DNA from: Capnocytophaga haemolytica
GTDB lineage: Bacteria; Bacteroidota; Bacteroidia; Flavobacteriales; Flavobacteriaceae
DNA: 64,000 bases
Assembly: GCF_001553545.1 (NCBI RefSeq)
Contig: NZ_CP014227.1
Span: 1,093,001-1,157,000, forward strand
Direction of reading: 5' to 3'
In this document: piece after piece, positions 1 to 64,000 of the stretch
How the letters are laid out: every line of letters starts with the position of its first letter
Numbering within the stretch: the first letter of the stretch is position 1
Notes under the pieces: generated by a model
What the model was told of the DNA's origin: nothing
Database searches by the model: none
The model's input: only the letters and a program-made list of their open reading frames with translations
Position numbers and translations under genes: made by a program

Positions 1-1571
1 GCACTGGCGTAGTTTTTACGGGCAGTACCTGTTTTGCCAGCCATCGAAAAGTCATCGGAATGCAAACGGTGACCGCTGCCATAAGAGCGAGCTACAACAT
101 CTGCCAACAAGCCTTTTGCCTTGCGGGCTGTCTCTGGGGAACATATCTTGCTGTTGATAATCTCGGCGTTGTATTTCTCGATAACTTTATTCCATTCCCG
201 TACTTCTTTAATCAAACGCGGTTTTATCATCACCCCACCGTTGGCAATGGCATTGTAGAAAGCTAAGCTCTGTAAAGGAGTGATTTTCACTGAGTAGCCT
301 ATCGCCATAGATTCGAGGGTCACCCCACTCCACATCTTGTCCTTAGGAGTTGGGATAAAAGGCTCACCTTCCCCCAAAATAGGCAGCCCTAAGCGCAGCC
401 CTAAGTTCATTTGTAGCAATTGTGAAGTGAAGTCGCTGGGAGTTTTTGCAAAAAGGCTGTGTACGAGCTCAGTCATCCCTACGTTGGAAGAGACTGCAAA
501 GGCCTTTGACAGGCTGATGCGCCCTGTGAACCTATGTTGTGAATCCTGAAAGGTTTTGTCATAATACTGCACTTTACCATCCCTAACATCAACGGTGTAG
601 GTAGTGTCGATGGCTCGTTTTTCTAAGGTAGCCACTACGGTCATCAATTTAAATACAGAGCCAGGTTCGTGTGCCTCACCTACAGCAAAGTTGTAGCGCT
701 CAGAGTAAGTGTCGTTCTTAGGGTTGAGTTCTAAGTTAGAGATAGCTTTAATCTCGCCAGTACTCACCTCCATCACGATCACGCAGCCGTGTTTTGCTTT
801 GTATTTCTTGAGTTGAGTGAGCAAGGCGTGGTGGGCAATATCCTGAATATTGATATTGATAGTTGAAACTACGTCATAGCCATCTTTGGGCTCAATGATG
901 TTAAAGCCACTAGCGAGCTTCCACTGTCCTTGAGCAATTTTTTGTTCCACACGGCGACCTTTGGTGCCCAAAAGGTAGTTGGCATAAGCACCTTCAAGTC
1001 CTACACGAGTAGTATAGCCTGTTTCATCAGTGCGGGCGTAACCAATACTACGATTAGCAATGCCACCAAGAGGGTATTCACGTTTGATATTGCGTTCAAC
1101 AATGAGTCCGCCTTTGTACGGACCTTTTGAGAAGAGAGGAAAGCGCTTTATACGGATGTACTCGCTATAACCTAAGTTATGAGCTACAAGCATATAGCGA
1201 TTTTTATTTAGGCGTTCTTTTCTGAATAGATTGCGATAGTAACTGCTTGAATTCCCCATCATCTTTGACAGGGAATCGCAGAGAGGATTGATCAGTTTAT
1301 TAAAGTCACGAGAGGAAGGAGCAACAGCGTCCCAGCGGATGGTATAGCGCGTAACAGAAGTGGCTAAGAGGCTTCCATCATCGGAATAGAGGTTGCCTTG
1401 ACTGGGGAGGATATCCGCCTCACGGAGGGTGGTTTCATCAACCCTTTCGCGATAAGCCTCTCCTTCAATTTGCAGTTTGATGAGTTTAAAAGCTATGAAA
1501 AGCCCGATAGCAAGCATCATACCTGCTACGAAGAAAGTTCTACCTGTTATCTTTTTTTCTTTCTTTCCCAT
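1..1571 (-). CDS. ftsI: FtsI/PBP3, class B penicillin-binding protein (3' end outside window)
   Basis: Septal peptidoglycan transpeptidase, anchored in the inner membrane and acting at the division site. About 523 residues are visible; the C-terminus lies beyond the window start. The translation opens with a basic stretch and one membrane segment (about residues 8-25), followed by the PBP dimerisation region. All three catalytic motifs are present: S305-V-F-K, S361-S-N and K513-T-G. The start is the ATG at 1569-1571, six bases after the stop of the ftsL-like gene, so rsmH, ftsL and ftsI form one operon as in other dcw clusters. The motifs and context make the assignment secure. Whether PASTA domains follow cannot be seen. 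Confidence 0.96.
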   Translation of the reverse strand, partial: MGKKEKKITGRTFFVAGMMLAIGLFIAFKLIKLQIEGEAYRERVDETTLREADILPSQGNLYSDDGSLLATSVTRYTIRWDAVAPSSRDFNKLINPLCDSLSKMMGNSSSYYRNLFRKERLNKNRYMLVAHNLGYSEYIRIKRFPLFSKGPYKGGLIVERNIKREYPLGGIANRSIGYARTDETGYTTRVGLEGAYANYLLGTKGRRVEQKIAQGQWKLASGFNIIEPKDGYDVVSTININIQDIAHHALLTQLKKYKAKHGCVIVMEVSTGEIKAISNLELNPKNDTYSERYNFAVGEAHEPGSVFKLMTVVATLEKRAIDTTYTVDVRDGKVQYYDKTFQDSQHRFTGRISLSKAFAVSSNVGMTELVHSLFAKTPSDFTSQLLQMNLGLRLGLPILGEGEPFIPTPKDKMWSGVTLESMAIGYSVKITPLQSLAFYNAIANGGVMIKPRLIKEVREWNKVIEKYNAEIINSKICSPETARKAKGLLADVVARSYGSGHRLHSDDFSMAGKTGTARKNYAS

Positions 1572-1577
1572 AAGATA

Positions 1578-1907
1578 TTACTCTTCAATGATAGCTTTGA
1601 TCTTTTGAGGTGGCTGCTCAGGCTGCTGAAGTCCACGTGCTTCTAACTGATCTAATAACGTAGACTCTAAACGCACTTTTTGCAAGCGCGAACGTATATC
1701 GACAAATTGACTCTTGAGTTCATTAACCTCATCGTTCAGGCGTGCTATCTGGTGAACGCGCCTATCCACACTATGGGCGCTGGCAATCATAATAACGCCT
1801 AAGACGAAGAGGAAGCCTATGAAAGTCCAGTTTTTGACAGCCTCTTTGCCCTCCACTAAGAATTTCCCGCGAAGGATATGTTTTATTTCGTTAGTTGCTT
1901 TTCCCAT
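1578..1907 (-). CDS. ftsL: FtsL-like cell division protein
   Basis: Small bitopic membrane protein of 109 residues: a basic cytoplasmic N-terminus (about 1-26), one hydrophobic segment (about 27-45) and a periplasmic heptad-rich coiled coil (about 46-92), ending in a Pro/Gln-rich tail. This is the usual architecture of FtsL, which bridges FtsB and the FtsW-FtsI synthase. Sequence conservation in this family is weak, so the call rests on topology and on its position between rsmH and ftsI. It lies 38 bases from the rsmH stop and ends 6 bases before ftsI. Confidence 0.85.
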   Translation of the reverse strand: MGKATNEIKHILRGKFLVEGKEAVKNWTFIGFLFVLGVIMIASAHSVDRRVHQIARLNDEVNELKSQFVDIRSRLQKVRLESTLLDQLEARGLQQPEQPPQKIKAIIEE

Positions 1908-1945
1908 TATTTATTTTAATTTTCTTCTTAGTTCTTCAGTTGTTT

Positions 1946-2854
1946 TTAAATCCTTACACCTATCCTCAGTTTAGCACTTCGGGCTCTGCTGTTTTCCTTG
2001 ATCTCATCCTCTGAGGGAGTGATCATTCCACCTACTTTTTTGAAAGGGACAGATATATTGCCATAAAAATCTTTTTCAGGAGCACCTTCTAACTGCCCGT
2101 CACGGATGAAACGCTTTACTAAGCGATCTTCAAGGGAGTGATAGCTGATAAGGCTGATACGTCCACCTTCACGCACTATGTCAGGTAGTTGTAATAGAAA
2201 AACCTCTAAAGCTTCCATCTCTTGATTTACCTCAATGCGTATAGCTTGATAGAGTTGTGCCAAAGTTTTGAGTTCTTTCATCTTGGGGAGGAAAGGACTT
2301 ACAATAGCTTGCAATTCGGCACCTGTGTGGATAGGTCGCTCTTTGCGGGCTGTTACAATGGCACGAGCCATTGCCTTAGCATTCTTCAATTCGCCGTAAA
2401 GACTAAAGATATGAGTGAGCGCTGTCTCGTCATAATTGTTAAGAACGTCCTGTGCAGACTGTGAATCTTGCTGATTCATACGCATATCGAGTTTGCCTTC
2501 AAAGCGCGTGGAGAAGCCTCGTTCAGGCACATCGAACTGGTGTGATGACACCCCGAAATCAGCTAGCACACCATCTACCTGAGTGATGCCGTAGAACTTT
2601 AGGTAGCGCTTTACATACTTAAAATTCTGTTGAATGAGGGTAAAACGCTCGTCGTCAATAGTATTACTGATAGCGTCTGCATCTTGATCGAAAGCAAAGA
2701 GGCGACCGCTGCTACCCAGATGGCGCAGGATTTCGCGTGAGTGTCCACCTCCACCAAAGGTGACATCCACATAGGTGCCTTCTGGCTTAATATCCAGACC
2801 TTCAATGCTCTCACTGAGCAATACGGGTTTGTGATAAGAATACTCTTGACTCAT
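1946..2854 (-). CDS. rsmH: 16S rRNA (cytosine-1402-N4)-methyltransferase RsmH
   Basis: SAM-dependent methylation of C1402 in 16S rRNA; first gene of the division cluster. The 302-residue product has the HKPVLL N-terminus, the SAM-binding VTFGGGGHS motif near residue 30, a DFGVSSHQ block, and the SYHSLEDR and SRARSAKLR signatures at the C-terminus, which are family hallmarks. The start is set at the ATG 2852-2854. A longer frame begins at 2935, but its extra 27 residues would span the promoter at 2874-2905. No mraZ gene is found upstream, although MraZ often heads this operon. Confidence 0.96.
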   Translation of the reverse strand: MSQEYSYHKPVLLSESIEGLDIKPEGTYVDVTFGGGGHSREILRHLGSSGRLFAFDQDADAISNTIDDERFTLIQQNFKYVKRYLKFYGITQVDGVLADFGVSSHQFDVPERGFSTRFEGKLDMRMNQQDSQSAQDVLNNYDETALTHIFSLYGELKNAKAMARAIVTARKERPIHTGAELQAIVSPFLPKMKELKTLAQLYQAIRIEVNQEMEALEVFLLQLPDIVREGGRISLISYHSLEDRLVKRFIRDGQLEGAPEKDFYGNISVPFKKVGGMITPSEDEIKENSRARSAKLRIGVRI

Positions 2855-2873
2855 TTTAGTGCTATTGAGACGG

Positions 2874-2905
2874 CAAAGGTACAAATAAAAATAGACATAC
2901 ACAAA
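2874..2905 (-). promoter_or_regulatory. Promoter of rsmH-ftsL-ftsI
   Basis: On the minus strand TACCTTTG (2874-2881) is preceded at 20 nt by TTTG (2902-2905), matching the Bacteroidota housekeeping consensus. It lies about 20 bases upstream of the rsmH ATG and so also decides that start. Confidence 0.75.
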
Positions 2906-2989
2906 AAAGAGTTTTGTATAACAGATCAAACGCACGAAATTTATGCCTTATCTCTATCTATTTCTATTTCCTAAGAAAGCACTACAGAT

Positions 2990-3143
2990 CTCGGGTTCAT
3001 CTGCCGTTCACATCGAACTCATTACGGATGCAATACGGACGAACACCGAAGGAACGCCGAAGGATAGTATTACCTCAGTATTACCATAGTATTAGGTTTA
3101 TATTAGGTTTAGTATACAATCATCGAACAACCAACGAATTACA
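2990..3143. repeat. 11-nt periodic repeat array (locus 1)
   Basis: About 14 successive 11-nt units can be laid end to end without a phase break, for example TACGGATGCAA, TACGGACGAAC, ACCGAAGGAAC, GCCGAAGGATA, GTATTACCTCA and GTATTACCATA. The first three units resemble the reverse complement of the later ones. The array is intergenic. Related arrays lie at 29763-29806, 41316-41381 and 57191-57267. Confidence 0.7.
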
Positions 3144-3575
3144 ATTATATGAAAAATAGTCTTTTTACACACTTTGCATAGTCATAACCTCGTACTTTTG
3201 TACGATTGACCTGTTTGTGTAAAAACTGCTACAAGTTTGTAAACTGAGGTAAAACTACTTTTATGATGTGATTTTATTGTATAAGTAGTATTATTTTACT
3301 GTGTAAAAAGTTCTTTAAAATGTAAAAATAGAGTTTTAGGTAGGGTATTTCTTACCCGTTTTTACTATAAAAAGGGGCTATGAAAATGTTAAATTTTACA
3401 TATAAAAAGTTAAAAAATCAGTTAAATATGTGTCATTTTTTCTCTACTGTAAAAGGCTTTTACACTGTGTTTTGTACTTTTATTATATTGATTATTATTG
3501 TTTTATGTTGTATTTAAGAGGTTTGTTTTTACATCTCGGACAAAGTTTTTCATTTTAACATTTGCATTGAAGGCA
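3144..3575. other. Long AT-rich intergenic leader region before the giant adhesin gene
   Basis: No credible ORF is present. TACTTTTG at 3193-3200, with TTTG at 3173-3176 (16 nt), is a possible second plus-strand promoter, and a weak 5-bp hairpin followed by Ts lies at 3343-3362. The motif TGTAAAA recurs at 3163-3169 (reverse), 3218-3224, 3302-3308 and 3321-3327, and forms a perfect 17-bp palindrome, TGTAAAAGGCTTTTACA, at 3448-3464. These may be regulator sites, but the high AT content makes short matches cheap. Confidence 0.4.
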
Positions 3576-3607
3576 TTTGGTAGGTTTGTAGGAAATGTAT
3601 ACTTTTG
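3576..3607 (+). promoter_or_regulatory. Promoter of the giant adhesin gene
   Basis: TTTG (3576-3579), a 20-nt spacer and TACTTTTG (3600-3607) match the Bacteroidota consensus. This predicts a 5' leader of about 50-55 nt before the ATG at 3667. Confidence 0.75.
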
Positions 3608-3666
3608 TGCATTAAAGTATAAAAATACAAAAAAAATACTGTGTTTCAAATATAGCATATAGCCTT

Positions 3667-6600
3667 ATGAAAAAGTTTTTTCTAACAATTGTTTTTATTT
3701 TCATTGCAACTTTTGCGATGGTAGCGCAAACGCTGAACTTGAATGGGTTTACAGCAGTGCCTACCGCAGGGGTCTGTAATTCTGATGGGAAGATCTTGGT
3801 GACGCTTCCCAACACGATGGGACCTTCAGGCAAGACCCTACGTGTGCGCTTGGCTGTACCAGGAGAACCTACTGAGCGCGTTCAGGATTTGCAAATAGGG
3901 ACTACTAATAACAAATACGAGTTTACCCTTCTTAAAGCGGGTAACTATACCGTTACTGTGCAGGATCTGGTAACGGCAAATGTAGCTTCAAAGTCCGTGC
4001 CTGTAATCTCATCGTATGTAGCTCCTGATTTTGTAGGGAACAAACTCAATATCAAAGGCCCGAGCTGTATAGGCTCAGGCGATGATGGGGGGTTGAGTTT
4101 CCAGATTGTAGCAGGGGCTAAGGGGCCTTTTAAGGTTAAATTCACTAAGGGTAGCACCGTTATATATGATCAAACACTTACTAAGACAGCAGGAGCTGTG
4201 CTGAATGTAAATATACAAGGTACTACTGCTAAACCTATCAGAGATGGCTATGGCTACCAACTTACCATAGAGGATTTGGCTGGAGGTGTAGCTAATTGTG
4301 GTGAAATAAAAACAATGGATATTACCATACCAGGAGCTACCGAGAATGTAGCTTGTATGGAGTTCGAGAAGGTAGAAGAAAACTCAATACTACAAAAAAA
4401 TACTGACTGTAAGTTCCGTCTTTCATTACAGATCAGGCGTAAAGGTTCTTTGCCAATTGCACAGTTAGAAAATGCTATCAAAACAAGTCCTGCAAAAACA
4501 GCAGTAGTAAGACGCTGGGATAAAGCAGGTAATTTCATAGGGGAATACGATATTACTACTACGTACCAAAACAATCCTGTGGCAGGGGGACTAAATAAGG
4601 GATATTCTTACTACACCCCTTGGATATTCGAGGAGGATGACACAGTAGAATTTGAAATTAAATTAGGAAAGACACCTATTAAAGAGAAGTTCAAACTTTC
4701 AAAGGGTATTGTAAACTTAAATGACAACAAGGTAAATAAATTAATATCTCCTGATTATTTCTTCCTTAATGTAGATGGTATAGTAGCGTTAGAAGTGCTT
4801 GATCGTTCAAACTTAGACCCTAGCGGCAATTGTACACGTACAGCTAATACTAAATATTTATACGTAGATACGTATAAGAGGAAGATAGAGTTTAATAATG
4901 AATATGGTGGAAAAGTACACTTTGGTGAATACCACTGGGAAAGTGTTGATAATTGGATAAAAGACCCTACCGTACCAGGTGCTGGCTATTACTATGAGGT
5001 TTATAAGTGGACAGGTGTTGGCGACCCAGGTTGGGATCCGAACTATACTAGCAGCAGAATGAATGACCCTGCTTGGGTGAAACTCAATATAGGGAGTGAC
5101 TATACGTGGATCAATAAAAATTACGCTAACTTAACAAACCAGCCAGAGGGTTATTACAAGGTGAGGTTTGTAAGTAGAAATGCCGCAGGGGTAGTTAGCT
5201 GCTACCAACCTGAGCGTATGCGTTATATTAAACCTGTAGCAGCAGGTATTAAAGATCCATTCAATGGACTTGAGATAAATAACGGTGCCTTTAAAGGAAC
5301 TGTATCTATCCGTAAATGGTTGGGTAACTATATGTATAACTACCCAATCACAGTTACTGTTGATTACTTAGACGACGGTAAGTCAGGGACTACACGACCT
5401 TATTCTTTCCAAACAAGTTTACCATTTGAGAAGACACGTACTGAGACGATCACTTTCCCATTAGTAAGAGAAGTAGATAATCCAGATGTATCGACTATAA
5501 AACGCTTTGAGTTTGGTGACTTGCCCGCTGGGGAGTATCGCATCACTATTAAGGATAAGTGTGGCAATACAGCTACTGACGATTTTAACCTTGATACCCC
5601 TATGCAATACACCACAGAGAAGTTTGAAGTGAAACCAGGCTGTGGTGTGAATGGATCGCTTTCCTATGAGATAGCGGCACCGAGGGCAGGTACGGTGAAG
5701 AACTTGCAGATGCGCTTGCTCAGGAAAAACCCAGCTACGGGCGACTATGATAATGTTTCACCAGGTTATTTCCGCTTGCGAAGTGGTATCTTCTCAAACC
5801 TACAACCTGGGGATTATGTATTCGAAACTCAGGCATTTTACTATGCGCGTGTGAAGATGTGGCGTATTGATGACAATAAGGAAAACCTACCTTATCCACA
5901 AAATATGCACTGGGAGACGTTAGATCCTTCGACATCAAATAATGGTTATACTTATATCCGCCCTAATGATGCCTATACTTCAGATCCAGAGGGGAATGGT
6001 ACTATAGCATATCATACGAGCAAGGCGTACTTTACTATTAGGCCTGCTGGCAATTTGGATGTTGATGTCGTGGGCACTTCGTGCTCGGCAGCAGCGGGTT
6101 CGGGCATCGTAGCGGTGAACATCAAGAACCCTGAATACATACAATATCCATTGCAATTTAAGTTGCTAAACCTTGCCACAGGGGTTGAGGTGGCGTCTTC
6201 ACCTGAATATGGAGCAGGAGGGGCTACTTCGACAGCTACAGGTTATGTGTTCAAGAATGTGGCTGATGGCAATTACACCGTGATAGTGAAGCATAGCTGT
6301 GGTGAGCTACCTTACCAGAAGTCGGTGTTGGCTAATAACTATTCAGAACCAGGGGTTCGTTATGCGTTCGTTTCGCCTCCGTGTGGTAGAGAGGTGAAGC
6401 TGACCTTTGATGGTTCGGAGCAGTTGTTCAACATTGAATGGTTCAGAGTTGAGACAGGAGGCTCGCTTACTTCAATAGGTACAGGGCAAAGTGTTACCGA
6501 TACGGTGGATAGGGCGACTACTTATGTAGTGACTCATAGCTTGAAGGATGCTACTTTGTGTACGTCGGGTTCGGGTACGAAATCGGTGACTGTAACTTTT

Positions 6601-9600
6601 GCATCGGATACGCAGCCACCAGTGATCACAGGTTGCCCAACAGCACCTATAGTAGATAATGCGCTGACAGGGCAATGCTATGGGAAGCCTACTTGGGGGG
6701 TAGTTACTGCTACTGATAACTGTGGTGTGGTTACTTACACTCAAAGCCATAAGAGTGGTGAGAGGATGGGTATAGGTACTCACACGGTGGTGTACACCTT
6801 TACGGATGCGGCAGGTAATACTTCTACTTGCTCCTTTACTGTGACGGTGAAATCGCGTGCTATCAATATGGTGGTGAAGAATGACTATGTGGATGGTACT
6901 GGGAATGTGATTAACAGAGACTTGGCATTGAATGAGAATTTCTATTACCGTATTACTTATCAAAACCAAGGTACAGAGGCGGTAACTTCATCGACTTTGG
7001 AGGTTACTCTGCCTACGCACGCTAATGTAACGATAGATGACTCGCGTATTGATGTTTCGGGTGCGAGCTGGCTACACTATAAGCCTACTTTTACGCGAAC
7101 AGGTAATACCTTTAAGTTTGAAATTCCGTATCAAACGCTTACAGCGGGTAGCAATTTGCGCACAATACTTATACCTATATCCTTGAAGGCTACTTGTGCT
7201 GATATAGGTAAGCCTTGTATGAACTTGTTGCAATCTTCATATACAATGACTTATGAAGGTGGTAACGGTGCTTGTAAGATGCAGGATAGTTCGACAGCAA
7301 GTAAGACGATCGCTATATCGACTTCTTCTTGTGATCGAACAGAGTTGGCTTGCCCAGGTGAGACTATAAGGTTATCAGCTATTGATGGTTTTGCACAATA
7401 CAAGTGGTATAAGAATAATGTATTGCAAACAGGGGCGTCTAACTCTCGCTTCTTTGATGCTACTGACCCAGCGGATTATAAGGTAGAGAAGATCACTACT
7501 TGTAATGGTGTTTCGTATACTACTACTGAACATATTAAGCTACAAAACCCTGCGGATGTTGCAGACCCAATCAAGCCTCAGGCTAATGGTGGGGATGTGT
7601 GCCCTGGTGATGGTACTTGGGTGAGCCACTTTATTTTGTGTAACCAGCCATCGCGTAATATTGTTGTGAACTTTACTGATTCAACTATTGAATGGCAAAA
7701 GCTCAAATCAGGCGCTTCGCCATCAAGCCTTAACTGTCCTAACAAGGATGATTCGGCTTGGGTAAAAGAGCATAGCAATAATACTTATGTAGCTAACACA
7801 CAGGGTCACTATCGATTGAAGGTTACTTCGAAGACGGGAGGATGTGATAAGTATTTCTACTTTGATGTGTTTACGAACTCGCTTTCGGGTGCTATTGTAG
7901 ATTTCGGAAATGTGACCAGCTATCAACAAGGGTTTATTTCTATCCGTATGGCTACGGCTGGCATTCAATATAAATATGTGTTGAAGAATTCGGCGGGGAA
8001 CGTAGTGCCTCAGAATGGACAGCAATTTGTGATTGATGACCACGAATATCGTGTGCCTATCACTGCGCCAGATACTTATACTGTTGAGGTTACTTCGCCA
8101 TCACTTCCTGATAGCTGTAAGGTAACTTTGATTCAGAAGATAGAGAAGAATACGACCCTTACTGCGAGGGCAATACCAAAGGCTTGGAAGGATTGTAACA
8201 AGCGTACTATCCGCTTTGAGGCTGATGGTGGTAAGAATCCTTATGAGTTCATTATATGGAGTGTAGATGGGGTGGCGCGCTATAGCGATTATACTTCTGC
8301 ACCGTTTAACTCAGGTACAGTTGTTGCTACGATACCAGCAGGAGCAAGTTTTGTTGAAGCTGATGTAACCATTACACAACCAGGTAAGTATGTATTCCTC
8401 GCTAAGGATGCCAATACAGCATTTGCGGTTACTCCTGAGGTAGATATTTATCCAGAAGGGTTCTTAGGATACACTATTAATAAGCGTGATATCTTGTGTG
8501 GCTCTGCGCCTAACTCAGGTCAGATATCAGTGACTTATAATACACAGCAGAATGTAGTATCTACTTTGTATAAGTTGGATAATACAGGTGCGAGGGTGCA
8601 GACTGTGGGTAGTAACTCGACAGGCTACTTTAATAATTTGACAGAAGGTAGATATGAATTAGAAATAAAGGTAACGCTATCAAGTAGCAATACTTGTACG
8701 TATACAAATCCTAATATCTACATTAATAGTATAGAGAGCACTTTGAAGGCTTCGGCAGGTGTAGCTGAGGATATATCGTGCGACACTCAGACTCCTACTC
8801 AGTATATCGTTCACGTGAATAATGTACGTGGTGGTACAGGGTCAGGCTATGAGTTTAGTACTGATAATGTGAACTATCAACCAAGCCCTATATTAAGGGT
8901 AGGCTCATCAGCGACTTCTGTGTTTGTGCGTGATAGTAATAAGTGTACTATTGAGATACCTATTAGTATTAAGCCAATTGTACCTGCTACGGCGACTATT
9001 ACAGCAGTACAGTACGATTGTGATGGTAAGGGTACATTTACGGTTACTGCAAATCCAGCAGGCACTTACGAGTACCAAGTGATTAAGGATGACGGTACAC
9101 TTAGTGAGACACGTACATCGAATGTATTTACGCTTTCACCAGGTATTTACAGTATTTACATACATTATACTCCTACTACTGCAACAGGTACTACACCTAA
9201 TATACTTTTCAATGAGGATTTTGGTACAGGTACTAATACTTGCGATAGCAGTGCAGTGCTGATCACTTGCGCGGGTAATTCGGCTACTTTGGGTGATAAC
9301 CAATATATGATTACTCAGCAAGTGCCGTCGAGCCCTAACTGGGTAAGCCCAACCCCAACTGATGCCTCAGGAATGGCTAATGGTAGATACTTAGCTATCA
9401 ATGGTAGCTCACCAGATAATGACAATGGTGTGGTATATCGCCATATCGTTCGTGATGTGGTTGTGGGACAAGAGCTCAGTGTATCAGTACAATTGTTCAA
9501 CCTATTGCCATCGAGCTTCATTGGAGGCACGAACCCTAACTTGGTGGTAAGGATCTACAACCCTGGCAACTTGACTCAGTATGTTGAGAAATCGTTAGGA

Positions 9601-12600
9601 GAGATAAGCCGTTCAGGAGCTTGGCAACAGAAGAAAGTGACCTTTGCAGGGGTAGATGTAACGCTTAGTGCGGTGCTGTTTGAAATTAGGAATATAGCGC
9701 CTGCTTCAGCAATAGGTAGCGACTTGGCGGTTGACGATATTCAGCTTTCACAACCTACGAAGGTATGTAAGGTAAGAGCTGAGGGCGTTTCAGTGAAGAT
9801 TGATAACGACCGTGCATTCAAGGTAACGGGTACAGCTTCAGATGAGAAATGTGGTGGTGACGGTCAGTTGCGTTTGGTAGTTGATAATCCACCAGCATCG
9901 CTTGCTGTTGAGTATCAATTGGCAGGTACTACTACGTGGACAGGTATCACATTGACAGCTGTGACACCGCGCCAAGGGGTAGCAACTATTACAGGGCTAC
10001 CAGCTGTAGCAAATGGAACTATCTTTGTACGTAAGGCAAATGATCACAGCTGTAAGGCAGAGGTTAACTACACTATTAAGAAGCCAGATCCGCTGACAGT
10101 TACAGCTACTATTACAGCACCAGTGACTTGCTCGAACCCACTTGGTACCGCACATTTTACTGCTATGGGAGGAGCTCGACCTTATACACAGTTCAGCTTC
10201 CAACCAATAGGTGGAGGTACGCCAGGGGCAAGCAATCCAGCTGTTAATAATGAGGCTGACTTCAACATAGGGGCAGGTACTTACCAAATAGAAGTGAAAG
10301 ATGCTAATGGATGTACTGCTACGGCAACCTTTGTGGTGCCTCAACCTAAGACTTTGAGTATTACTGTTGAAGACTTAGAGCCTTGCTATAAGGGTGGTAA
10401 CTCAGCTCGTATACAAGTGAAGGTAATCAGCGGTAATGGAGGATACCAGTTCAGTAAAGATGGTGGGGCTACCTTTGAAACAGGTACTAGCTCAACAAGC
10501 ACATTCATCATTTATGAGAACTTGACGGCAAACACTTATAACTTTGTTGTGAAGGATGCTTATGGCTGTGATGCTTCAACAAGCTACACAGTGGATAATC
10601 CATTCCGTATGCAGGCTGTACAGGTTGATCCTCTTACTTGTGCACCTAACAGTGAGGCAACCTTCTCAGTTACCTATTCAGGTGGTAAGGCAGGTACAAG
10701 AGAGTTCTTGTGGAGCAATTCACCAACAACTGGCTTTACAACATCTATACCAACAGGTATGAGCCTTACACAATCAGGTAATGTGTTCTCATTCAAGACA
10801 CGTGTAGAGGGTGATTACTACTTCAAGGTACGTTATCAGATGGATAATGGCGACTACTGTGAAGAGACTTCTAACAAGTTTGAAGTGAAAGTGAGTCGAC
10901 CTACCTTTACAGTAACACCTACCGTTGAAAACGTAAGTTGTGCGGGAGGAGCTACAGGTAAGGTGCTTATCAATCCTTCAAGTATTAGAGGAGGTATACC
11001 GCCGTACACAATGTTGTTCTATAACGGAATTACAACCACTACCCTCTCAGTAGGTGATATCGCTGGTTTGGCAGTAGGTACTTACACCATTACCTTGAGA
11101 GATAGCGGTCAGTGCCAATCTGCACCAATAGGCTTTACTATTACCCAAACAGCTGCGATGGTAGTAACGGCTACTCATCAAGGGCTTACTTGCTCGGCAG
11201 CGGGTACACAATTGGGTAGTGCACAAGTAACGATACAATCGGGTGGTACTGCACCATATAAAGTGATACTGAAGAAGAACGGTGTAGACGCCGAAACACG
11301 AACTGCTATTCCAGCAGGGGCATTACAACAGTTTAATAGCTTAGATATTGCGACTTATCAGATAGTAGTTGAGGATGCTAAAGGTTGTACTTATCACTAT
11401 GACTTCACAGTAGCAGGCGAGGCTAATAAGATTGATACGCGCCCAAGTGCTAACATAGGTTGCTCGGCAGCTACAGGTGAGATAGCCGTTTCAGGTTATA
11501 ATATTACAGGTAGCCACTTATCTACTGATGCATACTACTTTGCGGTATATCGTGAAGGTATGGGTCAGTTGATTAACCCAACCTTACCAACAGAAACTGT
11601 ACCGAATGCAGATGGAACCAACGACACTTGGTACAGAGGTGGTGCTGTAGTAACAACCACTTTATCAGGAGGCGGACAAGTACAAGCCTCAACACATACC
11701 TTTACAGGTTTGGTACCAGGAGTTAAGTATACTTTTGTAGTATTCCATACAAGTAGCCAGTGTATGTATCGCCAAGAAGCAAGCATACCAGTACCAACAC
11801 AATCTCCGTTGAAAGTGAATGTGGTAGGCACTGCATCAACTACTTGTATCAACAATAACGATGGTAAAGTAATCGTACACTTGAGTGATTGGCCAACGCC
11901 AACACCAGTTAAGTATGACGTGTATGTATACCCACCATCGAATCCGTTGGTAGCAGCTACACCAGCAGTAACTGGCACGCTGAACCCAACTGCAGCACCT
12001 ACTATAGGTCAAGATTTCACTATAACAGGAATCCCAGCAGGACGTTACTTTGTACTCTTTACCGATAAGAACGGAACAGGATGTACAAAAGGTTCTGATG
12101 ACTTTATCATCGGCAAATCGACCTCATCAGTAACTGTCTCTGCAACAGTGGTAAAACAAGCTAACTGTAAACAACCAGCTTCTGATGGTTTGGGTAGAAT
12201 AGTGGTAGATGTACAAGGTGGTCAAGCTCCTTACAAATATTACTACCACAATATGGCAACCCCAGTACCAACAGGGGTAGCGCTGGATAACGCTCTTACC
12301 AATTCAACTGATGGTGTATCGAAAGATGTTATCTCAGGTACTTGGATGGTATTCGTTCGCGATAGTTCAGGATGTATGCAGCAGACTGTTACCCAAACAG
12401 TGGCTTTAGATCCTCAGCCTTCGATTGCCTCAGCAACGGCTGATGATGCTTGTAGCGATAGAGCGGATTATCCAATCAAGCTCACAATGACAACCATCGG
12501 TGTTGGTCAGCACCAGTATAGAATTGATGGGGTGACCAATTGGCAGAACTTAGATGTCTCAGTAGGTGAATTCCTATTGCCAGTACGCTTAGGTCCACAA

Positions 12601-15600
12601 ACACCGCCTTACACTATTTACTTACGCGATGCTAATGGTTGCGAAACCAGCACCACAGTAAATGTGTACAAGTTGATGGATTTTGATGCTTCGCACGATC
12701 CATTAATACCTTGTGGAGCTACCAATACAGTAACTATCCACGTGAATAATATCACAGGCGGATCAGGAGCTTATAAGATAGGTATTAGCAAGGTAGTTGA
12801 TAAGGGATTACCTACTGAACGCGAGATAGTTCAGGTGACCCCAGGCACGAATGTAGCTGGTACAACACATAACGCTATTGTATCTGGAGGTGCAGGTAAC
12901 TACCGCATCAGTATATACGATGCGACAACCTTCGGTACTTCAGCTGAGTGTGCAAGGATTAAGGACTTTGTGGTTCGTACACCTGATATGCCTACCTTGG
13001 AGTTGATGTCAGTAAGTACGCCTACTTGCTACCAAGGCACTTCAACCATACGAGTGAAGGCTAACCCAGCAAGTGCAGCACCTTACGACTTTACTATTAC
13101 ACCAATTACCCCAGGTATGCCGATGGCAGGTGTAACTAAGGCTATCAATGGTAATTATGTGATATTTAATAATGTGCCAACGAAGGCAGCTTCGTTAGGT
13201 GGTGCACAGTACCTCATCAAAGCTATGACAGCCCAAAGTTGTACAACTACGATGAGCGTAACAGTTGAATCGCCAGAGCAATTGGTATTAACACCAAATG
13301 CCCTTACAGCTACTGATTACAAGTGTGAGGCTGATGGTAGTACATCTAACCCAACCTTGAAGTTCGACTTAAGTGCACTTTCAGGAGGTTCAACTCCTTA
13401 TACACGTGTAGAATTCAAGCAAGGTACCACGGTACTCAACCAGCAGAACTTCACAACAGGAGTAACTGAGTATACTTATACCTTACCATCGTACGTAACG
13501 GTGGCGACACCTTACCACGTAGAGGTATATGATGCTAATGGTTGTAGTGTGACAAGCACTGCGGTAACAGTATCACCTACATTGATAATGAGTGATCTGA
13601 CAGCAGTTCAAACACAGGCGCTTACTTGTGCACAAAATGAAACTCTAGTAGTAACAGTAAGTACCACTACAGTATACAACAATGAGCCTATTGAGTACTC
13701 GATAGCCAAGGTAGGTGAATTTGCACCAATACAAAGTGCAACGCTCAACTCCCTTACTTGGACGCTTACGCTTACAGATCCATCGGGCTATGTGATCAGA
13801 GCGAAGAATACTCTAACAGGATGTGAGATTACCACTTCTTACGATGTGCTTAATCCTAACACTCTCTTGTTAGAGGCTAAAGATCCAGTACGTGTACAAT
13901 GCTTCGGTGGTACGGGTTCTATCACCTTAGAGCTAACCGATACGCGTCTATCGGATGGTGACCAAGTAGCTAATGGCTTCAACTATACTATCTACACTTT
14001 GCCAACAGGACCTCAGTACACAGGTACTAGCACAGGTGGTAGTATTCCTCACGGGGGCCTACCAGCAGGTAAGTACCGAGTAGAAGCTGAAGCACTTCTT
14101 AGCCATTGTAAAGCAGAAACAACCTTTGAACTTGTTCAAGCAGAAAAACCAATAGAAGTATTTGCTCAAGAAACCTTCAGCGTAACTTGTGATAACAATC
14201 GTGGTGAAATCTTTGTGAGAGTAACTGGTGGTTGGGCACCTTACAAGGTAGATATCCAAGGAGGTGGTATCACAGGTCAGCAAATCATCAACCAAGATGG
14301 TGATGGGGCGCTCTTCACAGGCTTGATGTCGACAGGCTTCTCAGGAGGTATACAGACTTACACAATTACTGTTACAGATGCTTGGGGTTGTTCAAATGTA
14401 TCAGGTACTACACAAGTAGGACTTAAATATCCAGATACAATTACTGCCACAGTGAGTGTAACACAGCAGCCTACTTGTAAAGGCAGCTCCGATGGTATTA
14501 TCGAAGTGACTAATGTATCAGGTGGTTCAGGAAGGTATTACTATACTCTTGTTGACTCGAACCTGAATGCAAGTACGCAAACTGATACAAGGTTCACCGA
14601 CTTATTACCAGGTATGTACTCATTAGAAATAATGGATACTTGGGGTTGTACCTTCCGCAAGGATCAGATAGAAATTAAGGAGCCAGAAGCCATTACGGTA
14701 TCAATTACCAACTCAATGCTCTTAGTATGTCACAAAGATAAAGATGCGTGGGTTGACTATGAAATAAAAGGCGGACGACCACCTTATGATGTACAAATAG
14801 TTCATAAAGGAACAAATGTTGCACTCTATACAAAGACTGGAGTAGCTTCAGGCACTACGGAGAGAGTACCAGGTTTGGCAGCAGGTGAATATGAGTTCAT
14901 CGTGAAAGATAGCAGTAGAGGGGGAGGCTGTACAATGTCACCAACTTACGAGTTTGTCGTACAGTCAGCACCAGACCTCGAAGCAACTACCGAGCAGGGT
15001 TATAACTGTGATAACAATGAGTTTAGCACGTGGATAGAAGTACGCTTCAAAGATCCAGTTGACTTCAATAAGATTACTTATAAACTCAACGGAGGTCCTG
15101 CGCAAACCTTCTCACGCAATAACGGTATAAGTGCTGGATATATTGATCAAAATAGGTTCGATCGTAGTATTGCTACTCAAACCCTCGAAATCATTTATTC
15201 AGATGTACATTCTGTGACAGGTGCTACAAAGGTATGTAACCATACCCTTACAAAACCTGTGACAGTTGAGGAGATCTATCAGTTGTCAAATATCGTTAAA
15301 TCACCTACTACGCAAATTAATACCTTGGTAGTAGAAGGAGTAGGAGGTAAGAAGCCTTATTACTATACCTTCAATGGTGATGACCACGATACCAACAACG
15401 TGTATGAGCTCAAGAAGACAGATCCTGACTTTACTGATCCAGTCAACGGTAAAAAGTACAAACTCATTGATGTATTAGTACGAGATACTGCGGGCTGTAC
15501 GATTACTAAGACGTTCAAGGAAGAATATTTTGATATCTTCATACCAAACTACTTTACACCAAACGGAGATGGTACGTTTGATACTTGGACTCCACGTAAT

Positions 15601-15798
15601 GTTGAGAAGTTCCCATTCATCAAGACTTATATCTATGATAGGTACGGACGCCGCATCAAGACCCTTTCACAAGGAGAGGCTTGGGATGGTAACTATGAAG
15701 GTAAGCCAATGCCAACAGGCGACTACTGGTATATCATCGAACTCAATGATGAATTTGATGATAGAACCTTCAACGGTCACTTCACACTCTATAGATAG
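3667..15798 (+). CDS. Giant secreted modular adhesin with type IX (gliding-motility) C-terminal domain
   Basis: 4043 residues. A signal peptide (about 1-20, ending in AMVAQ) is followed by many Cys-containing beta-sandwich modules of about 70-100 residues. They have the GGxxPYxY...L.AGTY.I.V.D..GC rhythm typical of SprB repeats, best developed after residue 2050. Inserted among them are a HYR domain (about 985-1065, with the TDNCG and FTDAAGN motifs), a DUF11-like domain (about 1066-1190) and a jelly-roll-like segment (about 1845-2033). The last 90 residues (about 3954-4043) are the CHU_C/gliding-motility C-terminal domain (FTPNGDG, then YDRYGRRI and PTGDYWY), which directs secretion through the type IX system. 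It probably acts as a surface adhesin for gliding or attachment, by analogy with SprB. No PorP/SprF-type partner gene adjoins it. The ligand is unknown. Confidence 0.9.
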   Translation: MKKFFLTIVFIFIATFAMVAQTLNLNGFTAVPTAGVCNSDGKILVTLPNTMGPSGKTLRVRLAVPGEPTERVQDLQIGTTNNKYEFTLLKAGNYTVTVQDLVTANVASKSVPVISSYVAPDFVGNKLNIKGPSCIGSGDDGGLSFQIVAGAKGPFKVKFTKGSTVIYDQTLTKTAGAVLNVNIQGTTAKPIRDGYGYQLTIEDLAGGVANCGEIKTMDITIPGATENVACMEFEKVEENSILQKNTDCKFRLSLQIRRKGSLPIAQLENAIKTSPAKTAVVRRWDKAGNFIGEYDITTTYQNNPVAGGLNKGYSYYTPWIFEEDDTVEFEIKLGKTPIKEKFKLSKGIVNLNDNKVNKLISPDYFFLNVDGIVALEVLDRSNLDPSGNCTRTANTKYLYVDTYKRKIEFNNEYGGKVHFGEYHWESVDNWIKDPTVPGAGYYYEVYKWTGVGDPGWDPNYTSSRMNDPAWVKLNIGSDYTWINKNYANLTNQPEGYYKVRFVSRNAAGVVSCYQPERMRYIKPVAAGIKDPFNGLEINNGAFKGTVSIRKWLGNYMYNYPITVTVDYLDDGKSGTTRPYSFQTSLPFEKTRTETITFPLVREVDNPDVSTIKRFEFGDLPAGEYRITIKDKCGNTATDDFNLDTPMQYTTEKFEVKPGCGVNGSLSYEIAAPRAGTVKNLQMRLLRKNPATGDYDNVSPGYFRLRSGIFSNLQPGDYVFETQAFYYARVKMWRIDDNKENLPYPQNMHWETLDPSTSNNGYTYIRPNDAYTSDPEGNGTIAYHTSKAYFTIRPAGNLDVDVVGTSCSAAAGSGIVAVNIKNPEYIQYPLQFKLLNLATGVEVASSPEYGAGGATSTATGYVFKNVADGNYTVIVKHSCGELPYQKSVLANNYSEPGVRYAFVSPPCGREVKLTFDGSEQLFNIEWFRVETGGSLTSIGTGQSVTDTVDRATTYVVTHSLKDATLCTSGSGTKSVTVTFASDTQPPVITGCPTAPIVDNALTGQCYGKPTWGVVTATDNCGVVTYTQSHKSGERMGIGTHTVVYTFTDAAGNTSTCSFTVTVKSRAINMVVKNDYVDGTGNVINRDLALNENFYYRITYQNQGTEAVTSSTLEVTLPTHANVTIDDSRIDVSGASWLHYKPTFTRTGNTFKFEIPYQTLTAGSNLRTILIPISLKATCADIGKPCMNLLQSSYTMTYEGGNGACKMQDSSTASKTIAISTSSCDRTELACPGETIRLSAIDGFAQYKWYKNNVLQTGASNSRFFDATDPADYKVEKITTCNGVSYTTTEHIKLQNPADVADPIKPQANGGDVCPGDGTWVSHFILCNQPSRNIVVNFTDSTIEWQKLKSGASPSSLNCPNKDDSAWVKEHSNNTYVANTQGHYRLKVTSKTGGCDKYFYFDVFTNSLSGAIVDFGNVTSYQQGFISIRMATAGIQYKYVLKNSAGNVVPQNGQQFVIDDHEYRVPITAPDTYTVEVTSPSLPDSCKVTLIQKIEKNTTLTARAIPKAWKDCNKRTIRFEADGGKNPYEFIIWSVDGVARYSDYTSAPFNSGTVVATIPAGASFVEADVTITQPGKYVFLAKDANTAFAVTPEVDIYPEGFLGYTINKRDILCGSAPNSGQISVTYNTQQNVVSTLYKLDNTGARVQTVGSNSTGYFNNLTEGRYELEIKVTLSSSNTCTYTNPNIYINSIESTLKASAGVAEDISCDTQTPTQYIVHVNNVRGGTGSGYEFSTDNVNYQPSPILRVGSSATSVFVRDSNKCTIEIPISIKPIVPATATITAVQYDCDGKGTFTVTANPAGTYEYQVIKDDGTLSETRTSNVFTLSPGIYSIYIHYTPTTATGTTPNILFNEDFGTGTNTCDSSAVLITCAGNSATLGDNQYMITQQVPSSPNWVSPTPTDASGMANGRYLAINGSSPDNDNGVVYRHIVRDVVVGQELSVSVQLFNLLPSSFIGGTNPNLVVRIYNPGNLTQYVEKSLGEISRSGAWQQKKVTFAGVDVTLSAVLFEIRNIAPASAIGSDLAVDDIQLSQPTKVCKVRAEGVSVKIDNDRAFKVTGTASDEKCGGDGQLRLVVDNPPASLAVEYQLAGTTTWTGITLTAVTPRQGVATITGLPAVANGTIFVRKANDHSCKAEVNYTIKKPDPLTVTATITAPVTCSNPLGTAHFTAMGGARPYTQFSFQPIGGGTPGASNPAVNNEADFNIGAGTYQIEVKDANGCTATATFVVPQPKTLSITVEDLEPCYKGGNSARIQVKVISGNGGYQFSKDGGATFETGTSSTSTFIIYENLTANTYNFVVKDAYGCDASTSYTVDNPFRMQAVQVDPLTCAPNSEATFSVTYSGGKAGTREFLWSNSPTTGFTTSIPTGMSLTQSGNVFSFKTRVEGDYYFKVRYQMDNGDYCEETSNKFEVKVSRPTFTVTPTVENVSCAGGATGKVLINPSSIRGGIPPYTMLFYNGITTTTLSVGDIAGLAVGTYTITLRDSGQCQSAPIGFTITQTAAMVVTATHQGLTCSAAGTQLGSAQVTIQSGGTAPYKVILKKNGVDAETRTAIPAGALQQFNSLDIATYQIVVEDAKGCTYHYDFTVAGEANKIDTRPSANIGCSAATGEIAVSGYNITGSHLSTDAYYFAVYREGMGQLINPTLPTETVPNADGTNDTWYRGGAVVTTTLSGGGQVQASTHTFTGLVPGVKYTFVVFHTSSQCMYRQEASIPVPTQSPLKVNVVGTASTTCINNNDGKVIVHLSDWPTPTPVKYDVYVYPPSNPLVAATPAVTGTLNPTAAPTIGQDFTITGIPAGRYFVLFTDKNGTGCTKGSDDFIIGKSTSSVTVSATVVKQANCKQPASDGLGRIVVDVQGGQAPYKYYYHNMATPVPTGVALDNALTNSTDGVSKDVISGTWMVFVRDSSGCMQQTVTQTVALDPQPSIASATADDACSDRADYPIKLTMTTIGVGQHQYRIDGVTNWQNLDVSVGEFLLPVRLGPQTPPYTIYLRDANGCETSTTVNVYKLMDFDASHDPLIPCGATNTVTIHVNNITGGSGAYKIGISKVVDKGLPTEREIVQVTPGTNVAGTTHNAIVSGGAGNYRISIYDATTFGTSAECARIKDFVVRTPDMPTLELMSVSTPTCYQGTSTIRVKANPASAAPYDFTITPITPGMPMAGVTKAINGNYVIFNNVPTKAASLGGAQYLIKAMTAQSCTTTMSVTVESPEQLVLTPNALTATDYKCEADGSTSNPTLKFDLSALSGGSTPYTRVEFKQGTTVLNQQNFTTGVTEYTYTLPSYVTVATPYHVEVYDANGCSVTSTAVTVSPTLIMSDLTAVQTQALTCAQNETLVVTVSTTTVYNNEPIEYSIAKVGEFAPIQSATLNSLTWTLTLTDPSGYVIRAKNTLTGCEITTSYDVLNPNTLLLEAKDPVRVQCFGGTGSITLELTDTRLSDGDQVANGFNYTIYTLPTGPQYTGTSTGGSIPHGGLPAGKYRVEAEALLSHCKAETTFELVQAEKPIEVFAQETFSVTCDNNRGEIFVRVTGGWAPYKVDIQGGGITGQQIINQDGDGALFTGLMSTGFSGGIQTYTITVTDAWGCSNVSGTTQVGLKYPDTITATVSVTQQPTCKGSSDGIIEVTNVSGGSGRYYYTLVDSNLNASTQTDTRFTDLLPGMYSLEIMDTWGCTFRKDQIEIKEPEAITVSITNSMLLVCHKDKDAWVDYEIKGGRPPYDVQIVHKGTNVALYTKTGVASGTTERVPGLAAGEYEFIVKDSSRGGGCTMSPTYEFVVQSAPDLEATTEQGYNCDNNEFSTWIEVRFKDPVDFNKITYKLNGGPAQTFSRNNGISAGYIDQNRFDRSIATQTLEIIYSDVHSVTGATKVCNHTLTKPVTVEEIYQLSNIVKSPTTQINTLVVEGVGGKKPYYYTFNGDDHDTNNVYELKKTDPDFTDPVNGKKYKLIDVLVRDTAGCTITKTFKEEYFDIFIPNYFTPNGDGTFDTWTPRNVEKFPFIKTYIYDRYGRRIKTLSQGEAWDGNYEGKPMPTGDYWYIIELNDEFDDRTFNGHFTLYR

Positions 15799-15828
15799 TA
15801 TAGTAATTTAATTAATAATAAAACTCCC

Positions 15829-15863
15829 AAAGCCGAGTATCTAAAAAGATACTCGGCTTTTTT
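15829..15863 (+). terminator. Terminator of the adhesin gene
   Basis: Perfect 14-bp stem (15829-15842 with 15847-15860) and an AAAA loop, followed by a T run, 30 bases after the stop codon. Confidence 0.9.
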
Positions 15864-15887
15864 ATGCAGCGTAGGGAGAAGTTTAGA

Positions 15888-16042
15888 AATAAAAAAAGCT
15901 GTATAAATGAATCTTTACACAGCTTAATTTAATAATAAAAAAGAAAACTTAAAAATAATAATTATGAAAAAAACTTTTGTTTGTTATATCGTTTTTAACA
16001 CAACCATTCTCATAAATGTTGGTTGATGAAAAAGTCTTTATT
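15888..16042 (-). ncRNA. Candidate small RNA 1 (about 155 nt)
   Basis: A minus-strand promoter at 16049-16079 fires into DNA with no minus-strand gene. Near the 5' end the transcript can fold CAACCA with TGGTTG. It ends in an intrinsic terminator, with a 12-base arm at 15914-15925 pairing (one mismatch) with 15896-15907, then seven U. The U run is present only on the minus strand. The only ORF is 9 codons. The promoter closely resembles that of tRNA-Arg at 24638-24668 (same TGCAAAGGTACG and ACTACCAAATT blocks on the plus strand), suggesting strong expression. The function and family are not known to me. Confidence 0.6.
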
Positions 16043-16048
16043 TTGCTG

Positions 16049-16079
16049 CAAAGGTACGTTAAAATTTTTAACTACCAAA
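16049..16079 (-). promoter_or_regulatory. Promoter of candidate small RNA 1
   Basis: Minus strand TACCTTTG (16049-16056) and TTTG (16076-16079) with a 19-nt spacer. The spacing and flanks are very like the tRNA-Arg promoter. Confidence 0.7.
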
Positions 16080-16456
16080 TTATTTTCAAACTTTTTTTTT
16101 AAAAAATATTTTATATGTAAAAAATAAGCGATTTAGCAGTGATAATTATGTATTTAATGTTTATCTAATTTATTATTCGTATTTTAAATGATGGTTTTTA
16201 ACGCATAATAACCAAATAAAATGTTAAAATATTAATAATAATAATAGAAAAAGTGTTAAATCGTATAGAAAGTGTTGTTAGAAATATCTGTATGTCTAAT
16301 AATACCTATTTTTTTCGTAGAATCTTTCTATATAAACAATGATTATTGGGTACTTTTATCAAAAAATGTATCAGATCTAAGTGTTTGTATATTCTTATGA
16401 GGATAAGCCTCTAAAAATAAAAAGTTACAAAAGTCTTTTATTTGAAATAAAAGTTG
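16080..16456. other. AT-rich intergenic stretch
   Basis: Very AT-rich, with no ORF, hairpin or repeat that I can support. TACCTTTG at 16457-16464 is the probable -7 element of the downstream ric gene, but no good upstream TTG sits at the right distance. Confidence 0.4.
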
Positions 16457-16483
16457 TACCTTTGCCGAAAATTTAAAAACACT

Positions 16484-17203
16484 ATGAGTTTGACAGACAA
16501 AACTATTGGAGAAATTGTGGCTGACGATTTCCGTGCAGCTGCGGTATTTAAGAAGTATGGCATTGACTTTTGCTGTAGAGGAGGGAGAACCATTGATGAG
16601 GCTTGTGATAAAAAGGATGTTGATAAGCAGAGTCTTATCAATGACCTCAACGCAATCCCACAGGGGAAAGGTGATCAGGTGGATGTGAGTAGCTGGCCCT
16701 TGGATCTGCTGGCGAACTACATTGTGCGTATCCACCATCAGTACGTGCACGATAAAACGCCAATCCTATTGCAATTCCTTGATAAACTGTGCAGAGTGCA
16801 CGGTGAAAGACACCCAGAGTTGTTTGAAATCAATCGTATTTTTACAGAGAGTGCGCACGATTTGGCAAACCACTTTGAAAAGGAAGAGCGCGTACTATTC
16901 CCTTTTATAGGTGAACTTGTGAAGGCACAGCAGACAGGACAGCCACTTGAGACAGCTCACTTCGGCACTGTGGAGAACCCCATTGCAATGATGATGCACG
17001 AACATACAGTTGAGGGCGATCGTTTTGCTGAGATTGCACGGCTGAGCAATAACTACACTCCGCCAGCAGATGCTTGTAACACTTACCGTGTTACTTTTGC
17101 GATGTTGCAAGAGTTTGAAGAGGATTTGCATCGCCATATTCACTTGGAGAATAACGTGCTATTCCCTAAAGCGATTGCCTTAGAGAAGCAACTCAACAGT
17201 TAA
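16484..17203 (+). CDS. Iron-sulfur cluster repair di-iron protein (RIC/ScdA/YtfE family)
   Basis: 239-residue cytoplasmic protein that repairs Fe-S clusters damaged by nitric oxide or peroxide. The N-terminal ScdA_N domain (about 1-65) holds the conserved GIDFCC motif (Cys30, Cys31). The remainder is a hemerythrin-like four-helix domain with the metal-binding His/Glu pattern (IHHQYVH, HFEKEE, MMHEH, HIHLENN). The start is the ATG at 16484; an in-frame start 30 bases upstream would overlap the -7 element at 16457-16464. It stands alone and is followed by its own terminator. Confidence 0.93.
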   Translation: MSLTDKTIGEIVADDFRAAAVFKKYGIDFCCRGGRTIDEACDKKDVDKQSLINDLNAIPQGKGDQVDVSSWPLDLLANYIVRIHHQYVHDKTPILLQFLDKLCRVHGERHPELFEINRIFTESAHDLANHFEKEERVLFPFIGELVKAQQTGQPLETAHFGTVENPIAMMMHEHTVEGDRFAEIARLSNNYTPPADACNTYRVTFAMLQEFEEDLHRHIHLENNVLFPKAIALEKQLNS

Positions 17204-17223
17204 TCTATTACACTTATTTACAT

Positions 17224-17260
17224 AAAAAGGATTTCGGCGAATGGCTGAAATCCTTTTTTT
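17224..17260 (+). terminator. Terminator of ric
   Basis: Stem AAAGGATTTC / GAAATCCTTT around an 11-nt loop, followed by a T run, about 20 bases after the stop. It may also serve the convergent PAP2 gene. Confidence 0.85.
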
Positions 17261-17279
17261 ATGTATAAATGACAATCCT

Positions 17280-18290
17280 TTAAAAGCGCAGATTGAAGCC
17301 AACCATTTGGTAGCCGTCGAGGGTGGTAGAAGTGGATAGATCAAAGGTGTAGCGATTGGTAGGCTGCTCAAGGTTCTCATTGATTTTCTGGCGAGTGATA
17401 CGCCTATCAGCAATAGTTTTACCCGTGATGTACCCCACGAAGAGTGCGATGGGGTAGTCGGACGCCCAATGCACTTTGCTCTGCATCATCTCAAAGGCCA
17501 TCAGACCGAGAGCGGTGTAGCCCACAGGCTTGATCCATTTGTGATCGGGATAGTTCTCGATGAGTACCGTAAGGGCAGACATCGCCGTGGTGAGGTGCCC
17601 TGAAGGCATAGCATCGTAGCGCGGGGTATCTTCCTGATAGGAGGCAAAGCTCGGGGCAAAAGTCCAATGGCTGTGGCGGCGTCCCTCATCAAAGGTGATG
17701 AAAGGGCTTTCACGCCCACTAAGGCGCTTAAAGGGTTGCACAAACAAGCCCGAGACGATGATGCTCTCCACCAATTGCATCGATACACTTTTCGCTCTAT
17801 AATTATTGGTGATAAGTCCATAGGTAGCCAGTCCTCCGCTGATGATCAGGAACGTAGTGCCATTACCGATAAAATACATCGCTGAGTTTACATCTGCGGG
17901 GATAATCTTCAAGAAACCCAGTTTTTTATATGTATGTGCCTCATTCAGCCCCAAGTTTTTACCGAAGTTGCGGCTTTCCTCTATCAGCCAAGGATCGGCA
18001 GGGATGATAGCCGCCGTTGCTGCCAATGAGGCAAGTCCATAGGGGTAATAAGGCTTGGAAACCATCAGCGTTGCCGACTTGCCAAAGTTGCGCGGTATCT
18101 TGTTGAAGATATCACTTATTTTGGGCTTTTTGTAAATGAGGATTTCATCTTTACTTATCCGATACGCCTTCGTTTCGCCTTCGATAGTGGAGGGGAGGGG
18201 GAGGCTATCTTTTTGTGATGGCGGCAGCGTATCAAGTGTTTGTGATATTCCTATGAAAGGGAGGAGTAATGTAAAAACAATGTATTTCAT
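17280..18290 (-). CDS. PAP2-family membrane-associated phosphatase
   Basis: 336 residues with a signal peptide (about 1-16). The PAP2 signature is recognisable: KRLSGRESP, the PSGH block and SKVHWASDYP, which provide the catalytic His/Arg/Asp residues. Enzymes of this family remove phosphate from lipid phosphates such as undecaprenyl pyrophosphate or phosphatidyl glycerophosphate. The protein also has an N-terminal extension of about 90 residues and ends in a beta-like strand with terminal Phe, as in outer-membrane-linked proteins, so it may be periplasmic or outer-membrane-associated. TATCTTTG on the minus strand (18316-18323) is the likely -7 element. The substrate cannot be told from sequence. 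Confidence 0.85.
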   Translation of the reverse strand: MKYIVFTLLLPFIGISQTLDTLPPSQKDSLPLPSTIEGETKAYRISKDEILIYKKPKISDIFNKIPRNFGKSATLMVSKPYYPYGLASLAATAAIIPADPWLIEESRNFGKNLGLNEAHTYKKLGFLKIIPADVNSAMYFIGNGTTFLIISGGLATYGLITNNYRAKSVSMQLVESIIVSGLFVQPFKRLSGRESPFITFDEGRRHSHWTFAPSFASYQEDTPRYDAMPSGHLTTAMSALTVLIENYPDHKWIKPVGYTALGLMAFEMMQSKVHWASDYPIALFVGYITGKTIADRRITRQKINENLEQPTNRYTFDLSTSTTLDGYQMVGFNLRF

Positions 18291-18425
18291 ATAGCGATCT
18301 TTGGTTAAGAGGCGGCAAAGATACGAATTTTTAGGGTAATAGATGGCTTATTTGTTAAAAAATGTGAGGAAATGTGCTTCTCCATTGCCTAAAATGTTAT
18401 ACCTTTGCGCTGTAATTAGTATCGT

Positions 18426-18836
18426 ATGGAAATAGTATATACATTGGTAGATATTGACTTGGTGGCGCAGCGGTTATTGGCTTATCTCACTGAAAGAGTG
18501 ATTGTTTTCCGTGGGGAAATGGGTGCGGGTAAGACGACGCTCATCAAGGCTTTGGTGAAGGCTATGGGGAGCAGTGATACGGTTTCGAGCCCTACTTTTG
18601 CGCTTGTCAATCCTTATATGAGTGAGGAAGGTACTATCTATCATTTTGATTTTTACCGTATTAAGAAAGAGGAAGAAGCCTTTGACATTGGATTTGAAGA
18701 GTATCTGTACTCAGGCGATTGGTGCTTTATTGAATGGGCTGAGCGAGTGCCTTCGTATCTACCTGAGAAGTACATAGCAATTGATATTGAGGTAATTGAC
18801 GCTAATACAAGGAGATTAAAAGTAAAGTTGTTTTAA
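18426..18836 (+). CDS. tsaE: tRNA threonylcarbamoyladenosine biosynthesis ATPase TsaE
   Basis: 136-residue P-loop ATPase that works with TsaB and TsaD to make t6A37 in ANN-decoding tRNAs. It has the Walker A motif GEMGAGKTT (residues 30-38), the SSPTFALVN block and the YHFDFYRI/FIEWAERV motifs typical of the family. The length is normal. TACCTTTG at 18400-18407 is the likely -7 element, giving a very short leader. Confidence 0.95.
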   Translation: MEIVYTLVDIDLVAQRLLAYLTERVIVFRGEMGAGKTTLIKALVKAMGSSDTVSSPTFALVNPYMSEEGTIYHFDFYRIKKEEEAFDIGFEEYLYSGDWCFIEWAERVPSYLPEKYIAIDIEVIDANTRRLKVKLF

Positions 18837-18882
18837 TTGATTTCCTAATATTATAACTCACAACTGATTAGTTTTTTCTGTT

Positions 18883-18902
18883 CTTTTGTCTTGAAACAAA
18901 AG
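18883..18902. repeat. Short inverted repeat
   Basis: CTTTTGT (18883-18889) and ACAAAAG (18896-18902) around a 6-nt loop, 46 bases after tsaE. There is no T run after it, so it is not a clear terminator. It adjoins the larger palindrome at 18917-19048 and may be part of the same element. Confidence 0.5.
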
Positions 18903-18916
18903 AACCAAAAATTCAA

Positions 18917-19048
18917 GGCTGTGGATGCTTAGGCGAGAAAATCAACGTCTCTCGCTGAAAATCTCTAAACTCGCTCCCTGCGGTCGCTCAAACAGTAGAG
19001 ATTTTCAACGCTCGTTCCTATGATTTTCTCAGCCACGCCTCCAATGCC
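18917..19048. repeat. Nested palindromic intergenic element (about 132 bp)
   Basis: Two nested perfect inverted repeats: GAGAAAATCA (18935-18944) with TGATTTTCTC (19021-19030), and TGAAAATCTCT (18956-18966) with AGAGATTTTCA (18997-19007). The outer 28 bases on each side pair imperfectly and end GGC...GCC. No ORF is present. It looks like a REP- or MITE-type element between tsaE and menC. I see no second copy in this window. Confidence 0.65.
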
Positions 19049-19080
19049 ATTAGAGAGTGCTAAATAAGTTTAGTAAAAAG

Positions 19081-20091
19081 ATGAGAGCAACGTACATTAA
19101 ATATGTGTTAAATTTTAAGCGTCCGTCGGGCACTTCTCGTGGGGTGCTGACGCAGAAGGATACTTATTTTCTTCTGCTGAATGAGGATGGAAAATTGGGC
19201 GTTGGTGAATGCGGTTTGTTGCGTACACTCAGCGTAGATGATCGTGTGGATTACGAGGAGAAGTTGGTGTGGGTTTGTGCGCATATCCACCTAGGTGAAG
19301 AACGCTTGTGGGCTGACTTAGAGGCTTTTCCATCGATACAATTCGGTGTGGAGCAAGCTTTTAGATCACTTAGAGCTGAGGCTTGGTACAATTTGTTTCC
19401 ATCGGATTTTACCTCTGGGAAGGCTCAGATACCTATCAATGGATTGGTATGGATGGGGCAGCCAGAGTTTATGAAGGCTCAGATACGTGAGAAGCTCGCA
19501 CAGGGTTTTCGCTGTATCAAAATGAAGATTGGGGCTATTGATTTTTCGGAAGAATATGCTCTTTTACAAGGAATTAGATTGGAGTTTTCACCTGAGGATA
19601 TCGAGCTACGAGTAGATGCTAATGGGGCTTTTGCGCCTGAGCAGGCAATGGATTACCTCAATCGATTGGCTGACTTGCAGTTACACTCTATTGAGCAGCC
19701 TATCAAGGCAGGGCAGTGGGAGGCTATGGCACGCTTGTGTGAGCGGACGCCTTTGCCAATAGCTCTTGATGAGGAGCTTATTGGGGTGTTTTCAAAGGAA
19801 GAAAAGCAGCGATTACTGGAGGCAATTCGTCCGCAGTATATTATCTTAAAACCTTCATTGATAGGCGGATATAAGGGATCTGAACAATGGATAACTCTGG
19901 CGGAGAGTTTGAACATTGGCTGGTGGGTAACCAGCGCACTTGAGAGCAATATAGGCTTGAATGCGATTGCCCAGTGGACATATATGCTTGGCAACCCTTT
20001 GCCACAGGGCTTGGGTACGGGCAGTTTGTATACTAACAATATCCCTTTCCCATTGGAAGTGAAGGATGGCAAGTTGGGGCTTAGGCTTTAG
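19081..20091 (+). CDS. menC: o-Succinylbenzoate synthase-like enolase-superfamily enzyme (MenC)
   Basis: 336 residues in the mandelate-racemase/muconate-lactonising group. The second catalytic Lys motif is visible as K147-M-K149, the first metal ligand is D179 (VDANGAF), and the ALDEE and ILKPSLIGG segments follow. MenC dehydrates SHCHC to o-succinylbenzoate in menaquinone synthesis, the main respiratory quinone in this phylum. An in-frame start at 19057 exists, but ATG 19081 follows an A-rich region and gives the usual N-terminus. The gene overlaps the convergent mnmD stop by 11 bases. Other men genes are not nearby, so a dipeptide-epimerase-like role cannot be fully excluded. Confidence 0.82.
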   Translation: MRATYIKYVLNFKRPSGTSRGVLTQKDTYFLLLNEDGKLGVGECGLLRTLSVDDRVDYEEKLVWVCAHIHLGEERLWADLEAFPSIQFGVEQAFRSLRAEAWYNLFPSDFTSGKAQIPINGLVWMGQPEFMKAQIREKLAQGFRCIKMKIGAIDFSEEYALLQGIRLEFSPEDIELRVDANGAFAPEQAMDYLNRLADLQLHSIEQPIKAGQWEAMARLCERTPLPIALDEELIGVFSKEEKQRLLEAIRPQYIILKPSLIGGYKGSEQWITLAESLNIGWWVTSALESNIGLNAIAQWTYMLGNPLPQGLGTGSLYTNNIPFPLEVKDGKLGLRL

Positions 20092-20743
20092 TAGCACGGA
20101 GCATTTCTCTTTTTCCTGGGGGTCCTTGTAGTCTTTCGACCGTGAAACCGCAGGCAGTCATTGCGCGTCGCACGCTTCCTTTGGCGGCGTAGGTTACTAA
20201 GATACCATTGGTTTTGAGGGCATTATACATTTTCTGGAAGATATCTTCCTGCCAGAGTTCAGGTTGCACTTGAGCGCCAAAAGCATCGAAGTAGATAAGG
20301 TCGAATTGGGAGAGGTCGTTAATCTCTTGGAAAAACTGTTTTCTTTTTTTTAAAATAAAATGGCTATTGAGGGTAACTTCTTCATTCCAAGGGCATTGGT
20401 GCATCTTAGCAAAGAGAGGGGCAAGTGCTGGCTGCTGTAATAGCTCACAGTAGTTCATCTGCGAGGCTTCTTGCCACGATAGGGGGTAGGCTTCGATGGT
20501 TTCGTAATGTACATTGAGGTTGAGATGGGGCTGCTCAGCCAAAGTAGCCAAGGCGTTAAGCCCTGTGCCAAAGCCTATTTCGAGGATTGAAATATTTTGG
20601 TTACTGAACAGAGCAAGCCCGTTTTTGATAAAGACGTGCTTGGTTTCCTGAATAGCGCCGTGCGTGGAATGGAAGCTCTCACCCCACTCGGGGATGCGAA
20701 AAGAGGTGGAACCGTCGTCAGTAGTGATAATTTCTCTCTTCAT
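20081..20743 (-). CDS. mnmD: tRNA 5-(aminomethyl)-2-thiouridine methyltransferase MnmD (stand-alone)
   Basis: 220 residues. Stand-alone SAM-dependent methyltransferase equivalent to the N-terminal domain of E. coli MnmC, finishing mnm5s2U34 in tRNA anticodons. Visible motifs are the SAM-binding EIGFGTGLNAL, the DLIYFDAFGAQVQPELW block and the C-terminal GFTVERLQGPPGKREM, all characteristic of the DUF752 family. No FAD oxidase domain is fused. It is convergent with menC and divergent from ilvE, with which it shares a 110-bp promoter region. Confidence 0.9.
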   Translation of the reverse strand: MKREIITTDDGSTSFRIPEWGESFHSTHGAIQETKHVFIKNGLALFSNQNISILEIGFGTGLNALATLAEQPHLNLNVHYETIEAYPLSWQEASQMNYCELLQQPALAPLFAKMHQCPWNEEVTLNSHFILKKRKQFFQEINDLSQFDLIYFDAFGAQVQPELWQEDIFQKMYNALKTNGILVTYAAKGSVRRAMTACGFTVERLQGPPGKREMLRATKA

Positions 20744-20802
20744 AATATATTGTTTATCAATTTATTATTTCTTTTTGCAAGAAAAATACAACTTTGAAAA
20801 GG

Positions 20803-20836
20803 CAAAGATATGAAATAAAAGTGTACTTTTGTCAAA
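20803..20836 (-). promoter_or_regulatory. mnmD promoter, overlapping the ilvE -7 element
   Basis: The minus-strand TATCTTTG (20803-20810) has TTTG (20833-20836) at 22 nt. On the plus strand, TACTTTTG at 20824-20831 is the likely -7 element for ilvE. The two divergent promoters overlap physically, so RNA polymerase probably cannot use both at once. Confidence 0.55.
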
Positions 20837-20853
20837 AAATTAATAAGATCGTT

Positions 20854-21909
20854 ATGGTAGATATTAAGATAACACCAATAGAGGAGAGCCGTATCAGTCA
20901 GGTTGACTTTACGTCGTTAGTTTTTGGCAAGGAGTTTTCGGACTATATGTTCGTATGTGCTTATAGGGAGGGGCGTTGGCAGCAACCAGAGATTAAGCCT
21001 TATGCGCCTATCTCGTTGATGCCTTCGGCGAGTGTGTTCCATTACGGGCAGGCGGTGTTTGAGGGGATGAAGGCTTACAAGGATGAAGCGGGGCGTGTGT
21101 TTTTGTTTCGTCCGTGGGAGAACTATCGTCGTTTGAACCGCTCGTGTGAGCGATTGGCAATGCCAGCCTTTCCTGAGGAATGGTTTGACGCTGGCTTGAA
21201 GCAACTTTTAGGGCTTGATAAAGAGTGGATAAAGCAAGGCGTTGGCAATTCGCTTTATATACGACCGTTTATGATTGCTACTAGTGCAGGAGTGAAGGCG
21301 TCGGCGGCTACGGAATACCTTTTTGTTATCATCACTTCGCCAGTGCAGTCGTACTACGATGGTGATGTGAAGGTGAAGATTGCTGATTATTACAGCCGTG
21401 CCGCTAATGGAGGTTTTGGCTATGCGAAGGCTGCGGGGAACTATGCGGGGCAGTTTTTCCCAACGGCTGAGGCTGCTAAGGAAGGCTATCAGCAAGTGAT
21501 GTGGACGGATGATGCTACCCACGAATTTTTAGAAGAGTCAGGAACGATGAACTTGTATTTCCGTATTGCAGATAAGTTAATTACGTGCCCTGTGAGTGAA
21601 CGGATTTTAGATGGGGTGACTCGTAAGAGTATCTTGGAGTTGGCACCTCGCTTAGGTATTGAAACAGAAGTGCGTAAGGTGCGTGTGCAGGAGCTTATTA
21701 AGGCTTCGGAGAACGGCACATTGCAAGAGGCTTTTGGTTGCGGGACAGCAGCAGTGGTTAGCCCTATTTCGGGCTTTGGATACAAGGGGAAGGATTATGC
21801 TATTCATCGCCCTAAAGAGTTGTATGCTAACAAGATAAAAGAAACTATATTGGATATACAGTACAATAGGGGAGAAGACCCTTTTGGCTGGCGAGAAGAA
21901 GTAAAATAA
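20854..21909 (+). CDS. ilvE: Branched-chain amino acid aminotransferase
   Basis: 351 residues, PLP fold type IV. It catalyses the last step of Leu/Ile/Val synthesis and the first step of their breakdown. Typical segments are VFHYGQAVFEGMKAY, a YIRPFMIATS block, the lysine in GYAKAAGNYAG, EESGTMNLYF and LDGVTRKSILELA. The start is ATG 20854, 23 bases after the -7 element; the longer in-frame ORF would run through the promoter. A lipoprotein gene follows after 19 bases and is probably co-transcribed. Confidence 0.95.
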   Translation: MVDIKITPIEESRISQVDFTSLVFGKEFSDYMFVCAYREGRWQQPEIKPYAPISLMPSASVFHYGQAVFEGMKAYKDEAGRVFLFRPWENYRRLNRSCERLAMPAFPEEWFDAGLKQLLGLDKEWIKQGVGNSLYIRPFMIATSAGVKASAATEYLFVIITSPVQSYYDGDVKVKIADYYSRAANGGFGYAKAAGNYAGQFFPTAEAAKEGYQQVMWTDDATHEFLEESGTMNLYFRIADKLITCPVSERILDGVTRKSILELAPRLGIETEVRKVRVQELIKASENGTLQEAFGCGTAAVVSPISGFGYKGKDYAIHRPKELYANKIKETILDIQYNRGEDPFGWREEVK

Positions 21910-21928
21910 TAATAAATAGAATTGTAAA

Positions 21929-23023
21929 ATGAAGAGATATTATTTAGTAGCTATTCTCTTGATGCTGTTTGCATTGAGTAGCTGTGGTAAAGACCAAGAT
22001 GATAAACCAACTACCGATGGAACACCTAAGCAGAAGTCTGATACGGGCGTTGATATGAGGACGCCTGATAATAATGTAAATGCCTATGCAAAGAAAGCGC
22101 TTACTGGGTCATTTGTTGATTTTTGGAGTAAGGGAGATTGGACCAAGGAGCAATGGAGTAGCTTTCTTGGAGAGATGCAAGGGTTACACCTCAATACTGT
22201 GATTGTGCAGTTTGCTGCTTATGGTGATTACACGTGGTTTGACTCAAAGAATACTTTTACAAATACTAAGTTTAAGGGGGCGCTTGGCAATCTTCTCACT
22301 GTGGCAGCAGAGAAGGGAATGGAGGTGTATATTGGGTTGTATTTTGACGGAGGGTATTGGCATAATCAGACGAATGTCAGTTGGCTACATACTCACGCCG
22401 ACCGCTGTATTGAGATAGCGCGAGAGATTCAAGCACAGTTTGGCAATAGTAAGGCTTTCAAAGGATGGTATATTCCACACGAGCCTGAGCCGAATGCTTA
22501 TAATAGTTCTGCGCTTGTGGCATCGTTCAGGGATAACTTTGTGAACAGGATTTCTAATAAGTTGCATCAACTCAATAATAAGCCTGTTGCCATTGCAGCT
22601 TTTTGGAATAGTGGTTTATCAACGCCTGATCAGCTACAGCATTTTATGGCAGAGCTGAGCAAGTGTAACCTACAAGTGATAATGCTTCAAGATGGAGTAG
22701 GGGCGAAGCACGTAACCCTCGACAGACTTGCAGCTTACTATCAGAGTGCAGAAAAGGGACTTTACACGGAGAACACCTCTTATAAAGGTGCATTTTGGAT
22801 TGACCTTGAAACATTTGAACAGATTCCTTCAGGAGAGTTTTCTTCTATTCCTGCTAATTTTGACCGTGTGAAGGGACAGATTGCAGTAGCGATAGCTGTA
22901 CCGCGTGTAAGTAAGGTGGTGTCTTTTGATTTTTATAGTGATATGTCGTCTGTAAGCCCCAAAGGAGAGCGAGCAAAGAAGCTCTATAAAGATTATCAGG
23001 GCTTTATAAATACGATAAAGTAA
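21929..23023 (+). CDS. DUF4434-type lipoprotein, TIM-barrel glycosidase-like
   Basis: 364 residues. A lipoprotein signal ends in LSSC (Cys19). The next residues are G-K-D-Q-D-D, similar to the acidic lipoprotein export signal described in Capnocytophaga canimorsus, so the protein may be surface-exposed. The body (about 58-360) looks like a (beta/alpha)8 barrel of the DUF4434 type, with VIVQFAAYGDY, a GWYIPHEPEP motif at a position typical of a catalytic Glu, and a late FWIDLETFEQ segment. I infer a glycan-related hydrolase. The substrate is unknown, and the link to the neighbouring ilvE is not obvious. Confidence 0.75.
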   Translation: MKRYYLVAILLMLFALSSCGKDQDDKPTTDGTPKQKSDTGVDMRTPDNNVNAYAKKALTGSFVDFWSKGDWTKEQWSSFLGEMQGLHLNTVIVQFAAYGDYTWFDSKNTFTNTKFKGALGNLLTVAAEKGMEVYIGLYFDGGYWHNQTNVSWLHTHADRCIEIAREIQAQFGNSKAFKGWYIPHEPEPNAYNSSALVASFRDNFVNRISNKLHQLNNKPVAIAAFWNSGLSTPDQLQHFMAELSKCNLQVIMLQDGVGAKHVTLDRLAAYYQSAEKGLYTENTSYKGAFWIDLETFEQIPSGEFSSIPANFDRVKGQIAVAIAVPRVSKVVSFDFYSDMSSVSPKGERAKKLYKDYQGFINTIK

Positions 23024-23046
23024 AAGATGAATTTCATTAGCATATT

Positions 23047-23088
23047 AAAAAAAGAGCTATTCAAATTCTTTTGAATAGCTCTTTTTTT
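23047..23088. terminator. Bidirectional terminator
   Basis: 15-bp perfect stem (23051-23065 with 23070-23084) flanked by A and T runs. It serves both the DUF4434 gene and the convergent pcm gene. Confidence 0.92.
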
Positions 23089-23112
23089 GAGTTTTTATAG
23101 ATTAAATTACAG

Positions 23113-23763
23113 TTAGGCTTTGTTTTTTAATAAGGGGACAAATTGGAATTCGCCGTATTCTGTTTTGTGGAACTCTTTTTCTGAAATGCGTTCGTAGAGG
23201 GTCATAATCTGGGTTTTATCTCCTACGGGAATGACCAATCTACCGCCGATGGCTAATTGAGCCAGTAAAGGGCGCGGTACGGATAGGGCACCTGCGGTTA
23301 CTAAAATGCGGTCAAAAGGAGCTTCTTTGGGTAATCCTTTGTAGCCATCGCCAAAGTACATTCTTGCGGGGCGGCGTATCAGTTTGGGGAGTAATACTTG
23401 GGTTTGTTTGAAGAGCTTTTCTTGGCGCTCAATGGTGAAAAGTTGCACTCCTAAATAGAGTAATATGCTTGATTGGTAGCCACTACCTGTACCTATTTCC
23501 AATACTTTTTGGCGAGGAGATACTTGTAGCAGTTCTGTTTGAAAAGCTACTGTGTAAGGTTGAGAAATGGTTTGTCCTTCGCCAATAGGGAAAGCCTTAT
23601 CTTGATAAGCGTGTTCTTCAAAGCTGTTGTCGAGAAATAAGTGGCGTGGAATAGCACGAATTGCCTCTAAAACCTTTTGGTCTTTGATACCTTTTTCTCG
23701 CAGTAAATCAGCTAATTGATTTCGTAATCCTCTATGTTTTAAAGTATCTTCTAAACTTTGCAT
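23113..23763 (-). CDS. pcm: Protein-L-isoaspartate O-methyltransferase
   Basis: 216 residues, SAM-dependent, starting repair of isoaspartyl residues in aged proteins. The family hallmarks are clear: a PRHLFLD-like N-terminal block, ISQPYTVAFQTELL, the SAM-binding EIGTGSGYQSSIL and DRILVTAGA, and a GGRLVIPVG segment. The length is normal. A good minus-strand promoter lies immediately upstream. Confidence 0.95.
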   Translation of the reverse strand: MQSLEDTLKHRGLRNQLADLLREKGIKDQKVLEAIRAIPRHLFLDNSFEEHAYQDKAFPIGEGQTISQPYTVAFQTELLQVSPRQKVLEIGTGSGYQSSILLYLGVQLFTIERQEKLFKQTQVLLPKLIRRPARMYFGDGYKGLPKEAPFDRILVTAGALSVPRPLLAQLAIGGRLVIPVGDKTQIMTLYERISEKEFHKTEYGEFQFVPLLKNKA

Positions 23764-23782
23764 TGTCGTACTTTTAAGAGCG

Positions 23783-23812
23783 CAAAATTAGTCATTTTTC
23801 TGGAATTACAAA
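23783..23812 (-). promoter_or_regulatory. Promoter of pcm
   Basis: Minus strand TAATTTTG (23783-23790) with TTTG (23809-23812) at an 18-nt spacer. Confidence 0.65.
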
Positions 23813-23912
23813 AGTGTAAAAAAATATTTTTTACTATTTTTTGTGTCAAAAATTTTAACAGTAAGAAAAAATACCTTACTTTTGTAGCGAAAAACTAAAT
23901 TATTGTGAAAAG

Positions 23913-24503
23913 ATGAGACTTTTAAAGCAAAAAGTAAATGTTCTCACAATGCTTATTTTACTGACTTCGTGTAGGATTAGAGAGGGCTCAACAGATGGGC
24001 TACAACTAGTTAAAGTTGATGATAAATACGAAGTGGAATTGCCTAACTCATTTACTAAAAGAGCAAATCTATATGATGATGCTTCCCTTCAGTATGCCAA
24101 TAACCGATCGGAGGTTTTTGTGGCAATTATAGATGAGGATAGAGATGAGACGAATGATATACTTTATGAAGTACTGAAAGACTCATTAGCAAATACATCG
24201 AAGAAGGCTTTTTTGAAATCTTTTTCTTTGAATGACTACTTTAATATTTGCAAGAAGGGCTGGTCGGATGCAAAGATGATGTATCCTGCACCTAAGGAAA
24301 TAAAGAAGGTAATGATTAATGATCGCCCAGCTTTTGTAGTAGAAACGACAGAGAATGTAAATGGCAATGAGGTTTATTATATTGTTGCAATCTTAGAGAC
24401 TGATAAGGCTTATTATCAAATTTTTACTTGGACATTGGACAGTAAGAAGGATAAATATAGCCAGCAGATGAAAGATATTATTAATTCATTTGATGAGTTG
24501 TAA
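23913..24503 (+). CDS. Small lipoprotein of unknown function (PsbP-like fold possible)
   Basis: 196 residues. The N-terminal signal ends in LLTSC (Cys20), a lipobox. Unlike the DUF4434 lipoprotein, the residues after Cys20 (RIREG) are not Lys-acidic, so it probably stays on the periplasmic side. The rest alternates beta strands with two helices (KKAFLKSFSLNDYFNIC and the last 15 residues), a pattern seen in PsbP/DUF1795-like domains, but I do not recognise a specific family. TACTTTTG at 23877-23884 is the likely -7 element. Confidence 0.7.
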   Translation: MRLLKQKVNVLTMLILLTSCRIREGSTDGLQLVKVDDKYEVELPNSFTKRANLYDDASLQYANNRSEVFVAIIDEDRDETNDILYEVLKDSLANTSKKAFLKSFSLNDYFNICKKGWSDAKMMYPAPKEIKKVMINDRPAFVVETTENVNGNEVYYIVAILETDKAYYQIFTWTLDSKKDKYSQQMKDIINSFDEL

Positions 24504-24505
24504 TA

Positions 24506-24534
24506 AAAAAGCCCTGACTTCTCAGGGCTTTTTT
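24506..24534 (+). terminator. Terminator of the small lipoprotein gene
   Basis: AAAAAGCCCTGA / TCAGGGCTTTTTT hairpin directly after the stop codon. It may also stop the convergent tRNA-Arg transcript. Confidence 0.9.
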
Positions 24535-24538
24535 ATTG

Positions 24539-24612
24539 TGACCTCGACAGGATTCAAACCTGTAACCTTCTGAGCCGTAATCAGATGCGCTATTCAGTTG
24601 CGCCACGAGGCC
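24539..24612 (-). tRNA. tRNA-Arg (ACG anticodon)
   Basis: Read on the minus strand, a full cloverleaf forms: acceptor GGCCTCG with CGAGGTC, anticodon stem TCTGA/TCAGA around loop TTACGGC (anticodon ACG, decoding CGN after deamination to inosine), and a TTCGAAT-like T loop (TTTGAAT). The discriminator base is A and the CCA end is not encoded. Confidence 0.95.
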
Positions 24613-24637
24613 ATTGTTCTATTAGTTATTACGGGTG

Positions 24638-24668
24638 CAAAGGTACGACCTTTTTTTAAACTACCAAA
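24638..24668 (-). promoter_or_regulatory. Promoter of tRNA-Arg
   Basis: Minus strand TACCTTTG (24638-24645) and TTTG (24665-24668), spacer 19 nt. Confidence 0.75.
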
Positions 24669-24822
24669 TTTTTTAAGGACTTTTTTCTAAAAAAAATATT
24701 TATACTCTAATCCATAGTTACTTTCTTGGCCTTTAGAAACCCTTATAAATGCTTAGTAAGCATTGTGTTAAAACGTTGATAGGGTTAGCTTCTTTTTGAT
24801 ATATATTTAGAGTGTTTCTTAG

Positions 24823-24851
24823 TTGCAATTTATATTTTTTTACTACCTTTG
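24823..24851 (+). promoter_or_regulatory. Promoter of the GH3-family gene
   Basis: TTG (24823-24825), an 18-nt spacer and TACCTTTG (24844-24851). It sits inside an in-frame upstream extension of the ORF and so supports ATG 24875 as the start. Confidence 0.7.
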
Positions 24852-24874
24852 CACTTCAATCAGAAGTATTAGAT

Positions 24875-26365
24875 ATGTCAGTGAAAGCCACACTCGCAAA
24901 GGTATTTGCCGCCTTGGTAAAGCGAAAAATCAATCGATGGGCAGCCGACCCTATTGCCACCCAGCAACAAGTGTTCCACAGCCTGATCGCTAAGGCTCAA
25001 AACACCGCCTTTGGCACCGACCATCGCTTTGCCGAAATTCATTCCTATGCCGATTTCACCCAGCGCATACCCATCCGCGACTACGAGGCTCTCAAACCCT
25101 ATATCGACAGGGTTGTAGAGGGCGAACGCGACGTGCTCTGGCGCGGCAAACCGCTTTACTTCGCCAAAACCTCAGGCACTACCAGCGGTGCCAAATACAT
25201 CCCTATTACCAAAGAATCAATGCCCCACCATATCGAGGCAGCACGCAATGCCATTCTCTGCTATATCAACGAGACGGGGCGCGCCGATTTCGTCGATGGC
25301 AAAATGATATTCCTGCAAGGAAGCCCTATTTTAGAGGAGAAAAACGGCATCAAACTCGGTCGCCTTTCGGGTATCTCAGCCCACTACGTCCCCGCTTACC
25401 TGCAACGTAACCGAATGCCTTCCTACAAAACCAACTGTATTGAGGATTGGGAAACTAAAATCGACGCTATTGTCTCAGAGACCTTTACCCAAGATATGAC
25501 CCTCATCAGTGGTATCCCTTCCTGGGTGCTGATGTACTTCGAACGCCTCGTAAAATGCTCGGGGCTACCCGTGGGCAAACTCTTCCCCGACTTCTCCCTC
25601 TTTATCTACGGAGGGGTAAACTATGAGCCCTACCGCCAAAAGTTCGAGTATCTTATCGGCAGAAAGGTCGATAGCATTGAGCTTTACCCCGCCAGCGAAG
25701 GCTTTTTTGCTTTCCAAGATAGCCAAAAGGAGAAGGGAATGCTACTGCTGCTCGCCTCAGGCATCTTTTATGAGTTCGTGGAGGCGGACACCTTCTTCAC
25801 CGATACGCCTAAGTGTGTACCCCTCAGCGAAGTGCAACTTGGGGTGAATTACGCCCTTGTGATCTCCACCAATGCAGGCTTATGGCGCTATAGCATCGGC
25901 GACACCGTGCAGTTTACCTCCCTTGCCCCTTACCGCATTGTGGTTACAGGGCGCATCAAGCACTTTATCTCTGCCTTTGGTGAGCACGTCATCGCCAAGG
26001 AAGTGGAAGAGGCACTGCAACAAACCTTAGAGGGCACTGAGGCGCGTGTAACCGAGTTCACAGTCGCACCGCAAGTAACGCCCCCCCAAGGACAACTGCC
26101 TTACCACGAGTGGCTCATTGAGTTCGAGAACGAGCCTGCCGATATGTCCGCCTTTGCCCTTGCCCTCGATAAGGCGATGCAACAGCAGAACACCTATTAT
26201 TACGACCTCATCCAAGGCAAAGTGCTCCAACCCTTGAAGATAACCCGCGTCGAGAAAGGCGGCTTTAATGCCTATATGAAAACCCAAGGCAAACTCGGCG
26301 GGCAGAACAAGATACAACGCCTTGCCAACGACCGATCCATAGCCGAAAAGTTACCTTTATTATAA
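24875..26365 (+). CDS. GH3 auxin-responsive-promoter family protein (acyl-adenylating amidosynthetase-like)
   Basis: 496 residues, cytoplasmic, in the ANL adenylating superfamily. Visible are the ATP/P-loop motif TSGTTSGAKYIPIT near residue 95, a YPASEGFFAFQD segment (the acyl-adenylate motif position) and the TGRIKHFISAFGEHV hinge. Plant GH3 proteins join carboxylic acids to amino acids. The role of the bacterial members is not established, and the substrates here are unknown. It is monocistronic, with its own promoter and terminator. Codon use is strikingly C-rich and G-poor in the sense strand compared with neighbours such as hemH, which may point to different ancestry. Confidence 0.88.
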   Translation: MSVKATLAKVFAALVKRKINRWAADPIATQQQVFHSLIAKAQNTAFGTDHRFAEIHSYADFTQRIPIRDYEALKPYIDRVVEGERDVLWRGKPLYFAKTSGTTSGAKYIPITKESMPHHIEAARNAILCYINETGRADFVDGKMIFLQGSPILEEKNGIKLGRLSGISAHYVPAYLQRNRMPSYKTNCIEDWETKIDAIVSETFTQDMTLISGIPSWVLMYFERLVKCSGLPVGKLFPDFSLFIYGGVNYEPYRQKFEYLIGRKVDSIELYPASEGFFAFQDSQKEKGMLLLLASGIFYEFVEADTFFTDTPKCVPLSEVQLGVNYALVISTNAGLWRYSIGDTVQFTSLAPYRIVVTGRIKHFISAFGEHVIAKEVEEALQQTLEGTEARVTEFTVAPQVTPPQGQLPYHEWLIEFENEPADMSAFALALDKAMQQQNTYYYDLIQGKVLQPLKITRVEKGGFNAYMKTQGKLGGQNKIQRLANDRSIAEKLPLL

Positions 26366-26380
26366 TATAGTTGTTATAAT

Positions 26381-26414
26381 CAATAAGCCCCGAGCGTTAG
26401 CTCGGGGCTTATTG
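26381..26414. terminator. Terminator between the GH3 gene and the tonB remnant
   Basis: Perfect 15-bp stem, CAATAAGCCCCGAGC paired with GCTCGGGGCTTATTG, loop GTTA. It lies between convergent genes, though T tracts are short. Confidence 0.8.
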
Positions 26415-26417
26415 ATT

Positions 26418-26941
26418 TTACTGATACTTAAAATTAATAGGATATTGAAATGTGATTGCAATGGGTTTCCCATCTAACTCAGCAGGTTTTAGCTTGGGTA
26501 ACTTTTCTATAATTCGCTTAGCTTCATTCTCTAAGAGAGGGTGAGAACCTTTTACATCTACCACAGTAATTGTACCATCAATATTGATACGAAAATTGAC
26601 ATTCACACGCCCTTGTATTCCTTGCTCAAGAGCTGATGGAGGATAGGTGAATGTACTACTTACGTGTTTGTCAAGATTGTTTTTGAAGCACTTTATTTGC
26701 TCTTCGGTTACTACATCTTTACAAGCTTCAAACATAGGCATTTTATCTACTATCTGATTGCCAATATGCAAGAAGGTGTATTTATTTCATTATGAGTTGA
26801 GTTAGCTGTTTTTACTTTTGCTTCTTCTTTATCATTCCTTTTCTTTATAGGTTGACTATCTATATCACTTAGTAGATAGATACAAATGGCAATAAAGAAA
26901 ATTACTGTTAGGCTTAGCACTATGTTTGCTTTATTCTTCAT
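26418..26941 (-). pseudogene. Frameshifted TonB-family protein (two overlapping fragments)
   Basis: The N-terminal fragment (26941 down to 26750, 63 codons) has a membrane anchor (about residues 6-24) and a Lys/Glu-rich linker. The C-terminal fragment (open from 26771 to 26418, other frame) is a complete TonB C-terminal domain: DKMPMFEACKD, FTYPPSALEQGIQGRVNV and NIDGTITVVDVKG, ending FQYPINFKYQ. Both parts match the order in the two intact TonB paralogues just upstream, so a single-base indel around 26755-26790 would rejoin them. The C-terminal piece has only a TTG as a possible start. A sequencing error or a real divergent small protein remains possible. Confidence 0.7.
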
Positions 26942-26966
26942 AGCTCTAGTATTTTATTTATAGCAA

Positions 26967-26996
26967 AAACCCTGAGCCTAAACTCAGGGCTTTTCA
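26967..26996 (-). terminator. Terminator after the second tonB
   Basis: On the minus strand GCCCTGAG...CTCAGGGTTTTTG: a hairpin with a T run, just after the stop at 27004. Confidence 0.85.
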
Positions 26997-27003
26997 TTCT
27001 GGA

Positions 27004-27735
27004 TTATTGTTGTAACACAAAGTTGATGGGGTATGCAAAGGTAACTGCAGTGGCTTTGTTTCTTTGCTTACCAGGGATGAGCTTAGGCAGTTTCTTGATA
27101 ATACGTTCTGCTTCAGCTTCTAATAGTTTGTCAGGACCGCGAGTACCCAATACAGTGATGCTGCCATCAGTGTTGATACGGAAGCTGACAAATACCTTTC
27201 CTTGTACGCCCATATCTAAAGCCGCCTGAGGATAGACGAAGTTCTTAGAAACGTGTCTGTTTAAAGCCTCTTGGAAGCATTTAGCTTGTTGTGCTTTAGG
27301 TACGTTTTCACATTCTTTGAACATTGGTTTTTCCTCAATGACATAGAAAGATACTTCGGGCTCTTCAACCACTACGGGTTCAGGAGTTTGAATTACACCT
27401 GGGTCAATAATAGGGCTCTTTTTGTTGTCTTCAGTAGAAGCGATGGTAGTCTCAATGATATGAGCGTCATTATCTACCACATTTACCGCAGGAACTACTT
27501 GCGGAGGTGGTGGTGGAGGGGTCACGGGGATTGTAGGCTGCTCAATAGTTACAGCCACAGGGTCTTCATCAAGAACTTTGTCAAAGTCTGATTTTCGATT
27601 ATCTAAGTTGCTCTTGTCGTACATCTTGGATTCAAAACCCCATAGCGTAAAGCCTGAGATCACAGCGAAACCAATAGCGAAAAAGAGCCCTGAACTTTTA
27701 GATAAGTCGGCTTTTGGATTTTTCTTTGGATACAT
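27004..27735 (-). CDS. Energy transducer TonB (paralogue 2)
   Basis: 243 residues. Couples the inner-membrane ExbBD motor to outer-membrane TonB-dependent transporters. Domains: a basic N-terminus, one transmembrane helix (about 15-34), a periplasmic linker with an acidic stretch and a proline run (about 73-80), and a TonB C-terminal domain (about 150-243: FVYPQAALDMGVQGKV, then NTDGSITVLGTRG and VTFAYPINF). It is clearly a tandem duplicate of the next gene. exbB and exbD are not in the window. Confidence 0.93.
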   Translation of the reverse strand: MYPKKNPKADLSKSSGLFFAIGFAVISGFTLWGFESKMYDKSNLDNRKSDFDKVLDEDPVAVTIEQPTIPVTPPPPPPQVVPAVNVVDNDAHIIETTIASTEDNKKSPIIDPGVIQTPEPVVVEEPEVSFYVIEEKPMFKECENVPKAQQAKCFQEALNRHVSKNFVYPQAALDMGVQGKVFVSFRINTDGSITVLGTRGPDKLLEAEAERIIKKLPKLIPGKQRNKATAVTFAYPINFVLQQ

Positions 27736-27941
27736 AATGAATCTTTTTTGAAAGTTATTAAAAAAACTACTGCGACAATTATCTAAAAAGCTTTTTATTG
27801 TTTTGTCATTATGTGTAAATCAACAACTGTGCCAAAGTGGTGTTTTGAAGTCTTATTCCTTTGAAAAAGTTTTTAAGTGTTTGTTTATTTGTATGTTATA
27901 TAAAGGTAGAATTGCTTTAGGACTGTAAAAATATTACTCTA

Positions 27942-27979
27942 AAAAAAGCAAATCCCCAAGAGTGGAAACTCTTGGGGAT
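27942..27979 (-). terminator. Terminator after the first tonB
   Basis: Perfect 12-bp stem (27952-27963 with 27968-27979). On the minus strand it is followed by a T-rich tract (TTTGCTTTTTTT). The stop codon is at 27999. Confidence 0.9.
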
Positions 27980-27998
27980 GTACTCACAACGGTTGATA

Positions 27999-28733
27999 TT
28001 ATGATTGTAATTTGAAATTGATAGGGTATGCGAAAGTTACCGGAGTTGGTTTTCCGCGCTGTTTCCCTGGTATCAATTTAGGTAATTTCTTAATGATACG
28101 CTCAGCTTCAGCTTCTAAGAGCTTATCAGTACCTCTTACACCTAAGATGGTGATAGAACCATCAGTGTTGATACGGAAACTGACGTTTACCTTTCCTTGG
28201 ATACCCATTTCGAGGGCAGCTGGTGGATAAACGAAGTTCTTAGCCACGTGCTTGTCAAGGTTTTCCTTGAAGCATTTGAACTGTTGGTCTTTTGGCACGT
28301 TTTTACAAGCCTCGAACATTGGTTTGTCCTCAATGATGGTAAAAGGCACATCAATAGGTGCTTCTTCCACAGGCTCAGGAGTTTTAATAGAAGAAACTTC
28401 AGCTACTTTTTCTTCTTTTTTAGTTTCAGTACTACCGATGACCTGTTCCTGAATTTGCTTGCTATTATCAACCACTTCCACATCTTGCACTACTGCTGGC
28501 GGTGGTGGTGGTGGCGGTGGTGGCGGTGTATTGGGCGCCTCAACCACAAAGTTCTCTTGGCTTTCATCGAGAACCTTGTCAACGTCTGACTTACGATCGT
28601 CGCCCTTTTTAGTATCATACACTTTTGCTTCAAAGCCCCATAGTGTAAGGGCAGAGACTACTGCAAAGCCTATGGCAAAAAAGAGTCCACTGCTTTTCGT
28701 AAGGTCAGCTTTTGGATTTTTTTTAGGTTGCAT
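27999..28733 (-). CDS. Energy transducer TonB (paralogue 1)
   Basis: 244 residues with the same layout as paralogue 2: transmembrane helix at about 15-34, a linker with ten prolines in a row (coded at about 28499-28530), and a TonB C-terminal domain (about 150-244) ending in YPINFKLQS. It lies 35 bases after the vanZ-like gene on the same strand, so gcvH, vanZ-like and tonB probably form one transcript. The CCX-repeat tract is a likely slippage site. Confidence 0.94.
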   Translation of the reverse strand: MQPKKNPKADLTKSSGLFFAIGFAVVSALTLWGFEAKVYDTKKGDDRKSDVDKVLDESQENFVVEAPNTPPPPPPPPPPAVVQDVEVVDNSKQIQEQVIGSTETKKEEKVAEVSSIKTPEPVEEAPIDVPFTIIEDKPMFEACKNVPKDQQFKCFKENLDKHVAKNFVYPPAALEMGIQGKVNVSFRINTDGSITILGVRGTDKLLEAEAERIIKKLPKLIPGKQRGKPTPVTFAYPINFKLQS

Positions 28734-28768
28734 AATGAATCTTTTTTATAACGTTATTAAAAATATAC

Positions 28769-29167
28769 TTAGTTTGTTTCTCTGAAAAAGGCTTTGCACT
28801 TCTTCATAAAACCAATAGCAATAATTGTGCCAAAGGTGTTAGCTAGTACATCCATCATATCTGCACTACGGGTGGTTGTGAGAAGTGCTTGGAGCGCTTC
28901 TATGCTTATTCCCAGTGAGATGGAGGTTATAAAAGCCCATAGATAAATTCTCTTTTCTGTCGTTTTTTTTGCTATTTCGAGCCTACACATTAGGATAAAG
29001 AGGACGGTATAGCCTAAATAGAAGGCGCAATGAACGACCTTATCGAAATGTGGTATAGGTATTCTCGGTGCTTTTTGGATATCACTTGTTGGCAGGAGGC
29101 ATAAGACTGCAACAGCTATCACCCAAAGCGCCCAGAGAATGGTGTATCTGTACTTTTTAAGCACCAA
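28769..29167 (-). CDS. VanZ-like family membrane protein
   Basis: 132 residues with four hydrophobic segments (about 8-26, 45-64, 76-94 and 105-122). The VanZ-like signature is present: [14 protein letters not shown], and [13 protein letters not shown] after helix 3. The function of the family is unclear; VanZ itself gives low-level teicoplanin resistance. The start overlaps the gcvH stop by 11 bases, showing tight coupling. Confidence 0.85.
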
Positions 29168-29537
29168 TGAGCTCTTTGTACGCCTCGGCTGTGAGTAGGT
29201 TCTCTGCCTCAGAAGGGTCAGAGAGTTTTACTTTGATCATCCAGCCTTTGCCATAAGGGTCGGCATTGACTACCTCTGGGTTGCTGTCTAACTCGGGGTT
29301 AAGCTCAGTAACCTCTCCACTGAGGGGCAGGAATAGATCCGAGACCGTTTTTACAGCTTCGACAGTGCCAAAGACTTCTTCCTTAGCGAGGGTCTCGCCC
29401 ACAGTTTCAACTTCAACATAGACGATATCGCCCAATTCTCTTTGGGCAAAATCGGTGATGCCTACCACAGCGGTCTCGCCTTCAATGCGTATCCACTCGT
29501 GATCCTTGGTGTACTTTAATTCTGATGGTATGTTCAT
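29157..29537 (-). CDS. gcvH: Glycine cleavage system H protein
   Basis: 126-residue lipoyl carrier of the glycine cleavage complex, shuttling the aminomethyl group between the P and T proteins. It contains KYTKDHEWI, the lipoylation motif [13 protein letters not shown] with the modified Lys, and [11 protein letters not shown]. The start is ATG 29537; a longer frame from 29570 would begin at the promoter. Other gcv genes are not nearby. Confidence 0.97.
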
Positions 29538-29567
29538 AGTGTTTTCTATTGGTTTAAAATAGCGAGC

Positions 29568-29599
29568 CAAAGGTACGGACTTTTCCCAATATACACAAA
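29568..29599 (-). promoter_or_regulatory. Promoter of gcvH-vanZ-tonB
   Basis: Minus strand TACCTTTG (29568-29575), 20-nt spacer, TTTG (29596-29599). Confidence 0.75.
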
Positions 29600-29762
29600 T
29601 TTTTTAACAGAAAAATGTTTTTAAATTAGGGTGAATTGATGTATAATATTGATTGCCAATACAATAAATTTTGAGCTTTTTTATGATTTTTTTAGGATTT
29701 AGTGTTAAGAGGTAGTGTGGCGTTGGAGCAGTTATATATATAAGGTGTGTGGGGGGTAGGGG

Positions 29763-29806
29763 GTGGGTTCGTTATCTATCCGTTGTGTATCCGTTTTTTC
29801 TATAGA
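29763..29806. repeat. 11-nt periodic repeat array (locus 2)
   Basis: Four units: GTGGGTTCGTT, ATCTATCCGTT, GTGTATCCGTT, TTTTCTATAGA. It matches the complement of the TACGGAT-type units at 2990-3143 and 57191-57267. Apart from the gcvH promoter and the TATCTTTG at 29873-29880 before hemH, I see nothing else in 29600-29899. Confidence 0.55.
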
Positions 29807-29899
29807 GGGTGTTCTTTGATAGTAGTATTAATTTTTTTTATGGATTTGTAGGGTTACTTGCGAAAATTGTCGTATCTTTGCGAGCAATTATTTGAAGAA

Positions 29900-30928
29900 A
29901 TGCCAAGGGGAGTATTACTTGTTAATTTAGGATCGCCTGATTCTGTGGAGATTAAAGACATAAAGCGCTATCTTGATGAGTTCTTGATGGACGAGCGGGT
30001 GATTGATTACCCGTATTGGCTGCGCTATCTGATTGTTCACGGGATTATATTGAGGGTGCGCCCTAAGCGTACTTCTGTGGCATATCAGAAGATATGGTGG
30101 GAGGAAGGTTCGCCACTTATTGTGATTACCAAGCGGTTAGTGGAGAAACTTTCCCAACGGGTGCAGACCCCCGTGGCGATGGCGATGCGCTATGGCAAGC
30201 CAAGTATAGCACAGGGGTTTGAGGAGCTTCGTGCGAAGGGGGTAACGGAGGTGCTGTTGGTGCCGCTTTATCCTCAGTATGCGATGGCTACTTCGCAAAC
30301 GATTGAGGTGCTGGCGGAGTGTTTGGTAAGTACGAAGTTTAAGGAGATGACGCTCACAAAGTTCCCTGCGTTTTTTGGACGGGAGGAGTATATTGAGGCA
30401 GTGGCTGCAGTGGCTGCGCCTTACCTGAGGGAGGGGGCTTTTGATCATCTGTTGTTTTCGTATCACGGGCTGCCTGAGCGGCATTTACATAAGACGGTGG
30501 GTACTGCGGCGCATAAGCATATCACTGAAAATGAGCTTTGTTGTGATGCTTATTCTGAGGAGGGGGCATTGTGTTATCGCAGCCATTGTTTTGAGACGAC
30601 ACGCTTATTGGTAGAGCGTTTAGGTTTGAAGCAGGGGCAGTATTCACAAGCATTTCAGTCGCGTTTGGGGGCTGACAAGTGGTTGAAACCCTTTACTTCG
30701 GAGAGGGTGGAGGCTTTGGCAAAGCAAGGGGTGAAGCGTTTGGCAGTGATTACGCCTGCTTTTGTGGCAGATTGTGTAGAGACGTTGGAAGAGATTGAGA
30801 TGGGCGAAGGGAAGGCGTTCTTGGCGCACGGGGGCGAGTCGTTTCAGATGATTCCGTGTTTGAACGACAGTGAGGCTTGGGTGCAGGCTTTGCAGAAGTG
30901 GGTTGAAGATTTTGAATCAATAGGATAG
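29900..30928 (+). CDS. hemH: Ferrochelatase
   Basis: 342 residues, inserting Fe2+ into the porphyrin in the last step of heme synthesis. It starts MPRGVLLVNLGSP, the typical N-terminus, and carries the catalytic motif SYHGLPERH with His189 and a conserved CVETLEEIEM segment. A TTG-initiated longer frame from 29858 is rejected because TATCTTTG (29873-29880), the likely -7 element, lies inside it. hemJ follows after 4 bases, giving two consecutive heme-pathway enzymes. Confidence 0.95.
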   Translation: MPRGVLLVNLGSPDSVEIKDIKRYLDEFLMDERVIDYPYWLRYLIVHGIILRVRPKRTSVAYQKIWWEEGSPLIVITKRLVEKLSQRVQTPVAMAMRYGKPSIAQGFEELRAKGVTEVLLVPLYPQYAMATSQTIEVLAECLVSTKFKEMTLTKFPAFFGREEYIEAVAAVAAPYLREGAFDHLLFSYHGLPERHLHKTVGTAAHKHITENELCCDAYSEEGALCYRSHCFETTRLLVERLGLKQGQYSQAFQSRLGADKWLKPFTSERVEALAKQGVKRLAVITPAFVADCVETLEEIEMGEGKAFLAHGGESFQMIPCLNDSEAWVQALQKWVEDFESIG

Positions 30929-30932
30929 TGCT

Positions 30933-31475
30933 ATGGAGGATTATTTGATAGCGAAGGCAATACATATCATCTTTGTGGTGAGTTATTTTGCAGGGATTTT
31001 TTATATGGTGCGGCTGTTTATCTACCATACTGAGGCACTGCAAGGTCAGGAGCCTGAACGCTCTATATTGCATAAGCAGTACTCGTTTATGGAGGAGCGT
31101 CTGTGGAATATCATCACGGTGCCAGCGTTGGTGATTATGTCTGTATCAGGGGTTTATCTGTTGTATGCTACTGATTGGGAGTATTTGTTGCAGGGATGGA
31201 TGCATATTAAGTTGCTTTTTATTGTGTTGCTTTTTGGGTATCATTATTTTTGTTGGCGAGAGCTAAAGCGTTTGCAGTGCGGAGTTTGGCGGTTTACTTC
31301 TGTGCAATTGCGTATGCTGAATGAAGTGGCAACATTGATACTCTTTGTGGTGGTATTTGCCGTATTATTGAAGCAATTGTTTATCAAATACTGGTATTGG
31401 TCGTTGATTGCTTTTGTGGTGATGGGTGCACTCATTATGCTGACTGTCAAAGTGGTAAATAGGAGGAAGAAGTAA
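30933..31475 (+). CDS. hemJ: HemJ-type protoporphyrinogen IX oxidase
   Basis: 180-residue membrane protein with four to five helices and the UPF0093/HemJ pattern: KAIHIIFVVSYFAGIFYMVRLFIYH at the N-terminus with conserved His residues, then MHIKLLF...GYH and a basic tail. HemJ oxidises protoporphyrinogen IX to protoporphyrin IX, the substrate of the ferrochelatase encoded 4 bases upstream. The pair supports the call; a CopD-like protein of the same fold is the alternative. Confidence 0.85.
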   Translation: MEDYLIAKAIHIIFVVSYFAGIFYMVRLFIYHTEALQGQEPERSILHKQYSFMEERLWNIITVPALVIMSVSGVYLLYATDWEYLLQGWMHIKLLFIVLLFGYHYFCWRELKRLQCGVWRFTSVQLRMLNEVATLILFVVVFAVLLKQLFIKYWYWSLIAFVVMGALIMLTVKVVNRRKK

Positions 31476-31512
31476 GGTGATTACTTTTTTTCTTAAAAAA
31501 GATGCTAAAAAG

Positions 31513-31543
31513 TTTGGTGTGAATTAAAAAAGTATTACTTTTG
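31513..31543 (+). promoter_or_regulatory. Promoter of tRNA-Met
   Basis: TTTG (31513-31516), 19-nt spacer, TACTTTTG (31536-31543), about 15 bases before the mature tRNA 5' end. Confidence 0.75.
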
Positions 31544-31557
31544 CACCCGAAAAATAG

Positions 31558-31631
31558 GGCGAGGTAGCTCAGGTGGTTAGAGCGTTGGATTCATAACCCA
31601 AAGGTCACGGGTTCAAATCCCGTCTTCGCTA
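31558..31631 (+). tRNA. tRNA-Met (CAT anticodon)
   Basis: Cloverleaf: acceptor GGCGAGG with CTTCGCT (two G-U pairs), D stem GCTC/GAGC, anticodon loop TTCATAA and T stem ACGGG/CCCGT. The CCA end is not encoded. The CAT anticodon could also belong to tRNA-Ile2 with lysidine; the body looks like the elongator Met form. Confidence 0.92.
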
Positions 31632-31650
31632 CAAATTTTAAAGAATTGAA

Positions 31651-31688
31651 AAAGAGCGATTTGTGAATACAAATCGCTCTTTTTTTAT
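31651..31688 (+). terminator. Terminator after tRNA-Met
   Basis: 14-bp stem (31651-31664 with 31669-31682) followed by a long T run. Confidence 0.9.
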
Positions 31689-31737
31689 GAGAAAATTTAC
31701 TGAGCTGGTTCGAAATGAATACAGAAATGAATACACT

Positions 31738-31878
31738 ATGAAAAAAGCTAAGGATTATACGGAGCCTAAAGTTTATGATGCAGGAGGGGATCTCTCCAAG
31801 CGTTGGTATGTCTATTATTCTGTAAGAAACCCTGAGACAGACCGATTGGAACGGCAGCCTCCTTTGGGTTATGTATGA
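31738..31878 (+). pseudogene. Remnant of a tyrosine-recombinase (integrase) N-terminus
   Basis: 46 codons resembling the arm-binding N-terminus of Bacteroidota integrases (KDYTEPKVYDAGGDLSKRW, then YVYYSVRNPETDRLERQPP). It stops at a TGA, and no core-binding or catalytic domain follows in any frame before the typA promoter. It sits about 100 bases downstream of tRNA-Met, a common attachment gene. In-frame upstream codons to 31687 exist, but they start in the terminator. I see no direct repeat of the tRNA 3' end, so the rest of the element appears to have been lost. Confidence 0.6.
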
Positions 31879-31919
31879 TGAGATTGCATATTATTCTCCC
31901 TAACAAAAAAAATTATACA

Positions 31920-31952
31920 TTGCTGATTATTCATTAAAAAGTTGTACTTTTG
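31920..31952 (+). promoter_or_regulatory. Promoter of typA
   Basis: TTG (31920-31922), 22-nt spacer, TACTTTTG (31945-31952), followed by a 34-nt leader. Confidence 0.65.
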
Positions 31953-31986
31953 CGCCCTGAATTTATTTTAACAAGTAGAAAATTAT

Positions 31987-33786
31987 ATGACCGCTATTAA
32001 GAACATAGCTATTATTGCACACGTTGACCACGGCAAAACTACCCTCGTAGACAAGATTTTACATCACTGCGCGCTCTTCCGCGACAATCAGGAGACGGGC
32101 GAGCTGATACTCGATAACAACGACTTGGAACGCGAACGGGGGATTACTATCCTCTCCAAAAATGTGTCGGTGATGTACAAAGGCACCAAGATTAATATTA
32201 TCGATACCCCAGGCCACGCCGACTTTGGGGGCGAGGTAGAGCGTGTGCTCAATATGGCAGATGGGGTGCTCCTCTTGGTAGATGCCTTTGAGGGACCGAT
32301 GCCACAGACACGTTTTGTGCTGCAAAAGGCTATTGAGATGGGCTTAAAGCCGATAGTGGTTATCAATAAGGTAGATAAAGAGAATTGTACCCCCGATGAG
32401 GTGCACGAGGCAGTATTCGACTTGATGTTTGAGCTCGGTGCTGAGGAGTGGCAGCTCGATTTCCCAACGGTGTACGGATCAGCTAAGCAGAATTGGATGA
32501 GTGAGGATTGGCACAAGAAGACCGACAGCATTGAGCCACTGCTGGATATGGTGATCGAGCATATCCCATCGATGAAGGTAGAGGAGGGCACGACCCAGAT
32601 GCTCATCACTTCGTTGGATTATTCGACTTTCACAGGGCGTATTGCTATTGGGCGTTTACACCGCGGGCAGCTCAAAGCGGGTATGCCGATTTCTTTGGTA
32701 AAAAGAGACGGCAGCATTGTTAAATCGCGTATAAAGGAATTGCACGTTTTTGATGGCTTGGGCAGGAAGAAAGTAGAGGAAGTGCAGCCTGGCGATATTT
32801 GTGCGATTGCGGGCTTAGAGGGCTTTGATATTGGCGATACGATTGCCGATGCTGAGGCTCCTGAGGCGTTGCCAACGATTGCTATCGATGAGCCAACGAT
32901 GAGTATGCTCTTTACCATCAACGACTCGCCTTTCTTTGGCAAGGACGGGAAGTTTGTTACCTCACGCCACATTAAGGAGCGCTTGGAGCGCGAAACAGAG
33001 AAGAACTTGGCACTCAGAGTAGAGGCTACTGACTCGGCGGATAAGTTTATCGTCTACGGGCGTGGGGTGTTGCACCTCTCGGTTTTGATAGAGACAATGA
33101 GAAGAGAGGGCTATGAGCTGCAAATCGGTCAGCCCCAAGTAATTATAAAAGAGATAGACGGTAAGAAGTGTGAGCCTGTGGAGGAACTCACTATTGATTT
33201 GCCAGAAAATGTTAGCGGGCGTGCTGTGGATTTGGTAACCCTCCGCAAGGGCGAGATGCTGAGTATGGAGCCTAAGGGAGAGCGTATGATAATTAAGTTC
33301 CAGATACCTTCGCGCGGTATCATAGGCTTAAGAAATCAGCTGCTGACCGCTACGGCAGGGGAGGCGATTATCAACCATAGGTTTATTGAATATCAGCCTT
33401 ATAAGGGAGAGATAGCAGGCAGGGTAAATGGTTCGCTCATTTCAATGGAGCAAGGCACGGCGATTCCGTATTCGCTTGATAAGTTGCAGGATAGAGGTAA
33501 GTTTTTCATCTTCCCAGGTGAGGAGATTTACACGGGTCAGGTGATCGGTGAGAACTCGCGCAGTGGGGATATTGTGGTGAATGTAACCAAGACCAAGAAG
33601 CTCACCAACGTACGTGCGGCGGGTTCGGACGACAAGGTAAAGCTCGCCCCACCGATTAAGTTCTCGTTGGAAGAAGCGTTGGAATACATACAGAAAGATG
33701 AGTATGTGGAGGTTACGCCTAAGACGATGCGCCTGAGGAAGATTTATTTAGATGAGAATGATAGAAAACGTATGGCGCGGGAGTAA
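31987..33786 (+). CDS. typA: Translational GTPase TypA/BipA
   Basis: 599 residues, the normal length. G1 motif HVDHGKTT (12-19), [16 protein letters not shown] (G3), NKVD (G4), then beta-barrel domain II and the BipA-specific C-terminal region ([45 protein letters not shown]). It binds 70S ribosomes and helps 50S assembly and stress adaptation. It has its own promoter; ychF follows 88 bases later. Confidence 0.98.
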
Positions 33787-33834
33787 AGGATAATATATAA
33801 TTTATAATGGAGAGCAGTATGAATGATTAGAGTG

Positions 33835-33869
33835 CTAATCACTAATTGCTAACCACGAATCACTAAAAA
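33835..33869. repeat. Heptanucleotide repeat array between typA and ychF
   Basis: Consecutive 7-mers CTAATCA, CTAATTG, CTAACCA, CGAATCA, CTAAAAA, preceded by TGATTAG, which is the reverse complement of the first unit. Its end is 5 bases before the ychF start. Confidence 0.6.
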
Positions 33870-33874
33870 AAAGA

Positions 33875-34966
33875 ATGAAAGCAGGAATAGTAGGGCTTCC
33901 GAATGTAGGGAAGTCAACGTTGTTTAATTGTTTGTCGAACGCCAAGGCACAGAGTGCGAACTTTCCGTTTTGCACCATTGAGCCTAACTTGGGTGTGGTG
34001 AATGTCCCCGACCCGCGATTGCAGACTCTTGAGGGCTTGGTAAATCCTGAGCGTGTGATGCCCGCCACCGTGGAGATAGTTGATATTGCGGGCCTAGTGA
34101 AAGGAGCCAGCAAGGGTGAGGGTTTAGGCAATCAGTTTTTGGGGAATATACGCGAGTGCAATGCCATTATACACGTGCTTAGGTGTTTTGATAATGACAA
34201 CATCGTGCACGTGGACGGCAGTGTCAATCCATTGCGCGATAAGGGTACCATAGATGTGGAGCTACAACTCAAGGACTTGGAGACGGTGGAGAAACGCTTG
34301 GAGAAAGTAACCCGCGCAGCAAAAGCAGGCGACAAGAAAGCAGCGGTGGAGATGAATTTGCTCAACCGCACACGCGAGACCTTGCTCGGAGGGAACTCTG
34401 CCCGTGCCGTGCAATGCAACGATGAGGAGCGCGAGCTTATGGAGAGTTTTCAGTTGCTTACCGCAAAGCCTATCCTCTATGTGTGCAATGTAGATGAGGG
34501 GTCGGCTGCTACTGGTAATGCTTACGTAGAGCAGGTGCGCGAGGCGGTGAAAGATGAGGATGCAGAGGTGATTGTGCTGGCAGTAGGTACAGAGGCAGAC
34601 ATTGCTGAGCTGGAAAGCTATGAGGAGCGGCAGCTCTTTTTAGAGGATTTAGGTTTAGAGGAGCCAGGGGCGTCTAAACTCATCCGTGCGGCGTATCACT
34701 TGTTGCGTTTGCAGACCTACTTTACGGCAGGAGTGAAAGAAGTGCGTGCCTGGACGATACACCAAGGCGATACTGCCCCACAAGCCGCAGGGGTAATCCA
34801 CACCGATTTTGAGAAAGGTTTTATCCGTGCGGAGGTGATTGCCTATGAGGATTTTGTGCACTACGGCAGTGAGACCAAAGTAAAAGAGGCTGGCAAGATG
34901 CGCGTAGAGGGCAAGGAATACATCGTGAAAGATGGTGATATAATGCACTTTAGATTTAATGTATAA
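33875..34966 (+). CDS. ychF: Redox-regulated ATPase/GTPase YchF (Obg family)
   Basis: 363 residues. G1 GLPNVGKS (7-14), G3 DIAGLVKGAS, the YVCNVDE segment in place of NKxD (which explains its ATP preference) and a C-terminal TGS domain with AWTIHQGDTAPQAAG and DGDIMHFRFNV. It binds ribosomes and modulates stress responses. The start is ATG 33875. Confidence 0.97.
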   Translation: MKAGIVGLPNVGKSTLFNCLSNAKAQSANFPFCTIEPNLGVVNVPDPRLQTLEGLVNPERVMPATVEIVDIAGLVKGASKGEGLGNQFLGNIRECNAIIHVLRCFDNDNIVHVDGSVNPLRDKGTIDVELQLKDLETVEKRLEKVTRAAKAGDKKAAVEMNLLNRTRETLLGGNSARAVQCNDEERELMESFQLLTAKPILYVCNVDEGSAATGNAYVEQVREAVKDEDAEVIVLAVGTEADIAELESYEERQLFLEDLGLEEPGASKLIRAAYHLLRLQTYFTAGVKEVRAWTIHQGDTAPQAAGVIHTDFEKGFIRAEVIAYEDFVHYGSETKVKEAGKMRVEGKEYIVKDGDIMHFRFNV

Positions 34967-35080
34967 AAAATCGGTAAGCAATTCACATCGCTTACCGATA
35001 AAAAATAATTCTAAATTAAATAATCTTTATGGTTCAAATCTGATAAAGATAAATCCTTGTAAGAGAACTTACCTCTAATC
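34966..35080 (-). ncRNA. Candidate small RNA 2 (about 115 nt)
   Basis: A minus-strand promoter (35087-35117) faces DNA with no minus-strand ORF. The transcript can form GTAAG-TTCT-CTTAC, then ATCTTTAT / ATAAAGAT, then a 10-bp terminator hairpin (34970-34979 with 34990-34999) followed by six U on the minus strand. On the plus strand the same hairpin is followed by A residues, so it is not a proper ychF terminator. No start codon with more than one sense codon is present. The function is unknown. Confidence 0.6.
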
Positions 35081-35086
35081 ACGAGG

Positions 35087-35117
35087 CAAAGGTATGACAC
35101 GTAGCGTTTAGAAGCAA
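35087..35117 (-). promoter_or_regulatory. Promoter of candidate small RNA 2
   Basis: Minus strand TACCTTTG (35087-35094) and TTG (35115-35117) at a 20-nt spacer. The rest of the gap to ftsX (35118-35283) is AT-rich, with TACCTTTG at 35284-35291 as the probable ftsX -7 element. Confidence 0.65.
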
Positions 35118-35315
35118 TATAAATTAGCTCCTTTAAATAATATAAACTTAGATTACATTTTAATAGCACTATAAAATATTGATAGTTAGTTAAATGTGTA
35201 GATTAAAAAAAGCTGCTTTTTAAAGTGTTTTTAATTCTGAAAAAAATCTAATATAAAGTTATGGCTATTTCTGAAATAATGTTTACCTTTGCGTGTTCAT
35301 TAAAACTAAACGATT

Positions 35316-36194
35316 GTGTCAAGATCAATAGAATCATTTAACAAACGGCGCTTGCGTAGCTCGTATTTCTCAGTAGTAGTGAGTATTAGCTTAGTACTTT
35401 TTCTTCTGGGATTTTTGGCTTTCTTAGTGCTAAGTGCTAAAAAGTTAGCTAATTATTTCAAGGAACAAGTGTCAGTAACTATCTTCATTAAAGATGATGC
35501 AAAGAAGGCAGATATTGAGCAATTGCAAAAAACACTACAAGTGGCAACCTATGTAAAATCATTGCGTTTTGTACCAAAAGAAGAAGCCGCTGAGAATTAT
35601 AGCAAGGAAATAGGTGAGGATTTTGTAAGTTATATAGGCACAAACCCCCTTCAGAACAGTATTGACTTGAGTCTTAAGGCAGAGTACGCTGAACCTGAGA
35701 AGATGGCAGAAATCAAGCGGGAGTTAGAGCAGAACTCATTTGTATCTGAAGTAGATTATGACAAGTCGTTAGTTGCTTTGCTTCACGAGAATGTCAGTCG
35801 TATTGGCTGGGTTACTCTCATCATTAGTGGCTTATTTACCTTTGTGTCGGTGCTGCTTATCAATGCCTCTATACGCTTGTCAATTTATTCTAAGCGATTT
35901 ATAATTAAGACAATGCAGCTTGTGGGTGCGACCCGTAGCTTTATACGTCGACCCTTTATTATCACCAATGTAAAGTTGGGTATCCTCAGTGCAGTGATTG
36001 CAGCTGTGCTATTCTATGTAGCACTGATTGCGATTGTGAATTCATATCCAGAGTTTGGAGTATTAATGGATTACACTACGCTGATTGTAGTGTTTATTGG
36101 TATTTTCGCAATAGGGATACTCATCAGTTGGCTGAGTACCTATTTTGCTACACAAAGATTCTTAAACCTAAATACGAACGATTTATATTACTAA
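35316..36194 (+). CDS. ftsX: Cell division protein FtsX
   Basis: 292 residues, GTG start at 35316. Topology is typical: one N-terminal helix (about 20-42), a periplasmic domain (about 45-165) and three C-terminal helices in a FtsX/MacB permease fold (with KTMQLVGATRSFIRRPF). FtsX with FtsE regulates peptidoglycan hydrolases at division. ftsE is not adjacent. It heads an operon with a DUF3098 gene and uppP. Confidence 0.93.
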   Translation: MSRSIESFNKRRLRSSYFSVVVSISLVLFLLGFLAFLVLSAKKLANYFKEQVSVTIFIKDDAKKADIEQLQKTLQVATYVKSLRFVPKEEAAENYSKEIGEDFVSYIGTNPLQNSIDLSLKAEYAEPEKMAEIKRELEQNSFVSEVDYDKSLVALLHENVSRIGWVTLIISGLFTFVSVLLINASIRLSIYSKRFIIKTMQLVGATRSFIRRPFIITNVKLGILSAVIAAVLFYVALIAIVNSYPEFGVLMDYTTLIVVFIGIFAIGILISWLSTYFATQRFLNLNTNDLYY

Positions 36195-36204
36195 AATATT
36201 TATT

Positions 36205-36450
36205 ATGAAGAAACATCATTCGACACTTTTGTTTGAAAAGGAGAATTATATTGTGATGTGTATAGGTCTTGCAGTAATTGCCATAGGCTTTATTCTAATG
36301 AGTGGGGGAGGAAGTGATGACCCTAATATGTTTGATCCTTCAATATTTAATTTTAGGCGTATTCACTTAGCTCCAGCCATAGTATTATTAGGATTTGCTA
36401 TTGAGGTTTATGCTATATTATTTCACTCTAAAAAGGTAGAAAAGGAATGA
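36205..36450 (+). CDS. DUF3098 small membrane protein
   Basis: 81 residues with two hydrophobic segments (about 17-32 and 57-72) and the motif GGGSDDPNMFDP...FNFRRIHLAP between them, which marks the DUF3098 family in Bacteroidota. Its function is unknown. It lies 10 bases after ftsX and overlaps the uppP start by 4 bases, indicating translational coupling and perhaps a role at the division site or in lipid-carrier recycling. Confidence 0.88.
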   Translation: MKKHHSTLLFEKENYIVMCIGLAVIAIGFILMSGGGSDDPNMFDPSIFNFRRIHLAPAIVLLGFAIEVYAILFHSKKVEKE

Positions 36451-37253
36451 GTACATTACAAGCAATTATCATAGCTATTATTGAAGGATTAACGGAATAT
36501 TTGCCAATCTCATCTACTGCTCATATGGGATTTGCAGCAAGTCTGATGGGTACAGAAGATCCTGAGTACTTGAAGATGTTTCAGGTATCAATACAATTTG
36601 GAGCAATCCTCTCAGTAGTAGTGCTTTACTGGCGAAAGTTTTTTGATTTCTCTAACTTTAATTTCTATATGAAGCTCGTTTGTGCCGTAATACCAGCTCT
36701 TATTTTAGGTAAACTCTTTGATGACAGGATTGAGGCTGTGCTCGGTAATCAAATAGCGATCTCAATAGTGCTGATTGTAGGGGGAATTGTATTGCTATTT
36801 ATAGATAATTTCTTTAAGAATCAGCCGATTGATAATGAAAAGCAGATCAGTATTAAGAAGGCCGTAGTGATAGGTTTTTGGCAATGTTTAGCAATGATGC
36901 CAGGTACTTCACGCTCTGCTGCCTCTATCATTGGAGGTATGACACAGGGCTTAACACGTAAGGCAGCCGCTGAATTTTCTTTCTTCTTGGCAGTGCCTAC
37001 AATGCTGGCAGTAACAGTTTATTCACTTTTTCTAAAGAAATGGGGTACTAGTGGCGTACAGCAATACGGTTATGAAATGATAATGTCAAGTAAAGAACAC
37101 TTAACTATGTTTTTACTTGGCAATGTAATAGCCTTTGTTGTTGCAATGATTGCCGTGAAATTCTTTATCCATATTCTTACAAAGTTTGGTTTTAAGGTAT
37201 GGGGTATATACCGAATTGTGATAGGTACAATATTGCTTATTTATTTTTGGTAA
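36447..37253 (+). CDS. uppP: Undecaprenyl-diphosphatase UppP/BacA
   Basis: 268 residues, polytopic, recycling undecaprenyl pyrophosphate to the monophosphate carrier for wall synthesis; it can also give bacitracin resistance. The two conserved blocks are present: EGLTEYLPISSTAHM near the N-terminus, and PGTSRSAASIIGGM followed by AAEFSFFLAVPTM. It is the last gene of the ftsX operon and has a strong terminator. Confidence 0.97.
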   Translation: MSTLQAIIIAIIEGLTEYLPISSTAHMGFAASLMGTEDPEYLKMFQVSIQFGAILSVVVLYWRKFFDFSNFNFYMKLVCAVIPALILGKLFDDRIEAVLGNQIAISIVLIVGGIVLLFIDNFFKNQPIDNEKQISIKKAVVIGFWQCLAMMPGTSRSAASIIGGMTQGLTRKAAAEFSFFLAVPTMLAVTVYSLFLKKWGTSGVQQYGYEMIMSSKEHLTMFLLGNVIAFVVAMIAVKFFIHILTKFGFKVWGIYRIVIGTILLIYFW

Positions 37254-37273
37254 GTATAGACTTAACTAAAAAA

Positions 37274-37310
37274 TAAAAGAACCGTTCATTTATTTTGAGC
37301 GGTTCTTTTA
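37274..37310. terminator. Bidirectional terminator after uppP
   Basis: Stem TAAAAGAACCG...CGGTTCTTTTA with flanking A and T runs, between convergent genes. Confidence 0.9.
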
Positions 37311-37336
37311 TTTTATTAATAGTAGCCTTTTTAATC

Positions 37337-38092
37337 TTATTTCTTCTTATGTAATACTCGGTACTCTTCATAGCAATTGCTGATGGCTTCAAGCACCTGC
37401 AAGTCGTTGGCACTCATAATAAAGTCGTTAGAGTAATTACACGAACGGATGATATCCTCTAATTCTGCTCTACTTACCTGCAAGAGTTCCATTAGTGTCT
37501 CACGGTCGTAACGTCGTGAAAGGGCATCACTCAGTTTGTTATCTTCACGAATACTTCTCAACTTCTTTAGCTCCTTGCCTTTGGAGGTAAACGAGCGGTA
37601 TAAGAGGTCGGCAGGGTTCATCACTGAACTCAGCACACGCCCTACAGCACTCGCACTTGCCTTGCTCTCATAGCCAATATCCAAGCCTGAGATACTATAG
37701 CGTTTCACATCGCTAATAGGGGCATTTTTAGCGTCTATATCTAAATAGCCTGTGAGTTTATAGGGGGTAATTACCACCTCCCCCAAGGTGTAAGCCGTTT
37801 CGGTCATACCAATCTTCAAGCCTTGAAACTTGATCATATCATTGGTAACCCGTATTTTAGTAGATTTATAGCCCAAATAAGAAATATACAGCGTATCATT
37901 CGCTGATACCCGTATCACAAAATCACCCTTTTCATTGGTGATAGCCCCCTTTACTTTGTTGAGGTTGAGAATATGTACATTTGGCATTGGCTTATTGGTG
38001 TGCACACTGTAAATATGCCCCTTGAGCTCAGCCTCCTGAGCCCACACCGATACGCTCATCATCAACACCAATAAACTGATTAGTTTCTTCAT
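37337..38092 (-). CDS. CarboxypepD_reg-like domain exported protein
   Basis: 251 residues. A signal peptide (1-19, ending VWAQ) is followed by a CarboxypepD_reg-like beta-sandwich (about 22-105), with the motifs LKGHIYSVHTNKPMPNVHI, ITNEKGDF and ISYLGYKS. Such domains usually start TonB-dependent receptors or DUF5686 proteins, but no barrel follows here. The C-terminal half (about 150-251) is helical and charged. The role is unknown, likely in the periplasm or outer membrane. Confidence 0.8.
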   Translation of the reverse strand: MKKLISLLVLMMSVSVWAQEAELKGHIYSVHTNKPMPNVHILNLNKVKGAITNEKGDFVIRVSANDTLYISYLGYKSTKIRVTNDMIKFQGLKIGMTETAYTLGEVVITPYKLTGYLDIDAKNAPISDVKRYSISGLDIGYESKASASAVGRVLSSVMNPADLLYRSFTSKGKELKKLRSIREDNKLSDALSRRYDRETLMELLQVSRAELEDIIRSCNYSNDFIMSANDLQVLEAISNCYEEYRVLHKKK

Positions 38093-38108
38093 ATAAATAT
38101 TTAAATAA

Positions 38109-38171
38109 TAGCTTTTAGGTGATAGCTTTTAGCCACTACCGCTAAAAGCTAACACCTAAAAGCTAGAAGCT
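38109..38171. repeat. Inverted heptanucleotide array after eno
   Basis: Nine 7-mers in constant phase: TAGCTTT, TAGGTGA, TAGCTTT, TAGCCAC, TACCGCT, AAAAGCT, AACACCT, AAAAGCT, AGAAGCT. The arms 38109-38133 and 38141-38165 are 25-bp near-perfect inverted repeats. It begins 3 bases after the eno stop (reading minus), so it may act as the eno terminator. Confidence 0.75.
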
Positions 38172-38174
38172 AAA

Positions 38175-39479
<1,305 letters not shown>

Positions 39480-39534
39480 TTAATTATTTACTTTGTTTAG
39501 GGGTTAGGGATATCGGACTTATCTGAGTTTGTAA

Positions 39535-39562
39535 TGCTAATTGTCAATTGTCAATTGTTAAA
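39535..39562. repeat. Heptanucleotide array at the DinB gene 3' end
   Basis: TGCTAAT, TGTCAAT, TGTCAAT, TGTTAAA. The stop codon and last two codons of the DinB-like gene (39551-39562) are made from these units. Confidence 0.65.
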
Positions 39563-40021
39563 GCTTTCTCTTCCCCAAAAGTAAGGCGGTTCGATACCCA
39601 AAGCGCGGAGGTAAGTGTAACCTTGTCCGCGGTGGTGACTCTCGTTTTCAATGAAGTATAATATCCATTGGACAAAGCTAAAAGTCATTTGATAGATAGT
39701 AAGTGGTTGGGTATAATCACCTACTTTTTGCCATTCACGGTCAAGAATTTCAGTAGCTCTATCCCACAAAGCCAATACTTTTGCTTTGGTAGTAGGAAAG
39801 GCTCCTTCCAAGAAAAGCGTGTGTTGCTCCTGAAATCTTTCTTTAAAAAGATAGTCCATAACTCTCAAAAACTCTTCTACCATTCCTGAAAACGGACGCA
39901 AATTAGCAATACTGAACTCAAAGAGGTCTTTCTCGGGAAAAGTCTCAATCACTTTGCGAGTGAGGGCACGCACATCTTTTAGATTAGTGAGCAGTGCTTC
40001 GGGTGTAAGTAATTCTTTCAT
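39551..40021 (-). CDS. DinB-family putative metal-dependent protein
   Basis: 156 residues, four-helix bundle expected. The C-terminal NESHHRGQGYTYLRALGIEPP motif supplies the conserved His residues of the DinB/YfiT fold, whose members bind a divalent metal and often act on small thiols. The reaction here is unknown. The last residues (NN and stop) are encoded by a heptanucleotide repeat. The gene starts 2 bases after the carA stop, so the two are probably co-transcribed. Confidence 0.82.
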   Translation of the reverse strand: MKELLTPEALLTNLKDVRALTRKVIETFPEKDLFEFSIANLRPFSGMVEEFLRVMDYLFKERFQEQHTLFLEGAFPTTKAKVLALWDRATEILDREWQKVGDYTQPLTIYQMTFSFVQWILYFIENESHHRGQGYTYLRALGIEPPYFWGRESFNN

Positions 40022-40023
40022 TA

Positions 40024-41127
40024 TTATTTTTTAGTTATCATTTCTACAAATTGGTCGAACAAATAGGTAGCATCGTTGGGACCTGGAGCGGCTTCGGGGT
40101 GATACTGCACACTGAAACATTTCTTGCCTTTCACTCGTAAACCCATCACAGTATTGTCGTTTAGGTGAATATGCGTGATTTCCACATTAGGGTTAGCTTC
40201 TGCCTCTGCTCTATTCACAGCAAAACCGTGATTTTGTGAGGTAATTTCATCTTTACCTGTAAGCAAATTCTTCACAGGGTGATTAATACCACGGTGACCG
40301 TTGTGCATTTTGTAAGTGCTAATCCCGTTTGCCAGTGCAATAATCTGATGTCCTAAGCAAATACCGAAGATAGGCAAATCTTCTGCTATCATCTGCTTTA
40401 CTTGGGCAATCACCTCGGTGAGCGGTTCGGGGTCGCCAGGCCCATTAGACAAGAAATAGCCATTGGGGTTCCACGCTTTAAGCTCAGCCAAAGGCGTGTT
40501 GTACGGAAATACTTTGATGTACATATCACGGGCTACCAAGTTGCGCAAGATATTTTTCTTGATGCCGAAATCCAACGCAGCGACCTTGTACTTAGCCTCA
40601 GGATTACCCACAAAATAAGGCTCTTTGGTCGATACCCTCGAAGCTAACTCCAAGCCCTTCATCTCAGGTACTTCTCGCAGCCTCTCCTTCAAAGCCTCAA
40701 GATCATCCGTCTCCGTAGAGATTACCGCATTCATCGTACCGTGATCGCGAATGTATGCCACTAATGCCCGTGTATCTACCTCACAAATAGCCACTAAGCC
40801 ATTCTTTGCAAAGTACTCCTTCAGCCCCTCCTCCGCCAGCGGACGCGAATAGTGCTCACTAAAATTCCTACATACCAAGCCTGCAATTTTCAGCCCATCC
40901 GACTCCCGATCGCTGCTATAAACGCCGTAATTGCCCACGTGAGCGTTGGCAGTTACCATTATCTGACCGAAATACGAAGGGTCGGTAAAGATCTCCTCAT
41001 AGCCCGTCATCCCTGTGTTGAAGCACACCTCACCAAAGGCAGTACCCTCATAACCAACACTCTTCCCGTAGAAGGCAGTGCCGTCCGCGAGCAACAATAC
41101 CGCTTTTTTCTTTGCTTGAAACCTCAT
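40024..41127 (-). CDS. carA: Carbamoyl-phosphate synthase small subunit
   Basis: 367 residues. The glutaminase subunit supplies ammonia to CarB for arginine and pyrimidine synthesis. N-terminal domain: LADGTAFYGKSVGYEG and FNTGMTGYEEIFTDPSY. Class I amidotransferase domain: nucleophile Cys257 in GICLGHQ, NHGFAVN, and the His/Glu pair in FSVQYHPEAAPGPND. The minus-strand -7 element TACCTTTG lies at 41150-41157. carB is not adjacent. Confidence 0.97.
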   Translation of the reverse strand: MRFQAKKKAVLLLADGTAFYGKSVGYEGTAFGEVCFNTGMTGYEEIFTDPSYFGQIMVTANAHVGNYGVYSSDRESDGLKIAGLVCRNFSEHYSRPLAEEGLKEYFAKNGLVAICEVDTRALVAYIRDHGTMNAVISTETDDLEALKERLREVPEMKGLELASRVSTKEPYFVGNPEAKYKVAALDFGIKKNILRNLVARDMYIKVFPYNTPLAELKAWNPNGYFLSNGPGDPEPLTEVIAQVKQMIAEDLPIFGICLGHQIIALANGISTYKMHNGHRGINHPVKNLLTGKDEITSQNHGFAVNRAEAEANPNVEITHIHLNDNTVMGLRVKGKKCFSVQYHPEAAPGPNDATYLFDQFVEMITKK

Positions 41128-41315
41128 CGCTTAGCCGTTAAATTCGCGGCAAAGGTACGAAGTTTTTTTTAAATAACATATATAATAAACACTAAATTTT
41201 CAGTTTTGCGATTGTGAAAAAAGCCCGTCATTTTACAGTTACTAAAATTGCTGTATTGTATAGTTTATTTTTCTAATTGTACGGCGTGATTTAGATGGTG
41301 AAAAAATCGTCTTTT

Positions 41316-41381
41316 ATCTCTCATCCTTCGGTCGTGGTTCGTATATCCTTCGAAGGTGCTTCGGGTATCCTCTGTATGGGA
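41316..41381. repeat. 11-nt periodic repeat array (locus 3)
   Basis: Six units in phase: ATCTCTCATCC, TTCGGTCGTGG, TTCGTATATCC, TTCGAAGGTGC, TTCGGGTATCC, TCTGTATGGGA. The reverse complement contains the CCGAAGGAT block also present in locus 1. It lies between carA and the YwqK/MORN gene. Confidence 0.7.
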
Positions 41382-41406
41382 TATTTTTCTATTCGAGACT
41401 TAGAGT

Positions 41407-42063
41407 TTATTTTTGGTATTCTGTTTTGATACGCTTGCCAGCTTTGTAGATTTCAGTTTTGATGAGCTTACCACTGTCGTCATACACTTTTTGTTCACCG
41501 TCTTTTTTGCCATCTTTGTAGAGGTAGAGGGCGATGACAGTTCCTTCGGTGTTGTACACCTTGCACTTACCGTTGATTTTACCGTCCTTCAGGGCAACTA
41601 TTTTCTTTATTTTGCCATTTTCATAGAAGGCTTCAGCTTTTTGTACGACCCCCTTCTTGTATTGCTGGCGTGTATATACCTGTCCGTTAGGGTAATACTC
41701 TTCATAAACTCCATTGAGTTGTCCATTTTTGTAGAAAGCGCGCTTGATGAGCGAGCCATCTTTGCGGTATTTCTCAAACTTACCGTCTTCAACATCGTTC
41801 TTGTAGAAACCGAGGTAGCGCAATTGCCCTGTTCTGTAATAGCCTTTGCATTCGCCATCTTTTTTGTTATTCTTGTAGTTTACGAGGGTTTTAACGGTTT
41901 TGTTATCAGGAAAATAGCGTGTGTAAAGCCCATTTGCAGGATGCAGTGTGTCGCTGGCTGCTTCAGGGATAATCGCCTCCTGTGATTGAGCCGTAAAAGT
42001 GATGATTAGTAATAAAATAAGTGTAGATAAAGCATTGCTTGGTGTGTAGTTTGTTCTTTTCAT
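41407..42063 (-). CDS. Exported YwqK/MORN-repeat protein
   Basis: 218 residues with a signal peptide (about 1-27), followed by about eight repeats of roughly 20-22 residues of the form xxYxNGxxxG.xxxYyxxGxl (for example FYKNGQLNGVYEEYYPNGQ), the MORN-variant repeat found in proteins annotated as YwqK-family antitoxins. The secretion signal makes an antitoxin role unlikely. It is probably a periplasmic or surface repeat protein of unknown function. Confidence 0.8.
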   Translation of the reverse strand: MKRTNYTPSNALSTLILLLIITFTAQSQEAIIPEAASDTLHPANGLYTRYFPDNKTVKTLVNYKNNKKDGECKGYYRTGQLRYLGFYKNDVEDGKFEKYRKDGSLIKRAFYKNGQLNGVYEEYYPNGQVYTRQQYKKGVVQKAEAFYENGKIKKIVALKDGKINGKCKVYNTEGTVIALYLYKDGKKDGEQKVYDDSGKLIKTEIYKAGKRIKTEYQK

Positions 42064-42114
42064 TATTTTATGTTTTTAATGCTACCGCCATAGCGATGTT
42101 TTTTATTCAGGGGG

Positions 42115-42144
42115 CAAAGATAGTGTTTTTGTGATAAATAACAA
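42115..42144 (-). promoter_or_regulatory. Promoter of the YwqK/MORN gene
   Basis: Minus strand TATCTTTG (42115-42122) and TTG (42142-42144), spacer 19 nt. Confidence 0.6.
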
Positions 42145-42175
42145 GTTTCGTCATTCTTTTTGTGCAAGAAACAAG

Positions 42176-42210
42176 AAAGGGACTACTCATTTTTCTGAAT
42201 AGTCCCTATT
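42176..42210 (-). terminator. Probable terminator after serC
   Basis: AGGGACTA (42178-42185) pairs with TAGTCCCT (42200-42207). On the minus strand it is followed by a short T stretch. Confidence 0.65.
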
Positions 42211-42229
42211 TTATCTGTGATCGTGTAAG

Positions 42230-43291
42230 CTATGCTCTTCGTTCAAACTCTTTGAGCACTTCCACCAATAGTTGTACACTCTCAATTGGCATAGCGTTGT
42301 AGATGGAAGCGCGGTAGCCACCCACACTGCGGTGTCCTTTGATGCCGCTGATGCCTGCTTCTTTCCATAGGCTGTCGAACAAGTCCTTGGTGTGCTCATC
42401 GGTGAGGTTGAAGGTTACGTTCATCAGCGAGCGATCGGCTCTGTCAGCATAGCCTACGGTGAGTGGATTGCGGTCGATTTCGCTGTAGAGTAGTGCCGCT
42501 TTCTTGGCATTGCGCTTGCCTATCGCCTCTAATCCGCCTTGCGCTTTGAGCCATTCGAGCACTAAGTAGTTTACATACACCGCAAAGGTCGAGGGCGTGT
42601 TGTACATACTGTCACTTTTGATGTGCAATTGGTAGTCCATCATCGAAGGCAACTTGCGACTCACCTTGCCTAAAATATCTTTCTTCACAATCACTAACGT
42701 AGAGCCCGAGGCACCTAAGTTTTTCTGTGAGCCTGCATAAATGAGGCTGAACTGAGTGTAGTCCAAAGGTCGCGAAAAGATGTCGGAGCTCATATCCGCC
42801 ACTAAGGGCACTTTGCACTCAGGCAATGCGTGATACTCCGTACCGTAGATGGTGTTGTTGGTGGTGATATGGAGGTAATCCACATCAGTAGGAACATTTA
42901 CGTTCTTAGGGATATGCTTGTAGCCTTCTGCCTTTGTGCTGGCGATGACCTCAGCCTCTCCAAAAAGGGCAGCCTCTTTCTGCGCCTTATTTGCCCAGGT
43001 GCCTGTGTCGATATAAGCTGCCTTGCGTTCCAAGAGGTTATAAGGCACCATCAAAAACTGCATACTTGCCCCCCCTTGCAGATAGAGTGCCGTATAGCTA
43101 TCGTCCAAGCCTGCTATCTCTAAGGCAAGAGCACGCGCACGCTCTATGATGTTCACAAACTCGGGGCTGCGGTGTGATATTTCCACCACTGAAAGCCCTG
43201 TACCTTCGAAGTCCAAAAGGGCTGCGGAGGCTTTCTCAAATACTTCAGGAGCCAATATAGAGGGTCCTGCACTAAAATTATGTTTTTTCAT
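42230..43291 (-). CDS. serC: Phosphoserine aminotransferase
   Basis: 353 residues, PLP-dependent, converting 3-phosphohydroxypyruvate to phosphoserine in serine synthesis (and acting in pyridoxal phosphate synthesis in some bacteria). Blocks: MKKHNFSAGPSILAPEVFE, the ISHRSPEF motif, LFLQGGASMQF-like YLQGGASMQF, the PLP lysine in AGSQKNLGASG, and KGHRSVGGYRASIYNAM. The gene is followed by a weak hairpin. serA is not in the window. Confidence 0.97.
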   Translation of the reverse strand: MKKHNFSAGPSILAPEVFEKASAALLDFEGTGLSVVEISHRSPEFVNIIERARALALEIAGLDDSYTALYLQGGASMQFLMVPYNLLERKAAYIDTGTWANKAQKEAALFGEAEVIASTKAEGYKHIPKNVNVPTDVDYLHITTNNTIYGTEYHALPECKVPLVADMSSDIFSRPLDYTQFSLIYAGSQKNLGASGSTLVIVKKDILGKVSRKLPSMMDYQLHIKSDSMYNTPSTFAVYVNYLVLEWLKAQGGLEAIGKRNAKKAALLYSEIDRNPLTVGYADRADRSLMNVTFNLTDEHTKDLFDSLWKEAGISGIKGHRSVGGYRASIYNAMPIESVQLLVEVLKEFERRA

Positions 43292-43303
43292 TGGTTTATC
43301 TGC

Positions 43304-43394
43304 TTTGGCTTTTAGCTCTTAGCTTTTAGCTTTTAGACAATGATTTATCAAGTTCTAAAAGCTAAAAGCTCGAGGCTGAAAGCTCGATTAAAAA
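43304..43394. repeat. Inverted heptanucleotide array between serC and luxC
   Basis: Thirteen 7-mers in unbroken phase: TTTGGCT, TTTAGCT, CTTAGCT, TTTAGCT, TTTAGAC, then spacer units, then TTCTAAA, AGCTAAA, AGCTCGA, GGCTGAA, AGCTCGA, TTAAAAA. The second half is the reverse complement of the first. It contains the stop codon of the luxC-type gene (43362-43364). Confidence 0.75.
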
Positions 43395-44366
43395 TTCTAT
43401 TGTATCAACCCCGTCGGCATAGTCCCACAGGGCGGGTTGTTGGGTGGTGCCAAAGGGCACTTCGCTATTGCTAAATCCGCTACTTACTACACACTGCAAT
43501 TGCTCAGCATCGGCAGCTAAGCGCGCTTTGAGTTGGTTAATATCGGTGTAGTACTCATAAAAAAGCGTTGCTATGGGCGAACCATAGTGTGTGTCCTCTT
43601 TCAGTATCAAAAATCCATTTTCTAAGAGCTTAAAGAGGCTCATAAGATACACTGCTTTGTTATAGTCGTAATTATTGGCATACTTCTGTTCCTCAATCAA
43701 ATCCTTATAAGGGTAAATTGCCTTAAAGAACAAATCGAAGTTGTAATCCTCGGGTACAAACAGTTTAGAGACACTACGGCAGCCCAAGCCGTAGTACTGA
43801 AAGATATCCCTACCCAAGGCAAAGAGCTGCTGCTGAGTTTCCTCACCAGTGAGCACCGCTACCGAATGGCGGTTCTTGCGGATGATATGTGGCTTATTGC
43901 CAAAGTAGTACTCAAAGTAGCGTGCCGTATTGTTGCTGCCTGTGGCAATCACCGCATCGAAGTTGGCTGTGCGCTCTTCGGTAAACTCAATTCGCGCTCC
44001 TATCTTAGGAGCTATCTCCTTGAGGTAATCGGCAAAGTGTGGCAGCAGCACCTTGTCATCACTTGATAGTTTTACTACTGCTTGGTGCCCTGAGGCGAGC
44101 ACACACAGCAGGTCGTGAAAGCCCACTAAGGGCACATTGCCTGCCATCACAATCAGCACTCGCTTGGGTTTTATTGCTCGCAAATCATATGCCGAGAGCC
44201 ACTGGCTGATGTTCTCCTCAGTAAGCGTCTTAGCCCACGTTTGGCAAGCGTACGTAAGGTTAGCGGGTGTAAACCAGCTGTTCTGCTCGTACGCCCGTGC
44301 AAATAGGTTTTCAAAAGCCGCTGTATTGCCTATATATTGTCCTAACTGTGTAAATATCTCTTTCAT
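43362..44366 (-). CDS. LuxC-type acyl-CoA reductase
   Basis: 334 residues, NAD(P)H-dependent acyl-CoA/acyl reductase family. It has the NVPLVGFHDLLCVLASGH block, ATGSNNTARYFEYYFG, and the catalytic Cys in YYGLGCRSVSKLFVP. The start is ATG 44366 (MKEIFTQLGQ). The ORF continues 35 codons upstream in frame, but those 105 bases are exactly the 15-unit heptanucleotide array and encode a repetitive peptide. The stop codon also lies in a heptanucleotide array. It has no luxD/luxE partners. The physiological substrate is unknown. Confidence 0.85.
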   Translation of the reverse strand: MKEIFTQLGQYIGNTAAFENLFARAYEQNSWFTPANLTYACQTWAKTLTEENISQWLSAYDLRAIKPKRVLIVMAGNVPLVGFHDLLCVLASGHQAVVKLSSDDKVLLPHFADYLKEIAPKIGARIEFTEERTANFDAVIATGSNNTARYFEYYFGNKPHIIRKNRHSVAVLTGEETQQQLFALGRDIFQYYGLGCRSVSKLFVPEDYNFDLFFKAIYPYKDLIEEQKYANNYDYNKAVYLMSLFKLLENGFLILKEDTHYGSPIATLFYEYYTDINQLKARLAADAEQLQCVVSSGFSNSEVPFGTTQQPALWDYADGVDTIEFLIELSASSF

Positions 44367-44367
44367 A

Positions 44368-44472
44368 ATGAGTAATGAGCAATGAGTAGTGAGCAATGAG
44401 TAGTGAGCAATGAGTAGTGAGCAATGAGTAGTGAGCATTTTATTACTCTTTACTCTCTGCCCTTTACTCATT
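44368..44472. repeat. Heptanucleotide array (15 units), luxC-DUF5686 junction
   Basis: Ten units alternating ATGAGTA and ATGAGCA/GTGAGCA, then TTTTATT, ACTCTTT, ACTCTCT, GCCCTTT, ACTCATT, all in one 7-nt phase. The last four are reverse complements of the GAGTAAA/GAGAGTA type. The array fills the space between the luxC ATG and the DUF5686 stop. Confidence 0.9.
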
Positions 44473-46981
44473 AGAATGTCGGTTGTATGCCAAACCGCAC
44501 ACCGAACTGTGGGTTGCGTACGCCATTGACATCATTGAAGTCGCTACGCCATACGAAGTCCACGCGTATAAAGCGGAAGTTGCCCAGCCCGATGTTCTCA
44601 ATGCCAAAACCGTACTCCCAATAGAGTTTTTCGGGGGCGTTCCACACGATGTTGGTGATATTGGCAGCGCGGTTTTTCTCCGAGAGCGTTCCGTAGGCAA
44701 AGCGAGCAAAGAGCAAGCTCTTCAAGCGCAGTTTGTTTATCCACGGGATACGATTAAAAATAAAACCATCAAAATGATGTTCAAAATAGCCATTGACATA
44801 AGTGTCGGTAACAAAATCATAGTAATCCAATAGCACAAAGGTGTTAGGAGCCGTAGAATACGATTGATTGGCAGGCGTTGGTGAAAGTGCGATCAGTGGC
44901 GCAGTGCCAAAGGTTTTCCCAGCCTCGACCGTAGCTTTGAAAATACCAATACCAAAAAGTGGTATGGGCTTGCTGGCACACAGTTGCAACTTATCATAAT
45001 CAAAGTTGCTGCCCAACACGCCATCTACCCCTTTGGAGTATTTCAATATGTAGGTAGAGTAGAGTTTCTGTCCGTAGCGTTGTTCTACGCCATAACCGAA
45101 TATCTTACGCCCAGGGGTAAAGGTCAGTGAGGTGCCCGTATAGAAATTGTGATAATGATCGATCACCTCACTTGTCTTAGGGTTGCGATAGGCAATGAGG
45201 AAGTGATCCGTATCGGCTGATTCAAGCCTCTGATAGGTGCCAAAGACCGAGAGGCGTAGGTTGGGCAACATATCGTAATTGATCACCGCCTGTGTTTTGT
45301 GGTTGCGTGTGAGGTAGTAATTCTCACCACGAGCGATGATGAAATTAGTTGTTTTGTTAAAGTCCAGATCCGTATCGTCGTGCATTACGAAGGTACCGAG
45401 CTGGAGGTTATCGCTTTGGTAACCTGCACCGATGGTAATACGTGGTGCGTGTGAGATGAGGTATTTGCCACTGATGCCGTATTTAGACTTGTGATCGTCA
45501 GCTCCATAAGCCCAGTAGAGATACACACGGAAGCGGTCGTCAGTAGAGAAGAACGATCGGAAACCTGCTCGCACGCGATAGCCTTCCACGTTATTGTGTG
45601 AGAAAGTCTGCCAGAAACTGCCGTATTGCAAGTATTTACCAATGGGGATATAGCCTGAGGTGAGCACATCGGTGATGTCGCCAATGGACTTGATACGGTG
45701 GTTGCTACCTACCTCCTGTATCAAGCGTTTTGTTTTGGTGAGGTCTACTCCGTCGGGGGTATTGTCGTTCCAATACTGATCGCCGCGCTCAAATTGGTGT
45801 TTGCTTGTTTGCACCACTTGCTCGTCATAGAAGGCATCAGGACGTGGCTTGCCCAATAGCACATCGCTGTAAGTGATGTAGTTCTTCACGTAAAGTCCCT
45901 TCTCGCTGTCTTTCTTTGTCAGCAGTGTAAAATCGCCCTCTTGCTCCTCGTGTTCGGGTAGGTAGATGCTGTCGTTCACAATGGTAAAATACTTCTCAAA
46001 GGAGAGTCCGCGCACGAGGTTGATGTTCGTTTTGTCGGTAGTACGCATCTGTATATCCTTTACCATAAAGGTTTTGGCGTCTACTAAGAACTTTCCTTCT
46101 AAGGCGAGGTCTTGGTCCTCACGAGGGAAAAAGTTAATGCGGTAGAAATTGCGATTGCCCTCGCTGATGGTATCGCTCAGCACGTAGAGGTAGACGCCGT
46201 AGCCGAACTCAGAGAGCGGACTGGTAAAGGGCTTGTTGAGAATCATATACGTGTTCTCATAGATGTCGAAATCGTCGAAGGAGCGACTGATGCGTTCCAG
46301 TCCAAAGCCTTGTTGCACAATACCTTGGCTGCGTTCTGCCTCAATGTCCACGCGTTTCTTACCCAAAGTGTTATTGCCATAGACTCGCTCGACCTTTTCG
46401 GTGAGGTACATCGGCAATGAGAAGGTTTCCTTATACTTCTTTTCTGAGAGAATACGGCGGATGGTGTCGTAATCCTTACGCAATACCCGTTGTAGGAAGA
46501 GTGTATCGAGGTTATTGACACCCAACTCTGTTGAAGTCTGTTTTTTATACTGATAGGCAGTTGCATTTTGCAGACCGCGTTTTTTCTTGTTTTTCCATAT
46601 CCCTTGTAGGACGGTGTAAGCGGGGTTTTCTTTCTTAGCAATGGCTTTTTTAGGCTTAGCAACCACTGTTACAGCCTCGAGCACTTCACCGGCGAGCACT
46701 ATGGTGAGCCCCGTGGTGTTGTCCTTATCCAAGTGTACGTGCTTCGTATTATAGCCCATCATCGATACTTCAAGGTCGCGTTGGCGTTTATCGCTGTAGA
46801 GTGAAAACTTGCCATTCTCGTCGGTATAAGCCCCGATAGTAGTTTTTGAAAAGAGCACATTGGCGTAAGGTACGGGGTTGCCGTCCTCGTCAATCACACA
46901 CCCAGAGACGTGTGTTTGTGCTGCACCTACAAGGGGTAAAGTGCAGAGTATAAGTAATATAATGCTTTTTAGATGCTTCAT
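44471..46981 (-). CDS. DUF5686 / CarboxypepD_reg outer-membrane protein
   Basis: 836 residues from ATG 46981 (a start three codons earlier is possible). Signal peptide ending GAAQ, a CarboxypepD_reg-like domain (about 25-105: VSGCVIDEDGNPVPYANV, IGAYTDENGKFSL), then the long DUF5686 region with many amphipathic beta strands, ending FGVRFGIQPTF with C-terminal Phe. This indicates an outer-membrane beta barrel. The function is unknown; the family is widespread in Bacteroidota. TACCTTTG on the minus strand (47022-47029) is the likely -7 element. Confidence 0.87.
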   Translation of the reverse strand: MKHLKSIILLILCTLPLVGAAQTHVSGCVIDEDGNPVPYANVLFSKTTIGAYTDENGKFSLYSDKRQRDLEVSMMGYNTKHVHLDKDNTTGLTIVLAGEVLEAVTVVAKPKKAIAKKENPAYTVLQGIWKNKKKRGLQNATAYQYKKQTSTELGVNNLDTLFLQRVLRKDYDTIRRILSEKKYKETFSLPMYLTEKVERVYGNNTLGKKRVDIEAERSQGIVQQGFGLERISRSFDDFDIYENTYMILNKPFTSPLSEFGYGVYLYVLSDTISEGNRNFYRINFFPREDQDLALEGKFLVDAKTFMVKDIQMRTTDKTNINLVRGLSFEKYFTIVNDSIYLPEHEEQEGDFTLLTKKDSEKGLYVKNYITYSDVLLGKPRPDAFYDEQVVQTSKHQFERGDQYWNDNTPDGVDLTKTKRLIQEVGSNHRIKSIGDITDVLTSGYIPIGKYLQYGSFWQTFSHNNVEGYRVRAGFRSFFSTDDRFRVYLYWAYGADDHKSKYGISGKYLISHAPRITIGAGYQSDNLQLGTFVMHDDTDLDFNKTTNFIIARGENYYLTRNHKTQAVINYDMLPNLRLSVFGTYQRLESADTDHFLIAYRNPKTSEVIDHYHNFYTGTSLTFTPGRKIFGYGVEQRYGQKLYSTYILKYSKGVDGVLGSNFDYDKLQLCASKPIPLFGIGIFKATVEAGKTFGTAPLIALSPTPANQSYSTAPNTFVLLDYYDFVTDTYVNGYFEHHFDGFIFNRIPWINKLRLKSLLFARFAYGTLSEKNRAANITNIVWNAPEKLYWEYGFGIENIGLGNFRFIRVDFVWRSDFNDVNGVRNPQFGVRFGIQPTF

Positions 46982-47075
46982 AATAGCCATTTAGCTTTCA
47001 ACATAGAACCATTAGAAGTTGCAAAGGTAAATATTTTTTGGAAATGATAGTGAAGAAAAGGGATGATTTTTTATA

Positions 47076-47117
47076 AAGGCTATCTCCTTTCAAGTAAAAT
47101 TAAAAGGAGATAGCCTT
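47076..47117. terminator. Hairpin between the IS element and DUF5686
   Basis: About 15-bp stem, AAGGCTATCTCCTTT with AAAGGAGATAGCCTT, loop about 12 nt, just outside the left IS end. There is no clear T run, so its role as a terminator is tentative. Confidence 0.5.
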
Positions 47118-47151
47118 GTGTATTCTAAGAATCATATTTTTTCTAAAAACG

Positions 47152-48039
47152 TGTTTAAACTTTTTTGAGGAACTTGGAGATAAACCCTAATAGGAGCATT
47201 CCAATCCAAGTTACATCAAGATACTCATATCTCATTATCAAACCTTTATATCCGTCAAGCCAACCATTTGCTTGTTCAATCTTAAACCTATTTTTGTACA
47301 ATTCTTCATCAAAATAAACATCTGGTTGCTCTCCATTTCGGGGATTAGGTTTAATATTTGCTATAATTTCTTTGCTTTCTAAAAAATCTCTAAGAGACTT
47401 ACTATCAAATCCTGCATCAGCATTGAGAAACAGTCCTTTGTGTTCTATTCCTGCTTCTTCTAATAAAGCTAAGATTTCTTTTAGTACTTCTTCTATTTCA
47501 TATAAGTCATCGTGATTTCCAGCTTTAGGACTTCCCATTGCTATCATTTGCCCTTTATTATCACACAAAAAAATGCTATTTGTGGTTATGGCTTTTTTTC
47601 TTGCTTGATAACCTGCAGATTCTCCTTTTTGACGACAACGTGTATGACTACCATCCAATTGAACGCAAGACATATCTAACTTTCTTTTCTTCTTACTTAA
47701 TAGATTCAACCATACTCGCTGAAAACTACCATCTTTACTCTATTTATTGAAGTAGTAATAGACATTTTGCCAAGAGATTTCTCCTTTTTCAAAATAGTTC
47801 TCAATTGGAAGTTCTCTCCATTGTACCCCTGTTTTTAACCTCTTGAGAATCAATAAAAATATTGAAGCCAAATCAAAATTACTTTTAAATCCTCTTTTTC
47901 CTACACTTAAAAAGGGAATAATCCAATTATTTATTGTATCTTTGCCCAAAGTTCCTGAATTTTGGTGTTCTTTTTTTTGCAAACACAAAATTACTAATTT
48001 TCGGGAACTTTTATTTTATTATAAGAAAAAGTTTAAACA
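47152..48039 (-). mobile_element. IS5-family insertion sequence (888 bp)
   Basis: Perfect 14-bp terminal inverted repeats, TGTTTAAACTTTTT (47152-47165) and its complement (48026-48039), enclose one transposase gene whose stop codon lies inside the left repeat. No convincing target-site duplication is seen next to the repeats, so the exact ends may be a few bases off. It sits between DUF5686 and htrA and interrupts no recognisable gene. Confidence 0.85.
47155..47988 (-). pseudogene. IS5-family transposase with an internal amber codon
   Basis: The N-terminal part (DUF4096-like: LKTGVQWRELP, then WQNVYYYFNK) runs to a TAG at 47740-47742. The frame then continues without shift (SKDGSFQRVW, then LNLLSKKKRK) into the DDE domain: Asp in LDGSHTRC, Asp in NADAGFDS, and Glu in IEQANGWLDGYKG. 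The TAG replaces a codon that is Trp (TGG) in related transposases, so one point mutation inactivates an otherwise complete gene of about 277 codons. The start is uncertain; the upstream end has only a TTG at 47986-47988. Confidence 0.85.
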
Positions 48040-48077
48040 GCTTTAAAGTGATAAATATTTCTTGGATTTTAGCAAAA

Positions 48078-48092
48078 TGGCACAATTGTTGC
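48078..48092 (+). promoter_or_regulatory. Sigma-54 (RpoN) promoter of htrA
   Basis: TGGCAC-N5-TTGC (TGGCACAATTGTTGC) matches the -24/-12 consensus exactly in sequence and spacing. The predicted start point, about 48104, gives a leader of about 32 nt before the ATG at 48136. No good sigma-A type promoter is seen; the nearest, TACTTTTC, lacks the final G and has no -33 element. The IS right end lies 38 bases upstream. Confidence 0.75.
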
Positions 48093-48135
48093 CTATCTAC
48101 TTTTCGAGTAAAAACATTTAAAACAGAGAATTTAT

Positions 48136-49548
48136 ATGAAGAATTATGTAAGTATTGTGTCGGCAGCCTTTCTGGGGGGTGCTTTATCATTGGGAGGATA
48201 TACCTATTTAAATAAGAAGGACAGTAAGCAAGAGGCGCTTGAGTTGCTTTCCAAACCTGCTTTCGTACAAACGAATTATACGATGCAAGGCAGCAAGTTT
48301 GAGCTGAATGAGAATAGCTTTATTGAGGCTGCAAATAAGACCGTGAACTGTGTCGTACACGTTAAGAATACAGTGAAGCGCCAAGGTGGAGGTACTTCGA
48401 TTTTTGACTTACTGTACGGAAATGGCGGTAGTGGACAGACCCAAATAGGAACTGGATCGGGTGTAATTATTACTCCTGATGGCTACATCGTTACTAACAA
48501 CCACGTTATCGCAGATGCCACAACGCTTGAAGTAACCCTCAATAATAATAAGACTTATACGGCGAAGCTCGTTGGTACGGATGTGTCGTCGGATATTGCA
48601 TTGCTTAAGATTAATGCTGACGAGAAACTTCCATTTCTGACTTTTGCGGACTCTGACAATACACAGGTAGGTGAATGGGTGTTGGCAGTGGGCAATCCAT
48701 TTAACTTAAACTCGACAGTAACGGCGGGGATTATCAGTGCTAAGGCTCGTAATATCAGTGAGCGCACTTCGGATAAGATTGAATCGTTTATCCAGACCGA
48801 TGCGGCGGTGAATATGGGTAACAGCGGTGGGGCATTAGTGAACCTCAATGGTGATTTGATTGGGATTAACTCCGCTATCAGCTCAACCACAGGTACTTAT
48901 ATGGGGTATTCGTTTGCAGTGCCAAGTAATATTGCTAAAAAAGTTGTAGAAGACCTTATTGAATATGGGAATGTACAACGCGGCGTACTAGGAGTTCGCG
49001 GCACGGATTTGAATTCTGAGAATGCAAAGAAGCTGGGTGTAAAAGAAACGGAAGGTTTTTATGTTGATTCTGTTGAGGAAGACTCTGGTGCGGGTAGTGC
49101 TGGTATTAGAAAAGGCGACGTGATCACACAGATTGACAACGTGAAGATACATAAATACTCCGACCTGAGTGGGCATATCGCTTCAAAACGCCCTGGTGAT
49201 GTGCTGAAGGTGACTTACGAACGTGAAGGAAAGAGCAAGACTGCGAATATTACGCTGAAAAAGAATACTACTTATATCGTTAACACTCTGGGCTTAGAGG
49301 TAAAGAACCTATCTGATAATGACCAAAAGCGCTTTAAGACTAAGACTGGTGTAAAGGTTACTGGGGCTTCACAATTCTACGAATATAACAACATTAAGGT
49401 AGTTGGCAAAGTGTTGCTTTCAGTCAATGGTAAGACGTTTAAGGACGTTGATGAGCTGAAGAACATTATGTCGAGCCTATCAGCTAACAACCGTAACTCT
49501 TTGGAACTGCTTAACGATAAAGGTGAGAAAGAGCGTTTCTTCTTTTAA
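48136..49548 (+). CDS. htrA: HtrA/DegP-family periplasmic serine protease
   Basis: 470 residues: an N-terminal signal/anchor (about 5-25), a trypsin-like domain with the triad His123 (TNNHVIAD), Asp153 (SSDIALL) and Ser230 (NMGNSGGAL), and two PDZ domains (about 280-365 and 385-465). It degrades or refolds damaged envelope proteins. It has its own sigma-54-type promoter and a terminator, so it is a single-gene unit. Confidence 0.96.
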   Translation: MKNYVSIVSAAFLGGALSLGGYTYLNKKDSKQEALELLSKPAFVQTNYTMQGSKFELNENSFIEAANKTVNCVVHVKNTVKRQGGGTSIFDLLYGNGGSGQTQIGTGSGVIITPDGYIVTNNHVIADATTLEVTLNNNKTYTAKLVGTDVSSDIALLKINADEKLPFLTFADSDNTQVGEWVLAVGNPFNLNSTVTAGIISAKARNISERTSDKIESFIQTDAAVNMGNSGGALVNLNGDLIGINSAISSTTGTYMGYSFAVPSNIAKKVVEDLIEYGNVQRGVLGVRGTDLNSENAKKLGVKETEGFYVDSVEEDSGAGSAGIRKGDVITQIDNVKIHKYSDLSGHIASKRPGDVLKVTYEREGKSKTANITLKKNTTYIVNTLGLEVKNLSDNDQKRFKTKTGVKVTGASQFYEYNNIKVVGKVLLSVNGKTFKDVDELKNIMSSLSANNRNSLELLNDKGEKERFFF

Positions 49549-49570
49549 AATTCATACGATATAACATTTT

Positions 49571-49608
49571 TACTTTGCCAAGGTGACTTACTTTGGCAAA
49601 GTTTTTTT
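49571..49608 (+). terminator. Terminator of htrA
   Basis: ACTTTGCCAAG / CTTTGGCAAAGT hairpin followed by a T run. The adjacent TATATTTG (49608-49615) is the likely -7 element of rlmH. Confidence 0.85.
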
Positions 49609-49635
49609 ATATTTGCACGCTTTACAATTGAACTG

Positions 49636-50109
49636 ATGAATATAAAACTTATTGCCGTTGGCAAGACGGATCAAGCGGCTTTACAAGCGCTTATCAATGA
49701 GTACCAAAAGCGGCTTTCACGTTACGCACCTTTTGATTTACAAGTAATTACAGACGTGAAGAACAGCAAATCGCTCAGTGAGGAACAGCAGAAAGTAAAG
49801 GAAGGTGAGCTGATACTTAAATCGGTGGCTTCTACTGATTATTTGGTGCTTTTAGATGAGCGAGGAAAGGAGTACACTTCTGTGGAGTTTTCAGCTTACA
49901 TACAGAAGGTGATGCTCAGCGGTAGTAAACAGATGACGTTTGTTATCGGGGGGCCTTATGGGTTTTCAGAAGCTGTATATAGGCGCGCTGATGCTAAGGT
50001 AGCACTATCAAAGCTCACGTTTTCACATCAGATGGTACGACTGTTTTTTGTAGAGCAGTTATATAGAGCTTTCACCATTTTGAAGAATGAACCTTATCAT
50101 CATCAATAA
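49636..50109 (+). CDS. rlmH: 23S rRNA (pseudouridine-1915-N3)-methyltransferase RlmH
   Basis: 157 residues, SPOUT-class methyltransferase acting on helix 69 of 23S rRNA in the 70S ribosome. It shows LLDERGKEYTSVEFS, the knot motif FVIGGPYGF, and the C-terminal KLTFSHQMVRLFFVEQLYRA and YHHQ, all invariant features. The length is normal. Confidence 0.97.
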   Translation: MNIKLIAVGKTDQAALQALINEYQKRLSRYAPFDLQVITDVKNSKSLSEEQQKVKEGELILKSVASTDYLVLLDERGKEYTSVEFSAYIQKVMLSGSKQMTFVIGGPYGFSEAVYRRADAKVALSKLTFSHQMVRLFFVEQLYRAFTILKNEPYHHQ

Positions 50110-50110
50110 A

Positions 50111-50153
50111 AATAAAAGGGTCTGAGTACGAATTTTACTCAGACTCTTTTATT
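50111..50153. terminator. Bidirectional terminator
   Basis: Long stem with AAAAGGGTCTGAGTA against TACTCAGACTCTTTT, A and T rich flanks, between convergent rlmH and patB. Confidence 0.9.
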
Positions 50154-50175
50154 TATGGGGTTATGTATACTGCAA

Positions 50176-51345
50176 TTACTGCTTATTGAGGGCTTCCTCA
50201 AGCTGCTGTAATGCCTGCTGCACTACACTTCGCGGGCAAGCGAGATTGATACGCATAAAACCCTTGCCTTCTTCACCATAGATAGAACCATCGTTTAGGG
50301 CTAAATGAGCCTTATCTACGCATAGGTCTTTGATTTGTGCCTGTGTCAATCCTAAGGCTGAAAAGTCTATAAATACTAAGTAGGAGGCTTGTGGTACAAT
50401 AGGTTTTAACTGCGGAATACGCGTCTGTATGTAATTGACTAAGTAGCTTACATTAGCCTCTACGTAGGCGAGCATCTGGGTGAGCCACTCTTCGCCCTCA
50501 GTGTAGGCTGCTACCACAGTGCGATATGCGAATACATTGCCTGCATTGAGATCATTGACTTCCACATAACGCTTGAACTTACGGCGTAGCTCGGGGTTGA
50601 CTATCACTGCATACGAAGTAGCTAAGCCTGCCATATTAAACGCCTTACTTGCTGCTGCAAATACGATGCTATTCTCGCGGGCTTGCTCACTGACGGTGGC
50701 AAAGGGAATATGTGTATAAGCTGAGAAGGTTAAATCGGCGTGGATTTCATCTGCTATGACTACCACATCGTTGTCTTTACATATCTGAGCGATACGTGCC
50801 AATTCCTCGTGAGTCCATACGCGACCTCCAGGGTTGTGAGGGTGGCATAGGAAGAAGAGTTTACAGCCTTTCACTTTCTGCTCGAAATCGTCGTAATTGA
50901 TAGTATATTGCCCATTGCTAAGCATTAAGGGGCAGTTTACGATCTTCCTGCCATTGCCCTTTATAACCTCTGCAAATGGATTGTAGACGGGCTGTTGTAT
51001 CATCACTTTATCACCGACCTCAGTGAGGGCTTGCACCGCAAAAGCCAGCCCAGGCACTACCCCAGGCACGTAGGATATTTCTTCCTTGCGGATAGCCCAA
51101 TTGTGGCGGCGGGCTTGCCACTGGATGATCGCCTCAAACCATTCCCGTGGGGGGACGGTATAGCCGAGTATCTCACATTCTAAACGTTGCTTTATCGCCT
51201 TGATAATGCAGGGGGCCGTTTTGAAATCCATATCGGCTACCCACATAGGTAGGAGGTCTTCTCTGCCCCAGCGTGGTGCCAAAGCTTCTAATTTAAGTGC
51301 ATCGGTATGCTTGCGGCAGACCACTTCATCAAAGTTGTAATTCAT
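50176..51345 (-). CDS. patB: MalY/PatB-type aminotransferase (cystathionine beta-lyase)
   Basis: 389 residues, PLP fold type I. The N-terminal PMWVADMDFKTAP block is specific for the MalY/PatB group, followed by CHPHNPGGRVWT, ADEIHADL and the PLP lysine in AAASKAFNMAGL. Such C-S lyases split cystathionine or cysteine conjugates, releasing a thiol or H2S, pyruvate and ammonia. It is transcribed on the same strand as, and 30 bases after, murA. The physiological substrate is uncertain. Confidence 0.92.
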   Translation of the reverse strand: MNYNFDEVVCRKHTDALKLEALAPRWGREDLLPMWVADMDFKTAPCIIKAIKQRLECEILGYTVPPREWFEAIIQWQARRHNWAIRKEEISYVPGVVPGLAFAVQALTEVGDKVMIQQPVYNPFAEVIKGNGRKIVNCPLMLSNGQYTINYDDFEQKVKGCKLFFLCHPHNPGGRVWTHEELARIAQICKDNDVVVIADEIHADLTFSAYTHIPFATVSEQARENSIVFAAASKAFNMAGLATSYAVIVNPELRRKFKRYVEVNDLNAGNVFAYRTVVAAYTEGEEWLTQMLAYVEANVSYLVNYIQTRIPQLKPIVPQASYLVFIDFSALGLTQAQIKDLCVDKAHLALNDGSIYGEEGKGFMRINLACPRSVVQQALQQLEEALNKQ

Positions 51346-51375
51346 AATTTATCCTTAATCAATTGATATTCATAA

Positions 51376-52686
51376 TTATTGAAGCCTTACAATTTTAGCA
51401 CCAAGGGCATTTAGGCGCGTATCAATAGCTTCGTATCCTCGGTCGATCTGCTCAATGTTGTAAATGGTTGACGTACCTTTTGCCGAAAGGGCTGCAATGA
51501 GTAGTGCCACCCCAGCCCGTATATCAGGTGAGGTCATCAAAGTAGCACGCAATGGCGATTTAAAGTCGTTGCCAATAACCGTTGCCCTATGAGGGTCGCA
51601 CAAAATGATTTTTGCCCCCATATCAATCAGCTTATCAATGAAGAAAAGCCTACTTTCGAACATCTTCTGATGGATAAGCACCTCACCGTGGGCTTGGGTT
51701 GCCACCACCAGCACGATGCTGAGCAAATCGGGGGTAAAACCAGGCCAAGGCGCATCGGCAACCGTTAGGATAGAGCCATCGATAAAACTCTGTATCTCAT
51801 AGCCATCAGTGTGTGCTGGGATGTAAATATCCTCACCTCGCTTCTCAAAGGTGATACCGAGCTTGTAGAAAATATTCGGTATCAACCCCAAATGCTCCCA
51901 ACCTACATTCTTGATGGTAAGCTCCGACTGTGTCATCGCTGCTAAGCCTATCCAGCTACCGATTTCAATCATATCGGGCAGCAGTGTGTGAGTGCAGCCA
52001 CTGAGCCTCTCCACCCCATTGATAGTGAGTAAGTTTGAGCCTACACCTTGTATGTCAGCACCCATCGCATTGAGCATTCTACAGAGCTGCTGAATGTAAG
52101 GCTCGCAAGCAGCGTTATAAATCACTGTTTGCCCTTCAGCCAGTACGGCAGCCATCACAATGTTAGCCGTACCCGTGATGGACGCCTCCTCTAAAAGCAT
52201 CGTAGCCCCCTTGAGCCTCTTTGCTCTGACAGTGTATGTAAACCGCTCAGCATCATACTTAAAGTCGGCACCGAGCTTCACAAGTCCTTCAAAGTGTGTA
52301 TCTAAACGGCGACGACCGATCTTATCTCCACCGGGTTTGGGCATATATCCCACACCGAAGCGCGCCAACAGCGGACCTATGATCATTATTGAGCCACGCA
52401 GCGACTGCCCTTCAGCATAAAACGCCTCAGACTTCAAGTAATTGACATTCACCTCATCCGCCTGAAAACTATACGAACCCTTGCCGAGCTTCTGTATCTT
52501 CACCCCTAAATTCTCAAGCAGTGTGATGAGCTTGTTCACATCCAATATATCGGGGATATTGTGTATGGTTACCTTCTCATCGGTGAGCAGCACAGCGCAC
52601 AGCACTTGCAGTGCCTCGTTCTTCGCCCCTTGGGGGGTGATAGCTCCGTGTAGCCTATGCCCGCCTTCTATCTTAAATACGCCCAT
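51376..52686 (-). CDS. murA: UDP-N-acetylglucosamine 1-carboxyvinyltransferase (MurA), Asp variant
   Basis: 436 residues. First committed step of peptidoglycan synthesis: enolpyruvyl transfer to UDP-GlcNAc. N-terminal GAKNEAL (Lys22), repeated EPSP-synthase-like beta-alpha units, and SITGTANIVMAAVLAEG are visible. The catalytic loop reads KPGGDKIGRRRLDTH: residue 121 is Asp (GAT, 52324-52326) where E. coli has Cys115, the residue alkylated by fosfomycin. The start overlaps the stop of the upstream DUF4290 gene by 14 bases. Confidence 0.96.
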   Translation of the reverse strand: MGVFKIEGGHRLHGAITPQGAKNEALQVLCAVLLTDEKVTIHNIPDILDVNKLITLLENLGVKIQKLGKGSYSFQADEVNVNYLKSEAFYAEGQSLRGSIMIIGPLLARFGVGYMPKPGGDKIGRRRLDTHFEGLVKLGADFKYDAERFTYTVRAKRLKGATMLLEEASITGTANIVMAAVLAEGQTVIYNAACEPYIQQLCRMLNAMGADIQGVGSNLLTINGVERLSGCTHTLLPDMIEIGSWIGLAAMTQSELTIKNVGWEHLGLIPNIFYKLGITFEKRGEDIYIPAHTDGYEIQSFIDGSILTVADAPWPGFTPDLLSIVLVVATQAHGEVLIHQKMFESRLFFIDKLIDMGAKIILCDPHRATVIGNDFKSPLRATLMTSPDIRAGVALLIAALSAKGTSTIYNIEQIDRGYEAIDTRLNALGAKIVRLQ

Positions 52687-53344
52687 TGTTTTTCTTTTTA
52701 TTATTGGTTGAATACACCTTCTTCTGTTGTGTTTGTGTCTTCGCAGTGCGTTTGGCAGGTGGCATCTTCATACGCAGTACATCTTTGTGCGTAATGAGGT
52801 TATCCTTGCTCTTGCGCAAGTCTATCTGCCCATCGCTCAGCTCGTAGAGGTGCTCAAAAACCACCTCATCGTCCACCGTATCCTTATTCCACGTGAGGAT
52901 ATTCTTCTTCATATGGTTTGCAATGGCATACTCCAAAGCCTCGCGCAGTTCGCCCTTTTCCCACGTAACGCAGGTTTTGATCATCTGCAATATCACATTG
53001 CCATAAAAGCGATACTTAGGGTGCGCCTGCGGATAAGGCAAACGCTCAGGCTGCTTGCGCAACGTCATTGGCGTAGGCTTTTCAAAAGGCGAATCCACAT
53101 CGAGCTTGAAGTCCGACATTATAAAGAGCTGATCCCACAGCTTATGCTGAAAATCAGGCACATCCCTCAAGTGCGGAAAAAGATTCCCCATTACCGCCAC
53201 GATGCTATGCGCCGTCCTATTGCGCTCATCTCTATCCTTGAGCAGCACCGCCTTCTCTATCATCTTCTGAATGTGCCTGCCGTATTCGGGGATAATCAAC
53301 CGCGGACGCTCAGTGTTGTACTCTAAACTGTAATTTATACTCAT
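52673..53344 (-). CDS. DUF4290 protein
   Basis: 223 residues, soluble, mostly helical, starting MSINYSLEYNTERPRLIIPEYGRHIQKM; this N-terminus identifies the DUF4290 family of Bacteroidota. The C-terminal 25 residues are a Lys/Gln/Asn-rich tail. The function is unknown. Its overlap with murA (14 bases) and with the DUF493 gene (4 bases) shows a tightly coupled operon, which suggests a cell-wall-linked role but does not prove it. Confidence 0.88.
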   Translation of the reverse strand: MSINYSLEYNTERPRLIIPEYGRHIQKMIEKAVLLKDRDERNRTAHSIVAVMGNLFPHLRDVPDFQHKLWDQLFIMSDFKLDVDSPFEKPTPMTLRKQPERLPYPQAHPKYRFYGNVILQMIKTCVTWEKGELREALEYAIANHMKKNILTWNKDTVDDEVVFEHLYELSDGQIDLRKSKDNLITHKDVLRMKMPPAKRTAKTQTQQKKVYSTNNKKKNNGRI

Positions 53345-53649
53345 AACGATAATATACCTTCTACCTTTCCTGCCTCTTTATAATAGTGAATCACTTGATC
53401 AGCATCTGTAAGGCTTACCTTCACCGATACGCCCACGTACTTACCTCCTGACGAAGTGCGTGTGCTGATCTCAGCATCCGTACCCTTAAAAACCTCCTTC
53501 AACTGAGCAACCTTTGCCGCATCATTAGGCAGGGTAAACTTATACAAATACGAAGTCGGAAAAGTGGTCGTTTCCAACAGCTGCCCCTTCAATCGCTCAA
53601 AGAAGTCAGCCAATTCTTGTTCTGTTTTCATTTCTTTCTTACTATTCAT
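53341..53649 (-). CDS. DUF493 (YbeD-like) protein
   Basis: 102 residues with an alpha-beta ACT-like fold expected: FERLKGQLLETTTFPTSYLYKFTLP, then SSGGKYVGVSVKVSLTDADQVIHYYKEA and a VKGIL-like ending (VEGILSL). YbeD-type proteins are small and regulatory, with no settled function. In-frame ATG 53631 (MKTEQEL) is an alternative start. It heads the DUF493-DUF4290-murA-patB series. Confidence 0.85.
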   Translation of the reverse strand: MNSKKEMKTEQELADFFERLKGQLLETTTFPTSYLYKFTLPNDAAKVAQLKEVFKGTDAEISTRTSSGGKYVGVSVKVSLTDADQVIHYYKEAGKVEGILSL

Positions 53650-53796
53650 CTAATTATTAACACAAATCACACATCAACATTGCGCTGTAAGTATGCTTTC
53701 AGGTTCTTGGAGAGGATGTTACTCATAATTCAATAAGCTATAAAAATTTAATACTACTGCGAAATCAGGGATGATTAATGAGTTCAGCGCGTTAGT

Positions 53797-53821
53797 AAAT
53801 TAATCATTGATCATTGAAGAA
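53797..53821. repeat. Short heptanucleotide run
   Basis: TCATTGA occurs twice in tandem (53804-53817) with degenerate flanks. This is a weak member of the 7-nt family. The rest of 53650-53881 shows only AT-rich DNA. Confidence 0.35.
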
Positions 53822-53881
53822 CCTAATCGACTGCAAAGGTATAAAAAAATAAGTATCTACGCAAATAATTTATCTTCTTTA

Positions 53882-53911
53882 TTGTTTATTCAACTGAATA
53901 TTATACCTTTG
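53882..53911 (+). promoter_or_regulatory. Promoter of birA
   Basis: TTG (53882-53884), 19-nt spacer, TACCTTTG (53904-53911). It lies inside the upstream in-frame extension of the ORF, so the start is ATG 53936. Confidence 0.75.
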
Positions 53912-53935
53912 CACTCTAAAAGAATTATCAAAAAT

Positions 53936-54670
53936 ATGCAAATCATCACCTTGGGCACTACCCCCTCCACCAATGCTTACCTCAAAGCCCTCGCCGCCGA
54001 AACGCCCTCACTGCCTAACTTCCTCACCGTCTGGACGCCCTGCCAAACCGCAGGCGTAGGGCAATATGGTGCCACTTGGTCAAGTGAACCACACAAAAAC
54101 CTCACCTTTAGCCTCCTTTACCGCCCCTTGCGGCTCTCCCTTGCCAATGCATTTCTGCTCAATATGCTCGTGCCTATCACAATTATGCACGTGCTCGAAA
54201 CCCTTTCTATACCTCAGTTGAACATCAAATGGCCTAACGACCTCATCGCTTCCAATTGCAAGATAGGCGGCATCCTCATCGAGAACACTGTTCAAAATCA
54301 ACATATTGAGCGCAGTGTTATCGGCATAGGGCTCAATGTCAATCAAACCGACTTCCCAGACTTGCCCCACGCCGCGTCTTTAAAGAAGCTGACAGGCACA
54401 GACTACCCTTTGGAAGGCTTGCTGAAAAAGCTCGTTGCCGCACTTGCCGAGAGCCTGCCAACAGTATCCACTACCACCTTTGCAGAGCTTTATCCTCTCT
54501 ACAAAAAGTATCTCTTCTGTCTGGGCAAAACCTCCACCTTTCGCAGTGCACAAGGCATAGAATTTCAGGGCGTAATACAAGGCGTACAACCCGACGGCAA
54601 ACTTGTTGTAGCACACGCACAAGGCACCGTCCAAATCTATACGCTCAAAGAACTGCAACTATGCTATTAA
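53936..54670 (+). CDS. birA: Biotin-[acetyl-CoA-carboxylase] ligase
   Basis: 244 residues, attaching biotin to carboxylase carrier proteins. Motifs: TTPSTNAYLK, AGVGQYGATWSS (biotinyl-AMP loop, usually GRGQ/GRGR, here GVGQ), KWPNDL, and CKIGGILIEN, plus the C-terminal SH3-like segment with GVQPDGKLVV. There is no N-terminal helix-turn-helix, so it is a catalytic-only group I enzyme with no repressor role. Sense-strand codon use is C-rich, like the GH3 gene and unlike hemH or typA. Confidence 0.93.
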   Translation: MQIITLGTTPSTNAYLKALAAETPSLPNFLTVWTPCQTAGVGQYGATWSSEPHKNLTFSLLYRPLRLSLANAFLLNMLVPITIMHVLETLSIPQLNIKWPNDLIASNCKIGGILIENTVQNQHIERSVIGIGLNVNQTDFPDLPHAASLKKLTGTDYPLEGLLKKLVAALAESLPTVSTTTFAELYPLYKKYLFCLGKTSTFRSAQGIEFQGVIQGVQPDGKLVVAHAQGTVQIYTLKELQLCY

Positions 54671-54687
54671 TAAAGTTAAATGCTATG

Positions 54688-54996
54688 CTAATGTATTGTG
54701 TCGTATTCAATGATGAAGACTTCTTCATTCTCGCGCTTTAGGTAGTAAATCTCACGACCTAACTTCTCCCTACCCTCTTCTGTATAAAGCGTTTGCAGCT
54801 CCTTGCGGTCTTTTTGTATCTCAGTTTGCAGAAAGTGTTTCTGCTTTTCCAACTTCTCACTCTCCTTACTCAATTCGTAGTGTGTAAGTAGTGAATTTGC
54901 ATCAAAGAAAGACATCCATATTACAAAAAATACGGATATCGCTATATATAGCTTATAGCCTTTCAGTACCGAGAGATATTCTAAGAGCTTATTCAT
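54688..54996 (-). CDS. FtsB/DivIC-like septum formation initiator
   Basis: 102 residues with a cytoplasmic N-terminus, one transmembrane helix (about 15-31) and a coiled coil (about 38-75) followed by the GREKLGREIYYLKRENEEVFII motif conserved in FtsB/DivIC. It would complex with FtsL (encoded at 1578-1907). Its ATG overlaps the udk stop by one base. Confidence 0.88.
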   Translation of the reverse strand: MNKLLEYLSVLKGYKLYIAISVFFVIWMSFFDANSLLTHYELSKESEKLEKQKHFLQTEIQKDRKELQTLYTEEGREKLGREIYYLKRENEEVFIIEYDTIH

Positions 54997-55610
54997 CAGC
55001 GTTGAAATATAGGGTTGTGCACAATAGTCTTAATAATATCAATAGCCACCTTATTGCGGCGATTGTTAGGAATAATAATATCGGCAAACTCCTTAGCAGG
55101 CTCAATAAAAGCCAAGTGCATCGGTTTGAGGGTTGTCTGGTAACGATGTAGCACCTCCGCCACATCGCGCCCACGTTCAGTAATATCACGCCTGATGCGG
55201 CGTATCAAACGCTCATCGGAGTCGGCGTGTACAAATATCTTTATATCAAATAGTTCACGTATGTCAGGGTGCGAAAACACAAGAATTCCCTCTACAATCA
55301 CTACCTTAGTAGGTTTCAGTAGCACCGTTTCCTTAGCGCGATTGTACTCCACAAATGAGTAAGTAGGGCTCTGTACCGACCGCCCCGCTTTCAGAGCTAA
55401 AAGATGCTCTTTTAAGAGTTCAAAGTCAATAGAATTAGGATGGTCGAAATTGATCTTCGTACGTTCTTCAAAGGTCAAATGGCTCAGATCCTTGTAATAA
55501 GAGTCCTGCGAAATAACAGTAACTTCTTCCCCTGAGAGTTCTTTAACGATTTGATTTACAACGGTTGTCTTGCCGCAACCCGTACCACCTGTAATTCCTA
55601 TAATAAGCAT
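54996..55610 (-). CDS. udk: Uridine kinase
   Basis: 204 residues, phosphorylating uridine and cytidine in pyrimidine salvage. P-loop GGTGCGKTT (8-16), ISQDSYYKDLSHL, NFDHPNSIDFELL, VEGILVF and RRIRRDITERGRD, all standard. A good promoter lies upstream. Confidence 0.96.
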   Translation of the reverse strand: MLIIGITGGTGCGKTTVVNQIVKELSGEEVTVISQDSYYKDLSHLTFEERTKINFDHPNSIDFELLKEHLLALKAGRSVQSPTYSFVEYNRAKETVLLKPTKVVIVEGILVFSHPDIRELFDIKIFVHADSDERLIRRIRRDITERGRDVAEVLHRYQTTLKPMHLAFIEPAKEFADIIIPNNRRNKVAIDIIKTIVHNPIFQR

Positions 55611-55627
55611 CTTTATTGATTTTGGGG

Positions 55628-55657
55628 CAAAGGTACGAAAAAAATCTAAGCGACCAA
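55628..55657 (-). promoter_or_regulatory. Promoter of udk-ftsB
   Basis: Minus strand TACCTTTG (55628-55635) and TTG (55655-55657), spacer 19 nt. Confidence 0.65.
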
Positions 55658-55673
55658 CTTCTCAGGTGTAATT

Positions 55674-57071
55674 TTAACCTTTCGCCAACTCTTCCATTAC
55701 CAGTCGCTTGCTCATCTTGTGAAAGCGCAGCAACAGCCAAACCGCCGCCACCGTAAGCCCCAAGAGCAGCCCAATCCAAATACCCATCGTACCCAATGAA
55801 GTGTATAAGCCCAAAACATACAATATTGGGAAGGATATCAACCAATATGCCACAAAAGTGATGTACATCGGCACCTTAGCGTCCTGCAAGCCCCGCAAAG
55901 CCCCAAGCGCTGTCACCTGAAACCCATCTGAAATCTGAAAAAGAGCCGCGATGAGCAATAACTGTGCCGATTCAGCAATCACCAAGCCATTTTGCACCGC
56001 TTTCGCAGGATTGTCCATCTCCAAGTAAAGGGTAGGCAACCAAAAACGGAAGGTAGCCAGCAGTATCGCAAAAAACAATTGTGTACACGCTACTAAAAAG
56101 AATACCGAGAAAGCCACCTTCCGCAGGTTTACGTAGTTCTTAGCGCCCAACTGGTTGCCCACACGTATCATCGCAGTAATACCCAGCCCGTTAGCCACCA
56201 TAAAGGTCATACTCGCTAAGTTCAGTGCGATTTGGTTCGCCGAAAGCTGGTTCTCACCAAGCATCCCACTAATCCATATAGCGGCAGTGAATACCCCCGT
56301 CTCAAAAACCATCTGCAAAGCCGAAGGCGTCCCCAAGGCACTGATCTTCCTAAAAGTAGCCTTTTGAAATGAACACCAATTGAAGTTCACCACATATTCA
56401 CGCGTACGAGGCAAACGCTTGAGTACCACCCAAATCATAATCGGCATCACAATGCGCGACACCAATGTGCCAATACCAGCCCCCACAACACCCAGCTTCG
56501 GGCAACCCCAGTTACCGTAGATAAAAAGCCAATTCAAGAACACATTCACCAAGTTGGCTATCAAGGTGATGTACATTGCGTATTTCGTCAGCGAGAGCCC
56601 ATCAGCAAACTGCTTCAAAGCAGCAAAAAATCCCAAAGGGATCAGTGAAAATGCCACTACATAAGTATAAGGAACCGCTAAGCGAATGATATGCTCCTTC
56701 TGCCCTGTGACGCGCATCAATGGCTCCGCAAAAAGCAGAATGAGGAGTACCAACACAAGGCTCAGCCCCACATTGAGCACCAGCCCGTGCTTTAAGATCG
56801 ACTTGGTAGCCTTCCTATCACCTGCTTCATCCGACATCGCTACTAATGAAGTAATCACTATCGAAAACCCCAACGCAAACGACATCGGGATAAATACCGC
56901 CGAATTGCCCAGCGCTGCCGCACCCAATTCGCTGATGCCTACCTTCCCTACCATCGCATTGTCTACAAAACCAACCAAAGTATGCCCCAGCATCCCCAAA
57001 ATCACGGGATACGCAATCTTGAAATTGTATCTGAACTCGCTTATATAGCTCTTTAATCGCTCTAAAATCAC
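55674..57071 (-). CDS. MATE-family efflux transporter (NorM-like)
   Basis: 465 residues with twelve membrane helices in two homologous halves, typical of Na+- or H+-coupled multidrug/toxin exporters. Characteristic segments are ILGMLGHTLVGFVDNAMVG near the N-terminus, SANQIALNLASMTFMVANGLG at the start of half two, and GFQVTALGALRGLQDAKVPM. The start is taken as GTG 57071, because the minus-strand TATCTTTG (57094-57101) would be inside the longer frame from 57125. The substrate is not predictable. Confidence 0.92.
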   Translation of the reverse strand: MILERLKSYISEFRYNFKIAYPVILGMLGHTLVGFVDNAMVGKVGISELGAAALGNSAVFIPMSFALGFSIVITSLVAMSDEAGDRKATKSILKHGLVLNVGLSLVLVLLILLFAEPLMRVTGQKEHIIRLAVPYTYVVAFSLIPLGFFAALKQFADGLSLTKYAMYITLIANLVNVFLNWLFIYGNWGCPKLGVVGAGIGTLVSRIVMPIMIWVVLKRLPRTREYVVNFNWCSFQKATFRKISALGTPSALQMVFETGVFTAAIWISGMLGENQLSANQIALNLASMTFMVANGLGITAMIRVGNQLGAKNYVNLRKVAFSVFFLVACTQLFFAILLATFRFWLPTLYLEMDNPAKAVQNGLVIAESAQLLLIAALFQISDGFQVTALGALRGLQDAKVPMYITFVAYWLISFPILYVLGLYTSLGTMGIWIGLLLGLTVAAVWLLLRFHKMSKRLVMEELAKG

Positions 57072-57190
57072 TGTAATATTCCTTTTAGGGCGGCAAAGAT
57101 ACAAAAAAAAGCGCTCATAACGCACCTTTTGACCTTAAAAACTGTATTTTTACCTTTAAAACACTCATTTGCCTCAAAGAAAAAAATCCT

Positions 57191-57267
57191 AATACCACCC
57201 CTACGGATCGCTTACGGATGAAGTACGAAAGGAGAGCGAATGAGGTCTATACCCATTCAGTAGTATT
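57191..57267. repeat. 11-nt periodic repeat array (locus 4)
   Basis: Seven units: AATACCACCCC, TACGGATCGCT, TACGGATGAAG, TACGAAAGGAG, AGCGAATGAGG, TCTATACCCAT, TCAGTAGTATT. TACGGAT is at the same offset as in locus 1. The rest of the 57102-57399 gap shows no gene. Confidence 0.65.
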
Positions 57268-57399
57268 TGTCTTTTGTTAAGGTAACCTCTATTGGTAAAA
57301 TATGTTATAAAAATACAATATAGCAGGATTTACGCTGCATTTAGTGTATATCCTATGTCAGTCCTCTATTCTCCACCTCCAATTTTCGTGCTCTTGCTC

Positions 57400-58659
57400 C
57401 TATTTCACATAAAAGTCAACTACTTGTCGGATGGCTCTTTCACATACGGGGCAGAATCCTTTTGGGGTATTGGAGCGCATACGGCAGTCCTGAGCGGGGC
57501 TGTACATTCCTTTGGTGAGATAGCCACCGCCTTCGAATACGCCTATGTCATTCTTATAGGTCTCGATGCGTGGGGTAGGGATAGGCGTGCCTTCTTTCAT
57601 CATATCTTTCCATTTGCTTTCAAAGTGCACTAAGTTGGTGATGTTCTGCTCCCAAGGTTCGACATTGACGTTGTAGTAGGCTGCAAAGGCATCGTCATCG
57701 CCGTAGAAATACTCATCGGCTAAGCCTACAAAGCCGTGACCAAACTCGTGTACGAATACCTTTGCGGAGAGTTCGTTGTTGGCAGTAGCGAGGTTCAGGT
57801 GGTTGTAGAAGCCGCCGCCGCCATAATTGTCGGTGTTCACCAGTACGTATATTTGGTCGTAAGGCACTAAGGAGGCAACGTCGGCGATGTCCTCCATACT
57901 GTTGGTAGTCAGGTAGCGGTCTACATCAAAGGTGTAGAATGAAGCGTCAAAGGCAGTGTTTTTATAGATGTGTTTACCAGGGATGTCGGTACCGCTTTCG
58001 GGAGAGCGGACGGCTATGGCGTATACGTTAAAGTCTTTTTTTAAGGCGTCAAATGGTGGAATAGTAAACATATAGTCCATCATTCGCTTGGCATCGGTGT
58101 AGAACTTCTTCATCTCTTTGGTGGTATAGCCTTCAGCGAGGATTACTAAGTCCACCTTATGGGCAGGGTCACCGTTGTAGAGGAGTTTTTGCATAGGGTA
58201 CGAGGTAACACTCTCGCGTTTGATGAAGTAATCGTCAGGACGGACGTTGTATTTGCCAATGGTAACAAACTCACCTCCGAAGTTGCGAAAATCAATGCGC
58301 AAGGATAGGTTTTTCTTCGGAAAAGGTACCTGCACTGCGTGGTAAAAGAGGCGTTTTTCATTCTTAGCCTCAGGGGTGTGCTTCCATTCGTTAGATAAGG
58401 AGTTAAAACCTTTTGAGAATACTAACTGTTCGCCGTCGAAGAGTTGGAGACGAAATTCGCCATAGTCGGGGTAGAGCAGGTTTGCCGTAGGACCGCCCCA
58501 ATGAGGCTCTTGTTTCAGCTGCTGAAAGAGAACCTCGGTTTGGTTGGCATCGGTGAGCAAGTTAAAGTCTATACGCAGACTCTTGTTGAAGTCAAATACA
58601 GGTGACACTTGTGCAAAAGTTGCCTGCCATAGAAAAAAAAGTAAATAAAAGTATTTCAT
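57400..58659 (-). CDS. Secreted M64-family metallopeptidase (IgA-peptidase-like)
   Basis: 419 residues from ATG 58659. Signal peptide (about 1-17, ending TFAQ), an N-terminal beta domain, then the zinc-binding HEFGHGFVGLADEYF motif (His304, Glu305, His308) with the preceding NTDNYGGGGFYNHLN block, typical of peptidase family M64 (Clostridium ramosum IgA protease group). A frame extending to 58713 would translate the region of the heptanucleotide array and is not used. It is predicted to be exported; the target protein is unknown. Confidence 0.9.
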   Translation of the reverse strand: MKYFYLLFFLWQATFAQVSPVFDFNKSLRIDFNLLTDANQTEVLFQQLKQEPHWGGPTANLLYPDYGEFRLQLFDGEQLVFSKGFNSLSNEWKHTPEAKNEKRLFYHAVQVPFPKKNLSLRIDFRNFGGEFVTIGKYNVRPDDYFIKRESVTSYPMQKLLYNGDPAHKVDLVILAEGYTTKEMKKFYTDAKRMMDYMFTIPPFDALKKDFNVYAIAVRSPESGTDIPGKHIYKNTAFDASFYTFDVDRYLTTNSMEDIADVASLVPYDQIYVLVNTDNYGGGGFYNHLNLATANNELSAKVFVHEFGHGFVGLADEYFYGDDDAFAAYYNVNVEPWEQNITNLVHFESKWKDMMKEGTPIPTPRIETYKNDIGVFEGGGYLTKGMYSPAQDCRMRSNTPKGFCPVCERAIRQVVDFYVK

Positions 58660-58709
58660 ATTTAAAATATTTTGTATCTTTGCATCGTAGTTTAATGAGT
58701 AGCGATGAG

Positions 58710-58758
58710 ACACTAAGCATTAAACACTAATTATTTAACCATTAGTCATTGCACTAAA
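58710..58758. repeat. Heptanucleotide array between M64 and GT9 genes
   Basis: ACACTAA, GCATTAA, ACACTAA, TTATTTA, ACCATTA, GTCATTG, CACTAAA in constant 7-nt phase. Confidence 0.6.
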
Positions 58759-58765
58759 ATCTGCG

Positions 58766-58796
58766 CAAAGATACTAATTAAACTTTAAATACCCAA
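58766..58796 (-). promoter_or_regulatory. Promoter of the M64 peptidase gene
   Basis: Minus strand TATCTTTG (58766-58773) and TTG (58794-58796), 20-nt spacer. On the plus strand TATCTTTG at 58675-58682 could be the -7 element for GT9 (no clear -33). If both are used, the two leaders overlap across the heptanucleotide array. Confidence 0.55.
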
Positions 58797-58801
58797 CTAA
58801 G

Positions 58802-59860
58802 ATGAAACATATTGCAGTTTTTAGAATGTCGGCAATGGGGGATGTGGCTATCAGTGTGCCTGTGATTACAGCCTTTACTGAGCAATACCCCGAGGTGAAG
58901 ATCACCTATGTTACACGCCCTATGTTTGCACCTATGTTTGCGCATTTACCTAATGTAGAGCTATTTACGGCGGAGCTCAAAGGCAGGCATAAGGGGCTGT
59001 GTGGGCTCTATCGGCTCTATTGCGAGCTGCACTGTAAAGAGATTGACGGCGTGGCGGATATCCACAATGTGCTGCGCTCGAATATCATAAAGTTCTTTTT
59101 TAAGAGGAAGCGGATTCCTTTTGAGCAGATTGACAAGGGGCGTAAGGAAAAGCGTGCGCTCACACGTGCGAAGAACAAGGTGTTCGCACCGCTAAAACCT
59201 TCTTATGAGCGTTATGCGGATGTGTTTGCGCGTTTGGGTTTCCCGATTGACCTTTCGGATACGTACCTTGTGCCACATCCTCAGGTGAGCGATACGGTGG
59301 CACAGTTGCTGACCGATGGGGTGCGCATAGGGGTGGCTCCCTTTGCGTCTTTTGCGGGGAAAGAATATCCTTTTAAGCGGATGTGCGAGGTGATTATGCG
59401 GCTTTCGGAGTTGCACCCTGAGGGTAAGATTTACGTCTTTGGCGGCGGTGAGAGTGATGAGATGAAGGTGCAGTACCTCGACCTACCCAATGTGGTGAAT
59501 ATGGTCGGGCGCTTGTGTTTTAAGCAGGAGTTAGAGCTGATTTCGCACTTGGACGTAATGCTCTCGATGGATAGCGGCAACGGGCACCTCTCGGCGATGT
59601 ATGGTGTGCCTACCCTTACGGTATGGGGCGTAACGCATCCTTATGCGGGGTTCTACCCTTATGGGCAACCCGATAGTTATGCCATACTTGCGGACAGGCA
59701 GCAGTTCCCGCTCATACCCACTTCGGTGTATGGAAAGACCTTCCCCAAGGGCTATGAGAAAGTGTTTGACAGTATTCCTGTGGAGAGAATCGTGGAGAAG
59801 GTAGAGAGCGTGCTTGCGGGGCATACGGACAATGAGGCATACACATATACAGAAATATAA
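58802..59860 (+). CDS. Glycosyltransferase family 9 (heptosyltransferase-like)
   Basis: 352 residues, GT-B fold. N-terminal RMSAMGDVAISVPVITAF, then APFASFAGKEYPFKRM, the VFGGGESDE loop, and LISHLDVMLSMDSGNGHLSAMYGVPTLTVWGVTHPYAGFYP, the ADP-sugar-binding signature of the family. It likely adds a sugar to the lipopolysaccharide core at the cytoplasmic face. Followed closely by aroQ (3 bases), so co-transcribed. Confidence 0.93.
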   Translation: MKHIAVFRMSAMGDVAISVPVITAFTEQYPEVKITYVTRPMFAPMFAHLPNVELFTAELKGRHKGLCGLYRLYCELHCKEIDGVADIHNVLRSNIIKFFFKRKRIPFEQIDKGRKEKRALTRAKNKVFAPLKPSYERYADVFARLGFPIDLSDTYLVPHPQVSDTVAQLLTDGVRIGVAPFASFAGKEYPFKRMCEVIMRLSELHPEGKIYVFGGGESDEMKVQYLDLPNVVNMVGRLCFKQELELISHLDVMLSMDSGNGHLSAMYGVPTLTVWGVTHPYAGFYPYGQPDSYAILADRQQFPLIPTSVYGKTFPKGYEKVFDSIPVERIVEKVESVLAGHTDNEAYTYTEI

Positions 59861-59863
59861 TTT

Positions 59864-60280
59864 ATGAAGAAAATAGGCATTATCAATGGGGTGAATCTCA
59901 ACCTCTTGGGCAAGCGTGAGACCGACATTTATGGGAATACGTCTTTTGAGCAGTATTTTAAACAACTGAAAGGACTATACCCACAGATGGAGCTATCCTA
60001 TTACCAGAGCAATATCGAAGGGGCGTTAGTGAGTCAATTGCAGGAGTGGGGATTTACTTACGACGGGATTGTGCTCAATGCGGGGGCGTATACTCACACC
60101 TCGATAGCCCTTGCCGATGCGATCAAAGCCATTACGACCCCTGTGGTGGAGGTGCATATCAGCAATACGTTTGCGCGTGAGGCTTTTAGACACCACTCGT
60201 ACCTTTCGCCTGTGGTGGCGGGCATCATCGTGGGCTTTGGGTTGAAGAGTTACAACTTAGCGATTGAAAGTTTTATATAG
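59864..60280 (+). CDS. aroQ: Type II 3-dehydroquinate dehydratase
   Basis: 138 residues, third step of the shikimate pathway. N-terminal INGVNLNLLGKRETDIYG (catalytic Tyr loop with Arg), YYQSNIEGALVSQLQ, LNAGAYTHTSIALADAI and VEVHISNTFAREAFRHHSYLSPVV, all family hallmarks. The stop is directly followed by the start of the AsmA-like gene. Confidence 0.97.
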   Translation: MKKIGIINGVNLNLLGKRETDIYGNTSFEQYFKQLKGLYPQMELSYYQSNIEGALVSQLQEWGFTYDGIVLNAGAYTHTSIALADAIKAITTPVVEVHISNTFAREAFRHHSYLSPVVAGIIVGFGLKSYNLAIESFI

Positions 60281-63061
60281 ATGAAGAAATACCTTATCCG
60301 CACCCTTAAAATCACAGGGATTGTGCTCGGTGCGCTCTTGGCGTTCCTCATCATCTTTCCGATGGTGTACCCTGAGTACGTTACTGAGAAAATCAAGAAA
60401 TTAGCGAACGACAATCTCAACGGCGAGATTAACTTCTCGCGGGCAAAGCTCAGTTTCTTTAGTCATTTCCCTGCGCTGACGCTCAATTTAGAGAATTTTC
60501 TGCTGAAAGGCTCAGAGCCTTTTACGCAGGATACCTTAGTGAGCGTAAAGCGCATTGACTTGGGTATTGATGTGCCTTCATTGATTTTCTCCAAGAAGAT
60601 TGATATAGAGGCTATTTATCTGAAAGAACCGTTCATCAATATTCAGGTGAACAAGCAGGGTAGGGCGAGCTACAACGTTTATAAATCCAGCGGTGAGGAG
60701 ACGGAGAACGCAGAGAGTGATGATACGCGGCTGAAACTCCAACGTATTGATATAAAGAATGCAAAGCTCATTTACGACGATAAGTCCACCGACATATACA
60801 TCAAGGCTACGGGCTTTAACTACTTAGGCAAAGGCGACTTGGCGGAGTCGATTTTCGATCTGAAAACCAAGGCAGACATCGCCTCGCTCGACTTTCTCTT
60901 CGGGGGAGAGGCGTACCTAAAGAATAAGCACGTAAAGGCGGAGCTCATCACACAGATCAACACCAATTCGTTGGCCTTTATCTTTCAGCAGAACGACCTG
61001 CTCATCAATCGCTTGCCTGTGGACTTCAAAGGAAAGCTCGACTTCCTCAGCAATGGCTACGATATGGATTTTACCATCAATGCAAAGGATTGTGCCTTAG
61101 ACGATGTCTTTACCGCTTTGCCGCCGCAGTTTACGCAATGGCATAAGAAAGCCACCCTGACGGGGCGCACGGATCTGTACTTTGCTATGAAGGGTCAGTA
61201 TATCGCTTCACAGAGTTTGAGTCCTGATATAGAGTTGAAAATGCGCGTGCGCGATGCCTCAGTGGCATACGAGGGCGTACCCGCCAAGGCTGAACATATA
61301 CAGCTAAACCTCTCGACGCGCTTGCCTTCATTAGATGTCAACAAGCTACAAGTAACCCTTGACTCGCTCTATTTTGACATAGGGAAGGAGTATTTTTCGG
61401 GTAAATTGCAGCTCGATGGTTTGCAGCCCCCTGTTATTGCTGCCAAAGTGCGTGCAAAGGTAGACCTTGCCAAGGTGATGCAGCTCACGGGTCAGAATGA
61501 TTACCAGCTACGGGGTATGCTGCTAGCGAACCTCACTGCTAAGGGGCGTTACGAGCCTGAGCAGCGACTTTTCCCCGTTACCAAAGGGACACTCCACTTC
61601 ACTGAGGGGCACGTGAAGACCCCTTACTACCCCCATCCGATTACCAACATAGCCTTTAAGGGGGATATCTCCAATAGTGATGGTACGATGAAGAGTCTTG
61701 CGGTACATCTCACTCCTGCGACTTTTACCTTTGAGGGAGAACCATTTACGCTCAATGCCTCCTTGGAGAATTTTGACGATATTCGCTATGATATCGATGC
61801 CAAAGGGGTACTCAATATTGCGAAGATATACCACGTATTTCACCAGAAAGGGTTGGACTTGGAGGGGTATGCTCGAGCAGATCTCAGCTTAAAAGGCACC
61901 CAGAGCGATGCTACAGCAGGGCGATACCACCTATTGCAAAACAAGGGCGTAGTGGAGTTGCGCAACATCAAGACCACTACGGAGTACCTACCCTTGCCCT
62001 TTGTAATACAGCAAGGCGTTTTCCGTTTTCATCAGGACGATATGCACTTTACGAACTTTCGGGCTACTTATGGTCAGTCGGACTTTGTGATGAACGGGCG
62101 TATGCAGAATGCTATCAACTTTGCTTTGACAAAGGGGCAGGTGCTACGAGGCACCTTCTCGCTGAGTTCGCAGCATATCAATGTAGATGAGTTTATGGCA
62201 CAGGAGACAGAGAGTAGAGAGCAAAGAGTAGAGAGTGGAGAGCAGAGAGAAGTGAATAAAGAGCAAAGCTCAAAAGGAGTGGTTATAGTGCCCAAGGACT
62301 TTGATTTTAATCTCAATGCGAATTTGAAGAATGTGTTCTTTCATGGGCTGACGGTTCACAATCTGCGGGGCAATACGCGGCTGCGCAAGGGGGTGCTCGC
62401 GCTGAATAACGTAGGCTTTAACATCATCGGTGTGTCGGCACACATCAATGCCTCTTATGGTGATGAAACCCCTGAGCGTGCCCACTTTGCCTTTAAGGTA
62501 GATGCAGAGAACTTTGATGTGCAGCGCGCTTATAAGGAAGTAAAACTCTTCCGCGAGATGGTAACGATGGCAAAGGATGCTTATGGGATTATCTCTGTTA
62601 AATACAACCTCAAAGGCAAGCTCGATGGAGAGATGACGCCTATCTACCCTTCCTTAGAAGGCGGAGGAACGCTCTCAGTGAAAGATGTGAAGCTCAAAGG
62701 ATTTAAGCTCTTCAACATCATCAGTCAGAAGGCAGGAACCGACGCACTAAAAGATGCCAACCTCACTACGATTGACATCAACAGCACGATTAAGAACAAT
62801 CTGATCACCATTGAGCGATTCAAGTTTAAGGTCTCAGGCTTTCGTCCGCGTATAGAGGGGCAAACGAGTTTTGACGGAGCACTCAACCTAAAGATGCGTT
62901 TAGGGCTGCCACCGTTAGGTATTATCGGCATTCCTATCAAAGTAACAGGCACCACCGAGCATCCTAAGATAGGCTTAGGCAGGAAGAGCAAGGACTTAGA
63001 GGAGACGGAGTATGACTCACGGACAGGAAACGAAGGAGAAACGGACAAATCTACCAAATAA
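60281..63061 (+). CDS. AsmA-like (AsmA/YhdP/TamB-type) envelope protein with an in-frame repeat insertion
   Basis: 926 residues. One N-terminal membrane helix (about 8-30) is followed by the AsmA N-terminal signature (NGEINFSRAKLSFFSHFPALTL and DLGIDVPS) and a long periplasmic beta-groove region ending with an AsmA_2-like domain (GGGTLSVKDVKLKGF...). Such proteins are thought to carry phospholipids between membranes. Residues about 641-665 (ETESREQ, RVESGEQ, REVNKEQ, then SSKG) are coded by a heptanucleotide array (62204-62273) matching the intergenic family. It follows aroQ with no gap. Confidence 0.88.
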   Translation: MKKYLIRTLKITGIVLGALLAFLIIFPMVYPEYVTEKIKKLANDNLNGEINFSRAKLSFFSHFPALTLNLENFLLKGSEPFTQDTLVSVKRIDLGIDVPSLIFSKKIDIEAIYLKEPFINIQVNKQGRASYNVYKSSGEETENAESDDTRLKLQRIDIKNAKLIYDDKSTDIYIKATGFNYLGKGDLAESIFDLKTKADIASLDFLFGGEAYLKNKHVKAELITQINTNSLAFIFQQNDLLINRLPVDFKGKLDFLSNGYDMDFTINAKDCALDDVFTALPPQFTQWHKKATLTGRTDLYFAMKGQYIASQSLSPDIELKMRVRDASVAYEGVPAKAEHIQLNLSTRLPSLDVNKLQVTLDSLYFDIGKEYFSGKLQLDGLQPPVIAAKVRAKVDLAKVMQLTGQNDYQLRGMLLANLTAKGRYEPEQRLFPVTKGTLHFTEGHVKTPYYPHPITNIAFKGDISNSDGTMKSLAVHLTPATFTFEGEPFTLNASLENFDDIRYDIDAKGVLNIAKIYHVFHQKGLDLEGYARADLSLKGTQSDATAGRYHLLQNKGVVELRNIKTTTEYLPLPFVIQQGVFRFHQDDMHFTNFRATYGQSDFVMNGRMQNAINFALTKGQVLRGTFSLSSQHINVDEFMAQETESREQRVESGEQREVNKEQSSKGVVIVPKDFDFNLNANLKNVFFHGLTVHNLRGNTRLRKGVLALNNVGFNIIGVSAHINASYGDETPERAHFAFKVDAENFDVQRAYKEVKLFREMVTMAKDAYGIISVKYNLKGKLDGEMTPIYPSLEGGGTLSVKDVKLKGFKLFNIISQKAGTDALKDANLTTIDINSTIKNNLITIERFKFKVSGFRPRIEGQTSFDGALNLKMRLGLPPLGIIGIPIKVTGTTEHPKIGLGRKSKDLEETEYDSRTGNEGETDKSTK
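62204..62273 (+). repeat. Heptanucleotide array inside the AsmA-like gene
   Basis: Ten units: GAGACAG, AGAGTAG, AGAGCAA, AGAGTAG, AGAGTGG, AGAGCAG, AGAGAAG, TGAATAA, AGAGCAA, AGCTCAA. The same unit type occurs, reverse-complemented, at 44445-44472. Because 3 x 7 = 21, it codes a heptapeptide-periodic charged segment without breaking the frame. Confidence 0.85.
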
Positions 63062-63087
63062 ACCTAATAAATAAGTAATTATCTGTA

Positions 63088-64000
63088 ATGAATGAACTTA
63101 CTTTAGAACTCACAGATCTTAGTCCTCAACAGTTTTTTGGAGAGGATGAGGTAAATATTAAGGCTATCAAAGCTCATTATGCCAAGTTAAAAATTGTGGC
63201 ACGAGGCAATAAAATACTCGCCTTTGGAGAGGAAATACTACTAAAAGAATTTCATCAGAAAGTGGAGCAACTGATAGCGTATTGTGCAAAATACAATCGT
63301 TTGGATGAGCGAATTATAGAGCGAATACTCACCTCTAATAGCCAAGAAACGATTGAAGAAGCAGCCAAAGGCGAAGGCGATGTGCTCTTACACGGGGTCA
63401 GTGGCAAGATCATCCGCCCACAGACCAAGAACCAAACCAAACTCGTAGAGTTGATAAAGAAGAACGATATGGTCTTTGCAGTGGGGCCAGCGGGTACGGG
63501 CAAGACTTATGTGGGCGTTGCTTTGGCGGTGCGGGCATTGAAGGAGAAACAAGTAAAACGCATAGTGCTCACGCGTCCTGCGGTAGAAGCGGGCGAGAAT
63601 CTCGGCTTCCTCCCTGGTGATATGAAAGAGAAGCTCGACCCTTATATGCAACCGCTTTACGATGCGCTCAGGGATATGATTCCACACGAGAAGCTCAGTG
63701 GCTTTATTGAGGCAGGCATCATTGAGATTGCCCCGCTGGCTTTTATGCGTGGACGCACACTCGACAATGCTTTTATCATATTAGACGAGGCGCAGAACAC
63801 TACCCACGCACAGATGAAGATGTTTCTCACCCGTATGGGGCGCAATGCTAAGTTTATGATCACGGGCGACCCTGGGCAGATCGACCTACCGCGTAAAACC
63901 ACCTCTGGCCTGAAAGAGGCGTTACTCATCCTCAAGAACGTGAAGGGCATTGGTATGTTGCATTTGGACGATAAAGACGTAGTACGTCACCCATTGGTAA
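63088..64000 (+). CDS. phoH: PhoH-family ATPase (3' end outside window)
   Basis: About 304 codons are visible of a usual length near 320. N-terminal KH-like region, then the P-loop AVGPAGTGKTYVGVALAV (Gly133-Thr140), VLTRPAVEAGENLGFLPGD, the Walker B-like IILDEAQNTTHAQMKMFLTR and MITGDPGQIDLP: all PhoH hallmarks. The proteins bind ATP and are linked to RNA metabolism and phosphate stress. The start is ATG 63088, 26 bases after the AsmA-like gene. Confidence 0.95.
   Translation, partial: MNELTLELTDLSPQQFFGEDEVNIKAIKAHYAKLKIVARGNKILAFGEEILLKEFHQKVEQLIAYCAKYNRLDERIIERILTSNSQETIEEAAKGEGDVLLHGVSGKIIRPQTKNQTKLVELIKKNDMVFAVGPAGTGKTYVGVALAVRALKEKQVKRIVLTRPAVEAGENLGFLPGDMKEKLDPYMQPLYDALRDMIPHEKLSGFIEAGIIEIAPLAFMRGRTLDNAFIILDEAQNTTHAQMKMFLTRMGRNAKFMITGDPGQIDLPRKTTSGLKEALLILKNVKGIGMLHLDDKDVVRHPLV

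Follow-up and report, generated by a model that had tools for sequence, protein, structure and literature searches.

What fills the spaces between genes with repeats of one fixed unit length and ever-changing sequence? The question is raised by positions 44368-44472 of the window, a 64-kb stretch of the one-contig, 2.69-Mb genome of Capnocytophaga haemolytica. A first-pass annotation, made from the letters of the window, had listed this array with seven other segments as a family of intergenic arrays that use different heptamers, keep a strict 7-nt period and often turn in phase into their own reverse complement.

Unit lengths of 7 and 11 nt between genes

The C. haemolytica sample (G000) comprised the window and 20 further 20-kb stretches (21 stretches, 17% of the genome), in one of which (L020, G000:C1:1206001-1226000) 2500 bases are masked. 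Genes, and hence gaps, were defined by a custom codon-model gene finder, giving 266 gaps of at least 30 nt, which amount to 65 kb in the count of lag runs and to 63 kb once gaps with masked bases are excluded. Unit lengths of 4-13 nt were scored, with each array given to its smallest period. The gaps (63 kb) contained 57 arrays with a period of 7 nt and 28 with a period of 11 nt, and the numbers for periods 4, 5, 6, 8, 9, 10, 12 and 13 were 1, 0, 0, 2, 0, 0, 0 and 0, respectively. Shuffled gaps gave at most 0.4 arrays at any period, including 0.4 at period 7 against the 57 real ones. Exact 7-base runs numbered 297 at lag 7 and 271 at lag 11, against 12 on average in the shuffles for either lag, and the two peaks were equally sharp. 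The multiples 14, 21, 28, 22 and 33 followed this excess, and minor excesses appeared at lag 8 (31 vs 12) and lag 18 (37 vs 12). Single-base autocorrelation in the gaps gave z values of 19.4, 13.8, 7.0, 20.3 and 12.8 at lags 2, 3, 4, 7 and 11, respectively. Runs at lag 7 occurred at 47.1 per 10 kb of gaps against 1.7 in coding DNA, those at lag 11 at 42.8 against 0.7, and 8 period-7 arrays were found inside 390 kb of coding DNA. These data indicate that the 7-nt arrays are real and genome-wide in the gaps, with a unit length that is fixed whatever the heptamer. The claims that one period is kept by different heptamers, that intergenic DNA is enriched in lag-7 autocorrelation and that arrays extend beyond the window, here over the 21 stretches, were all borne out, and the peak at lag 11 had gone unremarked.

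Within the window, lag-7 scores were set against 20 dinucleotide shuffles (Table 1). Five of the eight segments in the first-pass list exceeded chance, one was borderline and two were at chance level; no shuffle matched the scores of 38109-38171, 39535-39562, 43304-43394, 44368-44472 or 62204-62273. The two segments at chance level are what would be expected if AT-rich gaps simply yielded apparent repeats by virtue of their composition, but the dinucleotide shuffles refute this explanation at the level of the genome, and low-GC congeners, which are richer in AT, have fewer arrays, leaving it a negligible probability. The description of the arrays as intergenic held for most of the list; 62204-62273 lies in an open reading frame of 926 aa, and 39535-39562 and 43304-43394 enter the 3' ends of genes. 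The latter array encodes the final residues (C-terminus IELSASSF) and the stop of a 335-aa protein, whose nearest named relatives are from Capnocytophaga species (65-68% identity). The array at 44368-44472 scored best at lag 14, reflecting alternating heptads, and forms a hairpin at 44369-44470 (RNA fold z -4.1); a search of plasmid records with this array gave no match.

Table 1. Repeat arrays in the 64-kb window of Capnocytophaga haemolytica.
Position	Strand	Array	Score or context
3020..3111	.	11-nt-period arrays AACGCCGAAGG, AGTATTACCAT/AGTATTAGGTT	TRF; divergent gap 2855-3666
29677..29700	.	Weak 11-nt-period array TTTTTTAGGAT	Score 10.8
29770..29795	.	Weak 11-nt-period array CGTTATCTATC	Score 10.6
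33790..33808	.	Weak 7-nt array ATAATAT	Lag-7 score 9.8
33835..33869	.	Listed array CTAATCA, weak	Lag-7 score 7.4, 4.5 expected; lag-14 score 11.2
38109..38171	.	TAGCTTT / AGCTAAA hairpin array	25-nt arms, loop 7; RNA fold z -6.9; most of an 82-nt gap, both flanking genes minus-strand
39535..39562	.	TGTCAAT array	Lag-7 score 13.8; TRF 39539-39558, score 40; over 3' end of gene 39551-40021
43304..43394	.	TTTAGCT ... AGCTAAA hairpin array	Fold z -5.5; right part within 3' end of 335-aa gene 43362-44366
44367..44470 (listed 44368-44472)	.	(AATGAGT/AGTGAGC)n array with inverted ACTCTTT arm	Lag-7 score 30, lag-14 score 54.8; entire gap, minus-strand gene on each side
53797..53821	.	Short ATTGATC array, borderline	0.5 expected per 64 kb
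58710..58758	.	Listed ACACTAA segment	Chance level for lag 7 (11.3 expected); better score at lag 14
62204..62273	+	AGAGTAG-type 7/21-nt array	Lag-7 score 21.6; TRF period 21, score 79; within coding gene 60281-63061

The position of the arrays relative to genes bears on whether they might serve as ladders of sites at which DNA- or RNA-binding proteins attach or translation begins, an idea put forward for the TAACTGA repeats of Beggiatoaceae. Where the flanking genes are codirectional, arrays frequently abut a start or stop codon, and of the 67 in such gaps 16 have an end no more than 7 nt from the following start codon, as such ladders might; in several gaps, ATTATAC-type arrays stand directly upstream of promoter boxes of the Bacteroidota type. 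However, the density of 7-nt arrays is the same whether gaps are codirectional (1.72 per kb), divergent (1.63) or convergent (1.77), and the heptamers vary between gaps and, at one gap, between species, which makes binding ladders a very improbable general explanation. The heptads in question directly precede TAnnTTTG boxes at L011:9320-9400, L017:1990-2070, L021:1750-1830 and L023:18380-18463, and several of the ATTATAC-type arrays contain the -33-like TTG; box and TTG are what we take to be the Bacteroidota-type promoter motif.

A stop codon was present in at least 60% of the units on one strand in 95 of 107 arrays, compared with 70% when random heptamers from gaps were tandemly repeated without error and 47% for segments drawn at random from gaps. 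Since 7 leaves a remainder of 1 on division by 3, a stop-bearing unit puts stops in all three frames; this may make arrays easier to tolerate at gene ends, but does not select the length of 7. A role as a stop-codon ladder was discarded, as the arrays exceed the 70% by only a modest margin and are not independent of one another.

Gain and loss of whole units between species

Proteins were used solely to locate orthologous places in the genomes compared. Two genes identified G013/G017, G013/G014 and G003/G009 as the closest pairs of congeners. G013 and G014, which have long stretches in common, were compared over 360 kb and 440 kb, respectively, and 140 of their 144 orthologous gaps were kept, pairs below 80% identity or above 1500 nt being dropped. 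Among indels that copy their neighbourhood, defined as those of at least 4 nt with at least 80% match to adjacent sequence, 14 of 19 were multiples of 7 (ten of 7 nt, three of 14 nt and one of 21 nt); the other five measured 4 nt (two), 6, 9 and 20 nt, and none 5, 8 or 10-13 nt. Taken over all indels the peak was not clean, with 19, 18 and 7 indels of 6, 7 and 8 nt and 5, 9 and 2 of 13, 14 and 15 nt, and only 3 of 41 indels of 16-500 nt were multiples of 7. In one gap of this pair, the length difference is exactly 77 nt and consists of ACCATTA/ATCATTA units that adjoin two more of the kind (unpolarised). A single unit also separates C. haemolytica from G017 upstream of the 430-aa gene 38175-39467, where the gap measures 83 and 90 nt, respectively, and the difference is one AATTGAC unit plus a few substitutions.

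Five of 19 congeners retain the gene pair that flanks 44367-44470. Its gap holds an array of ATGAGTA in C. haemolytica (104 nt), of AATTATG in G002 (58 nt) and of GTAAAAG in G017 (103 nt), and holds none in G013 (26 nt), G014 (13 nt) and G007 (13 nt); the 77-nt difference between G013 and G017 includes a mid-portion of about 30 nt that is not made of heptads. C. haemolytica was further compared with five congeners at 28 distinct gaps (45 comparisons; gene pairs that are non-adjacent in either species were dropped, and G002 and G007 gave none). Neither side had an array in 35 comparisons, both sides in two (one gap), C. haemolytica only in two (one gap) and the relative only in six (four gaps). 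The median gap on the array side and the other side was 126 vs 16 nt for C. haemolytica-only arrays (two comparisons, one gap) and 73 vs 22.5 nt for relative-only arrays (six comparisons, four gaps). At gap L011:11942-12043, both species carry arrays, of different heptamers. Judged from these alignments, 7-nt units are evidently gained or lost whole between species, and at a given gap the unit length apparently outlasts the unit sequence. Since related species do not share the heptamer of a given gap, its sequence is not under strong common selection.

Aligning orthologous gaps for gain and loss of units had been suggested as a check, and between species it thus yielded steps of 7 nt. Of the roles considered in the first-pass annotation, the product of a repeat-making process fits best with this stepwise turnover. 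We therefore favour, with a probability of roughly 65%, a reading in which each array is a tandem repeat of local origin that lengthens, shortens and alters in steps of complete 7-nt units. During replication or repair, strand slippage with a preferred step of 7 nt would extend a short seed already present in the gap; the growing array could then form a hairpin, and template switching would copy one arm into the other to give inverted arms. Arrays would be retained at sites where the harm is slight, namely gaps and gene ends, aided by the all-frame stops, and any function would be incidental. The assertion that ordinary slippage cannot make such arrays was too strong, since the unit-step indels resemble slippage with a preferred step. 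The unit-copying indels fall for the most part in arrays with pre-existing 7-nt units; they thus show turnover rather than birth, and they are unpolarised. The preference for 7 is a peak and not an absolute rule, given the 8-nt arrays in G013, G014 and G017 and the 9-nt arrays in G013 and G014.

Inverted arms, dispersed sequences and the 11-nt class

Stems scoring at least 14 were found near 21 of 66 arrays, compared with 4 of 66 matched array-free regions and a mean of 0 of 66 over five flank shuffles, although part of them adjoin the array instead of lying within it. Thus, inverted arms exceed chance, as had been proposed. In the C. haemolytica sample, 28 hairpins overlapped an array, in every gene orientation. 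Three arrays, not specified, had been said to turn into their reverse complement without losing phase. The arrays at 38109, 43304 and 44368 fold as hairpins, but phase is not kept as a general rule: loop lengths modulo 7 spread over 0 (8 hairpins), 1 (3), 2 (5), 3 (3), 4 (3), 5 (5) and 6 (1), which rules out a general phase lock, and by position five of the eight loops with remainder 0 represent a single shared loop.

Strong RNA folds (z -4.1 to -9.4) were obtained for five of the six arrays folded, and in one gap of G001, G012 and G004 a GGTCAG-type hairpin is followed by T residues, features that would suit intrinsic transcription terminators whose stems have grown by duplication. Yet the sixth example (z -0.4) folds no better than shuffles, and the hairpins show no excess at gene ends, with 17 in codirectional, 7 in divergent and 4 in convergent gaps among 184, 48 and 34 available. 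Over the 10 nt that follow the stem the T fraction is 0.39 (0.335 in gaps), and ahead of the stem the A fraction is 0.41 (0.33 in gaps), both only slight shifts. Termination, one of the roles put forward earlier, is therefore very unlikely to be the common one, as 7 of 28 hairpins lie between divergent genes and there is little T tail. An Rfam scan of five sources (144 kb, gathering threshold) returned only two tRNAs.

The shared loop, TCGGCGCGTTAGCAATTTACTC (22 nt), occurs at 11 places in C. haemolytica with at most 3 mismatches, most of them with heptad arms that vary by place (for example, L010:14851-14926), and the reversed control gave 0; it was absent from the 19 congeners. One loop at 11 places of this genome and in none of the congeners indicates that some hairpins have spread by copying. 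Moreover, 123 of the 266 gaps were linked by BLAST. These sequences common to distant loci indicate that dispersal also acts. The arrays might accordingly belong to small hairpin elements of a REP- or MITE-like type, dispersed by movement or copying between gaps, as their arms, which 7-nt steps would then have blurred, a reading with which the enlargement of gaps by arrays also agrees. However, the loop is confined to 1 of 20 Capnocytophaga genomes, other hairpins differ in loop length, the unit-step differences occur in place, and no match to the Y1 (RAYT-type) transposase family PF01797 was found in the genome, so we regard dispersed elements as an unlikely source of the arrays at large. REP and REPIN hairpins are short palindromes spread through gaps. 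The C. haemolytica hairpins resemble them as short palindromes across gaps; they differ in that no RAYT-type gene was found in this genome and that the arms are tandem heptads and not conserved. One loop recurs at 11 sites, between variable arms. REP elements proper were set aside on the PF01797 search (0 matches in the genome; the control was found in 5 of 14 genomes).

Two further repeated sequences were observed. A short repeat around CTCACAGCTGGGTATGTG, which sits between heptad arms at some places, has six matches in G013 (joined L233-L241 and L253-L261), G014 (L242-L252) and G017 (L178, L197). A dispersed intergenic sequence, roughly 320-420 nt long and with 96-97% identity among its three copies, lies at 47548-48135 of the window, L024:17624-18160 and L016:8173-8619.

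The 11-nt arrays are a second, separate class, located upstream of genes and partly inside dispersed elements. They favour longer gaps (24 of the 73 gaps of 250-600 nt contain one), and they are densest in divergent gaps (1.18 per kb), ahead of codirectional (0.51) and convergent ones (0.16). Comparison of C. haemolytica gaps placed many of them within dispersed sequences: two gaps that are 75% alike over 293 nt show one alignment gap of exactly 11 nt, and in a second pair the alignment gaps inside the array total 22. An element of about 215 bp holds a core of four 11-nt units, TCGTCCAAGAT TCGTATAAGCT TCCTATAAGCT CTCTATAAGCT; its match lengths are mostly 196-217 nt, with three others of 170, 274 and 323 nt. 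The sequence GTTTTTAACAT was considered as a possible element end. The 28-nt core pattern (at most 3 mismatches) gave at least 138 matches in G017, including a few that overlap at one place, 3 in C. haemolytica and none in the 18 other congeners, the reversed control giving 0; a 160-kb sample of G017 contained 8 places with the exact 17-nt core. In an alignment of twelve hits from eleven places, the core is near-invariant and the sides differ. Sites of this non-coding element include L122:5228-5755 in G017 and G000:C1:738401, 2464531 and 2475477. A link between 11-nt arrays and promoters was also considered and not retained: a promoter-like box was present in 23 of 46 array-gene combinations, with all 23 arrays upstream of it, but this order is partly forced because promoters hug start codons.

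Distribution in the genus and relation to described repeats

The same threshold was applied to a set of 76 other loci, retrieved with one protein and mainly from Flavobacteriia according to their record titles, with gaps totalling 146 kb. It gave 23 arrays at 7 nt (in 16 of the 76 loci), 7 at 8 nt and none at 11 nt, and a looser threshold added five weak 11-nt arrays, with 64 lag-11 runs against 39 in shuffles. In G017, 19 arrays were found at 7 nt, 15 at 11 nt and 7 at 8 nt. G013 and G014 had 33 and 42 arrays at 7 nt, 15 and 8 at 8 nt, 7 and 5 at 9 nt, and 2 each at 11 nt. From samples of less than 7 kb of gaps each, G012 gave 12 arrays at 7 nt and none at 11 nt, and G011 gave 2 at 7 nt and 8 at 11 nt; G002 and G007, also smaller samples, showed an excess at lag 11. 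Six low-GC Capnocytophaga species pooled (36 kb of gaps) had 2 arrays at 7 nt and none at 11 nt, as had five pooled genomes from other families of the order (16 kb of gaps), and a piece of Escherichia coli K-12 with 4 kb of gaps had no arrays. Among lengths 5-11, 7 is the commonest unit in C. haemolytica, G012, G013, G014, G017 and the 76 loci, though not in G011. The 7- and 11-nt periods seem to vary independently between species, with the G011 and G012 samples below 7 kb each.

The 7-nt arrays belong by definition to the heptanucleotide long simple sequence repeats of Mrazek et al. (2007), as that definition is relayed in PMC4679880 and PMC4692102. According to these two accounts, units of 7 nt are the commonest in the class, the size preference is unexplained, and the contact length of the polymerase has been suggested as its cause. 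The C. haemolytica arrays agree with the class, as so described, in the predominance of tandem 7-nt units, in their varied heptamers and in their excess over chance (57 vs 0.4), and depart from it in being short and degenerate, often with inverted arms, in the second, equally sharp peak at 11 nt and in the unit steps between species.

Three more specific groups are described in the same sources. The TAACTGA direct repeats (MacGregor 2015, PMC4679880) are intergenic heptamer arrays, some abutting start codons, in organisms that include five Bacteroidetes, and 7-nt indels between two Cyanothece strains are reported there as well. Our arrays are likewise intergenic, sometimes at start codons, and differ by 7-nt indels between relatives; unlike the sequence-specific TAACTGA repeats, they include no match to two TAACTGA units at up to 1 mismatch in C. 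haemolytica, so identity with those repeats was rejected. The earlier statement that no such system is described in Bacteroidota does not hold, as TAACTGA and other heptamer arrays in Bacteroidetes appear in PMC4679880. The GGGNATC repeats of Xanthomonas and Nostoc (Rehm 2015, as given in PMC4692102) are heptads between genes whose length varies among relatives, with inverted examples, all of which is also seen here; they consist of one G-rich, quadruplex-capable motif, whereas the arrays of C. haemolytica have many motifs, mostly not G-rich. The heptanucleotide arrays of the cyanobacterium Calothrix, mentioned in PMC4692102, are alike in unit length, seven nucleotides, by that description alone. 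What is added here is the double peak at 7 and 11 nt, its apparent separability between species, the 7-nt turnover between Bacteroidota species and a unit length that outlives the unit sequence. For 11-nt arrays, or the combined 7 and 11 pattern of Capnocytophaga, no description appeared among the papers listed by the literature searches, which cover few subscription papers.

A broader proposal, which we consider speculative and rather unlikely as a whole, is that some Flavobacteriia have an active repeat-making process that measures length and not sequence. In part of Capnocytophaga it would favour two units, 7 and 11 nt, with almost nothing between; their separability by species (7 without 11 in G012 and mainly 11 in G011, from samples of less than 7 kb of gaps) would point to a pair of separate enzymes, or to one polymerase in two states, one of the two being restricted to a part of the genus.

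The predominance of heptamers among long bacterial repeats has been a standing question since 2007. Capnocytophaga sets array-rich beside array-poor species, unit gain and loss can be counted between close relatives, and the 11-nt unit occurs in only some species. The cause of the preferred length thereby becomes testable, by comparing repair and replication genes across the genus and by mutation accumulation in a host that is cultivable.
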